Shown here one piece after another: positions 1 to 64,000 of a DNA stretch of 64,000 nucleotides. The stretch covers positions 927,372 through 991,371 of the forward strand of contig NZ_KI632511.1 of assembly GCF_000504285.1 (NCBI RefSeq), read 5' to 3'. The notes under the pieces were generated by a model. The model was given only the letters and a program-made list of their open reading frames with translations. It ran no database searches and was not told the DNA's origin. A program made the position numbers and the translations under genes. This stretch comes from Actinospica robiniae DSM 44927 (lineage in GTDB: Bacteria > Actinomycetota > Actinomycetes > Streptomycetales > Catenulisporaceae). The first letter of the stretch is position 1, and each line of letters begins with the position of its first letter.

Positions 1-381
1 ACGGCTGGGGCCGACGTCACCGCCGATCCCATCCCCAGCGCTGACGGCGGATCCCTTGCCGCCGCTGCTAGCCGCGGCCACCGCCGCTGCCTCGGCACGG
101 TCGGCATCCGCCCGCTCGATGACCTCGGACTCGAGCTCTACTACAGCCTCGCCCCCGATGCGTGGGGCCGCGGCTACGCCACCGAGGCCGCGAGCATGGT
201 GCGCGACCACGCGCTCGCCGCGCTCGGGCTGCCCGAACTGCTTGCCGAGGTGGACGCCGACAACAGCGCGTCCGCCGCTGTCATCGCCAAGCTCGGCATG
301 GTCCCGTTCGACGTGGTGCCCGGCTTGCTCGGCCCGATGACGAGGTATCGCACCGTCAGTTCGCCCACCACCACGGCCTGA
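1..381 (+). CDS. GNAT family N-acetyltransferase, 5'-truncated
   Basis: This is the C-terminal 126 residues of a GNAT acetyltransferase; the start lies before the window. The frame is open from base 1. It carries the fold's typical pieces: LGTVGIRPLD (beta strand), LYYSLAPDAWGRGYATEA (acetyl-CoA pyrophosphate-loop region, with GRGYATEA in place of Q/RxxGxG/A), then DADNSASAAVIAKLGM, the N-S-A-S helix followed by a LGF/LGM segment. This pattern matches RimJ/RimL-type acetyltransferases, which transfer acetyl groups to protein N-termini or small amines. The substrate cannot be told. The end converges on the polymerase gene. Confidence 0.85.
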   Translation, partial: TAGADVTADPIPSADGGSLAAAASRGHRRCLGTVGIRPLDDLGLELYYSLAPDAWGRGYATEAASMVRDHALAALGLPELLAEVDADNSASAAVIAKLGMVPFDVVPGLLGPMTRYRTVSSPTTTA

Positions 382-527
382 GTCGCTCCGCCGCTCCCTG
401 CCCGGGCCCTGTCGTGTCCTGGCGTGCCCTGCCCATCCTCATCGCGATGCCTCCGCGCAAAGGCGCACTGCCGCCAGGGCCTCGGGTGTGGTCTTCTGTG
501 TTCTTCGCTTGCCCGGATTCGACCTCC

Positions 528-2285
528 TCACTTCGCGTCCGCGTAGCAGCGCACTGTCGCCAGGTGCAGCGGGAACCGCACCGGTGTCGCGCCGAAGACC
601 AGCCGGCTGGCCTCGGCCGCGGACGCGGTGACTGCTTCGCGCACTTGTTCCGCCTCGCTCTCCGGGCAGTGCAGCACCACCTCGTCGTGCAGGAAGAACA
701 CCAGTTCGGACGACAGGCCCGACAGTTTGCCGCGCAACATCGCGATCAGTGACAACGCCCACTCGGCCGCGCTGCCCTGGACGACGAAGTTGCGGGTGAA
801 CCGGCCGCGGGAGTTGCGGACCTGGTCTGCCCGGGTCTCGCCTTCCGAGCCCGCGACCAGGCGGTTCCAGCGCGCAGACGGCGGTGGGCAGGCGCGGCCG
901 AGCTGAGTGTGGACGATGCGGCCCTCCACACCCGCCTTCGCCGCGTCGTCGACGAAGCCGATCGCTGCCGGGAAGCGTCGGCGGAGCGTGGCGAGCAGCG
1001 GACCGACCTCGCCGCTGGTCTGGCCGTACATCGCACCGAGCAGCCCGAGTTTGGCCTTTGTCCGGTCGCCGCCGAACACGTCGCCGAGTTCGGTGTACAG
1101 ATCCTCCGCCTGCGCGGCGCCGGCCAGGCCGCGGTCAGCGGATATCGCCGCGAGGACGCGCGGTTCGAGCTGCCCCGCGTCCGCGACGACGAAGGTCCAG
1201 CCCGGGTCGGCGACGACGGCTTTGCGCACCATCGCGGGCAGCTGCAGAGCGCCGCCGCCGCGGCTGGCCCAGCGTCCGGTGACCACGCCGCCGACCACGT
1301 ACTCGGGACGGAACCTGCCTCCGCGCACCCAGGCTCGCAGCCACGCCCAGCCGTTGGCGGTGTAGAGCCGCGAGAGTTCCTTGTACTCCAGCAGCAGCGG
1401 TACCGCGGGGTGCTCCATCCGCCGCAGCTCCCACGCCCGGGTCGTCGCGGCCGGTAGCCCGGCGAGCGACAGGGCTTTGAGGACCTGGGCGGGCGAGTCC
1501 GGGTTGAGCGACGGCGTGCCGATCGCCTTGCCGAGTCGTTCCGCCAGGTCCTGCAGCTTCGCGGGGCGCGAGGCCGGGCCGCTGCCGTACGGCGACTGCG
1601 GGCCGAGGAGTTCGGTCAGGTTCTCCGCGTGCAGCTGCGGGTCGAGGGGCAGACCGGCGTGCGTCATCTCCGCGGCGGCCAGGGCCCCGGCCGACTCCGC
1701 CGCCGCCAGCAGCCGCAGCGCCGGCGACTGCGCGGACTCCAGTGCCGTCAGCTGGGCTTGGTAGACCTCGATGAGCGCGGAAAGCGGATCGACCTCGGCA
1801 GGCAGACCGGTGTCGTCGGGCTCGAACAACGCCTCCTGCTGCGGCCCCTCGGCGCCGGCCGCCTCGTGCGCGGCCCCCAGCCGCCCGACATCCGGCACCG
1901 GCAGGTCGTGCAGCCGCGCGTAGGCCGCCCCGAGCGTGCGCGGCGCACCGAACTGCCCCGCCCGTGCGGCCAGGATCTCGTCGACCAGCACCACATCATG
2001 ACAGCGGGCGACGCGGACTCCGGCCCGGAGCAGGTCCGGGTAGATCTTGGTCGTGTCAGCCCAGATCCAGCGCGGTTGGCTCCGCGCCTCGGTCTCGGCC
2101 GCGGCTATGGTCTCGAGCTCGCGGATCGCGGCGCAGAGGTCGGCGACGCGACGCACCTCGCCCACGGCGAAGGAGCCGCCGGCCCTGGCACGAGCGCCGT
2201 CGGCGCCGCCGCCGCCGCGCTCCGCCTCGGCGAGGGGCGCGAGCCTGCCGGCTGCACCGTCATCCGCGTGTACGACCCATCTCAT
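528..2285 (-). CDS. Family A DNA polymerase (bifunctional 3'-5' exonuclease/polymerase type)
   Basis: 585 aa. The C-terminal half is a family A polymerase palm/fingers: motif A DAGQLEPRVLA, motif B RTKAKLGLLGAMYG and motif C FFLHDEVVLH (the HDE carboxylates). The N-terminal ~200 residues sit where the 3'-5' exonuclease domain lies, but canonical DEDD exonuclease residues are not obvious. No 5' nuclease domain is present and the length is well below polA (~900 aa), so this is the small second PolI-like enzyme common in actinomycetes, probably used in repair synthesis. Start: ATG giving MRWVVHAD, ten codons inside the longest frame. A CACACT box lies 7 nt upstream, fitting a leaderless start. 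The usual motif B Phe (RxxxKxxxF) is Leu here. Confidence 0.85.
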   Translation of the reverse strand: MRWVVHADDGAAGRLAPLAEAERGGGGADGARARAGGSFAVGEVRRVADLCAAIRELETIAAAETEARSQPRWIWADTTKIYPDLLRAGVRVARCHDVVLVDEILAARAGQFGAPRTLGAAYARLHDLPVPDVGRLGAAHEAAGAEGPQQEALFEPDDTGLPAEVDPLSALIEVYQAQLTALESAQSPALRLLAAAESAGALAAAEMTHAGLPLDPQLHAENLTELLGPQSPYGSGPASRPAKLQDLAERLGKAIGTPSLNPDSPAQVLKALSLAGLPAATTRAWELRRMEHPAVPLLLEYKELSRLYTANGWAWLRAWVRGGRFRPEYVVGGVVTGRWASRGGGALQLPAMVRKAVVADPGWTFVVADAGQLEPRVLAAISADRGLAGAAQAEDLYTELGDVFGGDRTKAKLGLLGAMYGQTSGEVGPLLATLRRRFPAAIGFVDDAAKAGVEGRIVHTQLGRACPPPSARWNRLVAGSEGETRADQVRNSRGRFTRNFVVQGSAAEWALSLIAMLRGKLSGLSSELVFFLHDEVVLHCPESEAEQVREAVTASAAEASRLVFGATPVRFPLHLATVRCYADAK

Positions 2286-2744
2286 GCAAACAAGTGTGCA
2301 CGGACCCACTGACAAACGCGTCGAAATCCGGTGCCCGTCGTCGGGATCTGCTGAGAGCAGAGAGGATCCCGGGCGTGGCCGGGAACCGGCAGCGTGGGCG
2401 AGTTCGTTGCACTGATATGTCTATTTTGACCGCGCCGATCCGCCGCATATCGGATGTCGTGTACCGCATCGGGATGGTGACGGGCCTGGCCCTCCCGGGC
2501 GTGAGATCGCGGCAGATGGCTACGTCCAGGCCAATCCCGACCCGCCACTATATCCGACGGCCACCGTACCCGGACGCGGAAGGCGAGGGAGGTAGCGGCG
2601 TGCGCGAGCCGAGGCGGCCCTTGTCGAACCCGCCTGCCGGATCGATAGCGCTTCAGGAGCCGAAAGACCTGGACTGAGAAGGCAGCCGCGCTGCGAGGGT
2701 ACGGGCCGCGCGGGTACTGGCCGCGTGAGTACGGTGACGCGGCG
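2286..2744. other. Intergenic region with no convincing gene
   Basis: About 460 bp between the start of the polymerase gene and the end of the prolyl oligopeptidase gene. It is less GC-rich than its surroundings near 2410-2480. Open frames here lack actinomycete codon bias and family signatures. The polymerase promoter should lie at the left edge (CACACT, 2293-2298 on the minus strand). A short tandem repeat lies at the right edge. Confidence 0.6.
2697..2741. repeat. Three tandem ~15-bp units just downstream of the oligopeptidase stop
   Basis: Units GGGTACGGGCCGCGC (2697-2711), GGGTACTGGCCGCGT (2712-2726) and GAGTACGGTGACGCG (2727-2741) lie head to tail, the third one degenerate. They end 3 bp from the stop codon of the minus-strand oligopeptidase gene. 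No function can be assigned. Confidence 0.6.
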
Positions 2745-4955
2745 TCAGCTCTCCTTGCCCGTGGGAGCGCCGTCGCTGCTGCCGTCGTTGCCGTGGCCGG
2801 CGTTGCTGTCGCCACCGCGCCCCGTGACCGTCGCCAGGCCGAGTTGGTGGGCGAAGAAGCCCAGCTGGTCGGCCCAGAGCGGGATGGAGCGGGAGACGGC
2901 GCGCTGGCTGTGGCCGACGTTCACCTCACGGCGCACGAGGATCGGGCGGTCGGCGGGCTCGGCGGCGGTCGCGTGCTGGAGGGCGGCGGCCAGCTTTCGC
3001 GCGTGGAGGGGGTCGACCCGGGTGTCGCCTTCGAAGATGGTGAACAGCGTGGCCGGGTAGGCCGCTCCGTCACGTACGTTGTGGTACGGCGAGTAGCCGA
3101 GCAGCCACTCGAACTCCTCGGGCACCTGGGCCGAGCCGTACTCCACGTTCCAGGTCGCGCCGAGGCCGAACAGCTCGTAGCGCAGCATGTCGAGCAGCGG
3201 TGCGGAGCACACCACGGCCGCGTACGCGTCGGGGCGCTGGGTCAGCGTGGCGCCGACGAGCAGGCCGCCGTTCGAGCCGCCGAAGATGCCGAGCTGCTCG
3301 CGTGTGCTCCAGCCCTGCTCGACCAGGAAGTCGCCGGCGGCGTGGAAGTCGTCGAAGACGTTCTGCTTGTTGCCGAACATCCCGGCGCGGTGCCACTGCT
3401 CGCCCTCTTCGCCTCCGCCGCGCAGGTTCGCGACGGCGAACACGCCTCCTGCTTCGACCCAGGCCATGCGCAGTGCGGAGAACGCGGGCGTGAGCGAGAT
3501 GTCGAAGCCGCCGTAGCCGTACAGGATCGTAGGGCGCGGCTGGTCGGGCTTCTCGCTCGGCGCGAGGATCGTCAGGTGGATGCGCGTGCCGTCCTTCGAC
3601 GTGTACTGCTCCCGCCGGACGTGCACGAGCCCGAGTTTCACGTCGCCGGGTGAGGGCGCCCACAGCTCCACCGCGCCGGTGCGCCCGTCGAAGCGGTAGA
3701 CCTGGTCCGGCGTGCTGTGGTCGGTGTAGCCGAACCAGGCCACCGGGCCGCCTTCGGGGTGCTCGTGCAGGCCGCCGATCGTGCCGTCGCCGGGCGTGGC
3801 GACCGTGCCGACGCGCTCGCCGATGGCCGGGTCGAAGAGCGACAGCTCGCTCACCCCGTGGCGTGCGTGCAGGGCGAGCACGAGCGGGCGGTCGAGTTCG
3901 GGGCCGTCGAGGATCGCGTAGTCCTGCAAGACCGCCTCAGGGTCCTGCGGCACCACGTCGCGCCAGTTCTCCGGGGTGGGCCTGTCCGGCTCGGTCACGC
4001 AGAGGCGGGTGTTGGGGGCGTCGCGGTCGGTGAAGACGTAGAACAGGCCGTCGCGGCCCACGGCCACCGAGGACTCGACGTCCTCGCCCTCCTGCACGGT
4101 CACGAACTCAGGGTGCTCCAGCGGGCCGGCCGTCAGGTCGGCCACGTACAGGTCGTTGCGCGGCGCGGTGCCGCGGAAGACTCCGACCCGCAGCCAGCGG
4201 CCGTCGCGCGAGAGCGCGGTGTCGTAGTAGTTCGTCTTCTCCAGGCCCTCGCCGAACACCAGGACGTCCTGGTCGACGTCCTGGCCGAGCCGGTGGAGGA
4301 AGACGCGGCGGTGGTACTGCGACTCGCCTTCCGGCACCTGATCCGCCGCCAGACGCCGCACGTAGTAGAACGACCGTCCATCCGGCAGCCACGCGATCGG
4401 CGTGTAGCGGGCACGGTCGATCGGACCGTCGACGAGGTCGCCCGTCTCGACGTCGATGACGCGCAGCAGCGACTCCTCGGTGCCGCCCTCGGACAGCAGA
4501 TACGCCAGCAGCTTGCCGTCGTGCGAGGGCTGCCAGCCGTCGAGCGTGGTCGAGCCGCTCGGATCGAGCGCGGCGGGATCGATCAGGACCTGCTCGCCTT
4601 TGCCGTCGCTGTCCGCGTACAGCAGGACGTTGTGATCCTGCCCGGGCCGGCGACGCAAGAGGAACCGCCGCGTCCCGCGCCAGGTCGGCGCCGATACGTA
4701 GCCCGCGTCGGCGAGCTGTCCGAGCCGCGTCTCGAGGGTCTCGCGCGCCTCGGGGCCGAACCAGCCGTCGCGGGCGGCGGCGAACAGCGTGTCCTGGTCG
4801 GTGCTCCATCGCTCGGTCGTGGGGGAGGAGACGTCTTCCAGCCAGCGGTACGGGTCCGCGATGCGGTGGCCGTGCAGCTCTTCCACCAGGTCCAGCCGTT
4901 CCGCGTCGGGGTATGACGCGGGTCGGGCCGGCCGTGCTTCGTCCGATGTCGACAT
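2745..4955 (-). CDS. Prolyl oligopeptidase, family S9
   Basis: 736 aa, normal for S9A prolyl endopeptidases (about 690-740). The N-terminal helper region has PYRWLEDVSSPTTERW followed by a beta-propeller. The C-terminal alpha/beta hydrolase domain has the nucleophile motif GGSNGG (Ser ~561), Asp ~644 in EGDTRVDP and His ~682 in NVGHSQ. It cleaves short peptides after proline, probably in the cytosol since no signal peptide is seen. Start: TACGAT lies 6 nt before the ATG (minus strand), a leaderless pattern. Members of this family remove leaders of some class III lanthipeptides. The lanthipeptide locus here is 54 kb away and its leader lacks Pro, so no link is claimed. The last ~25 residues are a low-complexity G/S/D tail. 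Confidence 0.92.
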   Translation of the reverse strand: MSTSDEARPARPASYPDAERLDLVEELHGHRIADPYRWLEDVSSPTTERWSTDQDTLFAAARDGWFGPEARETLETRLGQLADAGYVSAPTWRGTRRFLLRRRPGQDHNVLLYADSDGKGEQVLIDPAALDPSGSTTLDGWQPSHDGKLLAYLLSEGGTEESLLRVIDVETGDLVDGPIDRARYTPIAWLPDGRSFYYVRRLAADQVPEGESQYHRRVFLHRLGQDVDQDVLVFGEGLEKTNYYDTALSRDGRWLRVGVFRGTAPRNDLYVADLTAGPLEHPEFVTVQEGEDVESSVAVGRDGLFYVFTDRDAPNTRLCVTEPDRPTPENWRDVVPQDPEAVLQDYAILDGPELDRPLVLALHARHGVSELSLFDPAIGERVGTVATPGDGTIGGLHEHPEGGPVAWFGYTDHSTPDQVYRFDGRTGAVELWAPSPGDVKLGLVHVRREQYTSKDGTRIHLTILAPSEKPDQPRPTILYGYGGFDISLTPAFSALRMAWVEAGGVFAVANLRGGGEEGEQWHRAGMFGNKQNVFDDFHAAGDFLVEQGWSTREQLGIFGGSNGGLLVGATLTQRPDAYAAVVCSAPLLDMLRYELFGLGATWNVEYGSAQVPEEFEWLLGYSPYHNVRDGAAYPATLFTIFEGDTRVDPLHARKLAAALQHATAAEPADRPILVRREVNVGHSQRAVSRSIPLWADQLGFFAHQLGLATVTGRGGDSNAGHGNDGSSDGAPTGKES

Positions 4956-5085
4956 GGCTTGATCGTAATAGCCGCGTCAATCCGTCCGCCGCACGCAAGT
5001 CCGCCCGCCGCGCGCACGGGACGGCGCGCGGCGGACGGAGCGGGTGAGCTGATGAGACCTCAGATGCCGCGTCAGGTCCCGGACC

Positions 5086-6516
5086 TCAGATGTGCCGCTT
5101 CGAGCCCGGCGTCTGGCGCGGCAGCCTCTGGTTCGCACCGGGCAGGGTGGGCGCCGGGTTGTCCGCGACCTCCTGCTCGGCGGTGGCCAGCAGCGCCGTG
5201 GTGTCCGGGAGGCGGGGGAAGCGCAGGTCCTTGTCGCCGAACCGCAGCGTCGAGGTGAAGTCGCCGAAGGTGCGTCGGCGCCAGTCGGTGATGTTGGGCT
5301 CCTTCACGCCGGTGAACAGCTCGAGGAAGCGCAGCGAGGAGGTGTGGTCGAACCGCTCGCTGCACACCCAGCCGCCGGCCGTCCACGGGCTCACGATGAT
5401 CGTCGGCACCCGGAAGCCGCCGCCGATCGGCAGGCCGCCGATGAACTCGTCCACGGTGCCCGCGCGCGGGGTGGGCGGGGCCACGTGGTCGAACAGGCCG
5501 TCGTTCTCGTCGTACGTGAGGATGAAGACGGTCTTGGCCCACACCTTGGGGTTCGAGGCGATGGCCTCGATCTTGCTCGCGACGAAGTCGGCGCCGGCCG
5601 CGGGCAGGTAGTCCGGGTGCTCGGACTGGGTGGAGGTGGGGATGATCCAGGAGACCTGCGGCAGGTTGTCGTTGCGCGCGTCGTCCTCGAAGGTGCCGGC
5701 CGGCTGGCTGGCCATGCCGTTGTCGTAGAGCGGGTCGCCCGGCTTCGCGTTCTGGAACTGGGCGAAGTTCTCCAGCATGTTGCAGCCGTAGTTGTCAGCC
5801 TCCTGGTAGACCTTCCAGGAGACCCCGGCCGCCTGCAGCCGCTCGGCGTAGGTGGTCCAGGTGTAGGCGCCGTTGGGGTACGAGTTCGACGTGATCGGGC
5901 CGCCGCTCACGCCGTTCGGGTCTATCGTGCCGGTCATCCAGTACAGCCGGTTCGGCCACGTCGGGCCCATCACCGAGCAGAAGGAGTTGTCGCACACGGT
6001 GAACGCGTCGGCCAGCGCGAACTGGAACGGGATGTCGGCCCGCTCGTAGTAGCCCATGACGTAGGGGCCGTTGACGCCGTCCGCCGCGCGGTGGGCGGGC
6101 AGCCAGTTGTCCATGGCGCCGTTGTTCCAGGCCGAGTGCTGCACCGCCCAGGCGTGGCTGGTCGACGGGATGGCCTGGGCGCTGGTGGTCTTGGTGTCGA
6201 GGTGGAACGGCAGGGTGTAGCCGTCCGGGTTGACCGCGTCGGGCTGGTGGAAGACCGAGCGGCCGGTGCTGAGCTTCGCCGCGTGCGGGTCGCTGAAGCC
6301 GCGCACGCCGGGCATGGTGCCGAAGTAGTGGTCGAAGGAGCGGTTCTCCTGCATCAGCAGGACGACGTGTTCGATGGCTTCGAAGCCCCCGCGCGGGCGC
6401 TCCGCGGCCAGGGCGGTCTGAACAGCGGTGGGCAGCAGGTTGAGGCCGACCGCGGCGCCGGCCACGCCCGCGGCGGAGCCGAGCACGCGGCGTCGGGTGT
6501 AACGGTTCGAGGACAT
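5086..6516 (-). CDS. Tat-exported phosphoesterase, phospholipase C family
   Basis: 476 aa. The N-terminus has a twin-arginine motif (TRRRVLG) followed by a hydrophobic stretch rich in Ala/Gly and ending in ALAAERP, so export of the folded enzyme by the Tat route is likely. The mature domain has the phosphoesterase (non-haemolytic phospholipase C/acid phosphatase) signatures ENRSFDHYFGTM near its start and YDENDGLFDHVAPP further on, plus HPDYLPAAGADF. Such enzymes hydrolyse phosphodiester head groups of phospholipids outside the cell. Start chosen at the ATG giving MSSNRYTRRR, with AGAGGTG about 9 nt upstream; an in-frame start 27 codons earlier would bury the Tat signal. Confidence 0.9.
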   Translation of the reverse strand: MSSNRYTRRRVLGSAAGVAGAAVGLNLLPTAVQTALAAERPRGGFEAIEHVVLLMQENRSFDHYFGTMPGVRGFSDPHAAKLSTGRSVFHQPDAVNPDGYTLPFHLDTKTTSAQAIPSTSHAWAVQHSAWNNGAMDNWLPAHRAADGVNGPYVMGYYERADIPFQFALADAFTVCDNSFCSVMGPTWPNRLYWMTGTIDPNGVSGGPITSNSYPNGAYTWTTYAERLQAAGVSWKVYQEADNYGCNMLENFAQFQNAKPGDPLYDNGMASQPAGTFEDDARNDNLPQVSWIIPTSTQSEHPDYLPAAGADFVASKIEAIASNPKVWAKTVFILTYDENDGLFDHVAPPTPRAGTVDEFIGGLPIGGGFRVPTIIVSPWTAGGWVCSERFDHTSSLRFLELFTGVKEPNITDWRRRTFGDFTSTLRFGDKDLRFPRLPDTTALLATAEQEVADNPAPTLPGANQRLPRQTPGSKRHI

Positions 6517-6687
6517 GGGTGGGGCACACCTCTCTTCCGGGAGGTGAGCACTCCCGGCCCATCCGACCTTGCTCCCCATGTGCTGACATCGTGTCACGGG
6601 GAGGAGAACGGCAGCCTAAGAACCGGGGAAGGCCGGAGGTGTCGCGCTGTATTGAGATAAAATTACTGAGTGATGTGCATGCCCGGG

Positions 6688-7704
6688 CTAGGCAAGCGCG
6701 CCCGTGTCGACCGCGTCCACCGTGCCCGCGAGCGCCAGGCGCGCGGCGCGCTGCCCGCCGGCCAGAGCGGCGGCGAGGGACGGGCCGTCCTTGGTGAGCT
6801 TGCCGATCTCGCCGTCCTCGAGCGCGGGGCGGATGGAGTAGACGGCGGGGGCGCCGAGCCGGTCGGCTTCGCGGCCGGCCAGGAAGCTGTCGTCCTCGGC
6901 CAGTCGGGCGGCCCGAGCCAGGTAGGTGGTGCGCAGATGGACGCTCTCCCGGCGCAGCGCGGTCCGGGCGGTCACCCGCGCGCCGCGCGAGGGGGCGGCG
7001 GGCATGGTCCAGCAGGCGGGCTCGATCTTCGATCGCAGGACCAGGATATGCGTGGCGCCCTGCTCGATCGCGGTGCGGTACGGCACGGATTCGGCCAGGC
7101 CGGCGTCGTAGTAGCGGGAAGTGCCGAGCGGGATCGAAGGTCCGGCGAGCACCGGCAGGGCGGAGCTGGCCCGCATGGCCAGGCGCAGGTCCGCGGCGGT
7201 GCGCAGCAGCGGACGCAGGTCCACGCTCAGGCCGGTGGCCGCGTCGGTGGCCAGCGGGTGCAGTTCGATCGGATTGGCCAGCACCGAGTCGAAGTCCAGT
7301 ACCGCGATCTCCCGGTAGACGTGCTCGACCAGGCGCTCGACGTCCACCATCGGGCGGCGGCGCAGCAGGTTCGAGGCCCGGATCAGGGCCCTGGCGTAGG
7401 CGGGCTCGGCCCAGCCGGCCAGGCCCTCCGGGCGCGAGCTGAGCAGCCAGGTGGCGCTGATCGCGCCGGCCGAGGAGCCGTAGACCGCGTCGAAGGCCGG
7501 CAGCAGGCCCATCCGCTGCAGTTCGAGCGCCATGCCGGCGGAGATGGTCCCGCGCATGGCGCCGCCCTCGATGGCGAGCACGACGCGGCGTCCGTCCTCG
7601 CGCCGGCCCGGAACGCTGGCGCTGCGCAGCCGTTCGGCCACCACCGCGAGGACGGGGTGCGGCGCGGAAGCGGTGGGCTCGGTGGCTTCGGCGACGGACA
7701 GCAT
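6688..7704 (-). CDS. Patatin-like phospholipase
   Basis: 338 aa. It has the patatin catalytic dyad: nucleophile motif GSSAG (Ser78) and the Asp of DAGLAESVPY (Asp200, the D-x-G form). The glycine-rich oxyanion segment EGGAMRGTISAG lies at residues 46-57. These enzymes are serine acyl hydrolases that release fatty acids from membrane lipids. No signal peptide is visible. The start MLSVAEA is preferred over an upstream ATG because AGGAG lies 8 nt before it. It is read away from the DUF4239 gene and toward the phospholipase C-like gene, so two lipid hydrolases lie in tandem. Confidence 0.88.
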   Translation of the reverse strand: MLSVAEATEPTASAPHPVLAVVAERLRSASVPGRREDGRRVVLAIEGGAMRGTISAGMALELQRMGLLPAFDAVYGSSAGAISATWLLSSRPEGLAGWAEPAYARALIRASNLLRRRPMVDVERLVEHVYREIAVLDFDSVLANPIELHPLATDAATGLSVDLRPLLRTAADLRLAMRASSALPVLAGPSIPLGTSRYYDAGLAESVPYRTAIEQGATHILVLRSKIEPACWTMPAAPSRGARVTARTALRRESVHLRTTYLARAARLAEDDSFLAGREADRLGAPAVYSIRPALEDGEIGKLTKDGPSLAAALAGGQRAARLALAGTVDAVDTGALA

Positions 7705-8060
7705 GCGGACTCCTGGCTCCTTCGGTGGCGGGCACTGCATAACGGGCGCCGCGACTATTGAACCTCATCAGGGGCGGGATGCCAGAGGTGGAGGCCACCT
7801 TCCGCCCAGCGTCCGGCCATCCGTCACCCGCTGTTCGCCTACCGTGCGGTCGCCGATGCCCGCCCCGGCGGCCGGGCCCGGAAGCCGGGCTCCGCCACCC
7901 GGAGCGCCACCCCGGTCTCGGCCATATCGCAGGACCCGTACATCGGCGTACGTCCGCAGCTCATCACCCTCGTTCTTGTTTTAATCCGCTCTATCCGGTG
8001 GATTTCAGCAGGGGCCCCCGGGCATCGTCCGACCGAGTGAACCTTGCTGAAAGGACTGCC
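7705..8060. other. Divergent intergenic region
   Basis: About 356 bp between divergently transcribed patatin and DUF4239 genes. It should hold both promoters. A T-rich patch (TTCTTGTTTTAATCC, near 7972) is the only locally AT-rich sequence. No gene, repeat or convincing operator was found. Confidence 0.5.
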
Positions 8061-8813
8061 ATGGCTTTGGCGTTGCTGATCGGCCTGGTGCTGGCCTCGC
8101 TGGCGGCACTGATGATCACCGATCACGTGCGCAAGGAGCACAAGCCGGAGCGCGGGGACGCCAATGCGCTCGACTATGTGAATACCTTTATCTCCACCCT
8201 GTACATGGTGCTGCTGGCCCTGGTCGTGGTCGTGCAGTGGCAGAACATCGACCAGATCAACTCGGACGTGCGCGCGGAGGCCTCGACCCTGACGGCGCTC
8301 GTGCAGACCTCCGACCGGATGCCCGACCCGGAGGGCGCGCAGGTGCGCGCGTCGGCGCTCGCCTACGCCAACGGCGTGCTCGCGCACGAGTGGCCGGCCG
8401 GCTCGATGGCGGCGGCCGGGGACGACGCGGCGCAGCAGGCGCTGGACGCCGGGCAGGCTGCGGTGACCCACCCCGTCGCGCTCAGCACGTCCCTGGGCAC
8501 CATCGAGGACCAGGCGATCGGCGAGTATCAGGCCCTGGCCCAGTCCCGCGCCGACCGGCTCGCGGTGGGGGAGGACACCACTTCGCCGGTCCTGCTGGCC
8601 GCGCTCGGCGTGCTCAGCCTCATCACGGTGCTGACACCGCTGGCGCTGGGGCTGCGCGCGGACGCCGTCGCGTTCTCCGGGCTGATGGTCTCGACCCTGC
8701 TGGTGTGCCTGTCGTTCTGGTTCGTGCTCGACCTCCAGACGCTCTACCACGGGCTGATCCACGTCACCTCCGGGCCGATCCAGGACTTCGTCGCCTCCGG
8801 TGGCACGAGCTGA
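8061..8813 (+). CDS. DUF4239 (bestrophin-like) membrane protein
   Basis: 250 aa with four hydrophobic segments: residues 1-20 (ALALLIGLVLASLAALMI), ~37-58 (FISTLYMVLLALVVVVQW), and two near the C-terminus (VLLAALGVLSLITVLTPLALGL and FSGLMVSTLLVCLSFWFVLDL). The layout and the central soluble helical part fit DUF4239, a family related to bestrophin-like channels; no substrate is known. Start at ATG 8061, with AAAGGA 7 nt upstream. The frame is open 303 nt further upstream, but that part lacks coding character. Confidence 0.75.
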   Translation: MALALLIGLVLASLAALMITDHVRKEHKPERGDANALDYVNTFISTLYMVLLALVVVVQWQNIDQINSDVRAEASTLTALVQTSDRMPDPEGAQVRASALAYANGVLAHEWPAGSMAAAGDDAAQQALDAGQAAVTHPVALSTSLGTIEDQAIGEYQALAQSRADRLAVGEDTTSPVLLAALGVLSLITVLTPLALGLRADAVAFSGLMVSTLLVCLSFWFVLDLQTLYHGLIHVTSGPIQDFVASGGTS

Positions 8814-8871
8814 GCCGAGGCGGCGGTCGGCCGGGACGGATGCAGGCGGAACGCGAGGAGGGTGGTCGGCA

Positions 8872-9432
8872 GTGCTGCGGAGATTAGCGCGCGGGGGCCG
8901 CGGGATCGGGCGCGCCGCCCGTCGGCGCGGCCGGGACGAGCGGCCGGAGCGGCGCTCACGGGCCGGCTACGGGCTGGCGCTGTTCGGCGTGCTGGGCATG
9001 GGTCTGGCCGCGGTGGTGGCGACCTGGCCGCTCGACGTCCTGCCGCAGGCCTCTGCGAACGCGGCCGCCGTCGTCGCGCCGGATCTGATCTACCCGAAGC
9101 CGAGTCTGGGGCCGCCGCGTCAGTTCCCGCTGAAGCCCACGCCGAGCCCGGCGCCGACCACGCCCGCACCGCCGCCGTCCACGCCGCCTCCGCCCCCTCC
9201 GCCGCAACCGTCGACGGTGGCGCCGAAGCCGGTGCCGCCCCCGCCGGTGGTGCTGCCGCCGACGCCGAGTCCGTCGCATACGCCGACGAAGACCCCGATC
9301 CCGCGGCCCGCCAAGGTCCTGCCGCTGCCGGCCCCGCCGTACCACGTGCCGCCGCACAGGCAGCTCAGCCGAGTGCTGGTGGTGTTCGTGGTCGGCATCG
9401 TCCCGGTCAGCCTGGCCCGGGTGCGCCGCTGA
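8872..9432 (+). CDS. Proline-rich membrane-anchored hypothetical protein
   Basis: About 186 aa. There is a basic N-terminus, a hydrophobic segment (LALFGVLGMGLAAVVATWPLDVL), then a long Pro/Thr/Ser-rich stretch with PPPPPPP and TPSPSHTPT runs, and a second hydrophobic segment near the C-terminus (VLVVFVVGIVPVSLA). It looks like a two-pass or signal-anchored protein with an extended extracytoplasmic linker. GTG 8872 is favoured because GAGGAGG precedes it by about 10 nt; an ATG at 8800 would overlap DUF4239. It lies in tandem with DUF4239. No family was recognised. Confidence 0.6.
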   Translation: MLRRLARGGRGIGRAARRRGRDERPERRSRAGYGLALFGVLGMGLAAVVATWPLDVLPQASANAAAVVAPDLIYPKPSLGPPRQFPLKPTPSPAPTTPAPPPSTPPPPPPPQPSTVAPKPVPPPPVVLPPTPSPSHTPTKTPIPRPAKVLPLPAPPYHVPPHRQLSRVLVVFVVGIVPVSLARVRR

Positions 9433-9467
9433 TCCGCTGAGGTGGCAGCTGCCCTGCCGGCGTCGAC

Positions 9468-9980
9468 TCAGTCCGAGTCGGCGCCGGTGAGCGTGTCCAG
9501 GATCCGCCCGAGCTCGGCCAGGTCCCGCTCGGAGAGCCGGGCGAGGCCGGCCGGCGGACGGGTGAGGATCTCCTCGGAGAGCACGGCGGCCTCCCGGCCC
9601 GCCTCGGTCAGCGAGGCGATCCGGCAACGCCGGTCGTTCTCGGCGACCGTGCGCACCACCAGGCCGCGCTCGGCCAGCGCGTCGACGATCTGGGTGACGT
9701 ACGGCTTGTCCGTGACCAGCGCCTCGGCCAGCTCGCGCATCGACATCGGGCGCACCAGCAGCCGTCGCAGGGCCTTGACCTTGACGAAGCTCAGGCCGAG
9801 GGTGGCCGAGACCTCGCCGCGCCGGTTGTCGTCGTAGACCAGGGTCCGCAGCCGGTCCCAGGTCCGGCGCATCCGCTCGTCGTGCTCGGTCTCGGTCTCG
9901 GGCGCGGCCGCGTTCGCCGCCGCCGGGCCCTGCCCGCGGATCGCCGTCGTCATCGCCTTCATCTCCATCCCGCCGGTCAT
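9468..9980 (-). CDS. MarR family transcriptional regulator
   Basis: 170 aa. The winged-helix core matches MarR: MSMRELAEALVTDKPYVTQIVDALAERGLV is the recognition helix-turn-helix, followed by the wing TVAENDRRCRIASLTEAGRE. It is encoded 5 nt downstream of the MFS exporter stop on the same strand, so the two are probably co-transcribed and the exporter is its likely target. The start ATG at 9980 follows a GGGGTGAG stretch; ATGs at 9968 or 9962 are alternatives. A palindromic candidate operator lies upstream of the exporter. Confidence 0.87.
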   Translation of the reverse strand: MTGGMEMKAMTTAIRGQGPAAANAAAPETETEHDERMRRTWDRLRTLVYDDNRRGEVSATLGLSFVKVKALRRLLVRPMSMRELAEALVTDKPYVTQIVDALAERGLVVRTVAENDRRCRIASLTEAGREAAVLSEEILTRPPAGLARLSERDLAELGRILDTLTGADSD

Positions 9981-9985
9981 CGGGC

Positions 9986-11419
9986 TCACCCCACCGCGGT
10001 GCGCGGCCGGGCCGTCGCGTCGGCGGGTTCGAAGATCGCCGCCGTGTGCGCCGCGCTGGCCTTGGCCCGAGCCCCGGTGGTGAGGATACCGAGGGTGCCG
10101 ATCACCACGCCGCAGCCGACGACCAGCCACCAGCACAGGTGGCTCGCGTGGGTGAAGGTTCCGCCGGAGGCCAGGATCGAGCCGAAGATCGCGACGCCGA
10201 GCGAGCTGCCGACCTGCCGGCTGGTGGAGGCGACCGCGGCCGCCACGCCGGCCTGGCTGCGCGGCATCCCGGAGACCGCCGCGTTCGTGATCGGCGAGTT
10301 GACCAGGCCGAAGCCCAGGCCCATGAACACGTAGGCGACGCTGACCTCGATGAGCGAAGTGGTGGCGGTGAAGGAGGTCATCATCAGGGCGGCCACCAGT
10401 GTCGCGACCGAGGCGCCGACCAGCGGGACGCGCGGGCCCAGGGAGCCGACCAGGCGCCCGGAGAGCGGCGCGGAGACCAGGTTCGCCGCCGCCATCGGCA
10501 GCGTCAGCAGGCCCGCGTGCACGGCCGAGTAGCCGCGCTGGTCCTGCAGATACAGGGCGTTGAGGAAGAGGAATCCGCCGAGGGAGAGGAACGCGCACAC
10601 CGCGATCACGGTCGCGCCGGAGAACGGCAGCGAACGGAAGAACCTCGGGTCGATCAGCGGCTGCTCGCGCCGGCCCTCGTACGGGACGAGCAGGCCGGCC
10701 GCGATCACGGCGACCGCGAACAGGCCGATGATCAGACTGCTGCCCCAGCCGTGCCGCGGGCCCTCGATGATGGCGTAGGTCGCGCAGGCCAGGATCGCCA
10801 CGACCAGGCCCTGGCCGACCGGGTCGAAGCGGCGCGCCTTCGGCGCCCGGGACTCCGGCACGAACAGCTTGGTCAGCACCAGCGCGGCGATGCCGACCGG
10901 GACGTTGACCCAGAAGATGCCGCGCCAGCCGATCTCGGTCACCAGCACGCCGCCGATCACCGGGCCGAGCGCCATGGACAGGCCGAACACCGCGCTCCAC
11001 ACGCCGATCGCGCGGGCGCGCTCCTTCGGCTCGGTGAAGGTGTTGGTGATGATCGACATGGCCACCGGGTTGAGCATGCTGCCGCCGAGCGCCTGGAGCA
11101 CCCGGGCCCCCACCAGCCAGCCGAGGCTGGGCGCGAGCGAGCACAGCAGCGAGCCGAGCGTGAACAGCAGCAGCCCGGTGCGGAAGATCCGGCGGCGGCC
11201 GAGCCGGTCCGCGGTGGAGCCGGCCAGCATCAGGAACGAGGCCAGCACCAGGGTGTAGGCGTCCATGATCCACTGCAGGCCGGAGAGCGGCGCGTGGAAG
11301 TCCTGCTGGATGGTGGGCAGCGCCACGTTCACGATGGTCACGTCGAGACCCACGATGAACAGGCTCATACAGCAGATCGCCAGCACCAGCTGGCGTCGCT
11401 TCGCCGTGAGCTCCGGCAC
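9986..11419 (-). CDS. MFS drug exporter, DHA2 (EmrB/QacA) type
   Basis: 477 aa with about 14 transmembrane helices. Motif A of the major facilitator family is present (GSTADRLGRRRIFRTGL), together with the drug:H+ antiporter helix-5 motif (LGPVIGGVL). The first helix carries LDVTIVNVALPTI, the DHA2 motif D1. It should expel lipophilic drugs in exchange for protons. Start is GTG 11419, with GAGGGGG 7 nt upstream. The downstream MarR gene is nearly contiguous. Confidence 0.92.
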   Translation of the reverse strand: MPELTAKRRQLVLAICCMSLFIVGLDVTIVNVALPTIQQDFHAPLSGLQWIMDAYTLVLASFLMLAGSTADRLGRRRIFRTGLLLFTLGSLLCSLAPSLGWLVGARVLQALGGSMLNPVAMSIITNTFTEPKERARAIGVWSAVFGLSMALGPVIGGVLVTEIGWRGIFWVNVPVGIAALVLTKLFVPESRAPKARRFDPVGQGLVVAILACATYAIIEGPRHGWGSSLIIGLFAVAVIAAGLLVPYEGRREQPLIDPRFFRSLPFSGATVIAVCAFLSLGGFLFLNALYLQDQRGYSAVHAGLLTLPMAAANLVSAPLSGRLVGSLGPRVPLVGASVATLVAALMMTSFTATTSLIEVSVAYVFMGLGFGLVNSPITNAAVSGMPRSQAGVAAAVASTSRQVGSSLGVAIFGSILASGGTFTHASHLCWWLVVGCGVVIGTLGILTTGARAKASAAHTAAIFEPADATARPRTAVG

Positions 11420-11443
11420 GGGTACCCCCTCGATACATTGGTT

Positions 11444-11465
11444 GTGCTATTAGAACTATTAACAC
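11444..11465. promoter_or_regulatory. Candidate MarR operator
   Basis: A 22-bp imperfect palindrome, GTGnTAnTAGnnCTAnTAnCAC, with 8 of 11 position pairs complementary. It lies 25 bp upstream of the exporter GTG and 100 bp from the divergent methyltransferase, in an unusually AT-rich patch. The position and symmetry fit autoregulation of the exporter-MarR operon. Confidence 0.6.
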
Positions 11466-11566
11466 GGTACAACTATCTCAATGGCTCCGGCAAGGCGGTC
11501 CACCTGGTGGTCGGACGGAGAAAACCGCTGGTGGCCGGACCCGGCGGCGCGCTAGCCTCGCCGCCC

Positions 11567-12442
11567 GTGACCGAAACGACGCGAGTGGCCGACGTGACCA
11601 CGGAGACCGCCCCGACCACGGCGGGCGCGACCCCTGCGGAGCCCGCCTGGCTCGCGCTCAACCGGGCCAACTGGAACCAGCGGGTGCCCATCCACGCCGC
11701 CAGCCGCGCCTACGACCTGACCGGCTTCGTCGCGGACGGCCGTCAGCTGCCCGCCTTCGAGGTCGAGGAACTCGGCGACGTGGCCGGCAAGAGCCTGCTG
11801 CACCTGCAGTGCCACATCGGCACCGACACACTCTCCTGGGCCCGGGCCGGCGCCACCGTGACCGGCCTGGACTTCTCCGCCGCGGCGATCGAGGTGGCGC
11901 GCGGGCTCGCCGAGGAGATCGGCGCCGCCGACGCCCGCTTCGTCGTCTCAGACGTCTACAACGCCCCGGACGCGCTCGGCCACGCCGTGTACGACGTCGT
12001 CTACACCGGCCTCGGCGCGCTGTGCTGGCTTCCGGACATCGAGCGGTGGGCGCGCACGGTGGCCGAGCTGATCGCGCCGGGCGGCTGCCTCTACCTGGTC
12101 GAGTTCCACCCGGTCACGGACATGTTCGACGAAAATGCGACGACCGTGCGCTTCGACTACTTCGACGCCGACGCCCAGGTGTGGGACAACGACCACACCT
12201 ACACCGACGGCGACAAGCTCGGCTCGGCGACCGTCACCCACCAGTTCGCGCACACCCTCGGCACGATCATCAGCTCCCTGATCGCCGCCGGGCTGCGCCT
12301 GGAGTTCCTGCACGAGTACGACTTCACGATGTTCCCGCGCTTCGCGGAGCTCGAGCAGCACGCCGGCGGCTTCAGCTTCCCGGCCGGGCAGCCCCGGATG
12401 CCGCTGCTCTACTCGCTGCGCGCGACCAAGGCGAACATCTGA
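11567..12442 (+). CDS. Class I SAM-dependent methyltransferase
   Basis: 291 aa. The Rossmann motif I region is LLHLQCHIGTDTLSWARAGATVTGLDFSAAAI, with an unusual HLQCHIGTD in place of the usual DxGxGxG. Later come the strand-4 segment YDVVYTGLGALCWLP and LIAPGGCLYLVEFHPV. The N-terminal WLALNRANWNQRVPIH is typical of a widespread actinobacterial methyltransferase group of unknown substrate. The GTG start at 11567 is assigned because upstream sequence is intergenic in character. It is transcribed divergently from the MFS exporter. Confidence 0.8.
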   Translation: MTETTRVADVTTETAPTTAGATPAEPAWLALNRANWNQRVPIHAASRAYDLTGFVADGRQLPAFEVEELGDVAGKSLLHLQCHIGTDTLSWARAGATVTGLDFSAAAIEVARGLAEEIGAADARFVVSDVYNAPDALGHAVYDVVYTGLGALCWLPDIERWARTVAELIAPGGCLYLVEFHPVTDMFDENATTVRFDYFDADAQVWDNDHTYTDGDKLGSATVTHQFAHTLGTIISSLIAAGLRLEFLHEYDFTMFPRFAELEQHAGGFSFPAGQPRMPLLYSLRATKANI

Positions 12443-12476
12443 ATATGCGGATCATCAGCTGATCAAGCTGGAGTTC

Positions 12477-12514
12477 TTGGTCGGAGGCCTTCCACGCGCC
12501 TATCATGCTGTGCA
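12477..12514 (+). promoter_or_regulatory. Promoter of a leaderless short-peptide transcript
   Basis: A -35 box TTGGTC (12477-12482), an 18-bp spacer and a -10 box TATCAT (12501-12506) put the expected transcription start at about 12513-12514, on the A of the peptide's ATG. The mRNA would therefore begin with the leader peptide. Confidence 0.6.
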
Positions 12515-12609
12515 TGCGAGCCCTCCGTAGTCGACCCGTCCCGCTGGTGCGGCGCGGGCACATCGACTACGGCCGCGTGTGGTCGGCCTCCTGTCCGTCG
12601 GGCCGCTGA
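12514..12609 (+). CDS. Putative Cys-containing leader peptide upstream of thioredoxin
   Basis: A 31-residue ORF. Its second half reads LVRRGHIDYGRVWSASCP. This matches the pattern (LVxRRHVDLxRVxSAxC) of short actinobacterial putative leader peptides found ahead of sulfur and redox genes. It ends 37 nt before the thioredoxin start. The single Cys codon near the end (TGT at the SASC position) fits a role in sensing cysteine supply by translation or attenuation, but no terminator/antiterminator pair was worked out here. An in-frame ATG at 12505 would overlap the -10 box and is less likely. Confidence 0.65.
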   Translation: MRALRSRPVPLVRRGHIDYGRVWSASCPSGR

Positions 12610-12646
12610 GACCCGACGTCGACCCCCGACCCCTGGACGGACTCCC

Positions 12647-13102
12647 GTGAACCCAGGCCTGCTCACCGCCCTGCTCGTGCTGCTCGCCGCCAGCGCCTTC
12701 GGCCTGTGGCGCCGCCGCACCGACGGACGCATGCGCCCCAGCCAGACCGTTGCGGCCCCCGCGGCCCCCGCGGAAGGCGAAGCGGCCGGACCGGCCGGGC
12801 CGATCACCGAGCCGGTGCTCGGCGGCCCGCTGGGCGAGCGTGCCACGCTGGTGCAGTTCAGCTCCGCCTTCTGCGCCCCGTGCCGGGCCACCCGCACGGT
12901 GCTGGCCACCGTCGCCTCCGACCTCGACGGCGTCACCCACTACGACCTGGACGCCGAGTCGCACCTCGAACTCGTGCGCGCGCTCGACATCCGGCGCACC
13001 CCCACCACCCTCGTGCTCGACGCCTCCGGCCGGGAGACCGCCCGGGCCGGGGGAGTGCCGCGGCGCGAGCAGGTGCTCGCGGCCGTCGCCGCCGCCGGCT
13101 GA
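12647..13102 (+). CDS. Membrane-anchored thioredoxin-like protein
   Basis: 151 aa. An N-terminal hydrophobic anchor (LLTALLVLLAASAFGLW, residues 4-20) is followed by a thioredoxin fold with the active site FCAPC and the cis-Pro loop RRTPTTLVL. It should catalyse thiol-disulfide exchange at the membrane surface. The GTG start has GGACGGA 7 nt upstream. It is followed 57 nt later by DUF4395, and thioredoxin/DUF4395 pairs are common in actinomycetes, which suggests joint work in sulfur or redox metabolism. Probably controlled through the upstream leader peptide. Confidence 0.85.
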   Translation: MNPGLLTALLVLLAASAFGLWRRRTDGRMRPSQTVAAPAAPAEGEAAGPAGPITEPVLGGPLGERATLVQFSSAFCAPCRATRTVLATVASDLDGVTHYDLDAESHLELVRALDIRRTPTTLVLDASGRETARAGGVPRREQVLAAVAAAG

Positions 13103-13159
13103 GCGCCGTTTACCCCGATGCCGCTTTCCACCCCGTCTTCCGCCTGACCGGAGCCCGCC

Positions 13160-13606
13160 ATGTCCAGCAGTGCCGTCGCGCCACCCTTCATCGACCCGCG
13201 CGGCCCGCGCTTCGGCGCCGCCGTCACCACCGTCGTCCTGATCGTCGTGCTGGCCACCGGCTCGGCCTGGCTGCTGGCCGCGCAGACGCTCGTGTTCGCC
13301 CTCAGCGCCTTCTCCGGCCTGCGCCTTTCGCCCTACGGCCGGCTCTACCGGCGGCTGGTGCGCCCGCGCCTCGGCCCGCCGAGCGAGCTGGAGAACCCGG
13401 CACCGCCGATCTTCGCCCAGTTCGTCGGCCTCGGCTTCGCGCTGCTGGGCACGGTCGCCTACCTGCTCGGCTGGGATGCGGTGGGCATCGCGCTGACCAG
13501 CTGCGCACTGGCCGCCGCGTTCCTCAACGCCGCGTTCGACTTCTGCCTCGGCTGCGAGATCTATCTGCTGGCGCATCGGGCGGCGCCGCGACGCCGCCCG
13601 GCCTAG
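13160..13606 (+). CDS. DUF4395 domain membrane protein
   Basis: 148 aa. DUF4395 features are the N-terminal FIDPRGPRFGA, two paired hydrophobic regions (TTVVLIVVLATGSAWLLAAQTLVFAL and QFVGLGFALLGTVAYLLGW), and the C-terminal DFCLGCEIYLL with a CxxC pair next to the membrane. It follows the thioredoxin gene and probably shares its transcript. The family often lies beside thioredoxin or sulfurtransferase genes, and the CxxC may be a redox partner site (inference). Start ATG has GGAG 8 nt upstream. Confidence 0.85.
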   Translation: MSSSAVAPPFIDPRGPRFGAAVTTVVLIVVLATGSAWLLAAQTLVFALSAFSGLRLSPYGRLYRRLVRPRLGPPSELENPAPPIFAQFVGLGFALLGTVAYLLGWDAVGIALTSCALAAAFLNAAFDFCLGCEIYLLAHRAAPRRRPA

Positions 13607-13614
13607 CGCGAGCT

Positions 13615-13980
13615 GATGATCGGCTGGGTGTTGGTGCGGTGCGGTCGTCTGTCGGGTGAGGTGGTGGTCGTGGTGTGGGCGGCCGCTTCGCGTCGCCTGG
13701 TTCTGCTGTCCACCCGCCCACCCGTTGCGTTGGCGGGGTGGGCTGCGGTTTCAAGATTTCGCCTCCGGCGGGGGCCTTCTCTCGGAGAGAGTGCCGGGTT
13801 CTGTGGGGTGCTGGCGTGGCGGGGCGGGCTGGGGTTGGGGGTGGTGGGGTTGCGGGTGTGGGTTCTCTCCTCGGTCGGTCCCCGGAGGCAATCAGGAACC
13901 TGCCGGGAGGTCAAGCGGCGGTGACTTGGGTTGGTGCTTGATTCTGCATCGCGCCGCTTGACCTCCCGGCAGAACCCTGA
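13615..13980 (+). repeat. Left copy of a ~350-bp inverted non-coding repeat
   Basis: This stretch is related in inverted orientation to 18877-19216. Shared landmarks in order are GATGATCnGCTGnGTG, GGCGGCCGCTTCGCGTCGCC, CCACCCGCCCACCCGTT, CTGCGGTTTCAAGAT, CTCGGAGAGAGTGCCGGGTT, GGTGCTGGCGTGG, TTCTCTCCTCGGT and CCCCGGAGGCAATCAGG, then a long hairpin. The copies have diverged, so they are not a recent duplication. Together they bracket the insertion-sequence island. A minus-strand frame runs through this region but follows repeat structure, not codon bias. Confidence 0.8.
13900..13972. other. Long hairpin (21-bp perfect stem, 31-nt loop) in the left repeat
   Basis: Arms at 13900-13920 and 13952-13972 are perfect reverse complements, with core CTGCCGGGAGGTCAAGCGGC. 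The same arms recur at 18885-18905 and 18937-18957 with the same 31-nt loop length, while the loops differ at roughly a third or more of positions. A conserved stem with a changed loop suggests that structure, as RNA or extruded DNA, is what is kept. No U-tract follows either arm. Confidence 0.75.
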
Positions 13981-14080
13981 TCGGGCTTCGCCTGCCCGAC
14001 CGAGGAGAGAGCCCACCCCCTGGGGGAGTGGTGCGAGCTGCACTCGGGCCGGCGCGGGTGGCCCGGCCGCGCTTGATGCC

Positions 14081-14510
14081 GAATTCTGCAGCGCCCTGAT
14101 CCGAGCATCGCGATCCTCGATCCGCGCGAGTGAGTCCCGTGGTCCGGCTGTGCTTGGTGCTGAATCCTGCACGACTGGATCCGATCCATCCCGATCCCAG
14201 ACCTCGCGGAGGAATCCCGCAGGCTGGCGCCCGATCCGGAAGAATTCTGCATCACTCTCATCCGGCCATCCCGATGCCCGATCCGCTCGAAGGGGTCGGT
14301 GGCCCGGTCGCGCTTGCTGCTGAATCGTGCATCGCCGTGGTCCGATCCACCCCGAATTCCAGATCTTGCTGCAGAACTCCACAGGCTGGCTGGCTGGGTT
14401 CGGTGCGGAAGGATTCTGCATCACCGTGGGCCGATCCATCCGGTGCTCATGCGAAGCGCACGATCGCGTGGCTCGGTCGCACGCCGAGGGGAAATCCTGC
14501 ACCGTCTTCG
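14081..14510. repeat. Degenerate ~81-bp tandem array
   Basis: The motif GAATTCTGCATC and variants start at 14081, 14162, 14242, 14322, 14411 and 14492, giving spacings of 81, 80, 80, 89 and 81 bp. GTCCGATCCATCCCGAT follows it in several units. The unit ends alternate: GTGGCCCGGTCGCGCTTGCTGCT types precede units 1, 2, 4 and 6, and CAGGCTGGC...CGGAA types precede units 3 and 5. The array is therefore built of ~161-170 bp dimers. The same TTCTGCAT motif sits in the loop of the neighbouring hairpin. No codon bias or family is visible. Confidence 0.7.
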
Positions 14511-14745
14511 GCCACACCCCTAGCGCCACCTGACCAGCCATCGCGTCCACCGCCCCTCCCCGTCGAAGTCCCGATCCCCCGTACTCTTCCATGCTAGATG
14601 CCGCCACCGACAAAAACCGCGTATCCGGCTTTTGCTAGATAAAGAAAATTCCGGCTATTTCAGGGGAACTCGCGCGTGTTCCCCGGCGTTGAAGGGAATA
14701 GAGAGAAAGAGCAGCCCAGAACGGTGATACAGAATTCTTCCGCAC

Positions 14746-14792
14746 GAGCTGCGCCCGGGCCACGAGCCGGGACCCGGGCCCGAGCGCAGCTC
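14746..14792. other. Hairpin closing the tandem-array region
   Basis: Arms at 14746-14761 and 14776-14792 (GAGCTGCGC...GCGCAGCTC) pair over about 16 bp with one mismatch and a 14-nt loop. The right side, 14779-14817, is an inverted relative of 14008-14047 (CACCCCCTGGGG...GTGCGAGCTGC). The 81-bp array is thus itself bracketed by short inverted blocks. Confidence 0.6.
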
Positions 14793-14831
14793 GCACCGCT
14801 CCCCAGGGGGTGTGCTCCAATGTCGTTCTGA

Positions 14832-15369
14832 TCAACTTATCTTGAGTGACAGTACTCTGATGGTTCGGGGTGGTGCTTTGACCGTGACCGGCGTGTTGGG
14901 GGGTGTGCGGCGGGTCCCGAAGCGTTGTCGGATGCGTTTGACGGTGCGTGCGCTGGTGCGTGGGGCGCGTTCGGGGTTGCGGTAGCGGTTCGGGTCGTCG
15001 GCTATGTCCAGGACCCGGTTGAGGGCGTGGGCGATCTGGCGGATGACGCTGCGGCGTACCTCTTTGAGGACTTTGGTGAACGAGACGCGCTCGGGGTCTT
15101 CGCGTCGTTCGTCGGCTATCAGCGCGATCAGGCGGGAGAGGCAGTGGTTGACGGCCAGGTGCGCCCAGATCTCCTGGTGGACCTGGTCGGGGTGGTGGGA
15201 GCGCAGGACCTGGCCGGGGGTGATCTGCTGGGTCTTGACCTGGAGGTTGGAGACCTCGCCCTGCCAGCGTTCGGCGTAGAGGCGGGCGATCTCGGAGGCC
15301 GGGTCGTGCTCGGGGTCGGTCATCGAGGTCAGGAGCCTGATCACCTCGCCGGTGCCGGAGCGTGTCTAA
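14832..15369 (-). pseudogene. IS4-family transposase, 3' fragment
   Basis: This is the C-terminal part of a DDE transposase: TSMTDPEHDPASEIARLYAERWQGE, where Y-x2-RW-x-x-E is the IS4-type catalytic Glu region, then VKTQQITPGQVLRSHHPDQVHQEIWAHLAVNHCL. The two upstream catalytic Asp domains are missing. The fragment is cut exactly at the left end of the IS256 element, so insertion or a later rearrangement removed its 5' part. It is not the missing part of the nearby IS4 transposase at 17534-18709, which is complete and different in sequence. Not functional as a transposase. Confidence 0.8.
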
Positions 15370-16862
15370 TGGAGTGTGTAAGCGGGTGACCTGTTGAGCA
15401 GCAGGTGGTAGTGCCTGGCTGCTAGAAATGGTGACACGCTGTGAGTGGCAAGAAGATGGACCAGGTGCTGTCGGTGGAGGCCGAGGAGCATCTGGTGGAG
15501 GAGCTCGAGCAGGTCGAGGGTGCCCGTCGGGTCGCTGCGATCCTGGCTCCGGAGGCGATCGACTCTCTGCTGGCCGAGGCCGAGAAGGCCGGGGGCGGGG
15601 CGCAGGAGCTGCTGGCTGCGATCACCAAGGCGGTGCTCGAGCGGGCGCTGCAGGTGGAGATGGCGGATCACCTCGGCTACGAGAAGGGGGATCCGGCCGG
15701 GGTCGGCTCGCCCAACTCGCGCAACGGCTCCTACCCCAAGACCGTGGTCACCGCGTCCGGGCCGGTGCGCCTGCAGGTCCCGCGTGATCGGGCCGGCTCG
15801 TTCGAGCCGCGGATCGTGCCCAAGCGCACCAAGAGGCTCGGGCAGGTCGACGAGATGATCCTCTCGCTCTACGCCCGGGGGATGTCCACCCGCGACATCC
15901 GCGACCACCTCGCCGAGGTCTACGGCGCCGAGATCTCCCCCGCGCTGGTCTCCAACGTGACCGAGGTGGTGCGCGAGGAGATCGCCGAATGGCAGAACCG
16001 CGCGCTCGACGCGGTGTATCCGATCCTTTACATCGACGCGATCGTGGTGAAGGTCCGCGAGTCCGGCAGCGTCGTGAACAAGGCCGCGCACCTGGTGATC
16101 GGCGTGGACACCGACGGGTACAAGCAGGTGCTCGGCATCTGGATCGAGCAGAAGGAGGGCTCCCGGTTCTGGCTCAACGTCCTGACCTCCCTGCGCAACA
16201 GGGGCCTGAAAGACGCCCTCGTCGTGTGCTGCGACGGGCTGAGCGGGCTGCCCGAGGCGATCGGGCACGTATGGCCCGAGGCGATCGTGCAGACCTGCGT
16301 GGTCCACTTGATCCGCACCTCGATGCGGTATGTCGCCTACGCCGACCGCAAGAAGATCGCCGCCGCGCTGCGCCCGATCTACACCGCCGCGAACGCCTCG
16401 GCCGCCGAGGCCGCGCTCGAAGCGCTGCGCGGCACGTTCGCCCGCAGCGCACCCGGGGTGATCTCCGCATGGGAGCGGTCCTGGGAGACGTTCATACCGT
16501 TTCTCGACTTCCCCCTCGAGCTGCGACGGGTCATCTACACGACCAACGCCATCGAGTCGATGAACTTCCAGCTCCGCAAAATCAGCAAGACCCGCGGGCA
16601 CTTTCCCGACGACGACGCCGCGATCAAACTGCTCTACCTCGGCATCCGCCGCATCGAGGGCCGCCACATCGACGGCGAGGGCCGCCACGTGCCGGCCGGA
16701 CAGCTACGCGGCACCGGAACCTACGGCTGGAAGCGGGCCCTGAACGACTTCGCGATCCGCTTCCCCGGCAAACTCCCGGTCTGACCAGCAAAACCGTCAC
16801 CGACGGCAACCGCCGACGGAGACCCGAAGAAGGAAGAACCGTCCCCAAACTTACACACTCCA
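15370..16862 (+). mobile_element. Complete IS256-family insertion sequence
   Basis: The element is bounded by inverted ends TGGAGTGTGTAAG (15370-15382) and its reverse complement (16850-16862). It is about 1.49 kb and holds one transposase gene. Expected 8-bp target duplications are not seen (GTGTCTAA on the left, ATTGACAA on the right). Since the left flank is an IS4 remnant and the right flank an IS3 remnant, a deletion or recombination after insertion is likely. Confidence 0.8.
15441..16784 (+). CDS. IS256 (mutator-type) transposase
   Basis: 447 aa, a full-length mutator transposase. It shows the N-terminal region with GYEKGD...RNGSYPKTV, the catalytic Asp regions YPILYIDAIVVKVR and VVCCDGLSGLPEAI, the mutator signature around VVHLIRTSMRYV, and the catalytic Glu in YTTNAIESMNFQLRK. 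All parts look intact and the frame is unbroken, so the enzyme could be active on its own ends. The start is GTG 15441. Confidence 0.93.
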   Translation: MSGKKMDQVLSVEAEEHLVEELEQVEGARRVAAILAPEAIDSLLAEAEKAGGGAQELLAAITKAVLERALQVEMADHLGYEKGDPAGVGSPNSRNGSYPKTVVTASGPVRLQVPRDRAGSFEPRIVPKRTKRLGQVDEMILSLYARGMSTRDIRDHLAEVYGAEISPALVSNVTEVVREEIAEWQNRALDAVYPILYIDAIVVKVRESGSVVNKAAHLVIGVDTDGYKQVLGIWIEQKEGSRFWLNVLTSLRNRGLKDALVVCCDGLSGLPEAIGHVWPEAIVQTCVVHLIRTSMRYVAYADRKKIAAALRPIYTAANASAAEAALEALRGTFARSAPGVISAWERSWETFIPFLDFPLELRRVIYTTNAIESMNFQLRKISKTRGHFPDDDAAIKLLYLGIRRIEGRHIDGEGRHVPAGQLRGTGTYGWKRALNDFAIRFPGKLPV

Positions 16863-17508
16863 ATTGACAAGCCCCTCGATCCGCGACGCGTTCTCCCGCA
16901 AGGTCATCGCGTGGGAGAGCAGCGATGTCGCGGACGCGGACCTGGTGTGCGCGGTCCTCGAGTACGCGCTGCGCTCCAGGCGCCCGCCTGCCGACGGCAG
17001 CCTCGTGCACCACGCGGACCACGGGTCGCAGTACACCTCGATCAAGCTGAGCACGCGGCTGGTGCGGGCCGGGATCACCGCGTCCATGGGCACGGTCGGG
17101 GACTCCTACGACAACGCCCTGGCCGAGAACATGTGGTCCACGCTCAAGACCGAGTGCGTGCGCCGCCGGGAGTTCGCCACCCGGGCCGAGGCGAACCAGG
17201 CCCTGTTCGAATACCTCGACGGGTTCTACAACCCGCGAAGGATCCAGCGCAATCTCGGCTACCGATCCCCGGACGAGTACGAAGCCGCCCACGACGCTGG
17301 CGAGTTGACCGCGGCCGACCTCGAGCGACTGGCGCGCGATGCGACCCGTCGCCGCCACCGCCGCACCGAGCGCGCGAAAAGCCCGGCACTACCGGCCGGC
17401 CCGCAGGCCCGGCAACTGCCCGGACAGCGACCCACACCCACCGCCAAACGGGTACCCCCATCCGGGCGAACCCGGCCACAACAAGAAAACACCAGATCAA
17501 CGGGCTAG
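16863..17508 (+). pseudogene. IS3-family transposase OrfB, 3' fragment
   Basis: This is the retroviral-integrase-like (rve) C-terminal half of an IS3 OrfB: DAFSRKVIAWE, then HHADHGSQYTS (second catalytic Asp region), MGTVGDSYDNALAENMWSTLKTE (catalytic Glu) and FYNPRRIQRNLGYRSPDEYE near the end. The N-terminal half, OrfA and the first Asp are missing; the fragment starts abruptly at the right end of IS256. An extra ~60-residue basic, Pro-rich tail follows the normal family end. Confidence 0.85.
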
Positions 17509-17533
17509 ATCACACGGAAAACTCTAGGGAAGC

Positions 17534-18709
17534 TCAGGGCCCGGGCCGGTCGGTGGGGTTGCCGAGGTCGGCGAGGATGGTGTGGGTGCGGGCGGTGTGC
17601 AGGGCGAGGGTGAAGGACATCCGGTCGGGGTCGGTGCCGGGGATTGTTTCGGCTGCTTCGCACATGAGGGTGCGTAGGGCCTGGTAGACGGTGAGGATGC
17701 CCCACATCTCCTGGGCCAGGCCCGCGGGGTCGCGTGAGCGTAGGACGCGTCCGTCGAGCAGGGTGTGGCGGATGGCGAGGAACGCGGTCTCGGTCTCCCA
17801 GCGTTCGTGGTAGAGGGCGAGGAGTGTGGGTGCGGGGTCGGACCGGTGTTCGAGCAGGGTGGTGATCAGCCGGTAGGTGCCGGTGTGGGTGGAGCCGTCG
17901 GTGGCGGTGACGGTGACCTCGGCTTCGATCACCCGCATCCTGAGTGTGCCGATCAGGGTGAGGTAGGAGCCGTCGGGTAGGTGTGCGAGCACGGGCGGGC
18001 GGCGGTTGGCGGTGGCGCGCACGAGCAGGTGTGCCCCGGTGCCGGCGGCTTTGGCCAGGAAACCGGCGGCGTCGAAGCCGCGGTCGGCCAGTAGCAGCAT
18101 GCTCGCGTCGAGGTGGGCAAGGAGTTTCTCGGCGTAGGCGATCTCCCCGGTGCCACTCGGTCCGAACACCGCTGCGGCCAGTGCGCGGGTGCCGGTCTCG
18201 GCCAGGGTCATGAGCATCAGCATCGGGTAGCCGGCGTGTCCGTGGCGTACCGGTGCGCGGCCGTAGACGGCCCGGTTGTCCGGGGTGTCGGGGATCTTGG
18301 TGGAGGAGCAGCCGTCGAACGCGACCGTGCGCCACCTGCGGTAGCGCGTTCCGGGGGTGTGTGGTTGCGCGATCGGGCCGGCGAGCACGTCGAAGAGCGC
18401 TTTGACCGGTTCCGGCCCGATCCGCCGGCGTGCGTCGCGCAACGCCTTCTCCGAGACCGCCGGTGCCCTCAGTCCCGCGCTCAGCACGGAGAACACCCCG
18501 GATATCGGGGCCTTCTCGAACAGCGCCATCGCCAGCACGAGGTAGAGCGCGACGCGTGAGGGCAGCCGGCGCACTCGCCGCTCGGTGCGGCCGGTCTCGG
18601 CGAGTACCGCGTCGACCAGCTCGAACGGGATCACCTGTGTCAAAGGACCGAGATGGCCCGCGGCGAAGGAACCACAGGCGCGCGTGATGGCGCGGGTAAG
18701 AGCGGGCAT
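17534..18709 (-). CDS. IS4-family transposase
   Basis: 391 aa. The N-terminal DDE_Tnp_1-associated domain is RAITRACGSFAAGHLGPLTQVIPFELVDAVL. The catalytic Asp regions are TVAFDGCSSTKIPDTPDN and LLLADRGFDAAGF, and the Glu region is LYHERWETETAFLAIRHTLLDGRVLRSRDP. The gene looks intact. The start ATG (MPALTRAI) is preferred over a TTG six codons upstream. The inverted ends of this element were not identified with certainty, so only the gene is given. It lies between the IS3 remnant and the right inverted repeat. Confidence 0.88.
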   Translation of the reverse strand: MPALTRAITRACGSFAAGHLGPLTQVIPFELVDAVLAETGRTERRVRRLPSRVALYLVLAMALFEKAPISGVFSVLSAGLRAPAVSEKALRDARRRIGPEPVKALFDVLAGPIAQPHTPGTRYRRWRTVAFDGCSSTKIPDTPDNRAVYGRAPVRHGHAGYPMLMLMTLAETGTRALAAAVFGPSGTGEIAYAEKLLAHLDASMLLLADRGFDAAGFLAKAAGTGAHLLVRATANRRPPVLAHLPDGSYLTLIGTLRMRVIEAEVTVTATDGSTHTGTYRLITTLLEHRSDPAPTLLALYHERWETETAFLAIRHTLLDGRVLRSRDPAGLAQEMWGILTVYQALRTLMCEAAETIPGTDPDRMSFTLALHTARTHTILADLGNPTDRPGP

Positions 18710-18876
18710 GGCAGACTTGGCAGGCAACGAGACCTCTGATTTCCCGGGCAGTCCTGGCAGACCGCACCGGTGTATCAGAGGTCTCGTCCCGTTCGCGCGT
18801 CCACCACCCCGACCAAGACCGACATGCCCTGAAAAGCACCACTTGACAGGGCCGGGAAACCCTTAACTACGCGGCA

Positions 18877-19216
18877 TTGGGGTTCTGCCGGGAGGTCAAG
18901 CGGCGCCATGCACAATCCACCACCAGCGGAAACCACCGCCGCTTGACCTCCCGGCAGGTCCCTGATTGCCTCCGGGGACCAACCGAGGAGAGAACACACC
19001 CCCGGCACCTGACCATCACGAACCCCAGCCCGTCCCCCACGCCAGCACCCACGCAAACCCGGCACTCTCTCCGAGGGAAGGGCCTGCCAGCGGCGACTTT
19101 GATCTTGAAACCGCAGCTCGCCCTGGCAACGTAACGGGTGGGCGGGTGGTCAGGTGAAACGGGCGACGCGAAGCGGCCGCACGCACCATGGCCCCACCAG
19201 CACTCAGCTGATCATC
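18877..19216 (-). repeat. Right copy of the ~350-bp inverted non-coding repeat
   Basis: Reverse-complement relative of 13615-13980. It includes the same 21-bp hairpin arms (18885-18905 and 18937-18957, 31-nt loop), CCTGATTGCCTCCGGGGACC, CCGAGGAGAGAA, AACCCGGCACTCTCTCCGAG, AACGGGTGGGCGGGTGG, GGCGACGCGAAGCGGCCGC and CAGCTGATCATC. It closes the insertion-sequence island next to the ggt gene. No gene was found in it. Confidence 0.8.
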
Positions 19217-19250
19217 GCTTCGCAGTAGACGAGCCGTCGGCCCAGCCCGC

Positions 19251-21056
19251 CTACCGTCCGGCCGCGTAGCCCTGCATCCCGCGCGGGTTGGCGCCCGCGC
19301 GCAGCACCCCGGTCCGCGGGTCGCGGGACACCGCCGAGAGCCGGCCCAGCGACCACGGGCCGGACTGCACCGGCAGGTGCCCGCGCTCGCGCAGCGCGTC
19401 GAACACCTCCCGCGGGAACCGCTCCTCGACCACCACGTCGAGGGGCGCGCGCGTGCGCGGGGTAAAGGACTGCGGGAAAGCCGAGGAGTGCCAGGCCGGG
19501 GCGTCGATCGAGGTCTGCAGGTCGAGCCCGTCCGCGATGTGGTTGAGCAGGAACAGCAGCTGCCACTGGTCCTGCTGGTCCCCGCCGGGCGTGCCGAACG
19601 CGGTCACCCCGCCCGCCCCGTCCGTGATCATCGAGGGGCTCAGCGTCGTGCGCGGGCGCTTGCCCGGGGCCAGGCTGTTGGGTAGCCCGGGCTCGAGCCA
19701 GAACATCTGCCCGCGGGTGCCGAGGCAGAACCCGAGCTCGGGAATCGTCGGGTTCGACTGCAGCCAGCCGCCGGACGGGGTGGCCGAGACCACATTGCCC
19801 CAGCGGTCCACCACGTCGATGTGGCAGGTGTCGCCGCGGGTCGCGCCGTTGGGCTCTGGCTTCTCCACGTTCGTCATGGCGTCGGCGACCGAGCCGGAGG
19901 CGGCCAGCGCCGCGGGGGAGGAGAGGAACCCGGGCAGCCGCGGCTCGCGGCCGCCCGGCGATCCGGGCCGCAGCTGCGCCGAGGCCGAGTCGCCGACCAG
20001 CGCCGCGCGGGCCTTGAGATACGCCGGGTCCAGCAGGTCCGGCATCGCCGCGAACGCCTCGGGCGAGTCGCCGAAGTAGGCCTCGCGGTCGGCGAAGGCG
20101 AGCTTGGCCACCTCGGCGACGCGGTGGATCCGCTCGGCGCTGCCGTGCGGCGGCAGCTCCCCGAGCGCCTCGAGCATGCCGAGCTGGATCAGCAGCGCAG
20201 GGCCCTGCGACCACGGCCCGGCCTTGTGCACGGTCACCCCGTGCCAGTCCAGGCTGACGGTCGGCTCGTACGCCGGGCGCCACGCGGCCAGGTCCGCGCC
20301 GGCGAGCAGGCCCCGGTGCGCCCGGCCAGACTCGTCGAACACCTCCCGCGCGGCGTGCGCGTCGATCGCCTCTGCCACGAAGCCCGTGTACCAAGCCTGA
20401 TACGCCGCCTCGAGCTGCGCTTCGCGGTCCGGTCCGGCCGCCTCCGCCTCGCTCAGCAGTCTGCGATAGGTCTCGGCCAGCTTCGGCAGCGCGAACATCC
20501 GGCCGGCCACGGGGGCCTCGCCGCCGGGCAGCCACTGTGCGGCCGAGTCGCTCCAGTGTGTGCGGAAGTGGCCGGCCACGGTCGCGATCGTGCGGGCGAC
20601 CCCGGGGACCAGCGGGTGGCCGTGCTCGGCGTATCCGATCGCGAACTCGATCACGTCGCGCAGCGGCAGCGTGCCGTGGTCGCGCAGCAGGGTCAGCCAC
20701 GCGCCCATCGCGCCCGGCACGACCGCCGGGAGCTGGCCGGTGCCCGGGATCAGTTCGAGGCCGAGCTCCTCGAAGCGCTCGATGGTGGCGGCGGCCGGCG
20801 CCGGTCCCTGGCCGCACAGCACCCGCGGGACCGGGTCGGCCGCGGTGGCCAGGATGATCGGCGCGTCGCCGGCCGGGCCGTTGAGGTGCGGCTCGACCAC
20901 GTGCAGGGTGAAAGCGGCGGCCACGGCGGCGTCGAACGCGTTGCCGCCGCGCTCGAGTGTCGCCATGCCGGCCGCGGTGGCCAGGTAGTGGGTACTGGCC
21001 ACCATGCCGAAAGTGCCGGCCAGTTCCGGACGGGTGGTGAATCCATCGATCGCCAT
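19251..21056 (-). CDS. ggt: Gamma-glutamyltransferase
   Basis: 601 aa. The N-terminal conserved segment is GMVASTHYLATAAGMATLERGGNAFDAAVA. The autoprocessing nucleophile is Thr410 in TRGDTCHIDVVD, followed by GNVVSATPSGGW and SPSMITDGAGGVTAFGTPGGDQQ, all in family order. The enzyme moves or hydrolyses gamma-glutamyl groups of glutathione-like or poly-gamma-glutamyl compounds. No clear signal peptide is seen, so it may act in the cytosol as in other actinomycetes. Start: ATG 21056 with GGGGG just upstream and TATGCT 8 nt before; ATG 21068 is an alternative. It is divergent from the proline iminopeptidase gene. Confidence 0.92.
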   Translation of the reverse strand: MAIDGFTTRPELAGTFGMVASTHYLATAAGMATLERGGNAFDAAVAAAFTLHVVEPHLNGPAGDAPIILATAADPVPRVLCGQGPAPAAATIERFEELGLELIPGTGQLPAVVPGAMGAWLTLLRDHGTLPLRDVIEFAIGYAEHGHPLVPGVARTIATVAGHFRTHWSDSAAQWLPGGEAPVAGRMFALPKLAETYRRLLSEAEAAGPDREAQLEAAYQAWYTGFVAEAIDAHAAREVFDESGRAHRGLLAGADLAAWRPAYEPTVSLDWHGVTVHKAGPWSQGPALLIQLGMLEALGELPPHGSAERIHRVAEVAKLAFADREAYFGDSPEAFAAMPDLLDPAYLKARAALVGDSASAQLRPGSPGGREPRLPGFLSSPAALAASGSVADAMTNVEKPEPNGATRGDTCHIDVVDRWGNVVSATPSGGWLQSNPTIPELGFCLGTRGQMFWLEPGLPNSLAPGKRPRTTLSPSMITDGAGGVTAFGTPGGDQQDQWQLLFLLNHIADGLDLQTSIDAPAWHSSAFPQSFTPRTRAPLDVVVEERFPREVFDALRERGHLPVQSGPWSLGRLSAVSRDPRTGVLRAGANPRGMQGYAAGR

Positions 21057-21147
21057 ACCCCGGAGCATAGTGCCCGTCCACGCTAAGCTGGGAAGCTCTC
21101 CGCCTTTCCTGAACCGGCTCTGAACCGCATGGATAAGGAGTGCCCTG

Positions 21148-22116
21148 ATGCCTGACCGCTTTCCACCCATCGAGCCCTACAACACCGGCCTGCTCGAGGT
21201 CGGCGACGGCAACCGGGTCTACTTCGAGGAGTGCGGCAACCCGGAGGGCAAGCCCGCGCTCGTCGTGCACGGCGGGCCCGGATCCGGCTGCCGGCCCGGC
21301 CATCGACGGGTCTTCGACCCGGAGAAGTACCGCATCGTCCTGTTCGACCAGCGCAACTGCGGCCGCAGCCTCCCGCACGCGAGCGACCCGGCCGTGGACC
21401 TCGCCGCCAACACCACCGACCACCTCATTGCCGACATGGAGCTGCTGCGCGAGCACCTCGGCATCGGTCAATGGCTGCTGTACGGCGGCTCGTGGGGCTC
21501 GACGCTGATCCTGGCCTACACCCTGCGCCATCCCGAGCGGGTCTCAGAAGTCGTCATCTCGGCCGTCACCATCGGGCGCGCCGCCGAGATCGAATGGCTC
21601 TACCAGGGCGTCGGACGGTACTTCCCCGAGCAGTGGGAACGTTTCCGGGACGCGGTGCCCGAGGCCGAGCGCGGCAAGGACGTCTTCGACCTGCTCGCCG
21701 CCTACGGCCGCCTGGCCCGCGACCCCGACCCGCTGATGCGTGAGCATGCCACCCGCGAGTGGCTGGCCTGGGAGGACGCCGTGATCTCGGTGGAGCCCAA
21801 CGGCACGCCCAACGCCTACAGCACGCGCCCGGCCTTCAACCTGAACGCGTTCGTGCGCATCTGCGCGCACTACTTCTCCCAGGACTGCTTCGTCGACGGC
21901 GACGCGCTGCTGCGCGACGCCGGACGGCTCGGGCACATCCCGGCCGTCTTCGCGCACGGCCGCTTCGACCTCGGCGGCCCGCTGATCTACGCGTGGGAGC
22001 TCGCCCACGCCTGGCCCGGTTCCCGGCTCGAGATCGTCGAGGACGCCGGGCACACCGGCAGCGACGCCATGGGCGCGGTGACCCGCGCGGCCATCGACGG
22101 GTTCGCCCGGCGCTGA
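21148..22116 (+). CDS. pip: Proline iminopeptidase (family S33)
   Basis: 322 aa, the usual length. Diagnostic segments are HGGPGSG (oxyanion, residues 41-47), FDQRNCGRSLPH, and YGGSWGSTLILAY with catalytic Ser115. Later, GRFDLGGPL and DAGHTGS carry the Asp and His. It releases N-terminal proline from peptides in the cytosol. Start ATG with AAGGAG 8 nt upstream. Divergent from ggt with only 91 bp between starts. Confidence 0.93.
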   Translation: MPDRFPPIEPYNTGLLEVGDGNRVYFEECGNPEGKPALVVHGGPGSGCRPGHRRVFDPEKYRIVLFDQRNCGRSLPHASDPAVDLAANTTDHLIADMELLREHLGIGQWLLYGGSWGSTLILAYTLRHPERVSEVVISAVTIGRAAEIEWLYQGVGRYFPEQWERFRDAVPEAERGKDVFDLLAAYGRLARDPDPLMREHATREWLAWEDAVISVEPNGTPNAYSTRPAFNLNAFVRICAHYFSQDCFVDGDALLRDAGRLGHIPAVFAHGRFDLGGPLIYAWELAHAWPGSRLEIVEDAGHTGSDAMGAVTRAAIDGFARR

Positions 22117-22132
22117 GCGAGCCGGCCGCGGG

Positions 22133-22681
22133 TCAGGCCTCGTCGAGGCCCTCGGCGTATTCGACCTCGAGCTCGCCGTCTTCGCCGTCGTCGGGGCCGG
22201 CGAGCTCGATCGCCTCCCGGATGTCCTTGATCAGCCGCGGCATCGCCGCCTCGATCAGGCTGAGCACGTGTTCGAACTCGGCGTTCCCGCCGTAGTACGG
22301 GTCCGGCACGTCGAGGCGGGTGCCGGCGGCCGGGTCGTAGGAACGCAGCAGCCTGAGCTTCGCGGTGTCCTGCGGGCCGCGCGCCTGCCGGCGCAGCTCC
22401 TGCAGGTGCCCGGTGTCCAGGGCCAGGACGAGGTCGTACGCGTCGAACCACTCGCGCCGGAACCGGCGGGCCTGGTGCGCCGAGGTGTAGCCGTGCCGTC
22501 GCAGGGTACGCACGGTGCGGTGGTCCGCCGGGTCGCCCACGTGCCAGCCGCCGGTGCCCGAGCTGTCCACCTCCACCCGCGCCCCGAGGCCTTCGCGGCC
22601 CAGGTGTCCGCGCAGCACGTGCTCGGCCATGGGGGAGCGGCAGATGTTGCCCGTGCACACGAACGTGACCCGATAGGGCAT
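22133..22681 (-). CDS. Low-molecular-weight protein tyrosine phosphatase
   Basis: 182 aa. The P-loop CTGNICRSP (Cys9 nucleophile, Arg15) lies at the N-terminus as in all LMW-PTPs, and VPDPYYGG holds the general-acid Asp. The acidic C-terminal tail (GPDDGEDGELEVEYAEGLDEA) goes beyond the usual ~155 residues. It dephosphorylates tyrosine-phosphorylated proteins, or arginine-phosphate in some relatives. Start ATG with GGAAGGA 7 nt upstream. Converges on pip. Confidence 0.92.
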   Translation of the reverse strand: MPYRVTFVCTGNICRSPMAEHVLRGHLGREGLGARVEVDSSGTGGWHVGDPADHRTVRTLRRHGYTSAHQARRFRREWFDAYDLVLALDTGHLQELRRQARGPQDTAKLRLLRSYDPAAGTRLDVPDPYYGGNAEFEHVLSLIEAAMPRLIKDIREAIELAGPDDGEDGELEVEYAEGLDEA

Positions 22682-22858
22682 CCCTGGTCCTTCCGTCGAC
22701 GTCGGGACAACCAGCATAGATCCACGGGTTCGACGGCCCGTCACGGCCCGCGCATCCGGCGCCCGCCGCGTGCGCGGGCGAGGTGCGCCCCGGCGCGATA
22801 GATTCGAAGACGCGAGCCCCCGGCGACGGGCGGCGGGAGACGGAAGGGGCGCGGAGAC

Positions 22859-23638
22859 GTGGACGCGCGGTCGGCGATCGATCTCAACAGCGACCTCGGC
22901 GAGGGCTTCGGTGCCTGGCGGATGGGCGACGACGAGGCCTTGCTCGCCGTCGTCACCAGCGCCAACATCGCCTGCGGCTTCCACGCCGGGGATCCGGGCA
23001 CGATGCGGCGCACCTGCCGGACCGCGGCCGAACGCGGCGTGGCCGTCGGCGCGCACGTCAGCTACCGCGACCTTGCCGGATTCGGACGCCGGCCGATGCG
23101 GGTGCCCGCGCAGGAACTGGCTGATGAGATCACGTATCAGATCGCCGCGCTCGACGGCTTCGCGCGCCTCGCCGGGACGCGCGTGCGCTACGTCAAGCCG
23201 CACGGCGCGCTGTACAACACCGTCGCCGTCGACGCCGAGCAGGCCGGCGCGCTCGCCGACGCCGTACACCGCTACGACCCGCGGATGCCGGTGGTCGGCC
23301 TGGCCGGCTCGGCCGGCCTGCGGATCGCGGCCGAGCGCGGGCTGCCGGTGGTCGCCGAGGCTTTCGCAGACCGCGCCTACACCCCGGACGGCACCCTCGC
23401 CCCGCGCTCCCAGCCCGGCTCCGTCCTGCACGAGGCGGCCGAGATCGTCGAACGCTGCCTGGCCATGGTGCGCGAGGGCCGCGTCGCCGCGGTGGACGGC
23501 ACCCCGATCGCGCTGCACGCCGACACCGTGTGCGTCCACGGCGACACCCCCGGCGCGGTGCGGATCGCGCAGGAGCTGCGCGCCGGACTGCTCGCCGCGG
23601 GAATCGAGCTACGGCCGTTCGCCGACACAGAGTCCTGA
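22859..23638 (+). CDS. pxpA: 5-oxoprolinase subunit A (LamB/YcsF family)
   Basis: 259 aa. Family segments are IDLNSDLGEGFG at the N-terminus, SANIACGFHAGDP, VGAHVSYRDLAGFGRRPM, RYVKPHGALYNT and EAFADRAYTPDGTLAPRS. PxpA works with PxpB and PxpC to hydrolyse 5-oxoproline with ATP, but neither partner is adjacent. The GTG start has GAAGGGGCGCGGAG upstream. It lies near ggt and pip, other enzymes that handle glutamyl or prolyl peptides. Confidence 0.9.
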   Translation: MDARSAIDLNSDLGEGFGAWRMGDDEALLAVVTSANIACGFHAGDPGTMRRTCRTAAERGVAVGAHVSYRDLAGFGRRPMRVPAQELADEITYQIAALDGFARLAGTRVRYVKPHGALYNTVAVDAEQAGALADAVHRYDPRMPVVGLAGSAGLRIAAERGLPVVAEAFADRAYTPDGTLAPRSQPGSVLHEAAEIVERCLAMVREGRVAAVDGTPIALHADTVCVHGDTPGAVRIAQELRAGLLAAGIELRPFADTES

Positions 23639-23730
23639 CGCAGTCCTGAGGCAAGGGGGGCGGACGTCCGCCCGGCGACGGCGTACGCTACCGCATGAGC
23701 GTCGGCCCACACTGAGGAAATCCCGCTGCC

Positions 23731-24741
<1,011 letters not shown>

Positions 24742-24747
24742 CGTCGC

Positions 24748-25227
24748 TCAGCCCTGCGCGTCGTCGCCGATCGCGTCGGTCAGGGCGCGCAGCACGGGCA
24801 GGGCGGCTTCGAGCGCTGCGACGTCCTGCGCGCTGAGCCGGCCGAGCTGGCGGGCGAAGAGTTCGGCGCGCTCGTCGGCCCACCGCTCCAGCCGCTCCCG
24901 GCCGGCCTCGGTGGCCCGCAGCACGGCGCCGCGACGGTCGGTGGGGGAGGTCTCCCGGTCCAGGTACCCGAGCTTGATCAAGTGCTGGACCTGCGTGGAG
25001 ACCGAGTTGCCGGCCAGGTGCAGCTCGCGCGCCGCGGCCGTCACGGAGATCCCGGGCTGCTCGATCACCAGGCGCAGCAGCTCGCCCTGCGCACCCGCCA
25101 GCGGCTCGAAGTGCAGTTGCGAGCGCACCCGCCGCCGCACCGTACGGTGCAGTCCCGCGAGCGAAGACGCCAGGTCCCCGGCCAGGCGCAGCCGGCCGGT
25201 CGGCGACGGGGTGTCAGCTGCCGTCAT
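24748..25227 (-). CDS. MarR family transcriptional regulator
   Basis: 159 aa. The DNA-binding core is PGISVTAAARELHLAGNSVSTQVQHLIKLGYL, then the wing RETSPTDRRGAVLRATEAGRERLERW. The target is unknown; it converges with the NADP oxidoreductase and diverges from a methyltransferase, either of which it might control. Start ATG has TAGCCT 6 nt upstream, a leaderless pattern. Confidence 0.87.
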   Translation of the reverse strand: MTAADTPSPTGRLRLAGDLASSLAGLHRTVRRRVRSQLHFEPLAGAQGELLRLVIEQPGISVTAAARELHLAGNSVSTQVQHLIKLGYLDRETSPTDRRGAVLRATEAGRERLERWADERAELFARQLGRLSAQDVAALEAALPVLRALTDAIGDDAQG

Positions 25228-25305
25228 GGGCCAAGGCTATATCCACGGCCGTTCAGGCGGGGAAAACCAGTTGGCCCGGGGCGTCGCGCCCGCGATACTG
25301 CGCGC

Positions 25306-26076
25306 GTGACGGAACCGACCGACTCAGTGTTCTCCGACGCCGACGTCGCCGAGCTCTACGACGTGCTCAACCCGTGGAACAGCGGCGGGTTCCGGGCCGA
25401 CGCGGCCTTCTACGACCCGCGGATCCTCGCGGCCGCATCCGTGCTCGACGTCGGCTGCGGCACCGGCAGCGCCCTCAAGGCCGCCCGCGCGGCCGGACAC
25501 ACCGGCCGACTCGTCGGAATCGACCCGGACGTGGCCGCGCTCGAGCGAGCCCGCCGGTGCGACGAGGTCGCATGGGTGGAGGGGCGCGCGGCGGACGTCG
25601 GCCGATGGCCGGGCGCATTCGAGCTCGCCGTCATGACCGGCAACGCCTTCCAGTGCCTGATCGAGGACGACGACGTGCGCGCCTCGCTCGCCGCCGTGCG
25701 CACGGCCCTGTGCCCGGGCGGACGGTTCGCCTTCGAGACCAGGCATCCGCAGGCGCGGGCCTGGCAGGATTGGCCCATCGGAGTGACACGGGCTCAGCTG
25801 CCCGACGGCCGAGTCCTCCATGTGACGTACCAGATCGATGCGATCGTCGGCGACGTCGTACACGTCGCCGAGATCACCGCCTCGCCCGGCGTCGACGCAG
25901 CACCCGACCGTGTCCTGCGCGTCGACCGGATGCCGCTGCGGTTTCTCGACGTGCCGAAGCTCAACGGGTTCCTGGCCGGTGCCGGCTTCGCGATCGGGCA
26001 GCAGCACGGCGGTTGGGTCGGGGAGCCGCTGAGCCCGCAGAGCACGATGATCGTCACGGTCGCCCGGCGCCTCTGA
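25306..26076 (+). CDS. Class I SAM-dependent methyltransferase
   Basis: 256 aa. Motif I is VLDVGCGTGSALKAARAAG, followed by the acidic end of strand 2 (GIDPDVAAL) and FELAVMTGNAFQCL, then LCPGGRFAFETRHP. The N-terminal SVFSDADVAELYDVLNPWN is typical of a common actinobacterial group of unknown substrate. Start GTG 25306 lies 6 nt after GATACT, with TTGGCC 17 bp further upstream; the mRNA would be leaderless. Confidence 0.85.
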   Translation: MTEPTDSVFSDADVAELYDVLNPWNSGGFRADAAFYDPRILAAASVLDVGCGTGSALKAARAAGHTGRLVGIDPDVAALERARRCDEVAWVEGRAADVGRWPGAFELAVMTGNAFQCLIEDDDVRASLAAVRTALCPGGRFAFETRHPQARAWQDWPIGVTRAQLPDGRVLHVTYQIDAIVGDVVHVAEITASPGVDAAPDRVLRVDRMPLRFLDVPKLNGFLAGAGFAIGQQHGGWVGEPLSPQSTMIVTVARRL

Positions 26077-26101
26077 AGGCCGGCCGGTTCGGGCCCCGCC
26101 T

Positions 26102-26665
26102 CTACGCGGGCTGCTTGGCCTCCGTCAGCACGCCCGCGAGCAGCACGTCGAGCATGGCGGGCGCCATCGACGGGTTGTCCTGGGCGGCCATGGCGATGCC
26201 GTAGACCATCCGCATGATCGTGCCCGGCTCGATCTCCGGGCGCGCCTCACCCGTCTGCTGCGCCCGCTCGAGCATCTCGGCCCAGACGGCGTGCACCGTG
26301 CCGCGGCAGGTGGTCAGCGCGGCCGGCACCGGCGCGGTGTCCGAGAGCAGCGCCTGCACCGCGCGCTTGATCGCGCTGTTGCGCATGCTCATGCGCAGGT
26401 AGGCGCGGATGAACGCGTCCAGCGCAGCGCCCGGGGGCTCGGTCGCGATCAGCCGCTTGCCTTCCTCGGAGAGCTCCTCGAGGTCGGCCACGTAGACCGC
26501 GGCCAGCAGGTCCGCCCGGGTGGGGAAGTGGCGGTAGAGCGTGCCCGCGCCGACCCCGGCCCGCCGGGCGATCTCGTCCAGCGGCGCGTCGTTGCCGAGC
26601 TCCACGAACAGCTCGCGGGCAGCCGCGATCAGCGCTTCGTAGTTGCGACGGGCATCGGCTCGCAT
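26102..26665 (-). CDS. TetR family transcriptional regulator
   Basis: 187 aa. The N-terminal helix-turn-helix is ALIAAARELFVELGNDAPLDEIARRAGVGAGTLYRHFPTRADLLAAVY; the C-terminal ligand domain ends GVLTEAKQPA. Start ATG 26665 has GAGGAG 7 nt upstream; an ATG 14 codons earlier would overlap the operator. It is divergent from an MFS exporter and two matching palindromes lie between, which points to repression of both genes. Confidence 0.9.
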   Translation of the reverse strand: MRADARRNYEALIAAARELFVELGNDAPLDEIARRAGVGAGTLYRHFPTRADLLAAVYVADLEELSEEGKRLIATEPPGAALDAFIRAYLRMSMRNSAIKRAVQALLSDTAPVPAALTTCRGTVHAVWAEMLERAQQTGEARPEIEPGTIMRMVYGIAMAAQDNPSMAPAMLDVLLAGVLTEAKQPA

Positions 26666-26685
26666 GCTGGGCTCCTCGGAACAGA

Positions 26686-26772
26686 CGGAGAAAGTCTCCG
26701 TTTCCACTTGCTAACCGGAGATGGTCTCCGTATAGTCGTTCTCGGCACTAAGTGGAGAGTAGCTCCACTTAG
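26686..26772. promoter_or_regulatory. TetR-MFS divergent control region with three palindromes
   Basis: Two copies of CGGAGAnnnTCTCCG lie at 26686-26700 and 26716-26730, centres 30 bp apart. A different palindrome with perfect 10-bp arms, CTAAGTGGAG-n5-CTCCACTTAG, lies at 26748-26772. All are between the TetR start and the MFS start. The paired sites are good candidates for TetR binding. The third may be a weaker site (it keeps GGAG...CTCC) or belong to another regulator. Confidence 0.7.
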
Positions 26773-26833
26773 CCCAACCGCGCCACCCCCTCCCGACATT
26801 CCACCACTTCCGAGTCTTCCGGAGTACCCAGCC

Positions 26834-28318
26834 ATGTCCGAACGGACCCTGCAGTCCCCCGTCACCCCCGCCGCCCGCCCCGTCCTGCCGCCGGCCGCGG
26901 TCCAGACCCACGCCCGGAACGCGCGGCGGCCAGATCTGGATCCGCAGCCCAGGGCCAGACCTGGGCTGGCCCTGGCCGTGATCCTGTCCGCGCAGCTCAT
27001 GCTGATGATCGACGCCACCGTGATGAACGTGGCGCTGCCCCGGATCCAGGAGGGCCTGCACTTCTCCAGCTCCTCCCTCGCCTGGGTCCTGGACGCCTAC
27101 ACGCTCACCTTCGGCGGCCTGCTGCTGCTCGGCGGACGGCTCGGTGACCTCTTCGGCCGCCGGCGCCTGTTCACCCTCGGCATCGTCGTGTTCACCCTGG
27201 CCTCGCTGGCCGGCGGCCTGGCCACCTCGGCCACCTTCCTGCTCGCCGCCCGGGTCGCCCAGGGCGTCGGCGCGGCCATGGCCGGACCGAGCGCGATAGC
27301 CCTGCTCAACAGCACCTTCACCGAGACCAAGGCGCGGGTGCGGGCGCTGGCGCTGTTCTCCGGCATCTCCTCGGCCGGCTTCGGCGTCGGGCTGGTGCTC
27401 GGCGGTGTGCTGACCGACGCGGTCTCCTGGCGCTGGGTGATGTTCATCAACATCCCCTTCGGCGTGATCGCCGCCGCCCTGGCCGGCCGGGTGCTGCGCC
27501 AGCCGGCCCGGCACGAGACCAGCGTGGACGTCGTCGGCGCGCTGACCGCCACCCTCGGCGTCGGGTCGCTGGTCTACGGCTTGATCCACGCCGCGTCCGA
27601 GGGCTGGGGCAACGCCGTCACGCTCGCCCCGATCGGCGTCGGCGTGCTGCTGCTGGCCGGCTTCGTCTTCTCGCTCACCCGCGCCCGGCACCCGTTGCTC
27701 CCGCTGCACCTGTTCAAGGACCGCAACCGGGCCGCGGCCTACGCCAACTTCATGATCGGCCCGGCGGCAGGCTTCGGCTCCTTCTTCTTCCTGACCCAGT
27801 ACCTGCAGGAGGAGCTGCACTACAGCCCGCTGCGCACCGGCTTCGCCTTCCTGCCGATGTCCGCGATCATCTTCACCGCCTCCCGGCTGATCCCGCGGCT
27901 GCTGCCGCGCTTCGGCCCCAAGCCGATGGCGGTGACCGGCAGCGTGCTGCTGCTGATCGGGCTGGTCGGCTTCGCCCAGGTCGGCGCGCACGCCGCGTAC
28001 TTCCCGACGGTGCTGTGGCCGATGGTCGTGATGGCGCTCGGCATCGGGCTGGCCTTCAGCCCGCTGACCGTGGTGATCATGTCCTCGGTGCGCCCGGAGG
28101 ACGCCGGCGCGGCCGGCGGCACCATGCAGACCGTGCAGCAGACCGGCGTCACCCTCGGCCTGGCCCTGCTGGTGACCGTCTCCGGCGCCGCGGCCCGGCA
28201 CAACCCGGCCACGGCCCTGGTCAGCGGAACCCACGCGGCCATGTACGCCGCCGCGGTGGCCGCGGCCGCCTCGATCCTGGTCGGTCTGACGTTCCGTAAG
28301 CAGCAGCGCGAAGAATAG
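26834..28318 (+). CDS. MFS drug exporter, DHA2 (EmrB/QacA) type
   Basis: 494 aa with about 14 transmembrane helices and a ~45-residue polar N-terminal extension. Motifs are MIDATVMNVALPRI in helix 1, GGRLGDLFGRRRLF (motif A) and GVGLVLGGVL in helix 5. It should pump lipophilic compounds out against protons. Start ATG 26834 follows the operator region; the same frame is open upstream through the TetR gene, but that is a shadow. Likely repressed by the divergent TetR. Confidence 0.92.
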   Translation: MSERTLQSPVTPAARPVLPPAAVQTHARNARRPDLDPQPRARPGLALAVILSAQLMLMIDATVMNVALPRIQEGLHFSSSSLAWVLDAYTLTFGGLLLLGGRLGDLFGRRRLFTLGIVVFTLASLAGGLATSATFLLAARVAQGVGAAMAGPSAIALLNSTFTETKARVRALALFSGISSAGFGVGLVLGGVLTDAVSWRWVMFINIPFGVIAAALAGRVLRQPARHETSVDVVGALTATLGVGSLVYGLIHAASEGWGNAVTLAPIGVGVLLLAGFVFSLTRARHPLLPLHLFKDRNRAAAYANFMIGPAAGFGSFFFLTQYLQEELHYSPLRTGFAFLPMSAIIFTASRLIPRLLPRFGPKPMAVTGSVLLLIGLVGFAQVGAHAAYFPTVLWPMVVMALGIGLAFSPLTVVIMSSVRPEDAGAAGGTMQTVQQTGVTLGLALLVTVSGAAARHNPATALVSGTHAAMYAAAVAAAASILVGLTFRKQQREE

Positions 28319-28366
28319 TCTGCCCGGTTTATCGCCGCGGACGGCCGCCTCGCCTACGATGCTCGT

Positions 28367-29308
28367 ATGAGTCGTGGGGAGGCGGCCGTCCGCGTTGGGG
28401 GCTTGGTGAAGACCTATGCCCGGCGCAACGTGGTGGACGGGCTCGATTTCGAAGTGGCCACAGGCGAGATCTTCGCCCTGCTCGGTCCGAACGGCGCGGG
28501 TAAGACGACCACCACCGAGATCCTCGAGGGCCATCGCACGCGCGACGCCGGCGAGGTCACGGTGCTGGGTGTCGACCCGCAGCAGGTGGACCGCGCGTGG
28601 CGGGCCCGGATAGGCATCGTGCTCCAGTCCGTCGGCGACTACCGCGACCTGACCGTGGCCGAGGTGGTGCGCCACTTCGCCGGATACTTCCCCCGGCCGC
28701 GCGACCCGGCCGAAGTGATCGAGCTGGTCGGGCTGACCGAGCAGAGCCGCACCCGCAACGCGAAGCTCTCCGGCGGCCAGCGCCGCCGCCTCGACGTCGC
28801 GCTCGGCATCCTCGGCCACCCGGAGCTGCTCTTCCTGGACGAGCCGACCACCGGCTTCGACCCCGAGGCCCGGCGCCAGTTCTGGGGACTGATCCGCTCC
28901 CTGCGCGCCGAGGGCACCACCATCGTGCTGACGACGCATTACCTCGAGGAAGCCGAGCAGCTCGCCGACCGCGTCGCCGTGATCAACCAGGGCAGGCTGC
29001 GGGCCCTGGACACCCCCGACCGCCTCGGCGGGCGTGACCGCGCCCCCGCGATCGTGAGCTGGACGGATCCGGAGACCGGCCCGCAGCGGGTCGAGTCCAC
29101 CGAGCCGACCCGCATCGTCAGGGAGCTGCTTGCCCGCCTTCCCCAGGACGCCGAGATCCCCGGCCTGTCGGTGCATCAGCCGACCCTCGAGGAGATCTAT
29201 CTGCGGATGGTCGGCCACGACGCCGACGCCGGCGCCGAGTCCGACGCCGGCGCCGAGTCCGACGCCGCGCCCGCACCGGCCGTCCCGACGGGTAAGGAGC
29301 AGCGATGA
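28367..29308 (+). CDS. ABC transporter ATP-binding protein (DrrA-like)
   Basis: 313 aa. Walker A is GPNGAGKTT, the signature is LSGGQRRRLDVALGI and Walker B is LLFLDEPT, with the switch His in LTTHYLEEAEQLADR. The C-terminal tail has a doubled DAGAES hexapeptide. With the following permease it forms an ABC-2 exporter. TACGAT lies 6 nt before the ATG, so a leaderless transcript is likely. The stop overlaps the permease start (ATGA). Confidence 0.93.
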   Translation: MSRGEAAVRVGGLVKTYARRNVVDGLDFEVATGEIFALLGPNGAGKTTTTEILEGHRTRDAGEVTVLGVDPQQVDRAWRARIGIVLQSVGDYRDLTVAEVVRHFAGYFPRPRDPAEVIELVGLTEQSRTRNAKLSGGQRRRLDVALGILGHPELLFLDEPTTGFDPEARRQFWGLIRSLRAEGTTIVLTTHYLEEAEQLADRVAVINQGRLRALDTPDRLGGRDRAPAIVSWTDPETGPQRVESTEPTRIVRELLARLPQDAEIPGLSVHQPTLEEIYLRMVGHDADAGAESDAGAESDAAPAPAVPTGKEQR

Positions 29309-30156
29309 CCCGCGACGCCCAGGTCTCCCCGGCCCGGTACGTCATCACCGGCCCGCCCCTGCCCTCCGCGCTGCGCCTCGGCCTGAGCCGGTCGCGCCTG
29401 GAGCTGACCCAGTACTTCCGCCAGCGTGACGCGGTGGTCTTCACCTTCGGCTACCCGCTGATCATGCTCGTGATCTTCGGGTCCATCTTCTCCGGCGACG
29501 TGCAGGGCACGAACATCCCCTATGTCCAGTACTTCACCGCCGGGATCACCGCGACCGGCGTGATGTCGATCGGGTTCCAGAACACCGCCGTCGCGATCGC
29601 CTCCGACCGCACCGACCTGGCGATCAAGCGCCTGCGCGGCCTGCCGATGCCGGAGCTCTCGTACTTCCTCGGCAAGCTCTTCGCCTCCCTCGTCGAGGGC
29701 GCGATGCAGACGGCGCTGCTGATCGCCTGCTCGATCGCGTTCTTCCACGTCCACCTGCCCGCGAACGGCGAGGACTGGGTCACCCTGCTGTGGGTCTTCA
29801 CCCTCGGGCTGGCCACCTGCGCCGCCCTCGGGATACTGCTGGGCGGCTGGGTCAAGGACGGGCGCACCGCCAGCGCCGTGACGCTGCCGCCGTTCCTGGT
29901 CCTGCAGTTCGTCTCCGGCGTGTTCTTCCCGTTCAACGAGCTCAGCCCGGTGCTGCGGTCGATCGGCGCGCTCTTCCCGCTCAAATGGATGTGCCAGGGC
30001 CTGCGCTCGGTCTTCCTGCCGAACGCCGCACTGGTCGCCGAGCCCGCGCACTCCTGGCAGCGCCCGGAGACGGCGGTGGTCCTGGCGGTGTGGCTGGTGG
30101 CGGCGCTGCTGCTGGCCCTGCGCACCTTCCGGTGGAAGGAAAAGTACGAGAATTAG
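29305..30156 (+). CDS. ABC-2 type transporter permease
   Basis: 283 aa. About six hydrophobic segments are seen, including VVFTFGYPLIMLVIFGSIF near residue 45 and LVLQFVSGVFFPFNELSPVL, the ABC-2 family region before the final helix. Its start overlaps the ATPase stop by 4 nt, so the two are translationally coupled. The pair probably exports a drug, lipid or polysaccharide; nothing shows which. Confidence 0.9.
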   Translation: MTRDAQVSPARYVITGPPLPSALRLGLSRSRLELTQYFRQRDAVVFTFGYPLIMLVIFGSIFSGDVQGTNIPYVQYFTAGITATGVMSIGFQNTAVAIASDRTDLAIKRLRGLPMPELSYFLGKLFASLVEGAMQTALLIACSIAFFHVHLPANGEDWVTLLWVFTLGLATCAALGILLGGWVKDGRTASAVTLPPFLVLQFVSGVFFPFNELSPVLRSIGALFPLKWMCQGLRSVFLPNAALVAEPAHSWQRPETAVVLAVWLVAALLLALRTFRWKEKYEN

Positions 30157-30169
30157 GCCGTCCGCCGGT

Positions 30170-31093
30170 TCAGTGCCGCCGCTTGGGCACCTGCACCCGC
30201 ATCAGGTCCTCGGCGACGTACAGCTCGCCGTCGAAGACCTCGCGCGCCTCCCGCTCGAACGCCGCCGGATCGGTGTACCGCTGCGAGAAATGGGTGAGCA
30301 CGAGCGTGCGCACCCCGCACTCGGCCGCGACCCGCGCCGCCTGACGCGCGGTCAGGTGTCCGTGCTCGGCGCCCAGCGCGGCGTCCTCGGTGAGGAACGT
30401 CGACTCGATCACGAGCATGTCGGCATGGTCGGCGAGCTCGTACACGCCGTCGCACAGCCGGGTGTCCATGATGAAGGCGAACCGCTGCCCGACCCGCGGC
30501 GCGCTGACCTCGTCGAGCTCGACCACGCGCTCGCCGATCGTGATCCGCCCCTCCCGCTGCAGCTCGCTGATGTGCGGCCCGGCCACGCCCGCGGCCGCGA
30601 GGCGGTCCGGCAGCATGCTGCGACCGTCCGGCTCGATCAGGCGGTATCCGTACGCTTCGACACCGTGTGAGAGCCGGACGGCCTCGAGGCGGCCGAACCC
30701 CGAGTCGGACTCGTGTGCGAGCACGGTGCGCTCGCCCCAGGCCGGCACCTCGCGCAGCACCTGGCGGCGGTACTCCGGCCAGGTCCAGCACAGCCGGTCG
30801 AACAGGTGTTGTCCGGACATCGGAAAGTGGCAGTGCACGGGGTGCTCGACGTGCTCGTTCGCCATCCGGGAGAAGATGCCGGGCAGGCCGAAGCAGTGGT
30901 CACCGTGGAAGTGCGTGACGCAGACGCGGTGGATGTCGCCGGCGGACACGCCCGCGAAGGTCATCTGCCGCTGCGTGCCCTCGCCGGGGTCGAAGAGGAG
31001 GCCGGTGTCGTCCCAGCGCAGGAAGTAGCCGTTGTGGTTGCGGGTCCGGGTGGGGACCTGCGAGGCGGTGCCCAGAACGATCAGCTCGCGCAT
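30170..31093 (-). CDS. rnz: Ribonuclease Z
   Basis: 307 aa. It is a beta-lactamase-fold RNase with the zinc motif [13 protein letters not shown], later [12 protein letters not shown] and [10 protein letters not shown] (metal-binding Asp), and VLTHFSQRY. These are RNase Z hallmarks. It removes 3' trailers of tRNA precursors. Length is right for the short bacterial form. TACCAT lies 6 nt before the ATG on the minus strand, a leaderless pattern. Confidence 0.92.
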
Positions 31094-31312
31094 TCGGTCA
31101 TGGTAACGGCGCCCGCGCGCAGGCCGCAGCGCATTTCGCCGCCTCGGCCAGGCAGGGGTCAGCCCTCACTCGCGGCGACGGCGTCAGCCGTTCGGCCTCA
31201 TCATGGCAAGCGCTTACTATGACCCCCGTGCTCGCACCGGCAACCGTCACCTGACCTCCGCGCACCGCGACCGCGCCGAGCGCAGCCGACAGCCCCGCCG
31301 TCCGCCTCCCGC

Positions 31313-31687
31313 TCAGCGCTCGCGGAAGCCGCCGAGGAAGCGCCGGAAGAGCCCGCCCTCGCGGGGCAGCGGGGCGTTCGGCTGCGGCGGCGTGGCACTG
31401 CGGGTGGCGATCGGCTGGTCGTAGTCCGTGCCGGCGATCGCGGCGACCACCTGGGGCAGGTCGTACTCCTCCGAGCCCGGGATCATCGGGACGAAGCCCA
31501 CCATCATGCCGTCCCGCATGACCTGGGCTTCGAGGCCCGGGGTGTCGTCGGTGTCCCAGATCGCCTCGCGGCCGTCCGGCAGCACCACGCGCACGCCGAT
31601 CTTGTACACACCCTCGCGCGCGAGGTGGGCGTTCACGCCCACCTCGCGCAGTGCGTCGACGACCCGGAGCGCCTTGTTCTCTTCCAT
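31313..31687 (-). CDS. Conserved hypothetical protein
   Basis: 124 aa, with no family recognised. The first ~95 residues look like a compact alpha/beta domain (ALRVVDALREVGVNAHLAREGVYKIGVRVVLPDGREAIWDTD), and the end is a basic, disordered tail with FRRFLGGFRER. Strong codon bias, and TAGCCT 6 nt before the ATG on the minus strand, support a real gene. It lies between rnz and an HtpX-like protease gene on the same strand but with its own promoter. Confidence 0.7.
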   Translation of the reverse strand: MEENKALRVVDALREVGVNAHLAREGVYKIGVRVVLPDGREAIWDTDDTPGLEAQVMRDGMMVGFVPMIPGSEEYDLPQVVAAIAGTDYDQPIATRSATPPQPNAPLPREGGLFRRFLGGFRER

Positions 31688-31760
31688 AACGCCAGGCTAA
31701 CCCAGGCCACCGGGGTCAGGTCATGCTTCCGCGGCCATTCTTCGGCCCGTCTTGCGCCGG

Positions 31761-32672
31761 CTAGCGCAGCGCGGCCGCGATCCGCTCCAGCCGTTCGATC
31801 CGGGCCTCGACGCTCGGGTGGGTGGAGAGCAGCTGGTGGCCGGTCTTGCCGGCCGCCTGCACCGGGCAGAAGTAGAACGCGTTGAGCGCGGTGGCGTGGC
31901 GCAGGTCCTTGTGCGGGATCCGGGCGGCCTCGGCCGAGGTCTTGACCAGCGCGGCGGACAGCGCCGCCGGGTTGCCGGTCAGCTGCGCGGCGGCCTGGTC
32001 GGCGGCGAACTCGCGATAGCGCGAGAGCGCGCGGACCAGCAGCACCGAGACCAGCCAGGTCGCCGCGGCCAGCGCGGTGACGGCCAGCGCCACCAGCAGG
32101 AACTGCACCATGCCGCGGGCCCGGCCGGCGATCAGCATCAGCCGGGCGCCGAGGCGCGCGGTCAGGCCGGCGAGCACGCCGATGAACGAGGCGACCGTCA
32201 TCACCACGGCGTCCCCGTGCGCGACGTGCGCGAGCTCGTGCGCGAGGACGCCCTCGAGCTCCTCGTCCTCGAGCTGGGCCAGCATCCCGCGGGTCACGCA
32301 CAGCACCACGTTCTCGCGCCTGCGGCCGGCGGCGAAGGCGTTGGGCAGCGACGAGGACGCGACGGCGAGGCGCGGCTTGGGCGTGTCAGCCAGCGCGCAG
32401 AGCCGGTCCACGATCGCGTGCAGGCGCGGCTCCTGCTCGGCGTCCACCTCCTGCGCGCCGGCCACCCGGAGCGCGACCTTGTCGCAGGAGAGCATCTGGA
32501 AGGCGAAGAAGCCGGCCACCGCCGCGACGCCCAGCGGCCACCACCGCCCGAGCACGAGTATCAGGACCGCGATGGCGGCCGCGTACGCCAGAGCGAGCGC
32601 CCCCATCACCGTGAGCATCCGCACGGACAGTTGACGGTCCGTCCGGAACCGGGATCGAGCCGTACTCGCCAT
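31761..32672 (-). CDS. M48 family metalloprotease (HtpX-like)
   Basis: 303 aa. The zinc motif is HELAH in GVLAHELAHVAHGD; a third ligand is expected in the downstream REFAADQAAA segment. Two hydrophobic segments precede it (LTVMGALALAYAAAIAVLILVL and WWPLGVAAVAGFFAF) and two follow, as in membrane-bound HtpX proteases that degrade misfolded membrane proteins. Start ATG giving MASTARSR has GGGGAGGA upstream. Confidence 0.88.
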   Translation of the reverse strand: MASTARSRFRTDRQLSVRMLTVMGALALAYAAAIAVLILVLGRWWPLGVAAVAGFFAFQMLSCDKVALRVAGAQEVDAEQEPRLHAIVDRLCALADTPKPRLAVASSSLPNAFAAGRRRENVVLCVTRGMLAQLEDEELEGVLAHELAHVAHGDAVVMTVASFIGVLAGLTARLGARLMLIAGRARGMVQFLLVALAVTALAAATWLVSVLLVRALSRYREFAADQAAAQLTGNPAALSAALVKTSAEAARIPHKDLRHATALNAFYFCPVQAAGKTGHQLLSTHPSVEARIERLERIAAALR

Positions 32673-32726
32673 AGTCGTCCTCCCCTTGGACGCCTGCACG
32701 CCTTGCGCGGGATCGCCGCCTTTTCC

Positions 32727-33347
32727 TCAATGTACTCCCGAGTTGCGAGATGCGTGTAGGGTCAGCCAGTTTCGGTGGGTGGAGGTGCGCGAATCGCAGA
32801 TCACCGAGAATCCCGCCTGTGCCAACGCGTTCGTGATCGCCTCGGCGGCGTGGTAGACGAAGTAACGCCGCTGCTCGTCCTCCCGGTACGCGACCTGTTC
32901 CCAGCCTTCGCCCTCGCCTTCGGCGATCAGCAGGCCCAGTCGGCCCTCCGGACGCAGTACCCGGTGGAACTCGTCGAGCACGCCCGGGACCGTCTCGCGC
33001 GGGATGTGCAGCAGCGCGGCCGAGCACCAGACCCCGTAGAGCGCGCCGGTGCGGATCGGCAGGGCCCGCATATCAGCCTGCGCCAGCTCGGCGATCCCCA
33101 GAGCGCCGAGCATCTCGAAGGACAGGTCGAACCCGTAGGCCCGCAGACCCAGCTCCCGCAGGCGCTCGGTCTGGTGCCCCGGGCCGCAGCCGATGTCGCC
33201 GACCCGGGCCCCGGCGCCGAGGGCTTCGCGCAGCCGGGCGAGGTGCGTCGTGGCGAGCCAGTCGGCCTCGCCGCGCCGCTGCCGGCCGGCGTAGTCGGCC
33301 GCGATGGCGGTGTACGTGTCCTGTGTCTCGCGGAGCGCGTCGGTCAC
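32727..33347 (-). CDS. Class I SAM-dependent methyltransferase
   Basis: 206 aa. Motif I is VGDIGCGPGHQTERLRELG, then GFDLSFEML, ALYGVWCSAALLHIPRE and LRPEGRLGLLIAEGEG. Its GTG start overlaps the stop of the upstream DUF1707 gene by 4 nt (GTGA), so it is translationally coupled to it. The substrate is unknown. Confidence 0.87.
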   Translation of the reverse strand: MTDALRETQDTYTAIAADYAGRQRRGEADWLATTHLARLREALGAGARVGDIGCGPGHQTERLRELGLRAYGFDLSFEMLGALGIAELAQADMRALPIRTGALYGVWCSAALLHIPRETVPGVLDEFHRVLRPEGRLGLLIAEGEGEGWEQVAYREDEQRRYFVYHAAEAITNALAQAGFSVICDSRTSTHRNWLTLHASRNSGVH

Positions 33348-34003
33348 AGGTGTCTGGCCGCGTGCATCTCCTGCCAAAGGAGTCCGAAGTTGTCCGCGCC
33401 CGCGCGCATGATGGTGACCTTGCCCAGCCGGGCCCGGCCCACGATCCGGATCAGCGGGCCGTCCTCGGGCTCCTGGCCGGCCGCGTCCTGCGGACTGCGG
33501 GAGCGGCCCCACACCGCCCACTTGCCGAGCACCGCGCCGCCCTCGTCGATGATCCGCGCGTTCGCCGGCACCCGCAGCACCAGTTTGCCGCAGAAGGAGT
33601 TGACCGAGACCGTGATCTCCCGGCCCGGCAGCACCGCGTCGGACATGTCCACGATCAGGGCGCCGAACAGCGCCCGAAGCTCGGTGTGCCGCCCGGGCAC
33701 CCAGCGTCCGCCGCGGTGCACCTTGCTCAGCGTCGCGGTGACCTCCTGGCGCACCGTCGAGTCCGGGAGCACCACGTTGCCGCTGCGTTGCTTGGGCAGG
33801 TCCCGCGTGATCGGCTCGAGCTCCCCGTAGGTGCGCGCGGCGTAGACGGCCTCGAGCCGTTCGGCGTGCTCCTCGCTGGTGAGCCGGCCGACCGCGAGCG
33901 CCTCGCCGAGGATCACCGCCACCTCGTCCCGGTCCCGGTCGGCTGCACGCTGGTCAAGCTGGTCCCCGCTGCGTGCGGGCAGGTCTGGCAGATCTGCAGG
34001 CAT
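33344..34003 (-). CDS. DUF1707 domain protein with LiaF-like C-terminus
   Basis: 219 aa. The N-terminal DUF1707 module is DEVAVILGEALAVGRLTSEEHAERLEAVYAARTYGELEPITRDLP. The C-terminal half, IVDMSDAVLPGREITVSVNSFCGKLVLRVPANARIIDEGGAV, resembles the beta-rich cell-envelope-response domain (DUF2154/LiaF type). No transmembrane helix is evident. Start ATG 34003 has TACACT 7 nt upstream and a palindrome near the -35 position. Coupled to the downstream methyltransferase. Confidence 0.82.
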   Translation of the reverse strand: MPADLPDLPARSGDQLDQRAADRDRDEVAVILGEALAVGRLTSEEHAERLEAVYAARTYGELEPITRDLPKQRSGNVVLPDSTVRQEVTATLSKVHRGGRWVPGRHTELRALFGALIVDMSDAVLPGREITVSVNSFCGKLVLRVPANARIIDEGGAVLGKWAVWGRSRSPQDAAGQEPEDGPLIRIVGRARLGKVTIMRAGADNFGLLWQEMHAARHL

Positions 34004-34033
34004 GCGCAGGAGTGTAGCGCCGATGGGCGCTAA

Positions 34034-34049
34034 ACGCGATATGTCGCGT
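34034..34049. promoter_or_regulatory. Palindrome upstream of the DUF1707 gene
   Basis: ACGCGA-TATG-TCGCGT has perfect 6-bp arms. It sits 18-33 bp upstream of the minus-strand -10 box TACACT, overlapping where a -35 box would be. It is a candidate repressor site for the DUF1707-methyltransferase operon; the binding protein is unknown. Confidence 0.5.
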
Positions 34050-34083
34050 CTCACGCAGGGGAGTGCGCCGTCCGGGGTCCGGC

Positions 34084-35460
34084 CTAGGCCTCGGCCTTGC
34101 GCTCGATCCGGTAGTGCAGCACCAGGAACGGCAGCCCGAAGACCCGGAACGCGTGCTCAGCGCGCAGCTGCCCGTCCTGGACGTGGACCTCGAGCTGCTC
34201 GGCGAACCCGTGCACGGCCGCGGCGGTCAGCTCGCCGGTCTCCCGGTCCACGTAGGTCAGATAGTGGCCCGGCTGGTCCGACAGGTCGCTGCGGCTGGTG
34301 AGGGTCAGGCCGCCGTCTTGCCGGTGCAGCGGGATCAGCGTGGCGGTGAAGTTCATCTCCGGCAGCGGGAACCCGACGCGCACGTAGCCGCGGTCCTCGT
34401 GCCGGTAGGTCGTGTAGATCCCGACGTAGATCGGCTCGTCGTCGTCCGCGAACGAGCGGATCCAGCCGCGCAGCAGCGGCTCGTCGGGGGAGGAGGGCAG
34501 GATCGTGTCGATCCGGCTGTGCACCCCGCGCAGCGCGTCGCGCTGGTTCATCGGCACGTTCGCCTGACCCAGCGGGCGGGCCAGCGCGGTGCGGTAGAGC
34601 AGGTAGCCCGGGCGCACCCAGGATCGCCACTCCGGCACGATGTCCAGCTTGAAGCGCGTGGTGTGCTGGTAGAACTCGGCCACGAGCGGATCGACGAGCT
34701 CGGGGTGGAACTGCGGGCCGTCGAGCTCCTCGAGCGAACCGATGATGCCGACGTCCGCGGTGTCGCGCACGTACTCCCGGCCCAGCCTCTGCGCCAGCTC
34801 GTCCACGTACCCGACGCCGACGTAGCGCGTGTGCGCCGAGAGCGGCAGGACGAACGGCAGCTGCTCCGGCCCGACCCGCTCCGCCAGCATGCTGATCTGC
34901 TCGTCGCGGAAGGCGAGCGCCGAGATCACGCGAAACGCCGTCACGGCCGCCGCGGCGGTGACGGCCGGGCTGGTGCCCGGCGCGCCGTAGCGCAGTCCCG
35001 CGCCGACCGCCGCACCGAGCAGCGGCCCGAGCGCCACCTTCTGCGGCCGCAGGCCCAGCGCGCCGGCCGCCGCGCCGGCGGCCGTGCCCACCGCGAGCGG
35101 CCCGGCGCCGGTCACCTGCCCGCCGATCCAGCCGAGCGGAGCCGCCACCGCCGCGCTGGCGGTGATCCGGGCCCAGCGCGCCGGGATCTGCCCGGGCTTC
35201 TGCCGTGCCCGCGCGACGGCCTCGACCGCGCCGAGCCCGGCCGCCCCGGCCAGGGCGCCGAGGGTGACGGCGCGCGGCCCGTGGCCGCTGCCGAGGGCGG
35301 CTCCGGCGATCGCGCCGAGCACCGAGGAGGTCGCGATCTGCTGGCCGCGGGTGGGCGGCTTGCGTCCGCCTGTCGCGTCGTCAGCCGCCGCGCCGGGGGC
35401 GCCGATCGGCGTGGTGAGGGCGGGGGACGAGGCCGGGGAGTGCGCGCCGGGGTGATCCAC
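34084..35460 (-). CDS. Hypothetical protein with glycine/alanine-rich N-terminal half
   Basis: 458 aa, with no named family recognised. Residues ~30-190 are rich in Gly/Ala with several hydrophobic stretches ([44 protein letters not shown]) that could form membrane hairpins. The C-terminal ~270 residues look soluble and well conserved in style ([74 protein letters not shown]). The GTG start has TACGCT 7 nt upstream; the longer open frame upstream is a shadow of the divergent M24 peptidase gene. Confidence 0.75.
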
Positions 35461-35514
35461 GTCCCGGAGCGTACCGGGTCGCCGCCCGCTGTTGCGCGGA
35501 TCTACCCTGAGCAG

Positions 35515-36627
35515 GTGACCGACGAACTCTTCTCCACCGATCGCCTCGACGCCGCCCGCAAAGCCGCGGCCGACGCCGGGCTCGACGCGCTGATCGTCAC
35601 CCCGGGCGCCGACCTGCGCTACCTCACCGGCTACGACGCGCTGCCGCTGGAACGGCTGACCTGCCTGCTGCTGCCGGTCGAGGGGGAGGCGGTGCTGATC
35701 GCCCCTCAGCTCGAGGTGCCCGCCGCCGAGGTCTCGCCGGCCGGCGCGCTGGGCATCGAGATCGCCGGCTGGGCCGAGACGCAGAACGCTTACGCCTTCG
35801 CCGCGGCCCGGCTGCCGAAGGGGATCGGCGCGGTCGGGGTGGACAACCACATGTGGGCGGAGAAGCTCGTCGGCTTCCGCGACGCGATGCCCGGGGTGCG
35901 CCAGGAGTTGGCCGGCCCGGTGCTCAGCGCCCTGCGCATGCGCAAGACGCCGCAGGAGGTCGAGGCGCTACGCCGTGCGGGTGACGCGATCGACCGCGTG
36001 CACTCCCGTATGGGTGAATGGCTGCGGGCCGGACGCACCGAACGGGAGGTCGCCCGCGACATCGCCGAAGCGATCCTGGCCGAGGGACACGTCCGGGTCG
36101 ACTTCGTCATCGTCGCCTCCGGCCCCAACGGCGCCAGCCCGCACGCCGAGGCCTCCGACCGCGTCATCGAGCGCGGCGAGCCGGTCGTGGTGGACATCGG
36201 CGGCACCATGCCCGACGGCTACTGCTCCGACTCCACCCGCAACTACGTGCTCGGCGACCCGCCCGCCGAATACGCCGAGTACCACGCGGTGCTGCTGCGC
36301 GCCCAGCGGGCGCAGACCGAGGCCGTGCGCCCGGGCATCACCGCCGAGCAGCTCGACGCGATCGGCCGCGACATCATCGCCGAAGCCGGATACGGCGAGT
36401 ACTTCGTGCACCGCACCGGCCACGGCATCGGCCTCGAGACGCACGAAGAGCCCTACATCGTCTCCGGCTCGGCCCGGCCGCTCGAGCCCGGCATGGCCTT
36501 CTCGGTCGAGCCGGGCATCTACCTGCCCGGCCGGCACGGTGCGCGGATCGAGGACATCTGCGTGTGCACGCCGGACGGCGGCATCCGGCTCAACCTGACC
36601 AGCCGCGAGCTCGGCATCCTCGTCTGA
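35515..36627 (+). CDS. Xaa-Pro peptidase, family M24
   Basis: 370 aa. The N-terminal creatinase-like domain includes [15 protein letters not shown]. The C-terminal pita-bread domain has the metal ligands: [21 protein letters not shown] (two Asp), [13 protein letters not shown] (His), FSVEPGIY (Glu) and GARIEDI (Glu). It cleaves N-terminal residues before proline in the cytosol. The GTG start has TACCCT 6 nt upstream; the divergent gene's -10 is only ~30 bp away, so the two promoters are back to back. Confidence 0.92.
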
Positions 36628-36691
36628 CAGACCCGGCATGGCCCGCGAAAACCACTCGCGGGCCACGCGGCCGCGCTCGTAGCATCCTCGA

Positions 36692-37654
36692 ATGCTGCCA
36701 TCAGCCGACCGTGACCTGACCGAGCGTCTGTTCGCCCTCCTGCTGCCCGGCAGCGGCCCCGTCGCCGAGGTGCGAGCCCTCGAGGGCGGCTCCGTCAGCC
36801 CCGTCCAGCAGGTCTCCTTCACCGATCCGGCCGCGCCCGACGTCGTGCTCAAGCTCGGCCTGGGCCAGGAGAAGTGGACGGTGCTCAAGGAGGCGCACGC
36901 CTACCGGCGGCTCGCGGCCCACGGCATCGGCCCCATCCCGGAGGTCCTGGCCGGCGGCGAATCGATGGAACTGCTCGACGGCGGCTCGTGCGTCGTGATG
37001 TCCCTGCTGCCAGGGTGCACATTCGCGAAAGTGGGCGCCGAGCTGACTCAGGCTCAGACGCGCGACGTTTACGAGCAGCTCGGCGCGATCCTCGCCCGCA
37101 TCCACGCCATCCCGATGCCGGCCTTCGGCTACACCTTCGACGACATCCTCGACCCGCTACCCGACAACGCCTCCCACATGGCGGGCTTCCTAGCCGACGG
37201 CCTGCGGGACTACCGCGCTCACGGCGCCGACGCCGGGTTGGCCGACGCCATCGCCGAGACCGTCGAGGCGCGAGCCGCCGCGTTCGCCGAGTGCCAGGCG
37301 CCCGTGCTCTGCCACGGCGACGCCCACGAGGACAACGTGCTCGTCGTCCCCGGCCCGGACGGGCGCTGGATCATCAGCGGTCTGATCGACCCGGCGAACA
37401 TGCAGGCGGGCGACCCGGTGATGGAACTGGTGCGCACGGACCGGTTCGCCATCGCCGGCGACGAGGACAAGCTCGCCGGCCTGCTCGCCGGTTACGGCCG
37501 CGGCGGCGACCGGTGGCCGGCGGAGTGGGAGCCGCGGATGTACCTCTACCGGATCCTGCTGGCCCTGGAACTGCGCAACTGGTTCACCGACCGCAGCCCG
37601 CAGTTCGTCCCGGCCCTCGACGAGGAGCTGCGCACCCTCGTCGAGGGCCGGTAG
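36692..37654 (+). CDS. Aminoglycoside-phosphotransferase-fold (APH) family protein
   Basis: 320 aa. The kinase catalytic loop is LCHGDAHEDNVLV (Brenner motif with Asp and Asn), followed by ISGLIDPANMQAGDP, where Asp-Pro takes the place of the usual IDW/DFG. The N-lobe has VVLKLGLG with the ATP-binding Lys. The family includes antibiotic kinases but also many small-molecule kinases, so resistance is not implied. TAGCAT lies 6 nt before the ATG. Confidence 0.82.
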   Translation: MLPSADRDLTERLFALLLPGSGPVAEVRALEGGSVSPVQQVSFTDPAAPDVVLKLGLGQEKWTVLKEAHAYRRLAAHGIGPIPEVLAGGESMELLDGGSCVVMSLLPGCTFAKVGAELTQAQTRDVYEQLGAILARIHAIPMPAFGYTFDDILDPLPDNASHMAGFLADGLRDYRAHGADAGLADAIAETVEARAAAFAECQAPVLCHGDAHEDNVLVVPGPDGRWIISGLIDPANMQAGDPVMELVRTDRFAIAGDEDKLAGLLAGYGRGGDRWPAEWEPRMYLYRILLALELRNWFTDRSPQFVPALDEELRTLVEGR

Positions 37655-37675
37655 CCGCGACGGAATGAGCTCGGC

Positions 37676-38065
37676 CTAGCGCGCGTCGATGATCTTCGTC
37701 GGCCGCACCGCGATCGCGACCCGGTCCTTCGCGTCCGGGGGCACCGTGGCCTCGCCGTTGTAGTGCGCGGACAGCCGCTGGTAGAGCTCGCCCTCCGGGT
37801 CGGCGTCGACGCGCTCGACCACGCCGCGCACCTCGACGTAACCGTACGGGTTGCGCGCGTCCAGGAACGCGATCGAGACACGCGGCTCGTGCTGGATGTT
37901 CTTGTACTTCTGCCGGAAGGTCGTGTGGGTGAACCAGACGAACTCCCCGTCCCAGACGAACCACATCGGGTTCACCTGCGGCTGGCCGTCCGGGCGGATC
38001 GTGCCGAGCTGGACGAAGACGGGCTGCTTGAGCAGCTGCTCCACGGAATCAGTGATCTGCACCAT
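37676..38065 (-). CDS. PPOX-class F420-dependent enzyme
   Basis: 129 aa. A split-barrel flavin/F420-binding fold: FVQLGTIRPDGQPQVNPMWFVWDGEFVWFTHT, then KYKNIQHEPRVSIAFLDARNPYGYVEVRG. This pattern is typical of actinobacterial F420H2-dependent or PPOX oxidoreductases. The substrate is unknown. TAGGGT lies 6 nt before the ATG (minus strand), a leaderless pattern. Confidence 0.85.
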   Translation of the reverse strand: MVQITDSVEQLLKQPVFVQLGTIRPDGQPQVNPMWFVWDGEFVWFTHTTFRQKYKNIQHEPRVSIAFLDARNPYGYVEVRGVVERVDADPEGELYQRLSAHYNGEATVPPDAKDRVAIAVRPTKIIDAR

Positions 38066-38142
38066 GCAACGACCCTAGATCAATGCCGAGCCGGGGCGCC
38101 AGCGGCTCCGAGCACCCCCGGCAGGGCCCGTCTGACGGCGGA

Positions 38143-38685
38143 TCACACCGGCTCGTCCTCCGGCACGGTCCAGCCCTCCGGAGGCGCCACCGTGGCCGCG
38201 TCCGGCCCGAACGCCGCGACGTACACCGGCGCGAGTTCGCCCCACCGCTCGCCCGGGCGCCACAGCCGGCCGCCGTCGAGGTGCGTCTCGAGCAGATCCA
38301 GGCACTCGTGCCAGCCCGCCCCGTCCCGCGCGGCCTTGCCCAGTTCCTCCAGCGTCACCAGCAGCTCCAGCCGGGTGCCGGCCCCGCCCACGGTCAGGTC
38401 GAACTTGAGCGTGTCCGGACCCCACAGGTACTCCAGCACCCGCGGCTCGCGCACCTGCAGCACCGTGCCCGGCATCGGCGGCAGCTCCTGGCCGCCGAAG
38501 GTGAACTCGAGCGGCGCCCCCACCGCCCACTCGCCCTTCACGCCGCTGGGGAACCACTGGCCCAGCTGCTCCGCCTGGGTCAGCGCGGCCCAGACCTCCT
38601 CCGGCGGGCGGCCGAGCTCGCGTTCGTACCGCAGCGTCCACAATTCGCCGAGCCGGGTCAGTACCCCGTGCCGCACCACGTCCAT
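38143..38685 (-). CDS. SRPBCC (START-like) domain protein
   Basis: 180 aa. It is an activator of Hsp90 ATPase homologue 1-like (AHSA1) SRPBCC protein: RYERELGRPPEEVWAALTQAEQLGQWFPSGVKGEW, then GTVLQVREPRVLEYLWG and the C-terminal helix WHECLDLLETHLDG. Such proteins bind hydrophobic ligands; their role here is not known. The start ATG (MDVVRHG) is uncertain: GGTGGAGG lies only 1-2 nt before it, and the frame is open further upstream. Confidence 0.78.
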   Translation of the reverse strand: MDVVRHGVLTRLGELWTLRYERELGRPPEEVWAALTQAEQLGQWFPSGVKGEWAVGAPLEFTFGGQELPPMPGTVLQVREPRVLEYLWGPDTLKFDLTVGGAGTRLELLVTLEELGKAARDGAGWHECLDLLETHLDGGRLWRPGERWGELAPVYVAAFGPDAATVAPPEGWTVPEDEPV

Positions 38686-38751
38686 GCCTCCACCATGCCC
38701 CTTACATGCTGCCAGGTGCGCGAGGCTGGGCCGTTCGGGCAAGATCGTCTC

Positions 38752-39141
38752 GTGACGTCCTTCGATCTTTCCGCGCCCTTCGCCCTCGAGGTGGCCGACG
38801 CCGAGCTCACCGAGTACCCGCTCGACCCCGAGCAGATCCACGCCGGCGACCCGCGGGTGGCCAGCCTGACCCTGCACGAGGAGTTCGACCCGGCCACCGG
38901 CCGCATCGTCGAGCGCGGCATCTGGGAGATCACCCCGGGCGTGGTCGCCGACGTGGAGGCGGACGAGCTGTTCGTCGTGCTAAGCGGCCGCGCCACGATC
39001 GAGTTCGCCGACGGCCCGACCCTCGAGGTCGGACCGGGCTCGGTGGCCGTGCTGCCGGAGGGCGCCGTCACCCGCTGGACCGTACACGAGACGCTGCGCA
39101 AGGTGTACCAGATCACCTCGGCCGCCGAGTCCGAAGCATAA
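38752..39141 (+). CDS. Cupin domain protein
   Basis: 129 aa. A single cupin barrel: RGIWEITPGVVADVEADELFVVLSGRATIEF and LEVGPGSVAVLPEGAVTRWTVHETLRKVY. The metal-binding His positions of classical cupins are poorly kept, as in the DUF861/EutQ-like group. The GTG start is chosen because it begins the domain-bearing part. The stop overlaps the -10 box (CATAAT) of the next gene. Confidence 0.8.
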   Translation: MTSFDLSAPFALEVADAELTEYPLDPEQIHAGDPRVASLTLHEEFDPATGRIVERGIWEITPGVVADVEADELFVVLSGRATIEFADGPTLEVGPGSVAVLPEGAVTRWTVHETLRKVYQITSAAESEA

Positions 39142-39148
39142 TCAGCAG

Positions 39149-40366
39149 GTGGACCCGACGGTGCAGGAGCAGCACGGCGGACTGCGCAGCTACCTGAGCC
39201 TGCTGCGGACGCCCGGGGCCAAGGGGTTCTCCGGGGCCGGGTTCGTCGCGCGCATGCCGCTGTCCATGATCGGTATCGGCACGGTGCTGCTGGTCGAGCG
39301 GGAGACCGGCAGCTACGCGATCGCCGGCACCGTCTCGGCCACCGCCGCCTTCGTCCAGGCGATCGGCTCGCCCGCGCTCGCCCGGCTGATCGACCGGCGC
39401 GGGCAGTCGGCCGTGGCCCCGCCGGCCGCGCTGGCCAGCGCCGCATCCCTGGTCGGGCTGATCCTCGCGCTCCGCTTCCGGGCGCCCGAATGGACGTTCT
39501 ACCTCTGCGCGGCGCTCGCCGGCCTGCTGATGCCCTCGATCGGGTCGATGGTGCGGGCCCGCTGGTCGAAGATCTACTCGGGTACGGCGACGCTGCACAC
39601 CGCCTACGCCTTCGAGTCCGTGGTCGACGAGGTCGTCTTCCTCATCGGGCCGGTGCTCGTGACGTTCCTGACCACGCAGGTCGCCCCCTCCAGCGGGCTG
39701 AGCTCGGTCGCGGCGTTCCTCGCCGTGGGCACCGTCGCGCTGTGCGTGCAACGCTCGACCCAGCCCGATCCGGCTCCGGCCCGCGGCGGCTCGCCGCTCG
39801 GCGCGCTCACGGTCCCGGCGGTGCGGGTGCTGCTGCTGGTGTTCGTCGGCACCGGGACGCTCTTCGGTTCGGTCGAGGTGATCACGGTGGCCTTCGCCCA
39901 GCAGCACGGGCACGAGTCGGCGGCCGGGCTGCTGCTCGCCGTCTACGCGTTCGGCTCTCTGGTCGCCGGCGTCGTGTTCGGCGCGATCCACCTGGCCACG
40001 CCGCTTCCGCGCAAGCTGCTGGTGCTGCTGTGCGCGATGGCGATCACAGCCGTGTTCCTGCCGCTGGCCGGAAGCATGTGGCAGCTGGCGGTGACGCTGC
40101 TGGTGGCCGGGTTCACCATCGCGCCGACCCTGATCACGTCGTTCGCGCTGGTCGAGGATCTCGTGCCGGCGGCGCTGCTGACCGAGGGCCTGGCGGTGGA
40201 GAACACCGGGCTGGCTCTGGGCGTCACCTTGGGCGGCTCGATCGGCGGTCCGCTGATCGACGACCTCGGCGCCCAGCACGCGTTCGTGCTGAGCTCGGCC
40301 GGCGCGGTCGCGGCCTTCATCGTGGCCGTGCTGCTGCGCCGTGGGCTGCGCGCCGCAGCCGTATGA
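39149..40366 (+). CDS. MFS transporter
   Basis: 405 aa with about 12 hydrophobic helices. The first helices (GFSGAGFVARMPLSMIGIGTVLLVE) and the central QRSTQPDPAPARGGSPLG loop fit a 12-TM sugar/drug-type facilitator; FESVVDEVVFLIGPVLV is the helix-5 region. The substrate is unknown. The GTG start has CATAAT 6 nt upstream, reaching into the cupin stop codon. Confidence 0.85.
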   Translation: MDPTVQEQHGGLRSYLSLLRTPGAKGFSGAGFVARMPLSMIGIGTVLLVERETGSYAIAGTVSATAAFVQAIGSPALARLIDRRGQSAVAPPAALASAASLVGLILALRFRAPEWTFYLCAALAGLLMPSIGSMVRARWSKIYSGTATLHTAYAFESVVDEVVFLIGPVLVTFLTTQVAPSSGLSSVAAFLAVGTVALCVQRSTQPDPAPARGGSPLGALTVPAVRVLLLVFVGTGTLFGSVEVITVAFAQQHGHESAAGLLLAVYAFGSLVAGVVFGAIHLATPLPRKLLVLLCAMAITAVFLPLAGSMWQLAVTLLVAGFTIAPTLITSFALVEDLVPAALLTEGLAVENTGLALGVTLGGSIGGPLIDDLGAQHAFVLSSAGAVAAFIVAVLLRRGLRAAAV

Positions 40367-40373
40367 TTCCGCG

Positions 40374-40952
40374 ATGGACGAACACGGTGTGACGATCGGC
40401 GAAGACGGACTGGCGCGCTGCCCGTGGGGCAACGGCGACCCGCTGTACGTCGGCTACCACGACCAGGAGTGGGGCCGGCCGGTGCGCGGCGAGGACGAGC
40501 TGTTCGAGCGGATCTGCCTGGAGGCCTTCCAGTCCGGACTGGCCTGGATCACGATCCTGCGCAAGCGCGAGGCGTTCCGCGCCGGGTTCGCCGGGTTCCG
40601 GATCAAGCAGGTCGCCGAGTTCGGCGACGCGGACGTGGCGCGGCTGCTGGCCGACGAGGGCATCGTGCGCAACCGGGCGAAGATCAACGCGTCGATCGCC
40701 AACGCCCGCGCGGCGCTCGCCCTCGGGGGAGGGCTGACCGAGCTGATCTGGGGCCACGCGCCGAAGGGCCGGCGCAAGGCGCCCGCCTCGACCCAGGACG
40801 TGCCGGCGGTGACTGCGGAGTCGACGGCCCTGGCCAAGAGCCTGAAGCAGTCCGGGTTCGTCTTCGTCGGCCCGACCACGGCCTACGCGTTGATGCAGGC
40901 GTGCGGCCTGGTCAACGACCACCTGGCGAAGTGTCACGTACGCAAAAAATAA
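40374..40952 (+). CDS. tag: DNA-3-methyladenine glycosylase I
   Basis: 192 aa, the family size. Tag features are RCPWGNGDPLYVGYHDQEWGRPV (Cys and His zinc ligands near the N-terminus), EAFQSGLAWITILRKREAFR, and NDHLAKCH at the end (second His/Cys zinc pair). It removes 3-methyladenine from alkylated DNA. A good TATGAT -10 box lies 6 nt before the ATG and overlaps the MFS stop, so this repair gene has its own leaderless promoter inside the upstream gene's end. Confidence 0.94.
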   Translation: MDEHGVTIGEDGLARCPWGNGDPLYVGYHDQEWGRPVRGEDELFERICLEAFQSGLAWITILRKREAFRAGFAGFRIKQVAEFGDADVARLLADEGIVRNRAKINASIANARAALALGGGLTELIWGHAPKGRRKAPASTQDVPAVTAESTALAKSLKQSGFVFVGPTTAYALMQACGLVNDHLAKCHVRKK

Positions 40953-41140
40953 CAGGCCCAACACTGCCGAACCGATCCCTCCACCCGAGATCCCGGCCGA
41001 CCCTGCGGTCTCAACCTCAAAGGCCTCCGACTCAACACAGAACGTTTCCGGCCAAGCTGATGGACGGGCTGTCGACACATAGTCAGACCTGCGTCGAGAA
41101 TGGTGGATCGGGCGGAAGGTCCGTCAAGCGAGGGATTCAC

Positions 41141-41653
41141 GTGACCCGCTCCATGTCGATGGCAGGCCGCGACGATTACGACGCGCTGGTGGTACGAACC
41201 GCGTACGGCGACGATCAGGCTTGGGACGAACTCAGGCGCCAGCTGCTCGGGGCGCGAGGTGTGGACTGCAAAGCCGGCGTCTGGTTCATCGATGATCCTG
41301 CCTGGGCTGGGGCGAGTACTGACGAGGTGCTTGAGGCGAGCCGTCTGGACCCGGGCTGCTGTGTGGTGTTCATCGCCGACGCGGTGGCCATGGAAGCAGC
41401 ACGCCACGCGCTTCTCGCGGTGACCACGGACACGCGCGAGAGTCTGGGTGACGAAGAGTACGAAGCGGAGACCGTGTTCGGACGCGAGTTCCGGGTCGCT
41501 CCCGGCGCTGTGCTTCCGATCGAGGCGGATCGTCTTCTCGGAAGATGCGATTTTCGGGACTACTGCTGTGCTGCGCACGAGCAGCCCGATGGGGTGTTCC
41601 GCGGTTTCGAAGGCGCAGAGCCAGGGTGGTGGGGTGATGGAGGAGCCGCGTGA
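41141..41653 (+). CDS. DUF6924 domain protein
   Basis: 170 aa. It resembles DUF6924: DDYDALVVRTAYGDDQAWDELRRQL, CCVVFIADAVAMEAARHALLAV, the central strand region EFRVAPGAVLPIEADRL, and the closing DGVFRGFEG. The family's function is unknown. GTG 41141 has GAGGG 6 nt upstream. G+C and third-position bias are visibly lower than in neighbours (codons such as GAT and CCT), and it overlaps the next gene by 17 nt. Confidence 0.75.
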   Translation: MTRSMSMAGRDDYDALVVRTAYGDDQAWDELRRQLLGARGVDCKAGVWFIDDPAWAGASTDEVLEASRLDPGCCVVFIADAVAMEAARHALLAVTTDTRESLGDEEYEAETVFGREFRVAPGAVLPIEADRLLGRCDFRDYCCAAHEQPDGVFRGFEGAEPGWWGDGGAA

Positions 41654-41981
41654 GTACTTGGATCCGGCGTATCAGGATCTTATGGCTGCCTTGCAGCAGT
41701 CCAGGCGTCGGTTGGCGGACTTGGCCACCGCGCGCAAGCGCTTTGAGCACAGGCTCGGGCAGCTCCACAACGCGAAAGACAGTGCGGCGGCTCAGCTCGA
41801 GCGTGCCCGTGCTGCTGGAGATGTGGAGCAGGCCGATGCGCACTCGGGTGCGCTGATGGGCTTTCAGGCGCAAATCGACGCCGTCGATGCCGAGTGGAGG
41901 GCGTCGGTGGCTCTGGAGGGGCCGGCGAAGCGCGAGGCGGCGCGGTTGGAGGCTTTGGCTGAGGAGCACCGCCACGGTTGA
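41637..41981 (+). CDS. Small coiled-coil hypothetical protein
   Basis: 114 aa, no family recognised. Nearly all of it (residues 12-110) is predicted helical by eye, with heptad-like patterns: DLMAALQQSRRRLADLATARKRFEHRLGQL and DAVDAEWRASVALEGPAKREAARLEALAEEH. It looks like a two-helix coiled coil. The start ATG (MEEPREYL) lies inside the DUF6924 gene end, so the two are probably translated together. Codon use is as atypical as its upstream neighbour. Confidence 0.65.
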   Translation: MEEPREYLDPAYQDLMAALQQSRRRLADLATARKRFEHRLGQLHNAKDSAAAQLERARAAGDVEQADAHSGALMGFQAQIDAVDAEWRASVALEGPAKREAARLEALAEEHRHG

Positions 41982-42022
41982 CTCCGTTCCATCCGCGGGC
42001 GTGGCCTCCTACACTGCCGTTC

Positions 42023-42277
42023 GTGGATCAAGTGGAGGACAGCCGGCCGTTGCGCTGTACGGCGTGTGGATCGTCGGCGCTGGAAGCAGGGTTTCTGTAC
42101 AACCGGGCGCAGTATTCCGGCGGGCGTGACTTGTGGGTCTCCGGTGCTCCGGACATGGGCGTCATGGGCAAGCCGAGGGGGCTGAATGCGCGTCGGACGG
42201 GTTACGTCGTCGTGTTCCGCTGCCGGGATTGCTGGCATTTGGAGCATTACGTGCCGGAGCTGCGCTTAGGGCCGTAG
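42023..42277 (+). CDS. Small zinc-ribbon-like hypothetical protein
   Basis: 84 aa. Two CxxC pairs, RCTACGSS near the N-terminus and RCRDCWHLE near the C-terminus, suggest one zinc ribbon with a ~45-residue insert (FLYNRAQYSGGRDLWVSGAPDMGVM). No family was recognised. The GTG start has TACACT 7 nt upstream. It converges on the TetR gene and overlaps its end by 12 nt. Confidence 0.65.
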   Translation: MDQVEDSRPLRCTACGSSALEAGFLYNRAQYSGGRDLWVSGAPDMGVMGKPRGLNARRTGYVVVFRCRDCWHLEHYVPELRLGP

Positions 42278-42877
42278 GCCTCTGAGCACGGTCGCGAGGC
42301 CCACGCGGAATTCTTCGGCGGGGTCGATGTGGGCGGCGGCTCGGGCGGTGTGGGCGAGGTGGGGGTAGCGGTCGGCGGGCAGGTCGGCGAGGGCTTTGGT
42401 GCCGGGGCCGTCGAGGGGGCCGTGGTGTTGGACCTGGAGTGCGCCGAGGATGTAGCTGAGCAGGGTGCGGAAGGCGATGGCGCGGGTGGTGCCGTCGAAG
42501 CCAGCGTCGCCGAGGACGGCGAGGATGGCTTCGCCCCAGCGTTGGGCGTGGGTGGAGTCCTGGCGGTGGGTGAGCAGCAGGGGGATCGCGGCGGGGTGGA
42601 GCAGGACGGCTTCGCGGGCGCGGTGGGCGAGCTGGGTGATGCGCTCCTGCCAGGGTTCTTCTTCGCTGGTGCGGTCATCGAGGTCTTCTAGGACGAGGTC
42701 GACGATGAGGCGTTCGAGTTCGTCGCGGTCGGTGACGTAGCGGTAGAGGCCCATGGTGCTCAGGTGCAGTTCGGCGGCGACGGCGCGCATGGACAGGCCG
42801 GTGGCGCCGTCGCGGTCGAGGACGTCGAGGGCGGCTTGGGCGAGTCGGCGGGGGGTGAGGGAGCGGGGGCGCGGCAT
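42266..42877 (-). CDS. TetR/AcrR family transcriptional regulator
   Basis: 203 aa. The helix-turn-helix is LAQAALDVLDRDGATGLSMRAVAAELHLSTMGLYRYVTDRDELERL. The C-terminal domain (HPAAIPLLLTHRQ, RTLLSYILGALQVQHHGPLD) fits the TetR_C group related to TetR proper. Start ATG giving MPRPRSLT, with a perfect palindrome 21 bp upstream. It probably represses itself and the divergent peroxiredoxin-like gene. Confidence 0.9.
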   Translation of the reverse strand: MPRPRSLTPRRLAQAALDVLDRDGATGLSMRAVAAELHLSTMGLYRYVTDRDELERLIVDLVLEDLDDRTSEEEPWQERITQLAHRAREAVLLHPAAIPLLLTHRQDSTHAQRWGEAILAVLGDAGFDGTTRAIAFRTLLSYILGALQVQHHGPLDGPGTKALADLPADRYPHLAHTARAAAHIDPAEEFRVGLATVLRGLRP

Positions 42878-42897
42878 GGTGGCTGACAGCGTATCGT

Positions 42898-42921
42898 GTA
42901 CGCTTACGGTCGTAAGCGTAC
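42898..42921. promoter_or_regulatory. TetR operator (perfect palindrome)
   Basis: GTACGCTTAC-GGTC-GTAAGCGTAC has perfect 10-bp arms around a 4-bp centre. It is placed between the TetR start and the divergent peroxiredoxin-like gene. A further half-like copy (GCACGCTTA) follows at about 42924-42933. This is a very good candidate TetR-family site. Confidence 0.8.
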
Positions 42922-42974
42922 GGCGCACGCTTATCGCGTGCCCGGCATTCGAGCATGGAGGGGTGGAGGGCGAA

Positions 42975-43631
42975 ATGACGCGTAATGCCTCGGGGCGGGT
43001 CTCGGCAGAGGTCTCAGGGGAGCAGCGGGCGGCCGGTTCGCGCGGAGCGGTGCGGATTGCACCGTTCGACGTGGTCGGGCGGCGGGAGTTGCGCACAGTG
43101 GAGGGGGAGGCGGTGGCGGTGCCGGATGCGGGGCAGTTGACGCATCTTCAGTTCCGTCGCTTCGCCGGGTGTCCGGTGTGCAACCTGCATCTGCGGTCGA
43201 TGACGCGGCGGGAATCGGAGATCAAGGCAGCGGGGGTGCGTGAGGTGGTGTTCTTCCATGCGCCGGCCGATGAGTTGCGGCGTTATGTCGCGGATATCCC
43301 GTTCGCGGTGGTGGGTGATCCGGAGAAGGTGGCGTATCGGGAGTTCGGGGTGGAGGCGGCGCCGCGGGCGTTGTTGGATCCGCGGGTGTGGCCGACGATC
43401 GCGCGGGCGGTGGGGGTGGGCCTGTGGGACGTGCTGCGGGGTCGTAAGCCGATGTTGCCGTCGGGTACTCCGCACGGGGGTCGGGTCGGGTTGCCTGCGG
43501 ACTTCCTGATCGCGCCGGACGGGACGGTGCTGGCCGTGAAGTACGGCGCGCATGCCGGTGATCAGTGGTCGGTGGACGAGCTGCTGGGGTTGGTGCGGGA
43601 GGTGAGGTGGTCTGGGCAGGCGGGGGTGTGA
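42975..43631 (+). CDS. Peroxiredoxin-like (AhpC/TSA) protein
   Basis: 218 aa. It belongs to the peroxiredoxin-like family with a CxxC active site: LQFRRFAGCPVCNLHLRSM, then VREVVFFHAPADELRRYVADIPFAVVGDPEKVAYREFGVEAAPRALL and the C-terminal LPADFLIAPDGTVLAVKYG. It probably reduces peroxides or acts in thiol exchange. Start ATG has GGAGGG 7 nt upstream. Regulated, by inference, through the palindrome shared with the divergent TetR. Confidence 0.82.
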   Translation: MTRNASGRVSAEVSGEQRAAGSRGAVRIAPFDVVGRRELRTVEGEAVAVPDAGQLTHLQFRRFAGCPVCNLHLRSMTRRESEIKAAGVREVVFFHAPADELRRYVADIPFAVVGDPEKVAYREFGVEAAPRALLDPRVWPTIARAVGVGLWDVLRGRKPMLPSGTPHGGRVGLPADFLIAPDGTVLAVKYGAHAGDQWSVDELLGLVREVRWSGQAGV

Positions 43632-43638
43632 TGGCGGG

Positions 43639-44394
43639 TCAGGGTGTGGCGTGGGCGGTCCAGAGGGTGAAGGGGGTGCCGCCGTAGCCGGGCAGGGGCA
43701 GGGGTCGGATCTCGTGGAGGGTGAAGCCCGCCTGGGCGAGGAGGCGGGCGTTGTGGTCGGGGCTGCGGTGGTGGGCGGTGGTGCGTAGGCGGGTTCCGTC
43801 GGCGAGGGTGTAGTCGATGGGGTAGGGCTCGCCGGGGCGCGGTTCGGCGGCGGCGTGGGGGTGGCCGTAGCGCAGGAGTTGGAAGTCGCGTCCGATTTCT
43901 CCGGGTTCGATGATGGCGAAGACGGCGTGGGGGCGTAGGGCGCGGCGGGTTTCGGTGAGCAGGGCGAGGGTGTGGGCGTCGGTGGGTTGGTGGCAGAGGG
44001 TGAGGTGGGCGAGGGCGGCGGTGCATTGGTGGGGGCGTAGGGGGAGGCGGCCGGCGCGGTCGGGGGTGGTGCGCAGGATCCAGGCGTCGTTGTGGCGTTG
44101 TTCGCCGATGCGGTGGAGGGTGGGTGAGATGTCGACGGCGTGGGTGCGGGTCCAGTGGTGTTCGGCTAGGTGGTGGGCGTATGCGGCGATGCCGGCGCCG
44201 AGTTCGAGGATGACGGCGTCGGGTCGGCCGAGCAGGCGCCGGGGTGTGGCGGGGGTGAGCAGGGGGGTGAGGGCGGGCCAGGCGGTGTCGCGGTCGAGGA
44301 GGTCGATGCGGGTGGCGTAGGCGGTGGCGAGGCGGTGGTCGGTCCAGCGGGTGGGGTGGTGTGGGGAGGGGTCGGGGTGGTGGTTGGGGTGCAT
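43639..44394 (-). CDS. SAM-dependent methyltransferase-like protein
   Basis: 251 aa. Motif I is VILELGAGIAAYAHHLAEH, followed by AVDISPTLHRI, CTAALAHLTLCHQPTD and ALRPHAVFAIIEPGEI. It fits a class I methyltransferase with a slightly altered glycine loop. The start ATG (MHPNHHPD) is tentative because no good ribosome site is seen. The protein is unusually rich in His, Thr and Pro from heavy C use at third positions. Confidence 0.75.
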   Translation of the reverse strand: MHPNHHPDPSPHHPTRWTDHRLATAYATRIDLLDRDTAWPALTPLLTPATPRRLLGRPDAVILELGAGIAAYAHHLAEHHWTRTHAVDISPTLHRIGEQRHNDAWILRTTPDRAGRLPLRPHQCTAALAHLTLCHQPTDAHTLALLTETRRALRPHAVFAIIEPGEIGRDFQLLRYGHPHAAAEPRPGEPYPIDYTLADGTRLRTTAHHRSPDHNARLLAQAGFTLHEIRPLPLPGYGGTPFTLWTAHATP

Positions 44395-44546
44395 GGGGTC
44401 ATGGTGGGGGCGGCGGTTGGTTTGTCGGGCGCTGTCCGGATGGTGTCGTCGGGTTGCCACTCGAACGAGGGGAGGCCGTATTCTTCGGTACCGTCGTGGC
44501 CGAGTGGTCGGCCGTTCGGCGCTGTGCGGACTTAGAGAGGCTTGGC

Positions 44547-45227
44547 GTGTTCTACGCGTTTATGAAGGTCTTGGTGAGGCGGCTGACGCTGGTGGTTCTC
44601 CGGCCGCGGATCGAGGGCCGGGAGAACATTCCGGCGTCGGGTCCGGTGATTCTGGCTTCGAATCATCTGTCGTTCATCGATTCGATCATCATTCCGCTGG
44701 TGTCGCCGCGTCGGGTGGCGTTCCTGGCGAAGGAGGAGTACTGGACCACGCCGGGGATCAAGGGGTGGTTCATGAAGGGGTTCTTCACCGGGATCGGGGC
44801 GGTGCCGGTGCGCCGGGGTGATCACCGGGCGGCGCAGGCGTCGTTGGACACGTCGCTGGAGGTGCTCGAGTCGGGGGTGGCGTTCGGGATCTACCCGGAG
44901 GGGACGCGGTCGCTGGACGGGCGGCTGTACCGGGCGAAGGTGGGGGTGGGCTGGCTGGCGCTCAAGTCGAAGGCGCCGATCGTGCCGGTGGGGATCGTGG
45001 GCACGGACGAGGTGCTGCCGGTGGGGGCGAAGTTCCCGCGGTTGATCCGGATGACGCTGCGGTTCGGGGAGCCGTTCACGGCCGATCAGGTGGAGTTCCC
45101 GGGTGAGGCGGTGGCGGAGAACTCGCGGGCGCGCCGGGCGGTGGCGGACGCGGTGCTGACCGAGATTCAGAAGCTCTCGGGTCAGGAGTACGCGGGCGTG
45201 TACAACGAGCGGCCGGTCGAGGACTGA
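44547..45227 (+). CDS. plsC: 1-acyl-sn-glycerol-3-phosphate acyltransferase
   Basis: 226 aa. Acyltransferase motifs are in order: NHLSFID (catalytic His and Asp), GAVPVRRG, YPEGTRS and PIVPVGIVG. It attaches the second acyl chain to lysophosphatidate in membrane lipid synthesis; actinomycetes have several copies and the chain preference is unknown. GTG 44547 has GAGAGG 6 nt upstream; ATG 44562 is an alternative. Converges with the histidine phosphatase. Confidence 0.9.
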   Translation: MFYAFMKVLVRRLTLVVLRPRIEGRENIPASGPVILASNHLSFIDSIIIPLVSPRRVAFLAKEEYWTTPGIKGWFMKGFFTGIGAVPVRRGDHRAAQASLDTSLEVLESGVAFGIYPEGTRSLDGRLYRAKVGVGWLALKSKAPIVPVGIVGTDEVLPVGAKFPRLIRMTLRFGEPFTADQVEFPGEAVAENSRARRAVADAVLTEIQKLSGQEYAGVYNERPVED

Positions 45228-45247
45228 TCCGGAGCTGACGCTGGCGC

Positions 45248-45290
45248 CCGCGCGTCGCCGCGCGGCTGCGGCCGGGCCCGCCGCCGGGCC
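45248..45290. terminator. Tandem hairpins between convergent genes
   Basis: CCGCGCG-TCGC-CGCGCGG (45248-45265) and GGCCCG-CCGC-CGGGCC (45275-45290) are two perfect hairpins between the plsC stop and the phosphatase stop. No U-tract, as usual in high-GC actinomycetes. Likely a bidirectional terminator. Confidence 0.6.
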
Positions 45291-45291
45291 G

Positions 45292-46029
45292 TCAGGCGGT
45301 GCGGCGGTCCGGGGCGAGGTGGGCGGCGTCGTTGGCGCGGGTGAGCCTGAGGCGCGGGGGGTCGGCGGCGGGGTCGAGGTCCCAGCGGTTGACGGTGGCG
45401 TTGCCGACCGCGCCGTGCTGGTCGAGCAGGCGCAGGAGTCCGGGTTCGTCGAGCGGGTCGAGGATCATCCGGAGCATCAGGACGACGGCGTCGTGCGCGA
45501 CGATGAGCAGGTGGGTGCCGGCTGCTTCGGCGAGGGCCTCGGCGAGCACGGAGCGGACGCGCAGTTGGACGTCGGGGAGGTTCTCGCCGCTGGGGGGCCG
45601 GAAGTAGTAGCGGCCGACGTGTTCGCGGCGGGCGATCTCTTCGGGGAATTTGTCGCGCAGGGCGGCTTCGGTGAGCATCTCCCAGGAGCCGGTCTCGCGG
45701 TCGCGCAGGCGTTCGTCGACGCGGATGCGGGCGGGTGCGGTGGCGCCGTGTTCGCTGAGGCAGGCGAGGGCGATCTCGAGGGTGTCGCGGGCGCGGCGGT
45801 AGGGGGAGCAGTAGACGAGTTGCGGGGGGTCGTCGGCGAGGCGGGCGCCGAGGTCGGCGGCTTGGGCGCGGCCGAGGTCGGTGAGCGGCAGGTCGGCGTC
45901 GCGTTCGGTGATCGGGACGGTGAGGGCGCCGGTGGCGTGGGCGTGTGCGAAGGCCGCGTTGGCGGTGGACTGGCCGTGGCGGACGGCGGTCAGCGCCGTG
46001 GGCGGCTGCGTCGCGGGCGTGGTCGGCAC
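45292..46029 (-). CDS. Histidine phosphatase family protein
   Basis: 245 aa. The active site is AVRHGQSTANAAF (RHG), followed by DLPLTDLGRAQAADLGARL and VYCSPYRRARDTLEIAL, then VAHDAVVLMLRMIL with the second catalytic His. It is a phosphoglycerate-mutase-like phosphatase of unknown substrate. The GTG start at 46029 has GAGGAGGGG upstream. Confidence 0.9.
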   Translation of the reverse strand: MPTTPATQPPTALTAVRHGQSTANAAFAHAHATGALTVPITERDADLPLTDLGRAQAADLGARLADDPPQLVYCSPYRRARDTLEIALACLSEHGATAPARIRVDERLRDRETGSWEMLTEAALRDKFPEEIARREHVGRYYFRPPSGENLPDVQLRVRSVLAEALAEAAGTHLLIVAHDAVVLMLRMILDPLDEPGLLRLLDQHGAVGNATVNRWDLDPAADPPRLRLTRANDAAHLAPDRRTA

Positions 46030-46214
46030 ACTCGTCCCCTCCTCGCTTGTGTCGGGGCGCCGCTCGGCGCTTTCCTCGTCTTTTGTCCTCGTGTGTCGGT
46101 TCTGTCGCAGACTCCTACTTTACCGGTGGGTTATCGGGTGCGCCCGGGCGTTCTGGTGCATCAGGGGGCGCCCTTTCGGCCGGGTTCCGCGCCCCGAGGG
46201 GCGGGCGTGGTGGG

Positions 46215-46409
46215 TTACGGGTGCACGGAGTCGATGAGGTTGGCGATGGTGGTGTCGAGGCTGTTGATCTGTGTGGCCAGGGTGGTGGAGGCGAGGTAGA
46301 AGCCGAAGATCGCCGCGACGAGGGCGTGCGAGAGCTTCATGCCGCCCTTGCGGATGAGCAGGAACGCGACGACGCCGAACAGGAGTACGACGGGGAGTGA
46401 GAGGGTCAC
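46215..46409 (-). CDS. Small two-helix membrane protein
   Basis: 64 aa. Two hydrophobic segments (LSLPVVLLFGVVAFLLI and ALVAAIFGFYLASTTLA) are separated by a short basic turn (RKGGMKLSH). GTG start with GGAAAG upstream. Similar tiny membrane proteins are common beside mobile or conjugation-related genes in streptomycetes (recollection, not checked). It is followed upstream on the same strand by a tyrosine recombinase. Confidence 0.6.
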   Translation of the reverse strand: MTLSLPVVLLFGVVAFLLIRKGGMKLSHALVAAIFGFYLASTTLATQINSLDTTIANLIDSVHP

Positions 46410-46585
46410 GCTGGTACTTCTTTCCGGTGTTTGGGGTCAGTCGCCCTCCATCCTGCGCGCGGGTGGCGCGCTTCGCCGGGTCGGTGCGTCCATCTGGCTC
46501 ACGGCGGGGGTCGGGGCCGCAGGTGGGAGCCGGTCGCGGGGGGTGAGCGGGGTGGGACGGGTCGTGGGGTGGGCCGCGGGGGTGG

Positions 46586-47620
46586 TCAGCCGAGGGCGGC
46601 GGCGACGAGGTGGGCGGGGTCGCGTTCGAGGCGGCGGGCGGAGCGCTGGTAGCGGCGGGTGGTGCGGGGGTCGGCGTGGCCCATGGCGTCCTGGAGGTCG
46701 TCGAGGTCTGCGCCGCGGTCGGTGGCGAGGGTGGCGAAGGTGTGGCGCAGGGAGTGGGGGGTGATGGTGTCGGGGTGGGGCAGGCCGGCTTCGCGGGCGA
46801 GGGAGCGGACGAGGCGGAAGACGTGGGTGCGGTCGACCGGGCGGCCGGCGGCGGTGGTGAAGAGCGGGTCGGGTTCGGGGGCGGGGGTGGCCGGGTCGCG
46901 GGGTGCGGGCAGCGGTGCCTGGCCGGGTGCCGGGTCCTGCGGGCGTTGCCGGGCGGCGGTTTCGCGGGCGGCGACGTAGCGGTCGAGGGCTTCGGCGGCG
47001 GCGGGGGGTAGGGCGCGTACGACGCGTTTGCCGCCTTTGCCGTGGATGGTGACGGTGCGTTGGCCGCCGGTGGTGCCGAGGGCGGCGGGGGTCAGGGCGC
47101 AGACTTCGGTGACGCGTACGCCGAGTTGGAGCATGAGCCGGACCATGGCGGTGTCGCGCAGGCCGGTCAGGCCGGGGCGGGCAAGTGCTGCGGCGAGCAG
47201 GCGGCGGGCGGAGGGTTCGTCGAGGAACGCGGTGGCGGTGTGGTCGCGGTCGACGCGGGGGCGTTCGGCGGCGGCGAAGGGGTTGCGGTCGTGCAGGTCG
47301 CAGGCGATGAGGTAGCGGTACCAGGAGGAGACGGCGGCCATCCGGCGGGCGGCGGAGGAGGCGGTGAGGCCGGGGCCGGCGGTGCGGTCCTGGAGGTGGG
47401 CGCCGTAGAGGTCGGCGTCGGGTTTGCGGGCGAGCAGGGGGTGGCGGCCGGTGCGGGTGCAGAATGCGGCCCAGGAGTCGAGGTCGCGGCGGTAGGCGTC
47501 GCGGGTGGTGGGTTTCTTCGCGGCGAGCCAGGCTGTGGTGGCGTGGGCGAGGTCGTCGGCGGTGCCGCGGGGGCGGGGTGCGGGGGTGTGGGCGTCGTCC
47601 TGGAGTTGAAGGTCCGTCAC
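46586..47620 (-). CDS. Tyrosine recombinase (phage integrase family)
   Basis: 344 aa. The N-terminal SAM-like core-binding domain is AHATTAWLAAKKPTTRDAYRRDLDSWAAFC. The catalytic domain shows Arg in LMLQLGVRVTEVCAL, TIHGKGGKRVV, HSLRHTFA (HxxR), and GHADPRTTRRYQ with the final His and the nucleophile Tyr. All catalytic residues are present. The start is set at GTG 47620 because TACCAT lies 6 nt before it; a GTG 45 codons upstream would add a disordered leader. No att sites or tRNA are visible. Confidence 0.88.
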   Translation of the reverse strand: MTDLQLQDDAHTPAPRPRGTADDLAHATTAWLAAKKPTTRDAYRRDLDSWAAFCTRTGRHPLLARKPDADLYGAHLQDRTAGPGLTASSAARRMAAVSSWYRYLIACDLHDRNPFAAAERPRVDRDHTATAFLDEPSARRLLAAALARPGLTGLRDTAMVRLMLQLGVRVTEVCALTPAALGTTGGQRTVTIHGKGGKRVVRALPPAAAEALDRYVAARETAARQRPQDPAPGQAPLPAPRDPATPAPEPDPLFTTAAGRPVDRTHVFRLVRSLAREAGLPHPDTITPHSLRHTFATLATDRGADLDDLQDAMGHADPRTTRRYQRSARRLERDPAHLVAAALG

Positions 47621-47744
47621 AGGCGCATGGTAGTGGGCGGTGTTCGGGTAAGGGGTGTGCGTGTGTTGGAGTCCTGCGGCGGGTGCGGTGGCCGGCACGG
47701 TGGTCTCGGGGCTGGGGGTGGCCGTGCTGGTGTGGGTGCGGCGC

Positions 47745-47788
47745 GGCCCGGACACCGTGCGGCAGGGGGCTGCGACGGTGTCCGGGCC
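47745..47788. terminator. Perfect 14-bp inverted repeat after the membrane-protein gene
   Basis: GGCCCGGACACCGT (47745-47758) and its exact complement (47775-47788) flank a 16-nt loop. It begins 19 nt beyond the stop of the minus-strand gene ending at 47807 and lies upstream of the recombinase. Most likely a terminator; a recombination core site for the neighbouring recombinase is a less likely reading. Confidence 0.55.
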
Positions 47789-47806
47789 GGGGGTGGTGGG
47801 CGGGGG

Positions 47807-49378
47807 TCAGGCCGGGTAGAAGGCGGCGTCGGTGTCGCCGAGTTCTGCTTCGCGGTCCTGTCGGGCGCGGCTGTAGGCGGCGTCGTAGCCGCCGAGGGCG
47901 TCGAGGACGTCGGCGAGTTCCGCGGCGGTCAGCCCGAGGCTGTTGGCGAGCTTCATGGTGTTGGGGGGTATGGGGGATTCGGCCATGATCTGGGTGATGC
48001 GGGCCGCGAGGTCGGCGTCGAGGGCGCGCGGGGGTCCGGGGGCCGGTTCGGGGTCGGGGTCGGGCTCGTCGGCGTAGACGGGCTCGGGGTCCGGGAGGGT
48101 GGCGGCGACGAAGCGGACGGGGGCGAGGATCTGCTCGCGGGCCGGGGCGGGGTAGCCGGGCGGCGGCGCGGCGGCGTAGCCGCGGCCGTTGGCGGCGTGG
48201 GCCGCGTGAGCGCCGTTCGCTGCGTTGGTCCCGTTGGTGTACGCGGCGGGGGCGGGCGGGGCCTGGCGGGCGCCGGGGATGTGGAAGGCGGGGGGTGCGG
48301 CGGCGATGGCCTGTTCGGCGGCGGAGACGAGCGCCGGCAGCGTCAGCGGCAGTTCGTCCGCGGGCACGGCGGGCGCGGCGGCCGTTTCCGAAGCAGGAGT
48401 CGCAGGAGCGGCTGCTGCGGCGGCGTGCCGGCGGGTGGCTGCCGGGCGGGCCGGCTGCGCCTGCGCGGGTATGGACTCGGCCTCGGCCTCGGTCTCGCTC
48501 GGCGCCTCGTCGAGGGCGTCGGTGAGGATGTGGCGCATCTGGCGGGCGCGCTCGCGGTCGATGACGGCGTCGTCGCCGCCGAGGCGGGCGAGGACGTCGA
48601 GGATGGCCTGGCGGCCGAGGTGGGTGTAGAGGGCGCGGGGGTCGGCCTGCATGCGGGCCTGTTCCATCAGCCGGGCGTGGGCGCGGTCGCGGCGGCGGGT
48701 GGCGTGGCGGCGGGTGAGCACGCCGGCGCGCTGGGCGCGGTTGTCGGCGCGCACGAACCGGTCGATGCGGCGGTTGGCGTCCTCGGTTTCGAGGTTCGCG
48801 CCGAGGGCGGTGGCCAGGCCGAGGCGTACGGCGATGCGCTTGTAGGACAGGAGCCAGCGCACGGATTCGGCGCGTCCCTCGGCGGCTCGGCGGGCGCGGC
48901 GTTCCGGGACCATGCTGCGTTCCCAGAGCCAGGCGGCCACGAGCGGGGCGCCGAGGCGGACGAGGGCTTCCTGCGGGGAGGTGGCCTCGGAGGCGGACAT
49001 GAGTCCTGATGCGGAGGTCAGCACCCATACGGCGATGCCGTCGGCGCCGGCCTGGCCGTCGCGGGCGACGTTGGCGCGGGCGCGCAGCGCGGAGGCGAGC
49101 ACGGATATCTCCATGAACGCGAAGAGCACGGCCTGGATCCAGACCGGCAGGTGCATGGTGCGGGAGAAGAAGTGCCACATGCCGGTGGCGGCGACGGAGG
49201 AGGCCATGGCGGCGGCGACCACGGTGAGCGAGTCGGCGGCCTTCTTCCCGCGCAGCGCGCGGGTGGAGCGGATCAGTACCAGGATCAGGACGATCGCGGC
49301 GATGAGTGCGGCGAGGCCGGCGACGGCCTGCGGGAGGGGGCCGGCGGTGTCGAACCAGTGCTTGAGCTGCTGGGGCAC
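47807..49378 (-). CDS. Multi-pass membrane protein with cytosolic tail (DUF2637/Spd-like)
   Basis: 523 aa. About five hydrophobic segments lie in the first 170 residues (AVAGLAALIAAIVLILVLI, ADSLTVVAAAMASSVAATGMW, IQAVLFAFMEISVLASAL, IAVWVLTSASGLMSASEA, LGAPLVAAWLW). Then come a charged helical part, an Ala/Pro-rich linker and a C-terminal ~60-residue domain (DLAARITQIMAESPIPPNTMKLANSLGL) that looks like a winged-helix module. The arrangement recalls DUF2637-type or plasmid-spread proteins of streptomycetes, but this is not certain. GTG start with GAGGAG 8 nt upstream. Confidence 0.6.
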   Translation of the reverse strand: MPQQLKHWFDTAGPLPQAVAGLAALIAAIVLILVLIRSTRALRGKKAADSLTVVAAAMASSVAATGMWHFFSRTMHLPVWIQAVLFAFMEISVLASALRARANVARDGQAGADGIAVWVLTSASGLMSASEATSPQEALVRLGAPLVAAWLWERSMVPERRARRAAEGRAESVRWLLSYKRIAVRLGLATALGANLETEDANRRIDRFVRADNRAQRAGVLTRRHATRRRDRAHARLMEQARMQADPRALYTHLGRQAILDVLARLGGDDAVIDRERARQMRHILTDALDEAPSETEAEAESIPAQAQPARPAATRRHAAAAAAPATPASETAAAPAVPADELPLTLPALVSAAEQAIAAAPPAFHIPGARQAPPAPAAYTNGTNAANGAHAAHAANGRGYAAAPPPGYPAPAREQILAPVRFVAATLPDPEPVYADEPDPDPEPAPGPPRALDADLAARITQIMAESPIPPNTMKLANSLGLTAAELADVLDALGGYDAAYSRARQDREAELGDTDAAFYPA

Positions 49379-49514
49379 GGGCGGGTCTCCTCGGGGCGGC
49401 GCGCGGGTCGTGCGGCGGGTGGGCGCGGTGCGGGGGGCGGGCTGGCTGCCATGGTTCCACAGGTGGCGGTGCGTCAGGTCATCGGCGGGGCAAGCGCGGT
49501 TCCCTAGCGTACAA

Positions 49515-50195
49515 ATGTTCGGGCGCGTAGTCTTCCGGTTCGTGCAGAGGATCTTCGAGGATTTCCTGGCCGCGGCGGACGCGGCGGTGGGCCTGATCGC
49601 TTCCGAGCAGGTGGCGGCGCGGTGGGGCGAGGCGAGTGCGCTGGCGGGTTTCACCGTCGGCGGCCTGGCGGCGCACCTGGGCTGGCAGGTGCAGAGCGCG
49701 GACCTGGCGCTCGGGGCGCCGCGTCCGGGGCCTGGTGCGGCGGTGACGGGGCTGCTGGAGCATTACGCGCGGGCGGCGTGGGTCGGGGCGGAGCCGGACG
49801 CGGCGGTCAACGTCGGGATCCGGGACGCGGGTGAGGAGCGGGCGAGGGCGGGTGCGGGGCAGCAGGCGCAGTTGACGCGGGCGGCGCGTGAGGAGTGCGC
49901 GGCGGTGCTGGGTTCGCCGGGGTTCGAGCCGGAGACGGTGATCGCGATGCCGTGGATCGAGGGGCGGGCGATGTCGGCGCGGGATGTGCTGACGACGCGT
50001 CTGATGGAGCTCGTGGTGCACGGGGACGATCTGGCGGTGAGCCTGGGTGTCGCGACGCCGCAGTATCCGGGTTCGGCGTTCGAGACGGTCAACGATCTGC
50101 TGGTGCGGGTTTCGGCGGCGCGGCACGGGTCGCTGGCGGTGTTGCGGGCGCTCTCGCGGGCCGAGCGGGCCCCGGCGTCGATCGCGGCGTTCTGA
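49515..50195 (+). CDS. Mycothiol-dependent maleylpyruvate isomerase-like (DinB/MDMPI) protein
   Basis: 226 aa. A four-helix DinB-like fold: DFLAAADAAVGLIASEQVAARW, FTVGGLAAHLGWQVQSAD (metal-binding His), MSARDVLTTRLMELVVHGDDLAVSLGV (second His pair region). It matches the actinobacterial MDMPI_N proteins, some of which use mycothiol as a cofactor thiol. The first ATG (49515) is used; GTG 49542 is also possible. Divergent from the membrane protein gene. Confidence 0.8.
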   Translation: MFGRVVFRFVQRIFEDFLAAADAAVGLIASEQVAARWGEASALAGFTVGGLAAHLGWQVQSADLALGAPRPGPGAAVTGLLEHYARAAWVGAEPDAAVNVGIRDAGEERARAGAGQQAQLTRAAREECAAVLGSPGFEPETVIAMPWIEGRAMSARDVLTTRLMELVVHGDDLAVSLGVATPQYPGSAFETVNDLLVRVSAARHGSLAVLRALSRAERAPASIAAF

Positions 50196-50434
50196 TCCAC
50201 CGGCGCCCGCCTGGACGTGCCCTGTTGCGGGCGGGCGCCGTATTCTCGGTTGTGGCCGGCCTGGATCGGGGCTAATATCCGGGCCGTGCGTTGATCCGAT
50301 CTCTCCTTCCGCGCCCCGTCGCGGGCCTTGTGCCGCGTCGCGGCCGGTGCCTTGCGCGCGCCCTTCGGCCCGCGCGGTACCGAAGCCCTGAAGCCTCTGT
50401 CGAAGCCTGGCTTTTCGAAGTGGAGAGATCACCC

Positions 50435-51940
50435 ATGTTCGTTTCTTCCTCCCTGCCTGCCCGCATTTCCGTGTCGGGGCTGCAGGACCGCCTTCCCGAC
50501 GTGCTCGCGCGGCGCTGGTCGCTGCCGGGCGTCGAGGTGACGCCGCTGCCCGGCGGCATGAGTTCGCACGTGTGGTCCGTGGCCACCCCGGCCGGGCGCC
50601 GCGTGGTCAAGGCCGTCATCGACACCGTCGGCGAGCACTTCGCGCGCGGGCTGGCCGCCGCCGCGCGGGTGCAGGCCGGCGGGGTGGCCGCGGGCGCGCC
50701 GGTCGCGTGCGCCGACGGCGCCTTGACCGCTGACTGCGGCGGGTACTCGCTCGCGCTGCTCACGCACGTACCCGGCGAGCCGATCCTCGGGCGCGGCCCG
50801 CGGGATCTGCGGCTCATCGGCGACACCCTGGCCCGCGCGCACCTGGCGCCCGGCCCGATCGAGGCGCGCGCGCAGCTCTCCCCGGCGCTCGACCTCGGCC
50901 CGCACACGGCCGTGCGCCCGTGGGTGCGTCCCGCGCTCGACCGCGTCCAGCAGGCTGCTGCCGACTTGGACGCGGCGTCGCTGACGTGGGGTGAGCTGCA
51001 CGGCGACCCGGCGGGCGAGTCGTTCCTGCTCGACGCGGGCACCGGGGAGTGCGGCCTGATCGACTGGGGCGCCTACCAGGTCGGGCCGCGCGTGTTCGAC
51101 CTGGCCTCGGCGGTGATGTACGCCGGCGGGATCGGGCATGCCGACGCGCTGGTCGCCGGGTATCTCGAGCGTGAGCCGGTGGGCGCGGGCGAGCTCGAGC
51201 GGGCGCTCGAGACGCTGCTGGCGTGGCGGTGGGCGGGTCAGGCCTCGTATTTCGCGTGGCGGATCGCGCACCGCGAGATGACCGGGATCGCGGACGCGGC
51301 GGAGAACGAGAAGGGCCTGGCGGACGCGAAGGCGTTCCTGGAGCCGGTGCGGATCCGGGCGTATCAGGCGTCGGACGAGGCGTCGTGGCTGCGCTGCCGG
51401 GCGCTCGCGTTCCTCGACACCTGCTACTACGACGACGTGTGGCGCCGCAAGCCCGCAGCGGCCGACGGCGTCGCGGAGAGCGTCGAGCTCGTCGCCGTGG
51501 ACGGGGACGAGGTGGTCGCGATCCTGGACGTGGCGGTGCGCGGGGATCTCGCGACGATCGAGAACGTGTGCGTGCTGCCGGCGTATCGCGGCTCGGGCCT
51601 GGCGACGCGGCTGCTGGACGAGGCGTGCGCGCGCCTGGCCGGGAGCGGGGCGCGGGTCCTGGACGCGTGGACGCGGGAGGACGCCGCGGCGATCGGCTGG
51701 TATCAGGCGCGCGGGTTCGCCGAGGAGTTCACGTATCTGCACGTGTACACCCCGTACCGGGGTGGCGCCGGGATGGTCGAGGCACGTGCGCCGTACCGGC
51801 CGGTGGTCGTGTTCGCGCATGCCGACCGCGAGCACGAGGCGCAGGCGCGAGCCGAGTACGAGCGGGTCTACGTGTGCCGCCGGATGATGCGGGCCTTCCC
51901 GTCGGCCTGCGCCGCTCAGGAGCCTGAGACAGCGTCCTGA
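50435..51940 (+). CDS. Two-domain protein: APH phosphotransferase fused to GNAT acetyltransferase
   Basis: 501 aa. Residues ~25-300 are an APH-type kinase: VVKAVID with the ATP Lys, GELHGDPAGESFLLD (catalytic Asp191) and GLIDWGAYQVGPRVFDLAS. Residues ~306-445 are a GNAT domain: IRAYQASDEASWLRCRALAF, VCVLPAYRGSGLATRLLDEA (acetyl-CoA loop) and DAAAIGWYQARGF. The Asn of the kinase motif HGDxxxxN is Ser196, so activity is uncertain. Domain order is opposite to AAC(6')-APH(2''). Start ATG has GGAGAGA 8 nt upstream. The substrate is unknown. Confidence 0.85.
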   Translation: MFVSSSLPARISVSGLQDRLPDVLARRWSLPGVEVTPLPGGMSSHVWSVATPAGRRVVKAVIDTVGEHFARGLAAAARVQAGGVAAGAPVACADGALTADCGGYSLALLTHVPGEPILGRGPRDLRLIGDTLARAHLAPGPIEARAQLSPALDLGPHTAVRPWVRPALDRVQQAAADLDAASLTWGELHGDPAGESFLLDAGTGECGLIDWGAYQVGPRVFDLASAVMYAGGIGHADALVAGYLEREPVGAGELERALETLLAWRWAGQASYFAWRIAHREMTGIADAAENEKGLADAKAFLEPVRIRAYQASDEASWLRCRALAFLDTCYYDDVWRRKPAAADGVAESVELVAVDGDEVVAILDVAVRGDLATIENVCVLPAYRGSGLATRLLDEACARLAGSGARVLDAWTREDAAAIGWYQARGFAEEFTYLHVYTPYRGGAGMVEARAPYRPVVVFAHADREHEAQARAEYERVYVCRRMMRAFPSACAAQEPETAS

Positions 51941-52664
51941 TCCGGTCCGCCGAGACCGCCCGCGCTGCCGAGGCCACCCGCCGCGCTCTCGCGGGCGAGC
52001 AGCGCGCGCAGGCGGGCGGTCTCGGCGCCGGAGAGGTGCGGGTCGAGCAGCTCTCGCGCACCGCGTCGGGGATGCGCGGGCCCGGGTCGGTCCGGGCCGC
52101 GCGGCGCAGGGCCCTGGCGTAGGTGCGGCACAGCAGGCGCCCGGCGGTGGTGGGCAGGTCGGCGGTGGCGACGGTGACGAGCGTCTTGGCGAGGTCGAAC
52201 GCGGGATCGCCGGCGGCGGCATTCGCCCAGTCGATCACCACCGGGCCCTGGCGGGTCGCGATGACGTTGCCGGGGTGCAGGTCCAGGTGCAGCACGGCGC
52301 GGCGCGCCGGGGCCGGCCCGGTCTGGGCGCGCGGCGCTTCGAGCCAGTCGGGGGCTTCGATCGCCGCGAGCTGATCGTGCAGGTGTGCGAGGAGCCGGGC
52401 GCTTGAGCGCAGCGTCCACGGGCGCCGCTGCAGCTGTTCGAGCAGGGTCGGCCCGGCCAGGCGCTGCATGACCATGCTGTCCTCGTCGGCGTCGAGGACG
52501 CACGGGACGGGGTAGCCCTGTCCGGCGAGGTACGCCATGATCTTCGCGTCCCGCAGGGTGCGGGAGGTGCCGGGGATGCGTGCGCGGCGTAGCACGGTGG
52601 CGTCGTCGAGGGCGTAGACGTCGGCCTCGCGGCCGCGGGCGAGCAGGACGGGTTCGGTCGTCAT
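51916..52664 (-). pseudogene. APH-family phosphotransferase with frameshift near the 3' end
   Basis: The first ~208 residues are an intact-looking APH fold: LLARGREADVYALDDATVLRR, VLHLDLHPGNVIATRQGPVVIDWANAAAGDPAFDLAKT. At about 52050-52055 the sequence reads GAGAGCTGCTC where homology of style expects GAGCTGCTC. The extra two bases throw the frame from RIPDAVRE-LLDPHLSGAETARLRALLARES into nonsense that runs to 51729. Removing them restores a 3' end at 51916. It is either a real mutation or a sequencing error. The gene starts 5 nt after the stop of the upstream methyltransferase. Confidence 0.7.
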
Positions 52665-52668
52665 CGGG

Positions 52669-53451
52669 TCAGGCTGCTGCCGCGGGCCGCTTGCGGGCCT
52701 CGATCAGGAAGCGGGTGGTGGTGGCCTGGAAGGGTCCTTCCTTCTGGATCTGCTCGTGCAGCTCGCGCAGCCGCGGCCGGTACTGCGCGACGGTGAAGCC
52801 GGGCACCATCCAGATGACCTTGCGCAGGAAGTAGACGACCGCGCCGATGTCGCGGAACTCGGTGTGCAGGCGCTCCAGGCGCAGGTCGACGACCTCGAGT
52901 CCGGCCGCTTCGGCTTCGGCGCGGGCGTCGTCGGGGTGGCGCCAGCGGGGCGCGTCGGGTTGCGGGCCGAGGAAGTACTCGATGATCTCGACGACGCTGG
53001 CGGGCCCGACCTGCTGGGAGAAGAAGAGACCGCCGGGTTCGAGGACGCGGGCGATCTCGGGCCAGTCGTTGGCGACCGGGTGGCGGGAGGTGACGAGGTC
53101 GAACGCGGCGTCGGCGAAGGGCAGCGGGCCGCCTTCGGGCACGGCGACGACCACGACGCCGCGCGGGCGCAGCCGCCGGGTGGCGCGGGCGAGGTTGGGC
53201 GGCCAGGACTCGGTCGCGGCGGCGACCGGCGGGAGGGTCTCGGCGCCGTCGAGGACTTCGCCGCCGCCGGTGTCGAGGTCGAGCGAGGCGCGCGCGGCGG
53301 CGAGGCGTGCGGCCATCTGCCGCTGGTAGCCCCAGGAGGGGCGCTGCTCGGTGGCGCGCCCGTCGAGCCAGGAGAAGTCCCAGCCGTCCACGGAGACGGC
53401 ATCGGCCTCGGCCACGAGCTGTTCGAAGGTGCGGGTCGTCTCGGCTGTCAC
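52669..53451 (-). CDS. SAM-dependent methyltransferase
   Basis: 260 aa. It has SAM-binding elements LDLDTGGGEVLDGA (motif I with GGG), then RGVVVVAVPEGGPLPFADAAFDLVTSRHPV and VLEPGGLFFSQQVGPASV. This is a frequent actinobacterial methyltransferase with unknown substrate. GTG start. The stop is 4 nt before the start of the downstream APH-family gene, so they are probably co-transcribed. Confidence 0.83.
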   Translation of the reverse strand: MTAETTRTFEQLVAEADAVSVDGWDFSWLDGRATEQRPSWGYQRQMAARLAAARASLDLDTGGGEVLDGAETLPPVAAATESWPPNLARATRRLRPRGVVVVAVPEGGPLPFADAAFDLVTSRHPVANDWPEIARVLEPGGLFFSQQVGPASVVEIIEYFLGPQPDAPRWRHPDDARAEAEAAGLEVVDLRLERLHTEFRDIGAVVYFLRKVIWMVPGFTVAQYRPRLRELHEQIQKEGPFQATTTRFLIEARKRPAAAA

Positions 53452-53721
53452 GTTTGGCCATCCTGCCGCACCGCTCCCGCGCGCGCCACCGGATAAGCGT
53501 GCTGTGACCGGGCCGGGGGTGCGGCGGTGCGCGGCCCGGCTGCTCTAGCGTCCCGATCCGGAAATTCGCTGCATGAGAAATCGGTTCCAGCGTTCGTCTG
53601 GCAAGGCGCCGGGATGCCCTCATACTCGCCTCGTCTGTGGGCATTTCGGCAACGCGGCCAGACGGGCGCTGGGGCCGATTTCCGCAGCGGGTTTCCGGTG
53701 AGGGACACTAGGCTTTCGCCC

Positions 53722-54417
53722 ATGGGCAGCGACGAGGCGCAGCGCGATCCGCGGATGATGCGGGTCTCGCACGCGGACCGGGACCGGGTGGTGGAGATCC
53801 TGCGGGACGCGGCCGGGGAGGGGCGGCTGGAGGCGGACGAGCTCGATCAGCGGGTGGAGGCGGCCCTTACGGCGCGCACGTTCGCCGACTTCGAGGAGCT
53901 CGTGGCGGACCTGCCGACCGCCGACCCGCCCCGGCCGGTGAGCACGCTGCCCGCCGTCCCGGCGGCGTCTTCGCCGGCGCCGGTGGACGCGGCGGCGGAC
54001 GGTGCGGTGCGCTGGGAGGTGCGCGGACTGCAGCTGCGCCGCGAGGGCGCCTGGCAGGTGCCCGAATTGCTCGAGCTCGACGTCGCCGGGGGCAGCGCGC
54101 GGCTGGACTACAGCCAGGCGCGGCTGCCCGAGGGCGGGTCGTCGGTGCTGCGGGTGGCGGTGCACGGCGGTTCGGTGCGCCTGATCCTGCCGGCGGGCAT
54201 CGCCGTGGACACCTCCGGGGTCGAGGGCTACGGCGGGCGGGTGCGCGACCGCGCCTCGCGCCGCGCCGTGCCAGGCGCGCCGGCCGGCCACGTGATCACG
54301 GTCGTGGGCGAGATCCACGGCGGGAGCCTGAAGATCCTGCCGGTCTCGGCGAACCCGCGCGGCCACCACCACGACCGGCACGCGCGCCGGCGCGAGGCGC
54401 GCAACCGCCGCATCTGA
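53722..54417 (+). CDS. DUF1707 domain protein
   Basis: 231 aa. DUF1707 module: MRVSHADRDRVVEILRDAAGEGRLEADELDQRVEAALTARTFADFEELVADLP. A Pro/Ala linker leads to a beta-rich C-terminal part (LDVAGGSARLDYSQARLP, LRVAVHGGSVRLILPAGIAVD) and a His/Arg-rich tail (HHHDRHARRREARNRR). TAGGCT lies 7 nt before the ATG. It is the second DUF1707 protein in the window and differs in its C-terminal domain. Confidence 0.85.
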   Translation: MGSDEAQRDPRMMRVSHADRDRVVEILRDAAGEGRLEADELDQRVEAALTARTFADFEELVADLPTADPPRPVSTLPAVPAASSPAPVDAAADGAVRWEVRGLQLRREGAWQVPELLELDVAGGSARLDYSQARLPEGGSSVLRVAVHGGSVRLILPAGIAVDTSGVEGYGGRVRDRASRRAVPGAPAGHVITVVGEIHGGSLKILPVSANPRGHHHDRHARRREARNRRI

Positions 54418-54480
54418 CCCGTCCTCAGCCGCCCTCAGCCCTCGATGTCCTAGAAGCCCCCGGAATCCCTCGAATCGGGC

Positions 54481-55296
54481 CTACGCGCCGAACGAGTCCC
54501 GCAGCAGCGCGTCGAGCTGCTCGAGCAGGTCCTCCGGGGGCGGCGGCGCGGCCGGTTCGCGGGCGGCCAGCGTGCGCCAGGCGCGCCGTCCCTCGTCGAT
54601 CGCCGCGCGCAGCGCCGCGGCGATGGCCGCGGGGTCGGCGGGTGCGGCGGTGGCGTGGACGGCGGCTAGGGCCCGGGCGCCCAGATCGCTCTCGGCCGCG
54701 CGCGAGGGGGTGAGCCAGTGCCCGGTGGCCTGTTCGGCGGTGCGCACCATCCACAGCAGGTTGCGTTGCGCGTAGCCGAGGGCGTCGAGGGCGCGCAGCA
54801 GCTCGCCGCGGCGCAGCACGTTCGCGGCCAGGGCGAGCCAGTTGACCCAGGGGTCGCAGTACTCGGCGACGAAGCGTTCGGGCCCGGGCAGCGGCGCGCG
54901 TTCGGGCAGCGCGGTCAGGGCGGGAAGCAGCCGGCCTGACCGGTCGACGATCACGACGCGTTCGAGCGGTCCGGGGCGCTCGGGCCAGGAGGCGATCTCG
55001 GGGTAGGCGTCGGTGGTGGCGAAGTGGAACTCGCCGCGCACCAGGCCCGTGAAGAACGCGACGTGCGAGCCGAACTCGTTGAGCAGCACGTAGGAGACCG
55101 GGTGCCCGAGCGCGCCGATCCAGGCGCGCGGGTCGGTCGCGGCGCGCGCTTCGGGAGTGAGGAAGAGCCAGAACTCGACGTCGCTGTGGGCGTCGGCCTC
55201 GTCCTTGACGAAGGAGCCGTACATCAGGGCCGCGTCGATGCCGGGGTCGGCGGCCGCGGCGGCGCGCACCGCGGCGATCAGTTCGTATTGCAGCAT
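54481..55296 (-). CDS. Nucleotidyltransferase-fold protein (Lnu-like)
   Basis: 271 aa. The nucleotidyltransferase active-site pattern is ALMYGSFVKDEADAHSDVEFWLFL (GS-x-D/E...D-x-E). The following SYVLLNEFGSHVAFFTGLVRGEFHF and the helical C-terminal half resemble lincosamide nucleotidyltransferases of the Lnu(F)/(G) type. It could adenylylate a hydroxyl on a drug or other small molecule; resistance is not shown. It lies near other drug-modifying folds. Confidence 0.75.
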   Translation of the reverse strand: MLQYELIAAVRAAAAADPGIDAALMYGSFVKDEADAHSDVEFWLFLTPEARAATDPRAWIGALGHPVSYVLLNEFGSHVAFFTGLVRGEFHFATTDAYPEIASWPERPGPLERVVIVDRSGRLLPALTALPERAPLPGPERFVAEYCDPWVNWLALAANVLRRGELLRALDALGYAQRNLLWMVRTAEQATGHWLTPSRAAESDLGARALAAVHATAAPADPAAIAAALRAAIDEGRRAWRTLAAREPAAPPPPEDLLEQLDALLRDSFGA

Positions 55297-55435
55297 CCGC
55301 GCAGTCGACCACGCCCCGCGCCCTTGCGGCCACCGTTTTTCCGCGCGCGACCCCGTAGAGCGCCGGCTGATAGCGTGGCCCCGCGATCATCCCGGGCCAT
55401 GTGCCCGGGCACGACGAGGGGAAGAGGAGAGGGCC

Positions 55436-55903
55436 GTGACCGTGCAGCCGCCGCGCGACGGAGCCACCCGCAAGCAGCACGTGCTGCACCTGCTCGCCAG
55501 CGAGATCGACGCGTGGGTCGCCACCGCCGACGAGCAGGGCGAGGTGTGCCAGATCCCGCTCTCCTTCCTCTGGCACGACGGGCGGCTGGTGTTCGCGACC
55601 CCCGAGGGCTCGGCCACCGGGCGCAACCTGGCCCGCTCCGGCCGGGTGCGCCTCGCCCTCGGCGCCACCCGCGACGTCGTGCTGATCCAGGGCACCGTCA
55701 CCGCCGTCGCGTCGGCGGACCTGGAGGCGGCGGTCGGCGACGCGTTCGCCGCCCGCCACACCTGGGACCCGCGCGCAGACACCGCCGGGAAAGCCGGGTC
55801 GTACGCGTTCTACTTCGTCACCCCGCTGACCGTGCAGGCCTGGCGCGAGGCCAACGAGCTCAAGGGCAGGACCCTGATGCGCGACGGCGCCTGGCTGGTG
55901 TAG
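55436..55903 (+). CDS. PPOX-class pyridoxamine 5'-phosphate oxidase-fold protein
   Basis: 155 aa. A split-barrel fold: ASEIDAWVATADEQGEVCQIPLSFLWHDGRLVFATPEGSATGRNLARSGRVRLALGATRDVVLIQGTV. The pattern fits F420/FMN-binding actinobacterial oxidoreductases. GTG start has GAGGAGA 7 nt upstream. Its stop codon lies inside the loop of a strong hairpin. Confidence 0.83.
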   Translation: MTVQPPRDGATRKQHVLHLLASEIDAWVATADEQGEVCQIPLSFLWHDGRLVFATPEGSATGRNLARSGRVRLALGATRDVVLIQGTVTAVASADLEAAVGDAFAARHTWDPRADTAGKAGSYAFYFVTPLTVQAWREANELKGRTLMRDGAWLV

Positions 55904-55917
55904 CCGGGCGCCGTCGC
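55881..55917. terminator. Hairpin spanning the PPOX stop codon
   Basis: GCGACGGCGCC (55881-55891) and GGCGCCGTCGC (55907-55917) form a perfect 11-bp stem with a 15-nt loop that includes the stop codon. It lies between convergent genes and is a likely terminator. Confidence 0.65.
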
Positions 55918-55952
55918 GGTCTGACTCATCTGTATCTATCCGGGGTTCGCAC

Positions 55953-58900
55953 TCACCCGCCGGTCGCGAACTGCACGACCTGCTGGTAGGTCGGGCGGTT
56001 CTGCCAGGTGGTCTGCGGCTCGGTGATCCCGCCGAGCGGGTCCTGCACGATCGAGTCGGCGCACCACTGGTTGCCGGCCGAGCAGTACGAGTCGGCCGGG
56101 TAGACGGTGGAGGCGGACTCGGCGGCTGCGGCCGAGAGCGAGGAGAGCAGGGCCGTGCGGCACGCGCTCAGGGACCCGCCGCCGCAGTAGGTGACCGGAA
56201 GCGCGTCGGTGACCGGCTGGCCGAGCACGGAGCGCAGGTCCTTGCTGACGTAGCCCCACCAGCCGAACTGCCAGGACGAGCCCTTGTGCGACTGGGCGGC
56301 GTTGTCCGAGGCCACCGCCCCGGCCACCGGGATCTGCTGCCCGCCGGAGGGCGAGTCGTTGGTCTGCATGTCGGCGTCGAGGGCGTCGAACAGGCCTGTG
56401 CCCATGCCGGGTTGGAACTCGGCGGTGAGCAGCATCGGCCACCACGCGTCGAGCAGCTCGATCGCGGCGGAGTTCTGGAAGCCGGTGGCCCCGGCGGAGG
56501 TCGGCAAGATCTGCGAGCCGGCGTTCATCCAGGTGGTCAGTTCCGCGACGAGGGTCTTCTGGGTGGCGTCGGTGACGGGCGAGGAGTTGATCACCTGCAG
56601 CAGCAGCGGCAGGACCTCTTTCGCGCGCAGGTCGGTCAGCGCGGCGGACTCCATCACCTTCACCAGCGCCGACTCGGTGAACTTCGAGCCGGTCGCCAGG
56701 TAGTTGCTGATGCCGGTGTCGAGCAGGTCGACGCGTTGGACCGGGCCGTAGCTGTAGTTGCCGTCGGCGGCCGAGTAGTCCGGGGCCTGCTTGTTGTTCC
56801 AGGAGACGTAGTAGTCCTGGTCGGTGGAGTTGGGGTGGGCGGTGGCGGGCAGGTCCTGGGAGGTTCCGGCGGTCGGGTTCCAGCCGGGCCACTCGTCGGC
56901 CGCGTCGCCCCACAGCGGGAGGTTCGGGTCGGTGCCCGCGGCGCGCGCGGGGTCGAGCCCGGAGTTGAAGTACGCGGTGTGCGCGGAGTTGACGTAGAAC
57001 CAGTTGAAGTCGAAGTCGACGTTCGCGGCGGCCTGTTCGAACCCTGCGGGGGTGGACATGAGCGAGGGGTCGTTGAACTCCATGAACCCGATCGCGGAGT
57101 CCGCCTCGTGCATGTAGGTGGAGCGTTGCACGGTGTAGGCCACGGGTTTCCCGCCGACGGTCGCGCGGTCCTCGACCAGGCCGTAGTCGGTGCGGTACAT
57201 CACGAGGCTGTAGGAGCCGGCGGAGGTCTCGTCGGCGAGGGTCGGGCTCCACGAGTCGTTCGCCACGATCGGCTGCATCGCGACGCACGCGCCGTTCTCG
57301 ATGTACGCGTTCGAGGACGTGGTCGGGGCGGAGCCGTCGGTGTTGCACAGCTGCACGGCGAAGGTGTCCGCGGTGCCCTGCTCGCCGGAGGTGGCCGACC
57401 ACGCGTAGGAGGGGCCGCGGCCCATCTGGACGTAGAAGTTCAGCCCGGCGAAGGAGACCCCGCGGGCGCTCAGGCCCGGGCCCTGGATCTCCTCGAGCAT
57501 CAGCAGCTGCGGGGCGAAGTACCCGGTCTGCGGTCCGAACACGGCCTCGGGGTGGCCGGAGGAGGTGTCGGCGCCGGAGACGACCAGGGCGTTGGACATG
57601 CCCGGGTGCTGCTGGCCGGGAGCGGGCAGGTCGACGCCTTGCAGGGCGCCGGCGTTGAACATCCCGGCGAGCGAGGAGGCCTTCGAGCGCAGTGACGCCG
57701 GCAGCTTCGGGGTGACCGCGGCCAGCTGCTTCGCGGTGACGGCCGAGGTCGGTTTCGCTGAGGGCGCGGCCGCGGTGGCCGCTGCGGCCGTGCCCTTGGC
57801 CGCGGCGGCCTGTGCGGAGGAGGTCACGCCGGTGCCGGTGGCGTTCTGCACGATCTGCGCGGCCTGTACGGAGCCGGAGTCGGGCATGGCCTGGCCGTTC
57901 TCGCCGGTGGCCTCGCCGTAGGGGAAGGACTGGCCGTCGTGCAGGGTGGTGGTGGCCTCGGTGTCGTTCTGCTCGCGCAGCCCGCTCCAGAGCGCGTCGC
58001 CCGCCGCCGTGCCGTACTCCTGTTCGGCGGCCTCCTTGACGAGGGCGGACTGCAGCTGCGCGCCGCCGCCGTTGCCGAACAGGGCGCCGATGACCCCGGC
58101 CATCGCGATCAGGTCGGTCTCGGTGAACGGCTGCATCGACTGGGCGGCGAGGTCGTACTCGCCGGGGAAGTCGTCGGCGGCCTTGACCTGCGCGATGTAG
58201 GCGTTGACGCCGCCGAGGTAGGAGTCGATGTCGGTCTTGACCTGCGCGCCGGCGGTGCCGTCGGCGGCCAGGGCGTTGACCTGGGCCTGCAGGTCGGCGG
58301 GGGTGTAGGGGGCGCCGCGCCACAGGTTCTGCTCGAGTGCCTGGTTGCCGGCGTCGCCCCCGGCGAAGGAGGTCAGCTCGCCGCGGCCGAGGTGGCGCAG
58401 CACGTCCATCACCCACAGCCGGTCCTCGGCGCCGGCGTATCCGGCGCCGTATTCGGTCTCGGCGCGGGTCTGGCCGGTGATGTGCGCGATCCCGAGCTTG
58501 TCGCGCAGGATCGTCACCCCGGTCTCGGGCGTCTCGGTGCGGGTGACGCTGCCGGAGGGCACGCCGAGGGCGGAGGAGTTGTAGAACTGGGTCAGCTGCG
58601 CGTCGGTCAGGCCGGTGGAGGAGGTCACCAGGTTCTGGTAGGCCGGGAGCTGGTCCTCGTTGTTGCTCGGGCGGATGCCGAAGGCCTTGAACAGCAGGAT
58701 CTGGGCGAGGGTCTCGGCGCCGTTCTCCCCGGGCGGCAGGATGTCGTAGCAGGCGCCGGCGCAGTCGTCGGCGACGGCGGACGCGCTCGCGCGCGCGGTG
58801 GCGGGGGAGGCGCCGGCCGCGGTGGCCGCGGCCAGGGCGAGCGCGGCGAGCAGGGCGGTGGCGGCGCGCCGTCGCCGGCGGGTGCGGGCCGGGCGCGGGA

Positions 58901-58958
58901 TCGGCGGGGGTGTGGTGGTGGCGGGGGTGCGCGGTGAGCGTCGTCGGTCGGTGCGCAT
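55953..58958 (-). CDS. Secreted penicillin acylase family (Ntn) hydrolase
   Basis: 1001 aa. The N-terminus has a long Arg-rich segment and a hydrophobic core (ATALLAALALAAATAAGA), so it is exported, although the signal is atypically long. Penicillin acylase features are DRLWVMDVLRHLGRGEL in the alpha-subunit, a spacer rich in Ala (residues ~365-420), then PGMSNALVVSG, where Ser455 would become the N-terminal nucleophile after self-cleavage, and a large beta-subunit. Such enzymes hydrolyse amides, including acyl-homoserine lactones, penicillins and lipopeptides. Start ATG has GGGAGGG upstream. It lies downstream of the lanthipeptide precursor on the same strand but beyond a terminator. Confidence 0.9.
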   Translation of the reverse strand: MRTDRRRSPRTPATTTPPPIPRPARTRRRRRAATALLAALALAAATAAGASPATARASASAVADDCAGACYDILPPGENGAETLAQILLFKAFGIRPSNNEDQLPAYQNLVTSSTGLTDAQLTQFYNSSALGVPSGSVTRTETPETGVTILRDKLGIAHITGQTRAETEYGAGYAGAEDRLWVMDVLRHLGRGELTSFAGGDAGNQALEQNLWRGAPYTPADLQAQVNALAADGTAGAQVKTDIDSYLGGVNAYIAQVKAADDFPGEYDLAAQSMQPFTETDLIAMAGVIGALFGNGGGAQLQSALVKEAAEQEYGTAAGDALWSGLREQNDTEATTTLHDGQSFPYGEATGENGQAMPDSGSVQAAQIVQNATGTGVTSSAQAAAAKGTAAAATAAAPSAKPTSAVTAKQLAAVTPKLPASLRSKASSLAGMFNAGALQGVDLPAPGQQHPGMSNALVVSGADTSSGHPEAVFGPQTGYFAPQLLMLEEIQGPGLSARGVSFAGLNFYVQMGRGPSYAWSATSGEQGTADTFAVQLCNTDGSAPTTSSNAYIENGACVAMQPIVANDSWSPTLADETSAGSYSLVMYRTDYGLVEDRATVGGKPVAYTVQRSTYMHEADSAIGFMEFNDPSLMSTPAGFEQAAANVDFDFNWFYVNSAHTAYFNSGLDPARAAGTDPNLPLWGDAADEWPGWNPTAGTSQDLPATAHPNSTDQDYYVSWNNKQAPDYSAADGNYSYGPVQRVDLLDTGISNYLATGSKFTESALVKVMESAALTDLRAKEVLPLLLQVINSSPVTDATQKTLVAELTTWMNAGSQILPTSAGATGFQNSAAIELLDAWWPMLLTAEFQPGMGTGLFDALDADMQTNDSPSGGQQIPVAGAVASDNAAQSHKGSSWQFGWWGYVSKDLRSVLGQPVTDALPVTYCGGGSLSACRTALLSSLSAAAAESASTVYPADSYCSAGNQWCADSIVQDPLGGITEPQTTWQNRPTYQQVVQFATGG

Positions 58959-59208
58959 GGTGTCCCTCCCGGGGCATGTGGGAGTGCACGGGAAGTTACG
59001 GTGGTCTTCCGCCCCGTCAAATTACTCGCAGGTAAGTTAAAGCGTCTGCCAAGCAGGGCCCTGGTATCGGTCAAAACATGAACGCGAATCATGGTTCGGC
59101 GAAGGGGCGGGCGACGGACGGCGCGGGCCGGCGCGCTCCCGGCGTAACCGGAACGGAACCGGCCCGCTCTCGCCGCCCGGGGCCCGAACTGGGACCCTGA
59201 GCGTGCGC

Positions 59209-59253
59209 GCGCGGCCGGCCTGTGAGCGTAGGAGGTTCACAGACCGGCCGCGC
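59209..59253 (-). terminator. Strong hairpin downstream of the lanthipeptide precursor
   Basis: Arms 59209-59225 and 59237-59253 pair over 17 bp with one mismatch (GCGCGGCCGG...CCGGCCGCGC), loop about 11 nt. It starts about 40 nt after the precursor stop. The rest of the ~335-bp gap (58959-59293) holds no gene, but should contain the acylase promoter, near an AT-rich patch at 59018-59040. Confidence 0.7.
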
Positions 59254-59293
59254 TTAGCACCGTGCTACCGCATCAGGCAGCGATGCGCAGCGA

Positions 59294-59440
59294 CTACAGG
59301 CAGAGCAGCACGCTGGCGGTGCTGTCGCACAGCAGCAGGCTGACTTCGCTGCCGCCCTCGCCGCCGCCGCCGTGGCCGCCGCCGTGTCCACCCTTGGTGG
59401 CGGACTGGGCCTCGAGCGCCTGCAGGTCGAGCAGGGACAT
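59294..59440 (-). CDS. Class III lanthipeptide precursor (SapB/AmfS-like)
   Basis: 48 aa, too short for most gene finders. The leader begins MSLLDLQALEAQ, holding the LLDLQ-type box that class III synthetases recognise. The core (residues ~31-48) has two labionin/lanthionine motifs of the form S-x2-S-x3-C: Ser31-Ser34-Cys38 and Ser40-Ser43-Cys47. This is the same double motif as SapB, with the shared string SLLLC. Between leader and core lies an unusual Gly/His run, GGHGGGHGGGGEGG. No proline occurs. Start ATG has GGAGGA 5 nt upstream. It lies 119 bp downstream of its synthetase gene. Confidence 0.92.
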   Translation of the reverse strand: MSLLDLQALEAQSATKGGHGGGHGGGGEGGSEVSLLLCDSTASVLLCL

Positions 59441-59559
59441 GGTTCCTCCATGAGGTCTGGGGAGCACGGCGGGAGCCGCGCCACCCTTGAGTGGTACCTG
59501 AAGGTGGTGCCGGTGGTGCTGTTCCGACCCCCGTCGCCGGGGGCGGTCTGTGGGCGGCG

Positions 59560-62319
59560 TCACCGCGCCGCGCGGGGAGGGGCCGAGGCGGGCTCGGCCA
59601 GGGGGAGGGCGACCGGCGCGGTGTGCAGCGCGGCGCCGAGGGCGAGCAGCACGCCGGCCGCTCCGGTGGCCAGGTCGGTCGAGAGCCGGTGCAGCTGGTC
59701 GCCGGGGAAGGAGAGCGCCGCGTCGTGCGCCACGGCGTGCCAGGCCAGCCGCCGGGCTTGGCCGGCCACGGCCGGTCCCGGGCCGCCGCCCCGCCGCCGG
59801 GGCCAGGGCCCGGTCCCGGCGGCGGGTGGTGCGGCGTCCGTGGTGGCGGACGCGGGCCGCCGCGGGGCGTCGGTTGCGGCCGAGGGGGCCGAGACGCCCG
59901 CGGCGGTAGGCGCCGCGAGTCCGGTGCCGCCGGATCCGGGCCCGTCCGTGGGGCGCGCGGCGGGATCGGCGGCGGCCAGCGCCAGCACGAGTCCGGCGCG
60001 TCCGTGGAAGAGCCCGGCTTGGGCGTAGAACCGGGAGTTCGAGGCGCGGTCGATGTCCGCGACGGCGGCGGCGAGGTCCGCCTCCTCGCGGTGGGCCAGC
60101 AGGCGGCGGGCGGCCAGGCCGATCCCGGCGCTGCCGTCGGCGAGGTAGGGCAGGGCCCGCCAGCCCTCGTCCACCCGCAGCGAGCCGTCGGCGTTGCGCA
60201 CGCAGCGGGCCAGGTCCAGGCGCAGCGCGGCGCCGGCGCGGGTGAGCCAGTCGGCGTCCCCGGTCTGCTCGAAGAGCCGGACGAACAGCAGCGCGGGTCC
60301 GCTCGCGCCGTGCATGAGGCCGGCGCGGCGTTGGGGGGCTTCTGGCCGGCGGTCGCGGGCCGCGTCCTGGGCGAGCAGCTCCGCGGCCAGGCGCCCGGCT
60401 TCGAGCGCGGCGGCGAGCAGGGCGGCGTCGCCCGTGCGGGCGGCGAAGTGGGTCAAGCCCAGGCCGAATCCGGCCAGGCCGTCGTGCAGGTCCGGGCCGA
60501 TGCGCTGCCAGCGCTCGTCCAGCGCCTGCTCGAGCAGGAGGTCAGCGGTGTCCGCGCGGCCGAGCACGTCCAGGGTGACGGCGATGCCGAGGGCGCCGCC
60601 GTACAGGCCGACACCGGTGTCCTTCGGCAGGTCCCCAGCCCGTTTGGCGAGCCATGCGATGTGCTCCTCGGGCACCGGGGCGCCGGTGGCGTGCAGGGCG
60701 TAGAGCACGCCCGCGGCTCCGTGTGCGAGCCCGAGGCCGCCGCCGGGTCCGGTGAACTGGGCGACGTCGCCGGGGTAGAGCCGGTCTTCGCGCTCGGGGG
60801 TGGCGGTGGCGAGGATGCCGGCGGCCAGGGATGCGCGCAGCGCCGGCCAGTCGAGGGCCGCGAGGGCTGCGCCGGGGTCGAACGGGGGTATGTCCGGCGC
60901 CTCGGGTATCCCCGCGGTGATCACGGCGACGGCCTCGTCGAGGAAGGCGGCGGGCACGTCCGGGAACTCGGCCGCGATCGTGCGCGCCATGGCCGTGGTC
61001 CGGGCCCGGTCCAGCGGCAGCAGCGCGGTCAGCGGCAGGAACAGCGCCAGGCGCAGGCAGGCGAGCGCGTAGCGGTCCACCGCCGGGCCGGCCGTGCCCT
61101 TCGGGGCCTGGAAGGCGCGGGAGGCGAGGGTCTGGGTGCGGGCCTGCTCGGTGAACGCGGCGACCTCGAAGTCGATCAGGGTCACGGTGTCGTCCGGGCG
61201 GACCATGATGTTGAACAGGTGCAGGTCGTTGAACACGATCCCGCGTTCGTGCAGCGCCGCGACGGCCGCCTCGACCTTCGCCTGGATTCCGAGCGCCCAC
61301 GTCGTGTAGGTGCGCAGCGCCTCGGGGTCCGGGTCGGCCGCGGCGAGCGGGTAGCGCTCGGCGAAGTGGTTGTTGAGGGTCTTGCCGGGCACGTATTCGA
61401 GCACGAGGAAGCGGTGCTCGCCGAGGGTGAAGGCCTCGACCACCTCGGGCCCGGCGCCCGTGCCGGCGGCGCGTTCGAGCACTGCGCGCTCGGCCTCGAG
61501 CCGGGCGACCGCGTCGCGCCCGTCGGCCAGCAGCCCGGCGTGCGGGCGGCCCTCCTTGAGTACGACCTCGCGCCCGCTGCGGGTGTCGGTGGCCTGGTAG
61601 ACCCCGCCGCCGTTGGAGAAGTGCAGCGCCTTGTGCACCGTGTAGGGCAGGTCCGCCAGGTTCGCGTCGGCACGCGCCGCCAGGTGCGAGGTGAGGAACC
61701 CCGGGAGCGTCACCCACTCGGGCGGGGAGAAGACCGGGGTGCGCCGGTCCGGCACCAGGTGCCCGTCCGGGTGGGCGAGCGCCGGGACCGACTCGCCGGT
61801 CTCGGTCAGCACCCGGCGCGGGACGAAGGAGCCGTAGCGCACGTACACCGGGCCCGCGCCCACCCGCAGGTCGCTGAGGATGTAGGGGCCGGGCGTGCCG
61901 GCCAGGGCCTGATCGAGCAGGGCGACGGCGCGCTCGAGCTCGTCCTCGTCGCGGGGGTAGACGGTCACGAACTTCCCGGAGCCCCCGCGCTCGGCGTACT
62001 TGGAGTTGCGCAGGAACAGCATGCCGCGCGAACGCAGGAACTTGAACGGCAGCCGCGCCGCCGCACACGTCTCCCACACCAGGTCCAGCACCCGCTCGGC
62101 GTCCTGCGGGGTGGCCGAGACGTGGATCTTCCAGCCCTGCTCCGGCAGGCCGTGCCCGTCCGGCAGCACGTGCCACCAGTCCCCGTTCGGCCCGGCGCTC
62201 CAGCCGGCCGGGGCCGGGCGGCGCACCTGCGGGAAGGGAGGCGTGAGGTCCTCGCGCAGCGCCGGGTGGTCGTAGAAGTACGGGTCGGCGAGGCAGTACG
62301 CCTCATACCGTCTGTCCAT
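59560..62319 (-). CDS. Class III lanthionine synthetase LanKC
   Basis: 919 aa, three domains. Residues ~1-210 are the RamC-type lyase region. Residues ~235-480 are a Ser/Thr kinase domain: EVVLKEGRPHAG (Lys255), IVFNDLHLFNIMV (catalytic Asp365) and LIDFEVAAF (Asp383 in the DFG position). Residues ~520-919 are a LanC-like cyclase with repeated GxxG turns (HGAAGVLYAL, LYGGALGIAV, HDGLAGFG, MHGASGP, FHGRAGL, TGAAGVLLAL) and without the Cys-Cys-His zinc set. A ~70-residue Pro/Ala-rich insert splits the last cyclase part. It phosphorylates, eliminates and cyclises Ser/Cys in the precursor. Start ATG has GGGGAGGA upstream. Confidence 0.93.
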   Translation of the reverse strand: MDRRYEAYCLADPYFYDHPALREDLTPPFPQVRRPAPAGWSAGPNGDWWHVLPDGHGLPEQGWKIHVSATPQDAERVLDLVWETCAAARLPFKFLRSRGMLFLRNSKYAERGGSGKFVTVYPRDEDELERAVALLDQALAGTPGPYILSDLRVGAGPVYVRYGSFVPRRVLTETGESVPALAHPDGHLVPDRRTPVFSPPEWVTLPGFLTSHLAARADANLADLPYTVHKALHFSNGGGVYQATDTRSGREVVLKEGRPHAGLLADGRDAVARLEAERAVLERAAGTGAGPEVVEAFTLGEHRFLVLEYVPGKTLNNHFAERYPLAAADPDPEALRTYTTWALGIQAKVEAAVAALHERGIVFNDLHLFNIMVRPDDTVTLIDFEVAAFTEQARTQTLASRAFQAPKGTAGPAVDRYALACLRLALFLPLTALLPLDRARTTAMARTIAAEFPDVPAAFLDEAVAVITAGIPEAPDIPPFDPGAALAALDWPALRASLAAGILATATPEREDRLYPGDVAQFTGPGGGLGLAHGAAGVLYALHATGAPVPEEHIAWLAKRAGDLPKDTGVGLYGGALGIAVTLDVLGRADTADLLLEQALDERWQRIGPDLHDGLAGFGLGLTHFAARTGDAALLAAALEAGRLAAELLAQDAARDRRPEAPQRRAGLMHGASGPALLFVRLFEQTGDADWLTRAGAALRLDLARCVRNADGSLRVDEGWRALPYLADGSAGIGLAARRLLAHREEADLAAAVADIDRASNSRFYAQAGLFHGRAGLVLALAAADPAARPTDGPGSGGTGLAAPTAAGVSAPSAATDAPRRPASATTDAAPPAAGTGPWPRRRGGGPGPAVAGQARRLAWHAVAHDAALSFPGDQLHRLSTDLATGAAGVLLALGAALHTAPVALPLAEPASAPPRAAR

Positions 62320-62751
62320 AACTACGTCCTCCCCTAGCTTCCCCTGGCCGATCATCCGCGAGCGCGGCCCGCCGTGGGCGGCGGCGCCGGACGATGGTGC
62401 GTTGTCCCGCTCGGCGAGATTTATTTCAGCCGCGGCGGCGCACGGACAAGACAGCGCACAGCCCCGTTATGCGCCCCTGCCGTCGAGTACGGCCTCCCAC
62501 ACGGGTGACGTTTAGCGCATGCGGCGCCGAATGGAGTAGTTGACGAAGCGGCGGTGAGCAGGGGGAAGTGTGGTACCACAGGGGACCTGGAAGATCGCAC
62601 ATACGTTTCAGCGTTCGCGGGGAGTGCGGGCCACCCGCTGCCGCGCCGATGCCCCGTGCACGCCGCCCCGAGCGCCGGTTCCCGACGGCGCGTCAGCTCA
62701 CGCGCCGCCGGGAGGCGCCCGTCGTGCGCGCCGCGGGCCGACTCAGGACCC
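62320..62751. other. Upstream region of the lanthipeptide operon
   Basis: About 430 bp between the end of the hydrolase gene and the LanKC start, both read on the minus strand. It should contain the operon promoter. The only clear site is a perfect 12-bp palindrome TGTGGTACCACA (62569-62580). An AT-rich patch (GAGATTTATTTCAG, near 62419) is another promoter candidate. No gene found. Confidence 0.5.
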
Positions 62752-63570
62752 TTACTGATCCTCTTCGGTCAGGAAGTCGCGCACCAGCCGCACGAACTCC
62801 TCCGGCCGCTCACGCATCAGGAGGTGGCCGCAGTCCACCTCCGCGTAGCCGGCGCCGGGCACCGCCGCGGCGAAGGCCCGGGCCTGCTCCGGCGCAACCA
62901 GCGTGTCCTGGCCGCAGCCGATCACCAGCGTCGGCGCGGAGATCCGCGGCAGCAGGCCCCACACGTCCAGGGACGCGACCAGCGCGAGCTGGCGCAGCCG
63001 GCCCGGCGCCGGCGGGTAGAGCCCGTCGAGCCCGATCCCCGCCGCGTCGAGCATCCCGAGCTGCCCGCGGCTGAAGGCGACCATCATCGCGAACCGGGAG
63101 AACGCGGCCGGGTCCCCGGCCAGCCCGGTCCAGACCGTGAGCAGGTTGCGCATATAAGCGTCGGGCGCGCCCAGCCCCGCGACCGGCACCAGCCGGTGCA
63201 CCAGCTCCGGCCGCGTCGCGGCGAGCTCGGCGGCCACCGACCCGCCGAGCGAGTGGCCCACCACGTCCGCCGGCCCCCGGCCCAGGTCGCCGATCACCGC
63301 CGCGACCTGCCCGGCGAGCAGCGTGACGGTCAGCTCGCCCCCGTCATCGCGCGCCGCGTCGCTCCCGGAGAGGTCCGGCAGCACCACGGTGCGCACGTCC
63401 GCGAACTCCTCCGCCACCCCCTCCCACGAACCCGACCCCTCGTTCGTCCCGTGCACCAGCACGAGCGGGCGCCCCGAGCCGAACACCCGGTAGGGCACCA
63501 CCGCCCCACCCACCTTGATCTCCCTGGTCTGCGCGTTGTTGATGTCAGTGATCTCAGTCATCTTGTTCAT
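62752..63570 (-). CDS. Alpha/beta hydrolase
   Basis: 272 aa. LVLVHGTNEGSGSW carries the oxyanion loop, VVGHSLGGSVAAEL the nucleophile Ser, GCGQDTLV the Asp region and VDCGHLLMRERPEEF the catalytic His. The substrate is unknown. Start ATG giving MNKMTEIT has CACACT 7 nt upstream on the minus strand. It is upstream of LanKC on the same strand, 432 bp away, so it is probably a separate unit. Divergent from the XRE regulator. Confidence 0.88.
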   Translation of the reverse strand: MNKMTEITDINNAQTREIKVGGAVVPYRVFGSGRPLVLVHGTNEGSGSWEGVAEEFADVRTVVLPDLSGSDAARDDGGELTVTLLAGQVAAVIGDLGRGPADVVGHSLGGSVAAELAATRPELVHRLVPVAGLGAPDAYMRNLLTVWTGLAGDPAAFSRFAMMVAFSRGQLGMLDAAGIGLDGLYPPAPGRLRQLALVASLDVWGLLPRISAPTLVIGCGQDTLVAPEQARAFAAAVPGAGYAEVDCGHLLMRERPEEFVRLVRDFLTEEDQ

Positions 63571-63748
63571 GTCGATCAGTGTGCTGAGCCCTGGCCGCGA
63601 TGAGGAGCGGAGAGATGTTCCTAGGAGCGACGATCCCTGTCTCCGGCTCCTGGCTCCTTGTTCTCCGCTCCCGGTTCTCAATCCTCAGTCCTCAGCTCTC
63701 GCTTCTCGGCCGCGGCGCAGAGCGGACCGGGCGGAGAGGATGGTGGAC

Positions 63749-64000
63749 ATGACGATGCAGCGCGACGAGCTGGCCGACTTCCTGCGCCGTTGCCGCGAAC
63801 GGCTCGCGCCGCAGGAGGTCGGCCTGCCCGCCGGAGCGCACCGGCGCACCCCCGGGCTGCGAAGGGAGGAGCTGGCCACCCTCGCCGGAGTCTCACCCGA
63901 CTATGTCGTGCGTCTCGAGCAGGCCCGCAGTTCCCAGCCCTCGCCCCAGCTGCTCGCCGCGCTCGCCCGCGCGCTGCGCCTGACCGCGGACGAGCGCGAC
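63749..64000 (+). CDS. XRE-family regulator, 3'-truncated by the window end
   Basis: The first 84 residues are visible. The helix-turn-helix reads DFLRRCRERLAPQEVGLPAGAHRRTPGLRREELATLAGVSPDYVVRLEQARSSQPSPQLLAALARALRL. This is typical of actinobacterial XRE proteins with a C-terminal MmyB-type ligand domain (SCO4944-like), which often control a divergent oxidoreductase or hydrolase gene. The alpha/beta hydrolase is therefore a likely target. The start ATG at 63749 has GAGAGG 9 nt upstream; 63740 and 63755 are in-frame alternatives. Confidence 0.88.
   Translation, partial: MTMQRDELADFLRRCRERLAPQEVGLPAGAHRRTPGLRREELATLAGVSPDYVVRLEQARSSQPSPQLLAALARALRLTADERD

Follow-up and report, generated by a model that had tools for sequence, protein, structure and literature searches.

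A near-invariant TGT cysteine codon in a family of actinobacterial leader peptides, one of which precedes a thioredoxin-DUF4395 operon in Actinospica robiniae

An actinobacterial family of short leader peptides carries a cysteine codon that is almost always TGT. At the position nine residues after an invariant aspartate (hereafter D+9), the Cys codon is TGT in 254 of 257 cases (174/175 in the first set and 80/82 in later loci), and this codon rule is of more interest than the operon in which the present member was found. The window, that is, the whole stretch of 64,000 nucleotides of Actinospica robiniae DNA analyzed here, encodes the 31-residue peptide MRALRSRPVPLVRRGHIDYGRVWSASCPSGR at 12514..12609 (+ strand, ATG to TGA), 37 nt 5' of a thioredoxin-like gene. 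The leader is real and conserved and, to judge from its sequence, is most likely a cysteine-supply leader. We consider it probable that it acts in cis as a one-codon cysteine gauge, in which a pause at TGT would raise the expression of thioredoxin and DUF4395. The features of the region are as follows.

12477..12482 (+): -35 element TTGGTC, weak, with a 3/6 match to TTGACA; spacer 18
12501..12506 (+): -10 element TATCAT, which fits the actinobacterial TAnnnT; 7 nt 5' of the ATG
12514..12609 (+): leader ORF, 31 aa and TGA; the ATG is the predicted transcription start (leaderless)
12538..12597 (+): conserved core of 20 residues, VPLVRRGHIDYGRVWSASCP, from an ungapped alignment with 14 paralogs of the same genome
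12565..12567 (+): invariant Asp codon, register position 0 (D in 180/180 members)
12592..12595 (+): Cys27 codon TGT and the following C, the proposed sensing codon, from the TGT invariance in the family
12610..12646 (+): gap between leader and thioredoxin gene, 37 nt, C-rich and G-poor (19 C, 9 G)
12635..12642 (+): ribosome-site region of the thioredoxin gene, GGACGGAC; GGACGGA is also present in Actinospica durhamensis (L006)
12647..13102 (+): thioredoxin-like gene with a CAPC motif (PF00085, E 3.1e-8)
13160..13606 (+): DUF4395 gene (PF14340, E 1.3e-46)

The ORF, the promoter-like sequence and the operon were all found where the initial annotation of this DNA had put them. That annotation had also called the promoter well-formed, which is true of one half of it: the -10 element fits TAnnnT, but the -35 element matches at only three of six positions, and a strict sigma-70 scan of 11400-14400 found no promoter. 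The claim of a leaderless-compatible start is borne out by the -10 box 7 nt from ATG 12514, a spacing conserved in A. durhamensis. S. lividans genes mapped as leaderless share this geometry, with 4-9 nt, mostly 5-7 nt, between the -10 element and the start, as given in an excerpt of PMC8079986. An alternative ATG at 12505 would open a 34-aa ORF. Since this ATG runs into the -10 box, 12514 is the sensible start, and transcription is predicted to begin there.

The layout is the same in A. durhamensis, whose promoter consists of TTGGTT, a spacer of 17, TATCAT, 7 nt and the ATG, and whose DUF4395 protein is 83% identical to that of the window. The two leaders differ in 6 of 31 codons, and four of these differences change the residue. 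The gap between leader and thioredoxin gene is 37 nt in the window and 67 nt in A. durhamensis, with a 31-nt indel in the alignment; GGACGGA at the thioredoxin ribosome site is kept. Since the promoter spacing and the peptide are kept and the gap carries an indel, the leader and promoter are better conserved than the gap.

Inspection of the thioredoxin-like protein by eye showed that its N-terminus is hydrophobic over a stretch and that it contains the CAPC motif, and no solved structures for DUF4395 were found by sequence. A methyltransferase-domain gene (11567-12442) lies directly 5' on the same strand, its stop 34 nt before the -35 element. Right behind DUF4395, 13854-14020 holds a nested pair of inverted repeats (30 nt, 90%; 25 nt, 92%), on which fell the one match of an Rfam scan of 11000-14500, to a miRNA model and far under the cut-off. 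Degenerate direct repeats with GAATTCTGCA-like words, several of them spaced about 160 nt, occupy 14057-14424 between DUF4395 and a transposase. This stretch behind the operon is rich in insertions, with the Mutator-family (PF00872) transposase at 15441-16784 followed by an integrase-core (rve) frame at 16864-17508.

Membership of the window leader in the family was analyzed with a profile of 165 different core peptides, from which the window leader and its A. durhamensis twin had been left out. In six frames of the 64 kb, this independent profile matched the leader with 39.6 bits (E 1.5e-11), while the next-best match in the window reached 4.6 bits and the best match in the reversed window 6.6 bits. 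A chance origin of the leader match is excluded. Reversed-sequence controls gave no match of at least 8 bits across 104 DUF4395 loci and a single one, of 14.0 bits, when all 285 loci were taken. The window leader shows the family register without gaps, with R at -4, D at 0, R at +3, S/T at +6 and C at +9. Among the 180 members counted, which were found by a protein profile blind to codons, Asp is present in all 180, Arg -4 and Arg +3 in 178 each and Cys +9 in 175. Four matches, scoring 10.0-18.8 bits and either incomplete or from beyond the class, were left out of this count (L079, a stray 23-residue match, and L150, L151 and L152); none of them has Cys at D+9.

The curated model NF042936 (leader_Ms4527A) matches the window leader in one stretch, its positions 1-19 of 21 aligning with residues 12-30 of the 34-aa query from ATG 12505 (E 3.7e-5). 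The score of 23.2 bits lies below the curated cut-off of 45, by which the window leader is a relative and not a member of leader_Ms4527A. The annotation had assigned the peptide to a set of putative leader peptides that actinobacteria carry near sulfur genes. The set is real, and the profile match of 39.6 bits and the sulfur-gene neighbors agree with this assignment.

In the window leader, the single Cys among 31 residues is Cys27, located at D+9 in the C-terminal SCP that is followed by SGR. It is encoded by TGT with C as the following base, so that both codon features of the family are present. The single non-TGT Cys at D+9 in the first set is encoded by TGC. The other Cys codons in the leaders of the first set are TGT in 42 cases and TGC in 128 (42/170 TGT), and the Cys codons of their downstream ORFs are TGT in 39 and TGC in 388 (39/427 TGT). 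Fisher tests of TGT at D+9 against these two groups gave 5e-56 and 2e-111, and among 101 representatives that differ pairwise at 10 or more of 60 bases the counts were 96/97 at D+9 vs 26/106 (4e-32). Because all of these tests ignore shared ancestry, a set of later loci and a tree were added.

The later set comprised 82 new members, found at a threshold of 15 bits in 80 of 89 loci, most of which came from families of the class that the first set had lacked; the remaining loci added no member at that threshold. With a G+C content of at least 0.60, the codon at D+9 was TGT in 73/74, and the other Cys codons in the later set were TGT in 15/94. Mapping onto a tree built from 247 unique cores gave 3 changes of the third base at Cys +9, compared with 44 at Asp, 18 at His and 56 at Arg +3. 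A Cys at D+2 also holds one codon (TGC 91, TGT 6; 6 changes on the same tree). D+9 is thus not alone in its codon bias, but at D+2 the bias runs in the opposite direction, to TGC. That a rare codon should persist in 254 of 257 cases, with drift at other synonymous positions of these ORFs, speaks with unusual clarity for selection at the codon level.

The base after the D+9 codon is C in 217, T in 29, A in 10 and G in 1 (pyrimidine in 246/257), and the residue there is variable; after the Cys codons of downstream ORFs, it is C in 213, G in 212, A in 104 and T in 37. Conservation fades one base past the D+9 codon. The five of the 180 members without Cys at D+9 have GGG in two cases and a stop codon in three. 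The stop stands exactly at the place of the sensing Cys (TGA in L212 and L240, TAG in L224), and in the two leaders with GGG (L249, L271) there is another Cys earlier in the core. The invariance of TGT at D+9 supports the earlier suggestion that the Cys codon is the likely sensing element. Neither the fixed register with Cys at D+9 nor the TGT rule was found in the literature searched; the closest papers, of 2014 and 2020, lay outside the search, so this is weak evidence of absence.

The A. robiniae genome contains 18 such leaders, every one with a downstream ORF, and in 15 of the 18 peptides the core aligns without a gap. The 17 downstream ORFs scanned against Pfam matched PAPS reductase, sulfite/nitrite reductase, PALP (two), rhodanese, TauD (two), luciferase-like monooxygenase (two), FMN reductase, NMT1-type binding protein (two), ROK, GNAT (two) and DUF1684, one having no match; the eighteenth is the thioredoxin gene of the window. 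Family membership identifies PAPS reductase, sulfite reductase, rhodanese and TauD as sulfur proteins, and a sulfur link of the remaining genes is plausible. A CysO-like reading frame, recognized by eye, precedes one of the PALP genes (L090).

Matches to the family were obtained in all 60 genomes sampled from the order (E <= 0.01) and in 187/216 genomes of the class (E <= 0.001). A phylum-wide draw gave matches in 24/296 genomes, the four outside the class being weak partial matches. Downstream ORFs of the whole family (120 of 161 scanned) included 28 DUF4395, 24 rhodanese and 15 sulfite/nitrite reductase genes, a tally that is biased in that some loci had been fetched via DUF4395. A leaderless-compatible start, with TAnnnT 5-8 nt upstream, was found in 48 of the 101 representatives, against a background of 103/7212 ATG/GTG; among the other representatives, 19 starts look SD-led, 33 are of neither type and one leader is without a start.

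At DUF4395 loci, where the gene was placed by tblastn, a coding-strand leader lies within 1.5 kb upstream in 40 of 104 cases; with each locus counted once and the window kept in, the figure is 38 of 102. Two loci had been fetched twice (L006/L101 and L007/L103), and L100 is the window's own locus; L054 was counted in, and L107, in which the leader lies behind DUF4395, was counted out. Of four loci with less than 600 nt upstream, L046 has a leader and L036, L063 and L102 were scored as misses. A narrow pattern search (H-V/I-D) found a leader at only 2/74 DUF4395 loci. The presence of leaders at many of these loci indicates that the link between leader and operon is old and common. The other 64 of the 104 loci have no coding-strand leader within 1.5 kb, and the DUF4395 gene can therefore do without one.

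In 37 of the 40 leader-bearing loci, the leader lies directly 5' of DUF4395 and not of a thioredoxin gene, and most of these leaders are of the RRAVDLCRV variant. Only in the window and A. durhamensis does the leader lie 550 nt ahead with a thioredoxin gene in between. Their leaders are of the GHID..RVWS type, which is common to the PALP and GNAT leaders of A. robiniae, so the leader type and gene order of the window are so far known from two species only. Six further matches, of the HVDLARTASA.CP type and from the order, lie on the opposite strand at loci that have no coding-strand leader (L115, L122, L123, L124, L127, L129), that of L115 with an ORF 44 nt downstream. At L107, L113 and L118, same-strand leaders end about 680-710 nt past the DUF4395 start, ahead of a further gene.

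The polycysteine-encoding leaderless short ORFs of mycobacteria reportedly proved to be cysteine-responsive attenuators in the work of Canestrari et al. in 2020. They are so described in excerpts of PMC9031893 and PMC13236596, and an excerpt of Shell et al. 2015 (PMC4633059) places Cys-rich leaderless uORFs before cysA2, Rv0485 and nirA in mycobacteria. The window leader resembles the polycysteine ORFs in that it is short, has a leaderless-compatible start, carries its Cys near the C-terminus and belongs to a set found ahead of sulfur operons. Unlike them, it has one Cys and no tract, and precedes a thioredoxin-DUF4395 operon. Polycysteine leaders within our family set show the same RR..D..RV register and TGT at D+9 (LTKRRAVDLCRVAGCCCCCCSC, L277). 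The window leader thus belongs to a known kind, among which are the cysteine-responsive leaderless ORFs of mycobacteria.

Lyubetsky et al. 2014, judged by its title as it stands in a reference of PMC4833913, deals with the regulation of PF00480 or PF14340 proteins and with sulfur metabolism. PF14340 is DUF4395, and the ROK (PF00480) gene of A. robiniae also has a leader (L094), so there is overlap with that title; the paper probably covers DUF4395 operons. The leader set had been called little-studied in the initial annotation. It is less obscure than that suggests, since mycobacterial members have already been tested by others and the title of 2014 names PF14340 regulation together with sulfur metabolism.

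The one-codon gauge would work as follows. Ribosomes would load on the bare 5' end of an RNA beginning at ATG 12514 or right beside it, as the conserved promoter spacing suggests. When cysteinyl-tRNA is scarce, a ribosome would pause with the TGT of Cys27 (12592-12594) in its A site, and the exit tunnel would meanwhile hold the nascent LVRRGHID..RV.S. at a constant distance. Judging by wobble decoding and by the 3' context, the ribosome would read TGT-C more slowly than any other form of the Cys codon. By altering what becomes of the RNA behind it, the paused ribosome would raise thioredoxin and DUF4395 expression; when cysteine is ample, the ribosome would finish at 12609 and depart, and expression would stay low. 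The final step might conceivably be the freeing of the thioredoxin ribosome site, or possibly the prevention of Rho-dependent termination. From the constraint on the peptide, in which third bases vary at Arg, His and Asp, together with the constraint on one codon, we infer that the ribosome is the reader. As for the signal, redox state had also been proposed, but nothing that can be read from the DNA would favor redox over cysteine or sulfur supply.

Since residues are conserved while their synonymous third bases vary, selection acts on the peptide. In arrest leader peptides such as TnaC, conserved nascent residues stand at a fixed spacing from one critical codon. The window leader is similar in having residues at fixed spacing before one codon, although no sequence relation is claimed. 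It might be supposed that the peptide, once the tunnel has bound cysteine or a sulfur metabolite, stalls the ribosome as in TnaC or SpeFL, Cys27 being a part of the arrest motif and no gauge. Such nascent-chain arrest would account for the constant spacing from the Cys of the conserved residues that precede it (R -13, D -9, R -6, S/T -3) and would make tandem Cys codons unnecessary, as in the window leader with its one Cys. Arrest, however, needs a residue and not a codon, and by itself fails to explain the requirement for TGT and for a pyrimidine as the next base. We regard this explanation as rather unlikely.

The TGT-C could also be kept for reasons of RNA, either as a short RNA-binding motif or because the leader end masks the ribosome site of the next gene for as long as no stalled ribosome sits on that end. 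In the mycobacterial scheme, the leader end pairs with the next ribosome site, which is hidden unless the ribosome stalls. In the minimum-energy fold of 12514-12690, positions 12591-12596, with the TGT codon inside, are paired with 12635-12640 of the thioredoxin ribosome site, and the duplex of this leader/ribosome-site pair amounts to -16.5 kcal/mol. A shorter fold of the window did not use this helix, nor did A. durhamensis show one, and the leader pairing of the window was equalled by 21/100 shuffles. A modelled stall did not free the ribosome site of the window, which was paired at 0.76 and, with the footprint of the stalled ribosome masked, at 0.79.

Over 73 loci, the stretch from the Cys codon had a slight preference for the ribosome site of its own locus over those of other loci (-8.87 vs -8.21), 20/2000 permutations being as good; this is the best of six leader offsets tried, uncorrected (119, 221, 274, 56, 20 and 71 of 2000). 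The best offset begins at the Cys codon, but the effect is 0.7 kcal/mol and the other offsets gave 56 to 274. Mean pairing in the 59 testable of the 101 representatives was 1.68 vs 0.93 for shuffled sequences. For sulfite-reductase leaders, 22 orthologs are near-identical and the gaps fail to align. In addition, conservation fades one base past the codon, and ribosome sites that differ would not need an identical codon. We therefore think that RNA reasons for TGT-C are unlikely. Results on the pairing of leader and ribosome site as a general mechanism were mixed over the representatives, and the freeing of the site is a weakly supported candidate for the step after the pause.

A classical terminator attenuator was rejected, since a consensus scan found no intrinsic terminator between leader and thioredoxin gene (12610-12646). 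C exceeds G in 147/156 gaps of the family, vs 66/156 in a control, the stretch upstream of the leader. Such C-rich, G-poor gaps would suit Rho, but this composition may be general to gaps of this kind.

The invariance of UGU-pyrimidine would also be expected if it were the modification of tRNA-Cys and not its charging that is gauged. Methylthio modification at A37 lowers codon-context sensitivity, and under sulfur shortage less of it on tRNA-Cys would make UGU-C slow, so that thiolation would be sensed. Both miaB and miaA are present in the A. robiniae genome, over the cut-off. Shortage of charging, however, explains the same pattern with fewer assumptions, and we hold the modification gauge to be quite improbable. 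That the leaderless ORF brings ribosomes near a weak thioredoxin start by reinitiation, without any sensing, would fit the gap of just 37 nt and the reinitiation at leader ORFs proposed for Actinobacteria (in an excerpt of PMC4833913), but leaves the peptide core, the fixed Cys and the TGT codon unexplained and does not suit the family, in which the median gap is 89 nt; it is very improbable.

On the reading as a one-codon cysteine gauge, the thioredoxin-DUF4395 operon becomes tied to cysteine supply, and each of the 18 leaders of the A. robiniae genome would put one operon under cysteine-linked control. We would extend this to the class only tentatively, with more doubt than conviction: the UGU-pyrimidine codon at D+9 may be the class-wide sensor of a sulfur regulon that ribosomes, and no repressor, would run, with RR..D..R..S priming the ribosome, and the polycysteine leaders of mycobacteria would have elaborated on this older device. 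The annotation "putative leader peptide" is in this way turned into a precise prediction, namely that a synonymous change of TGT to TGC at this one codon would weaken sulfur regulation in many operons. If the one-codon sensor is true, a primed ribosome would need a single codon where classical attenuators need several.
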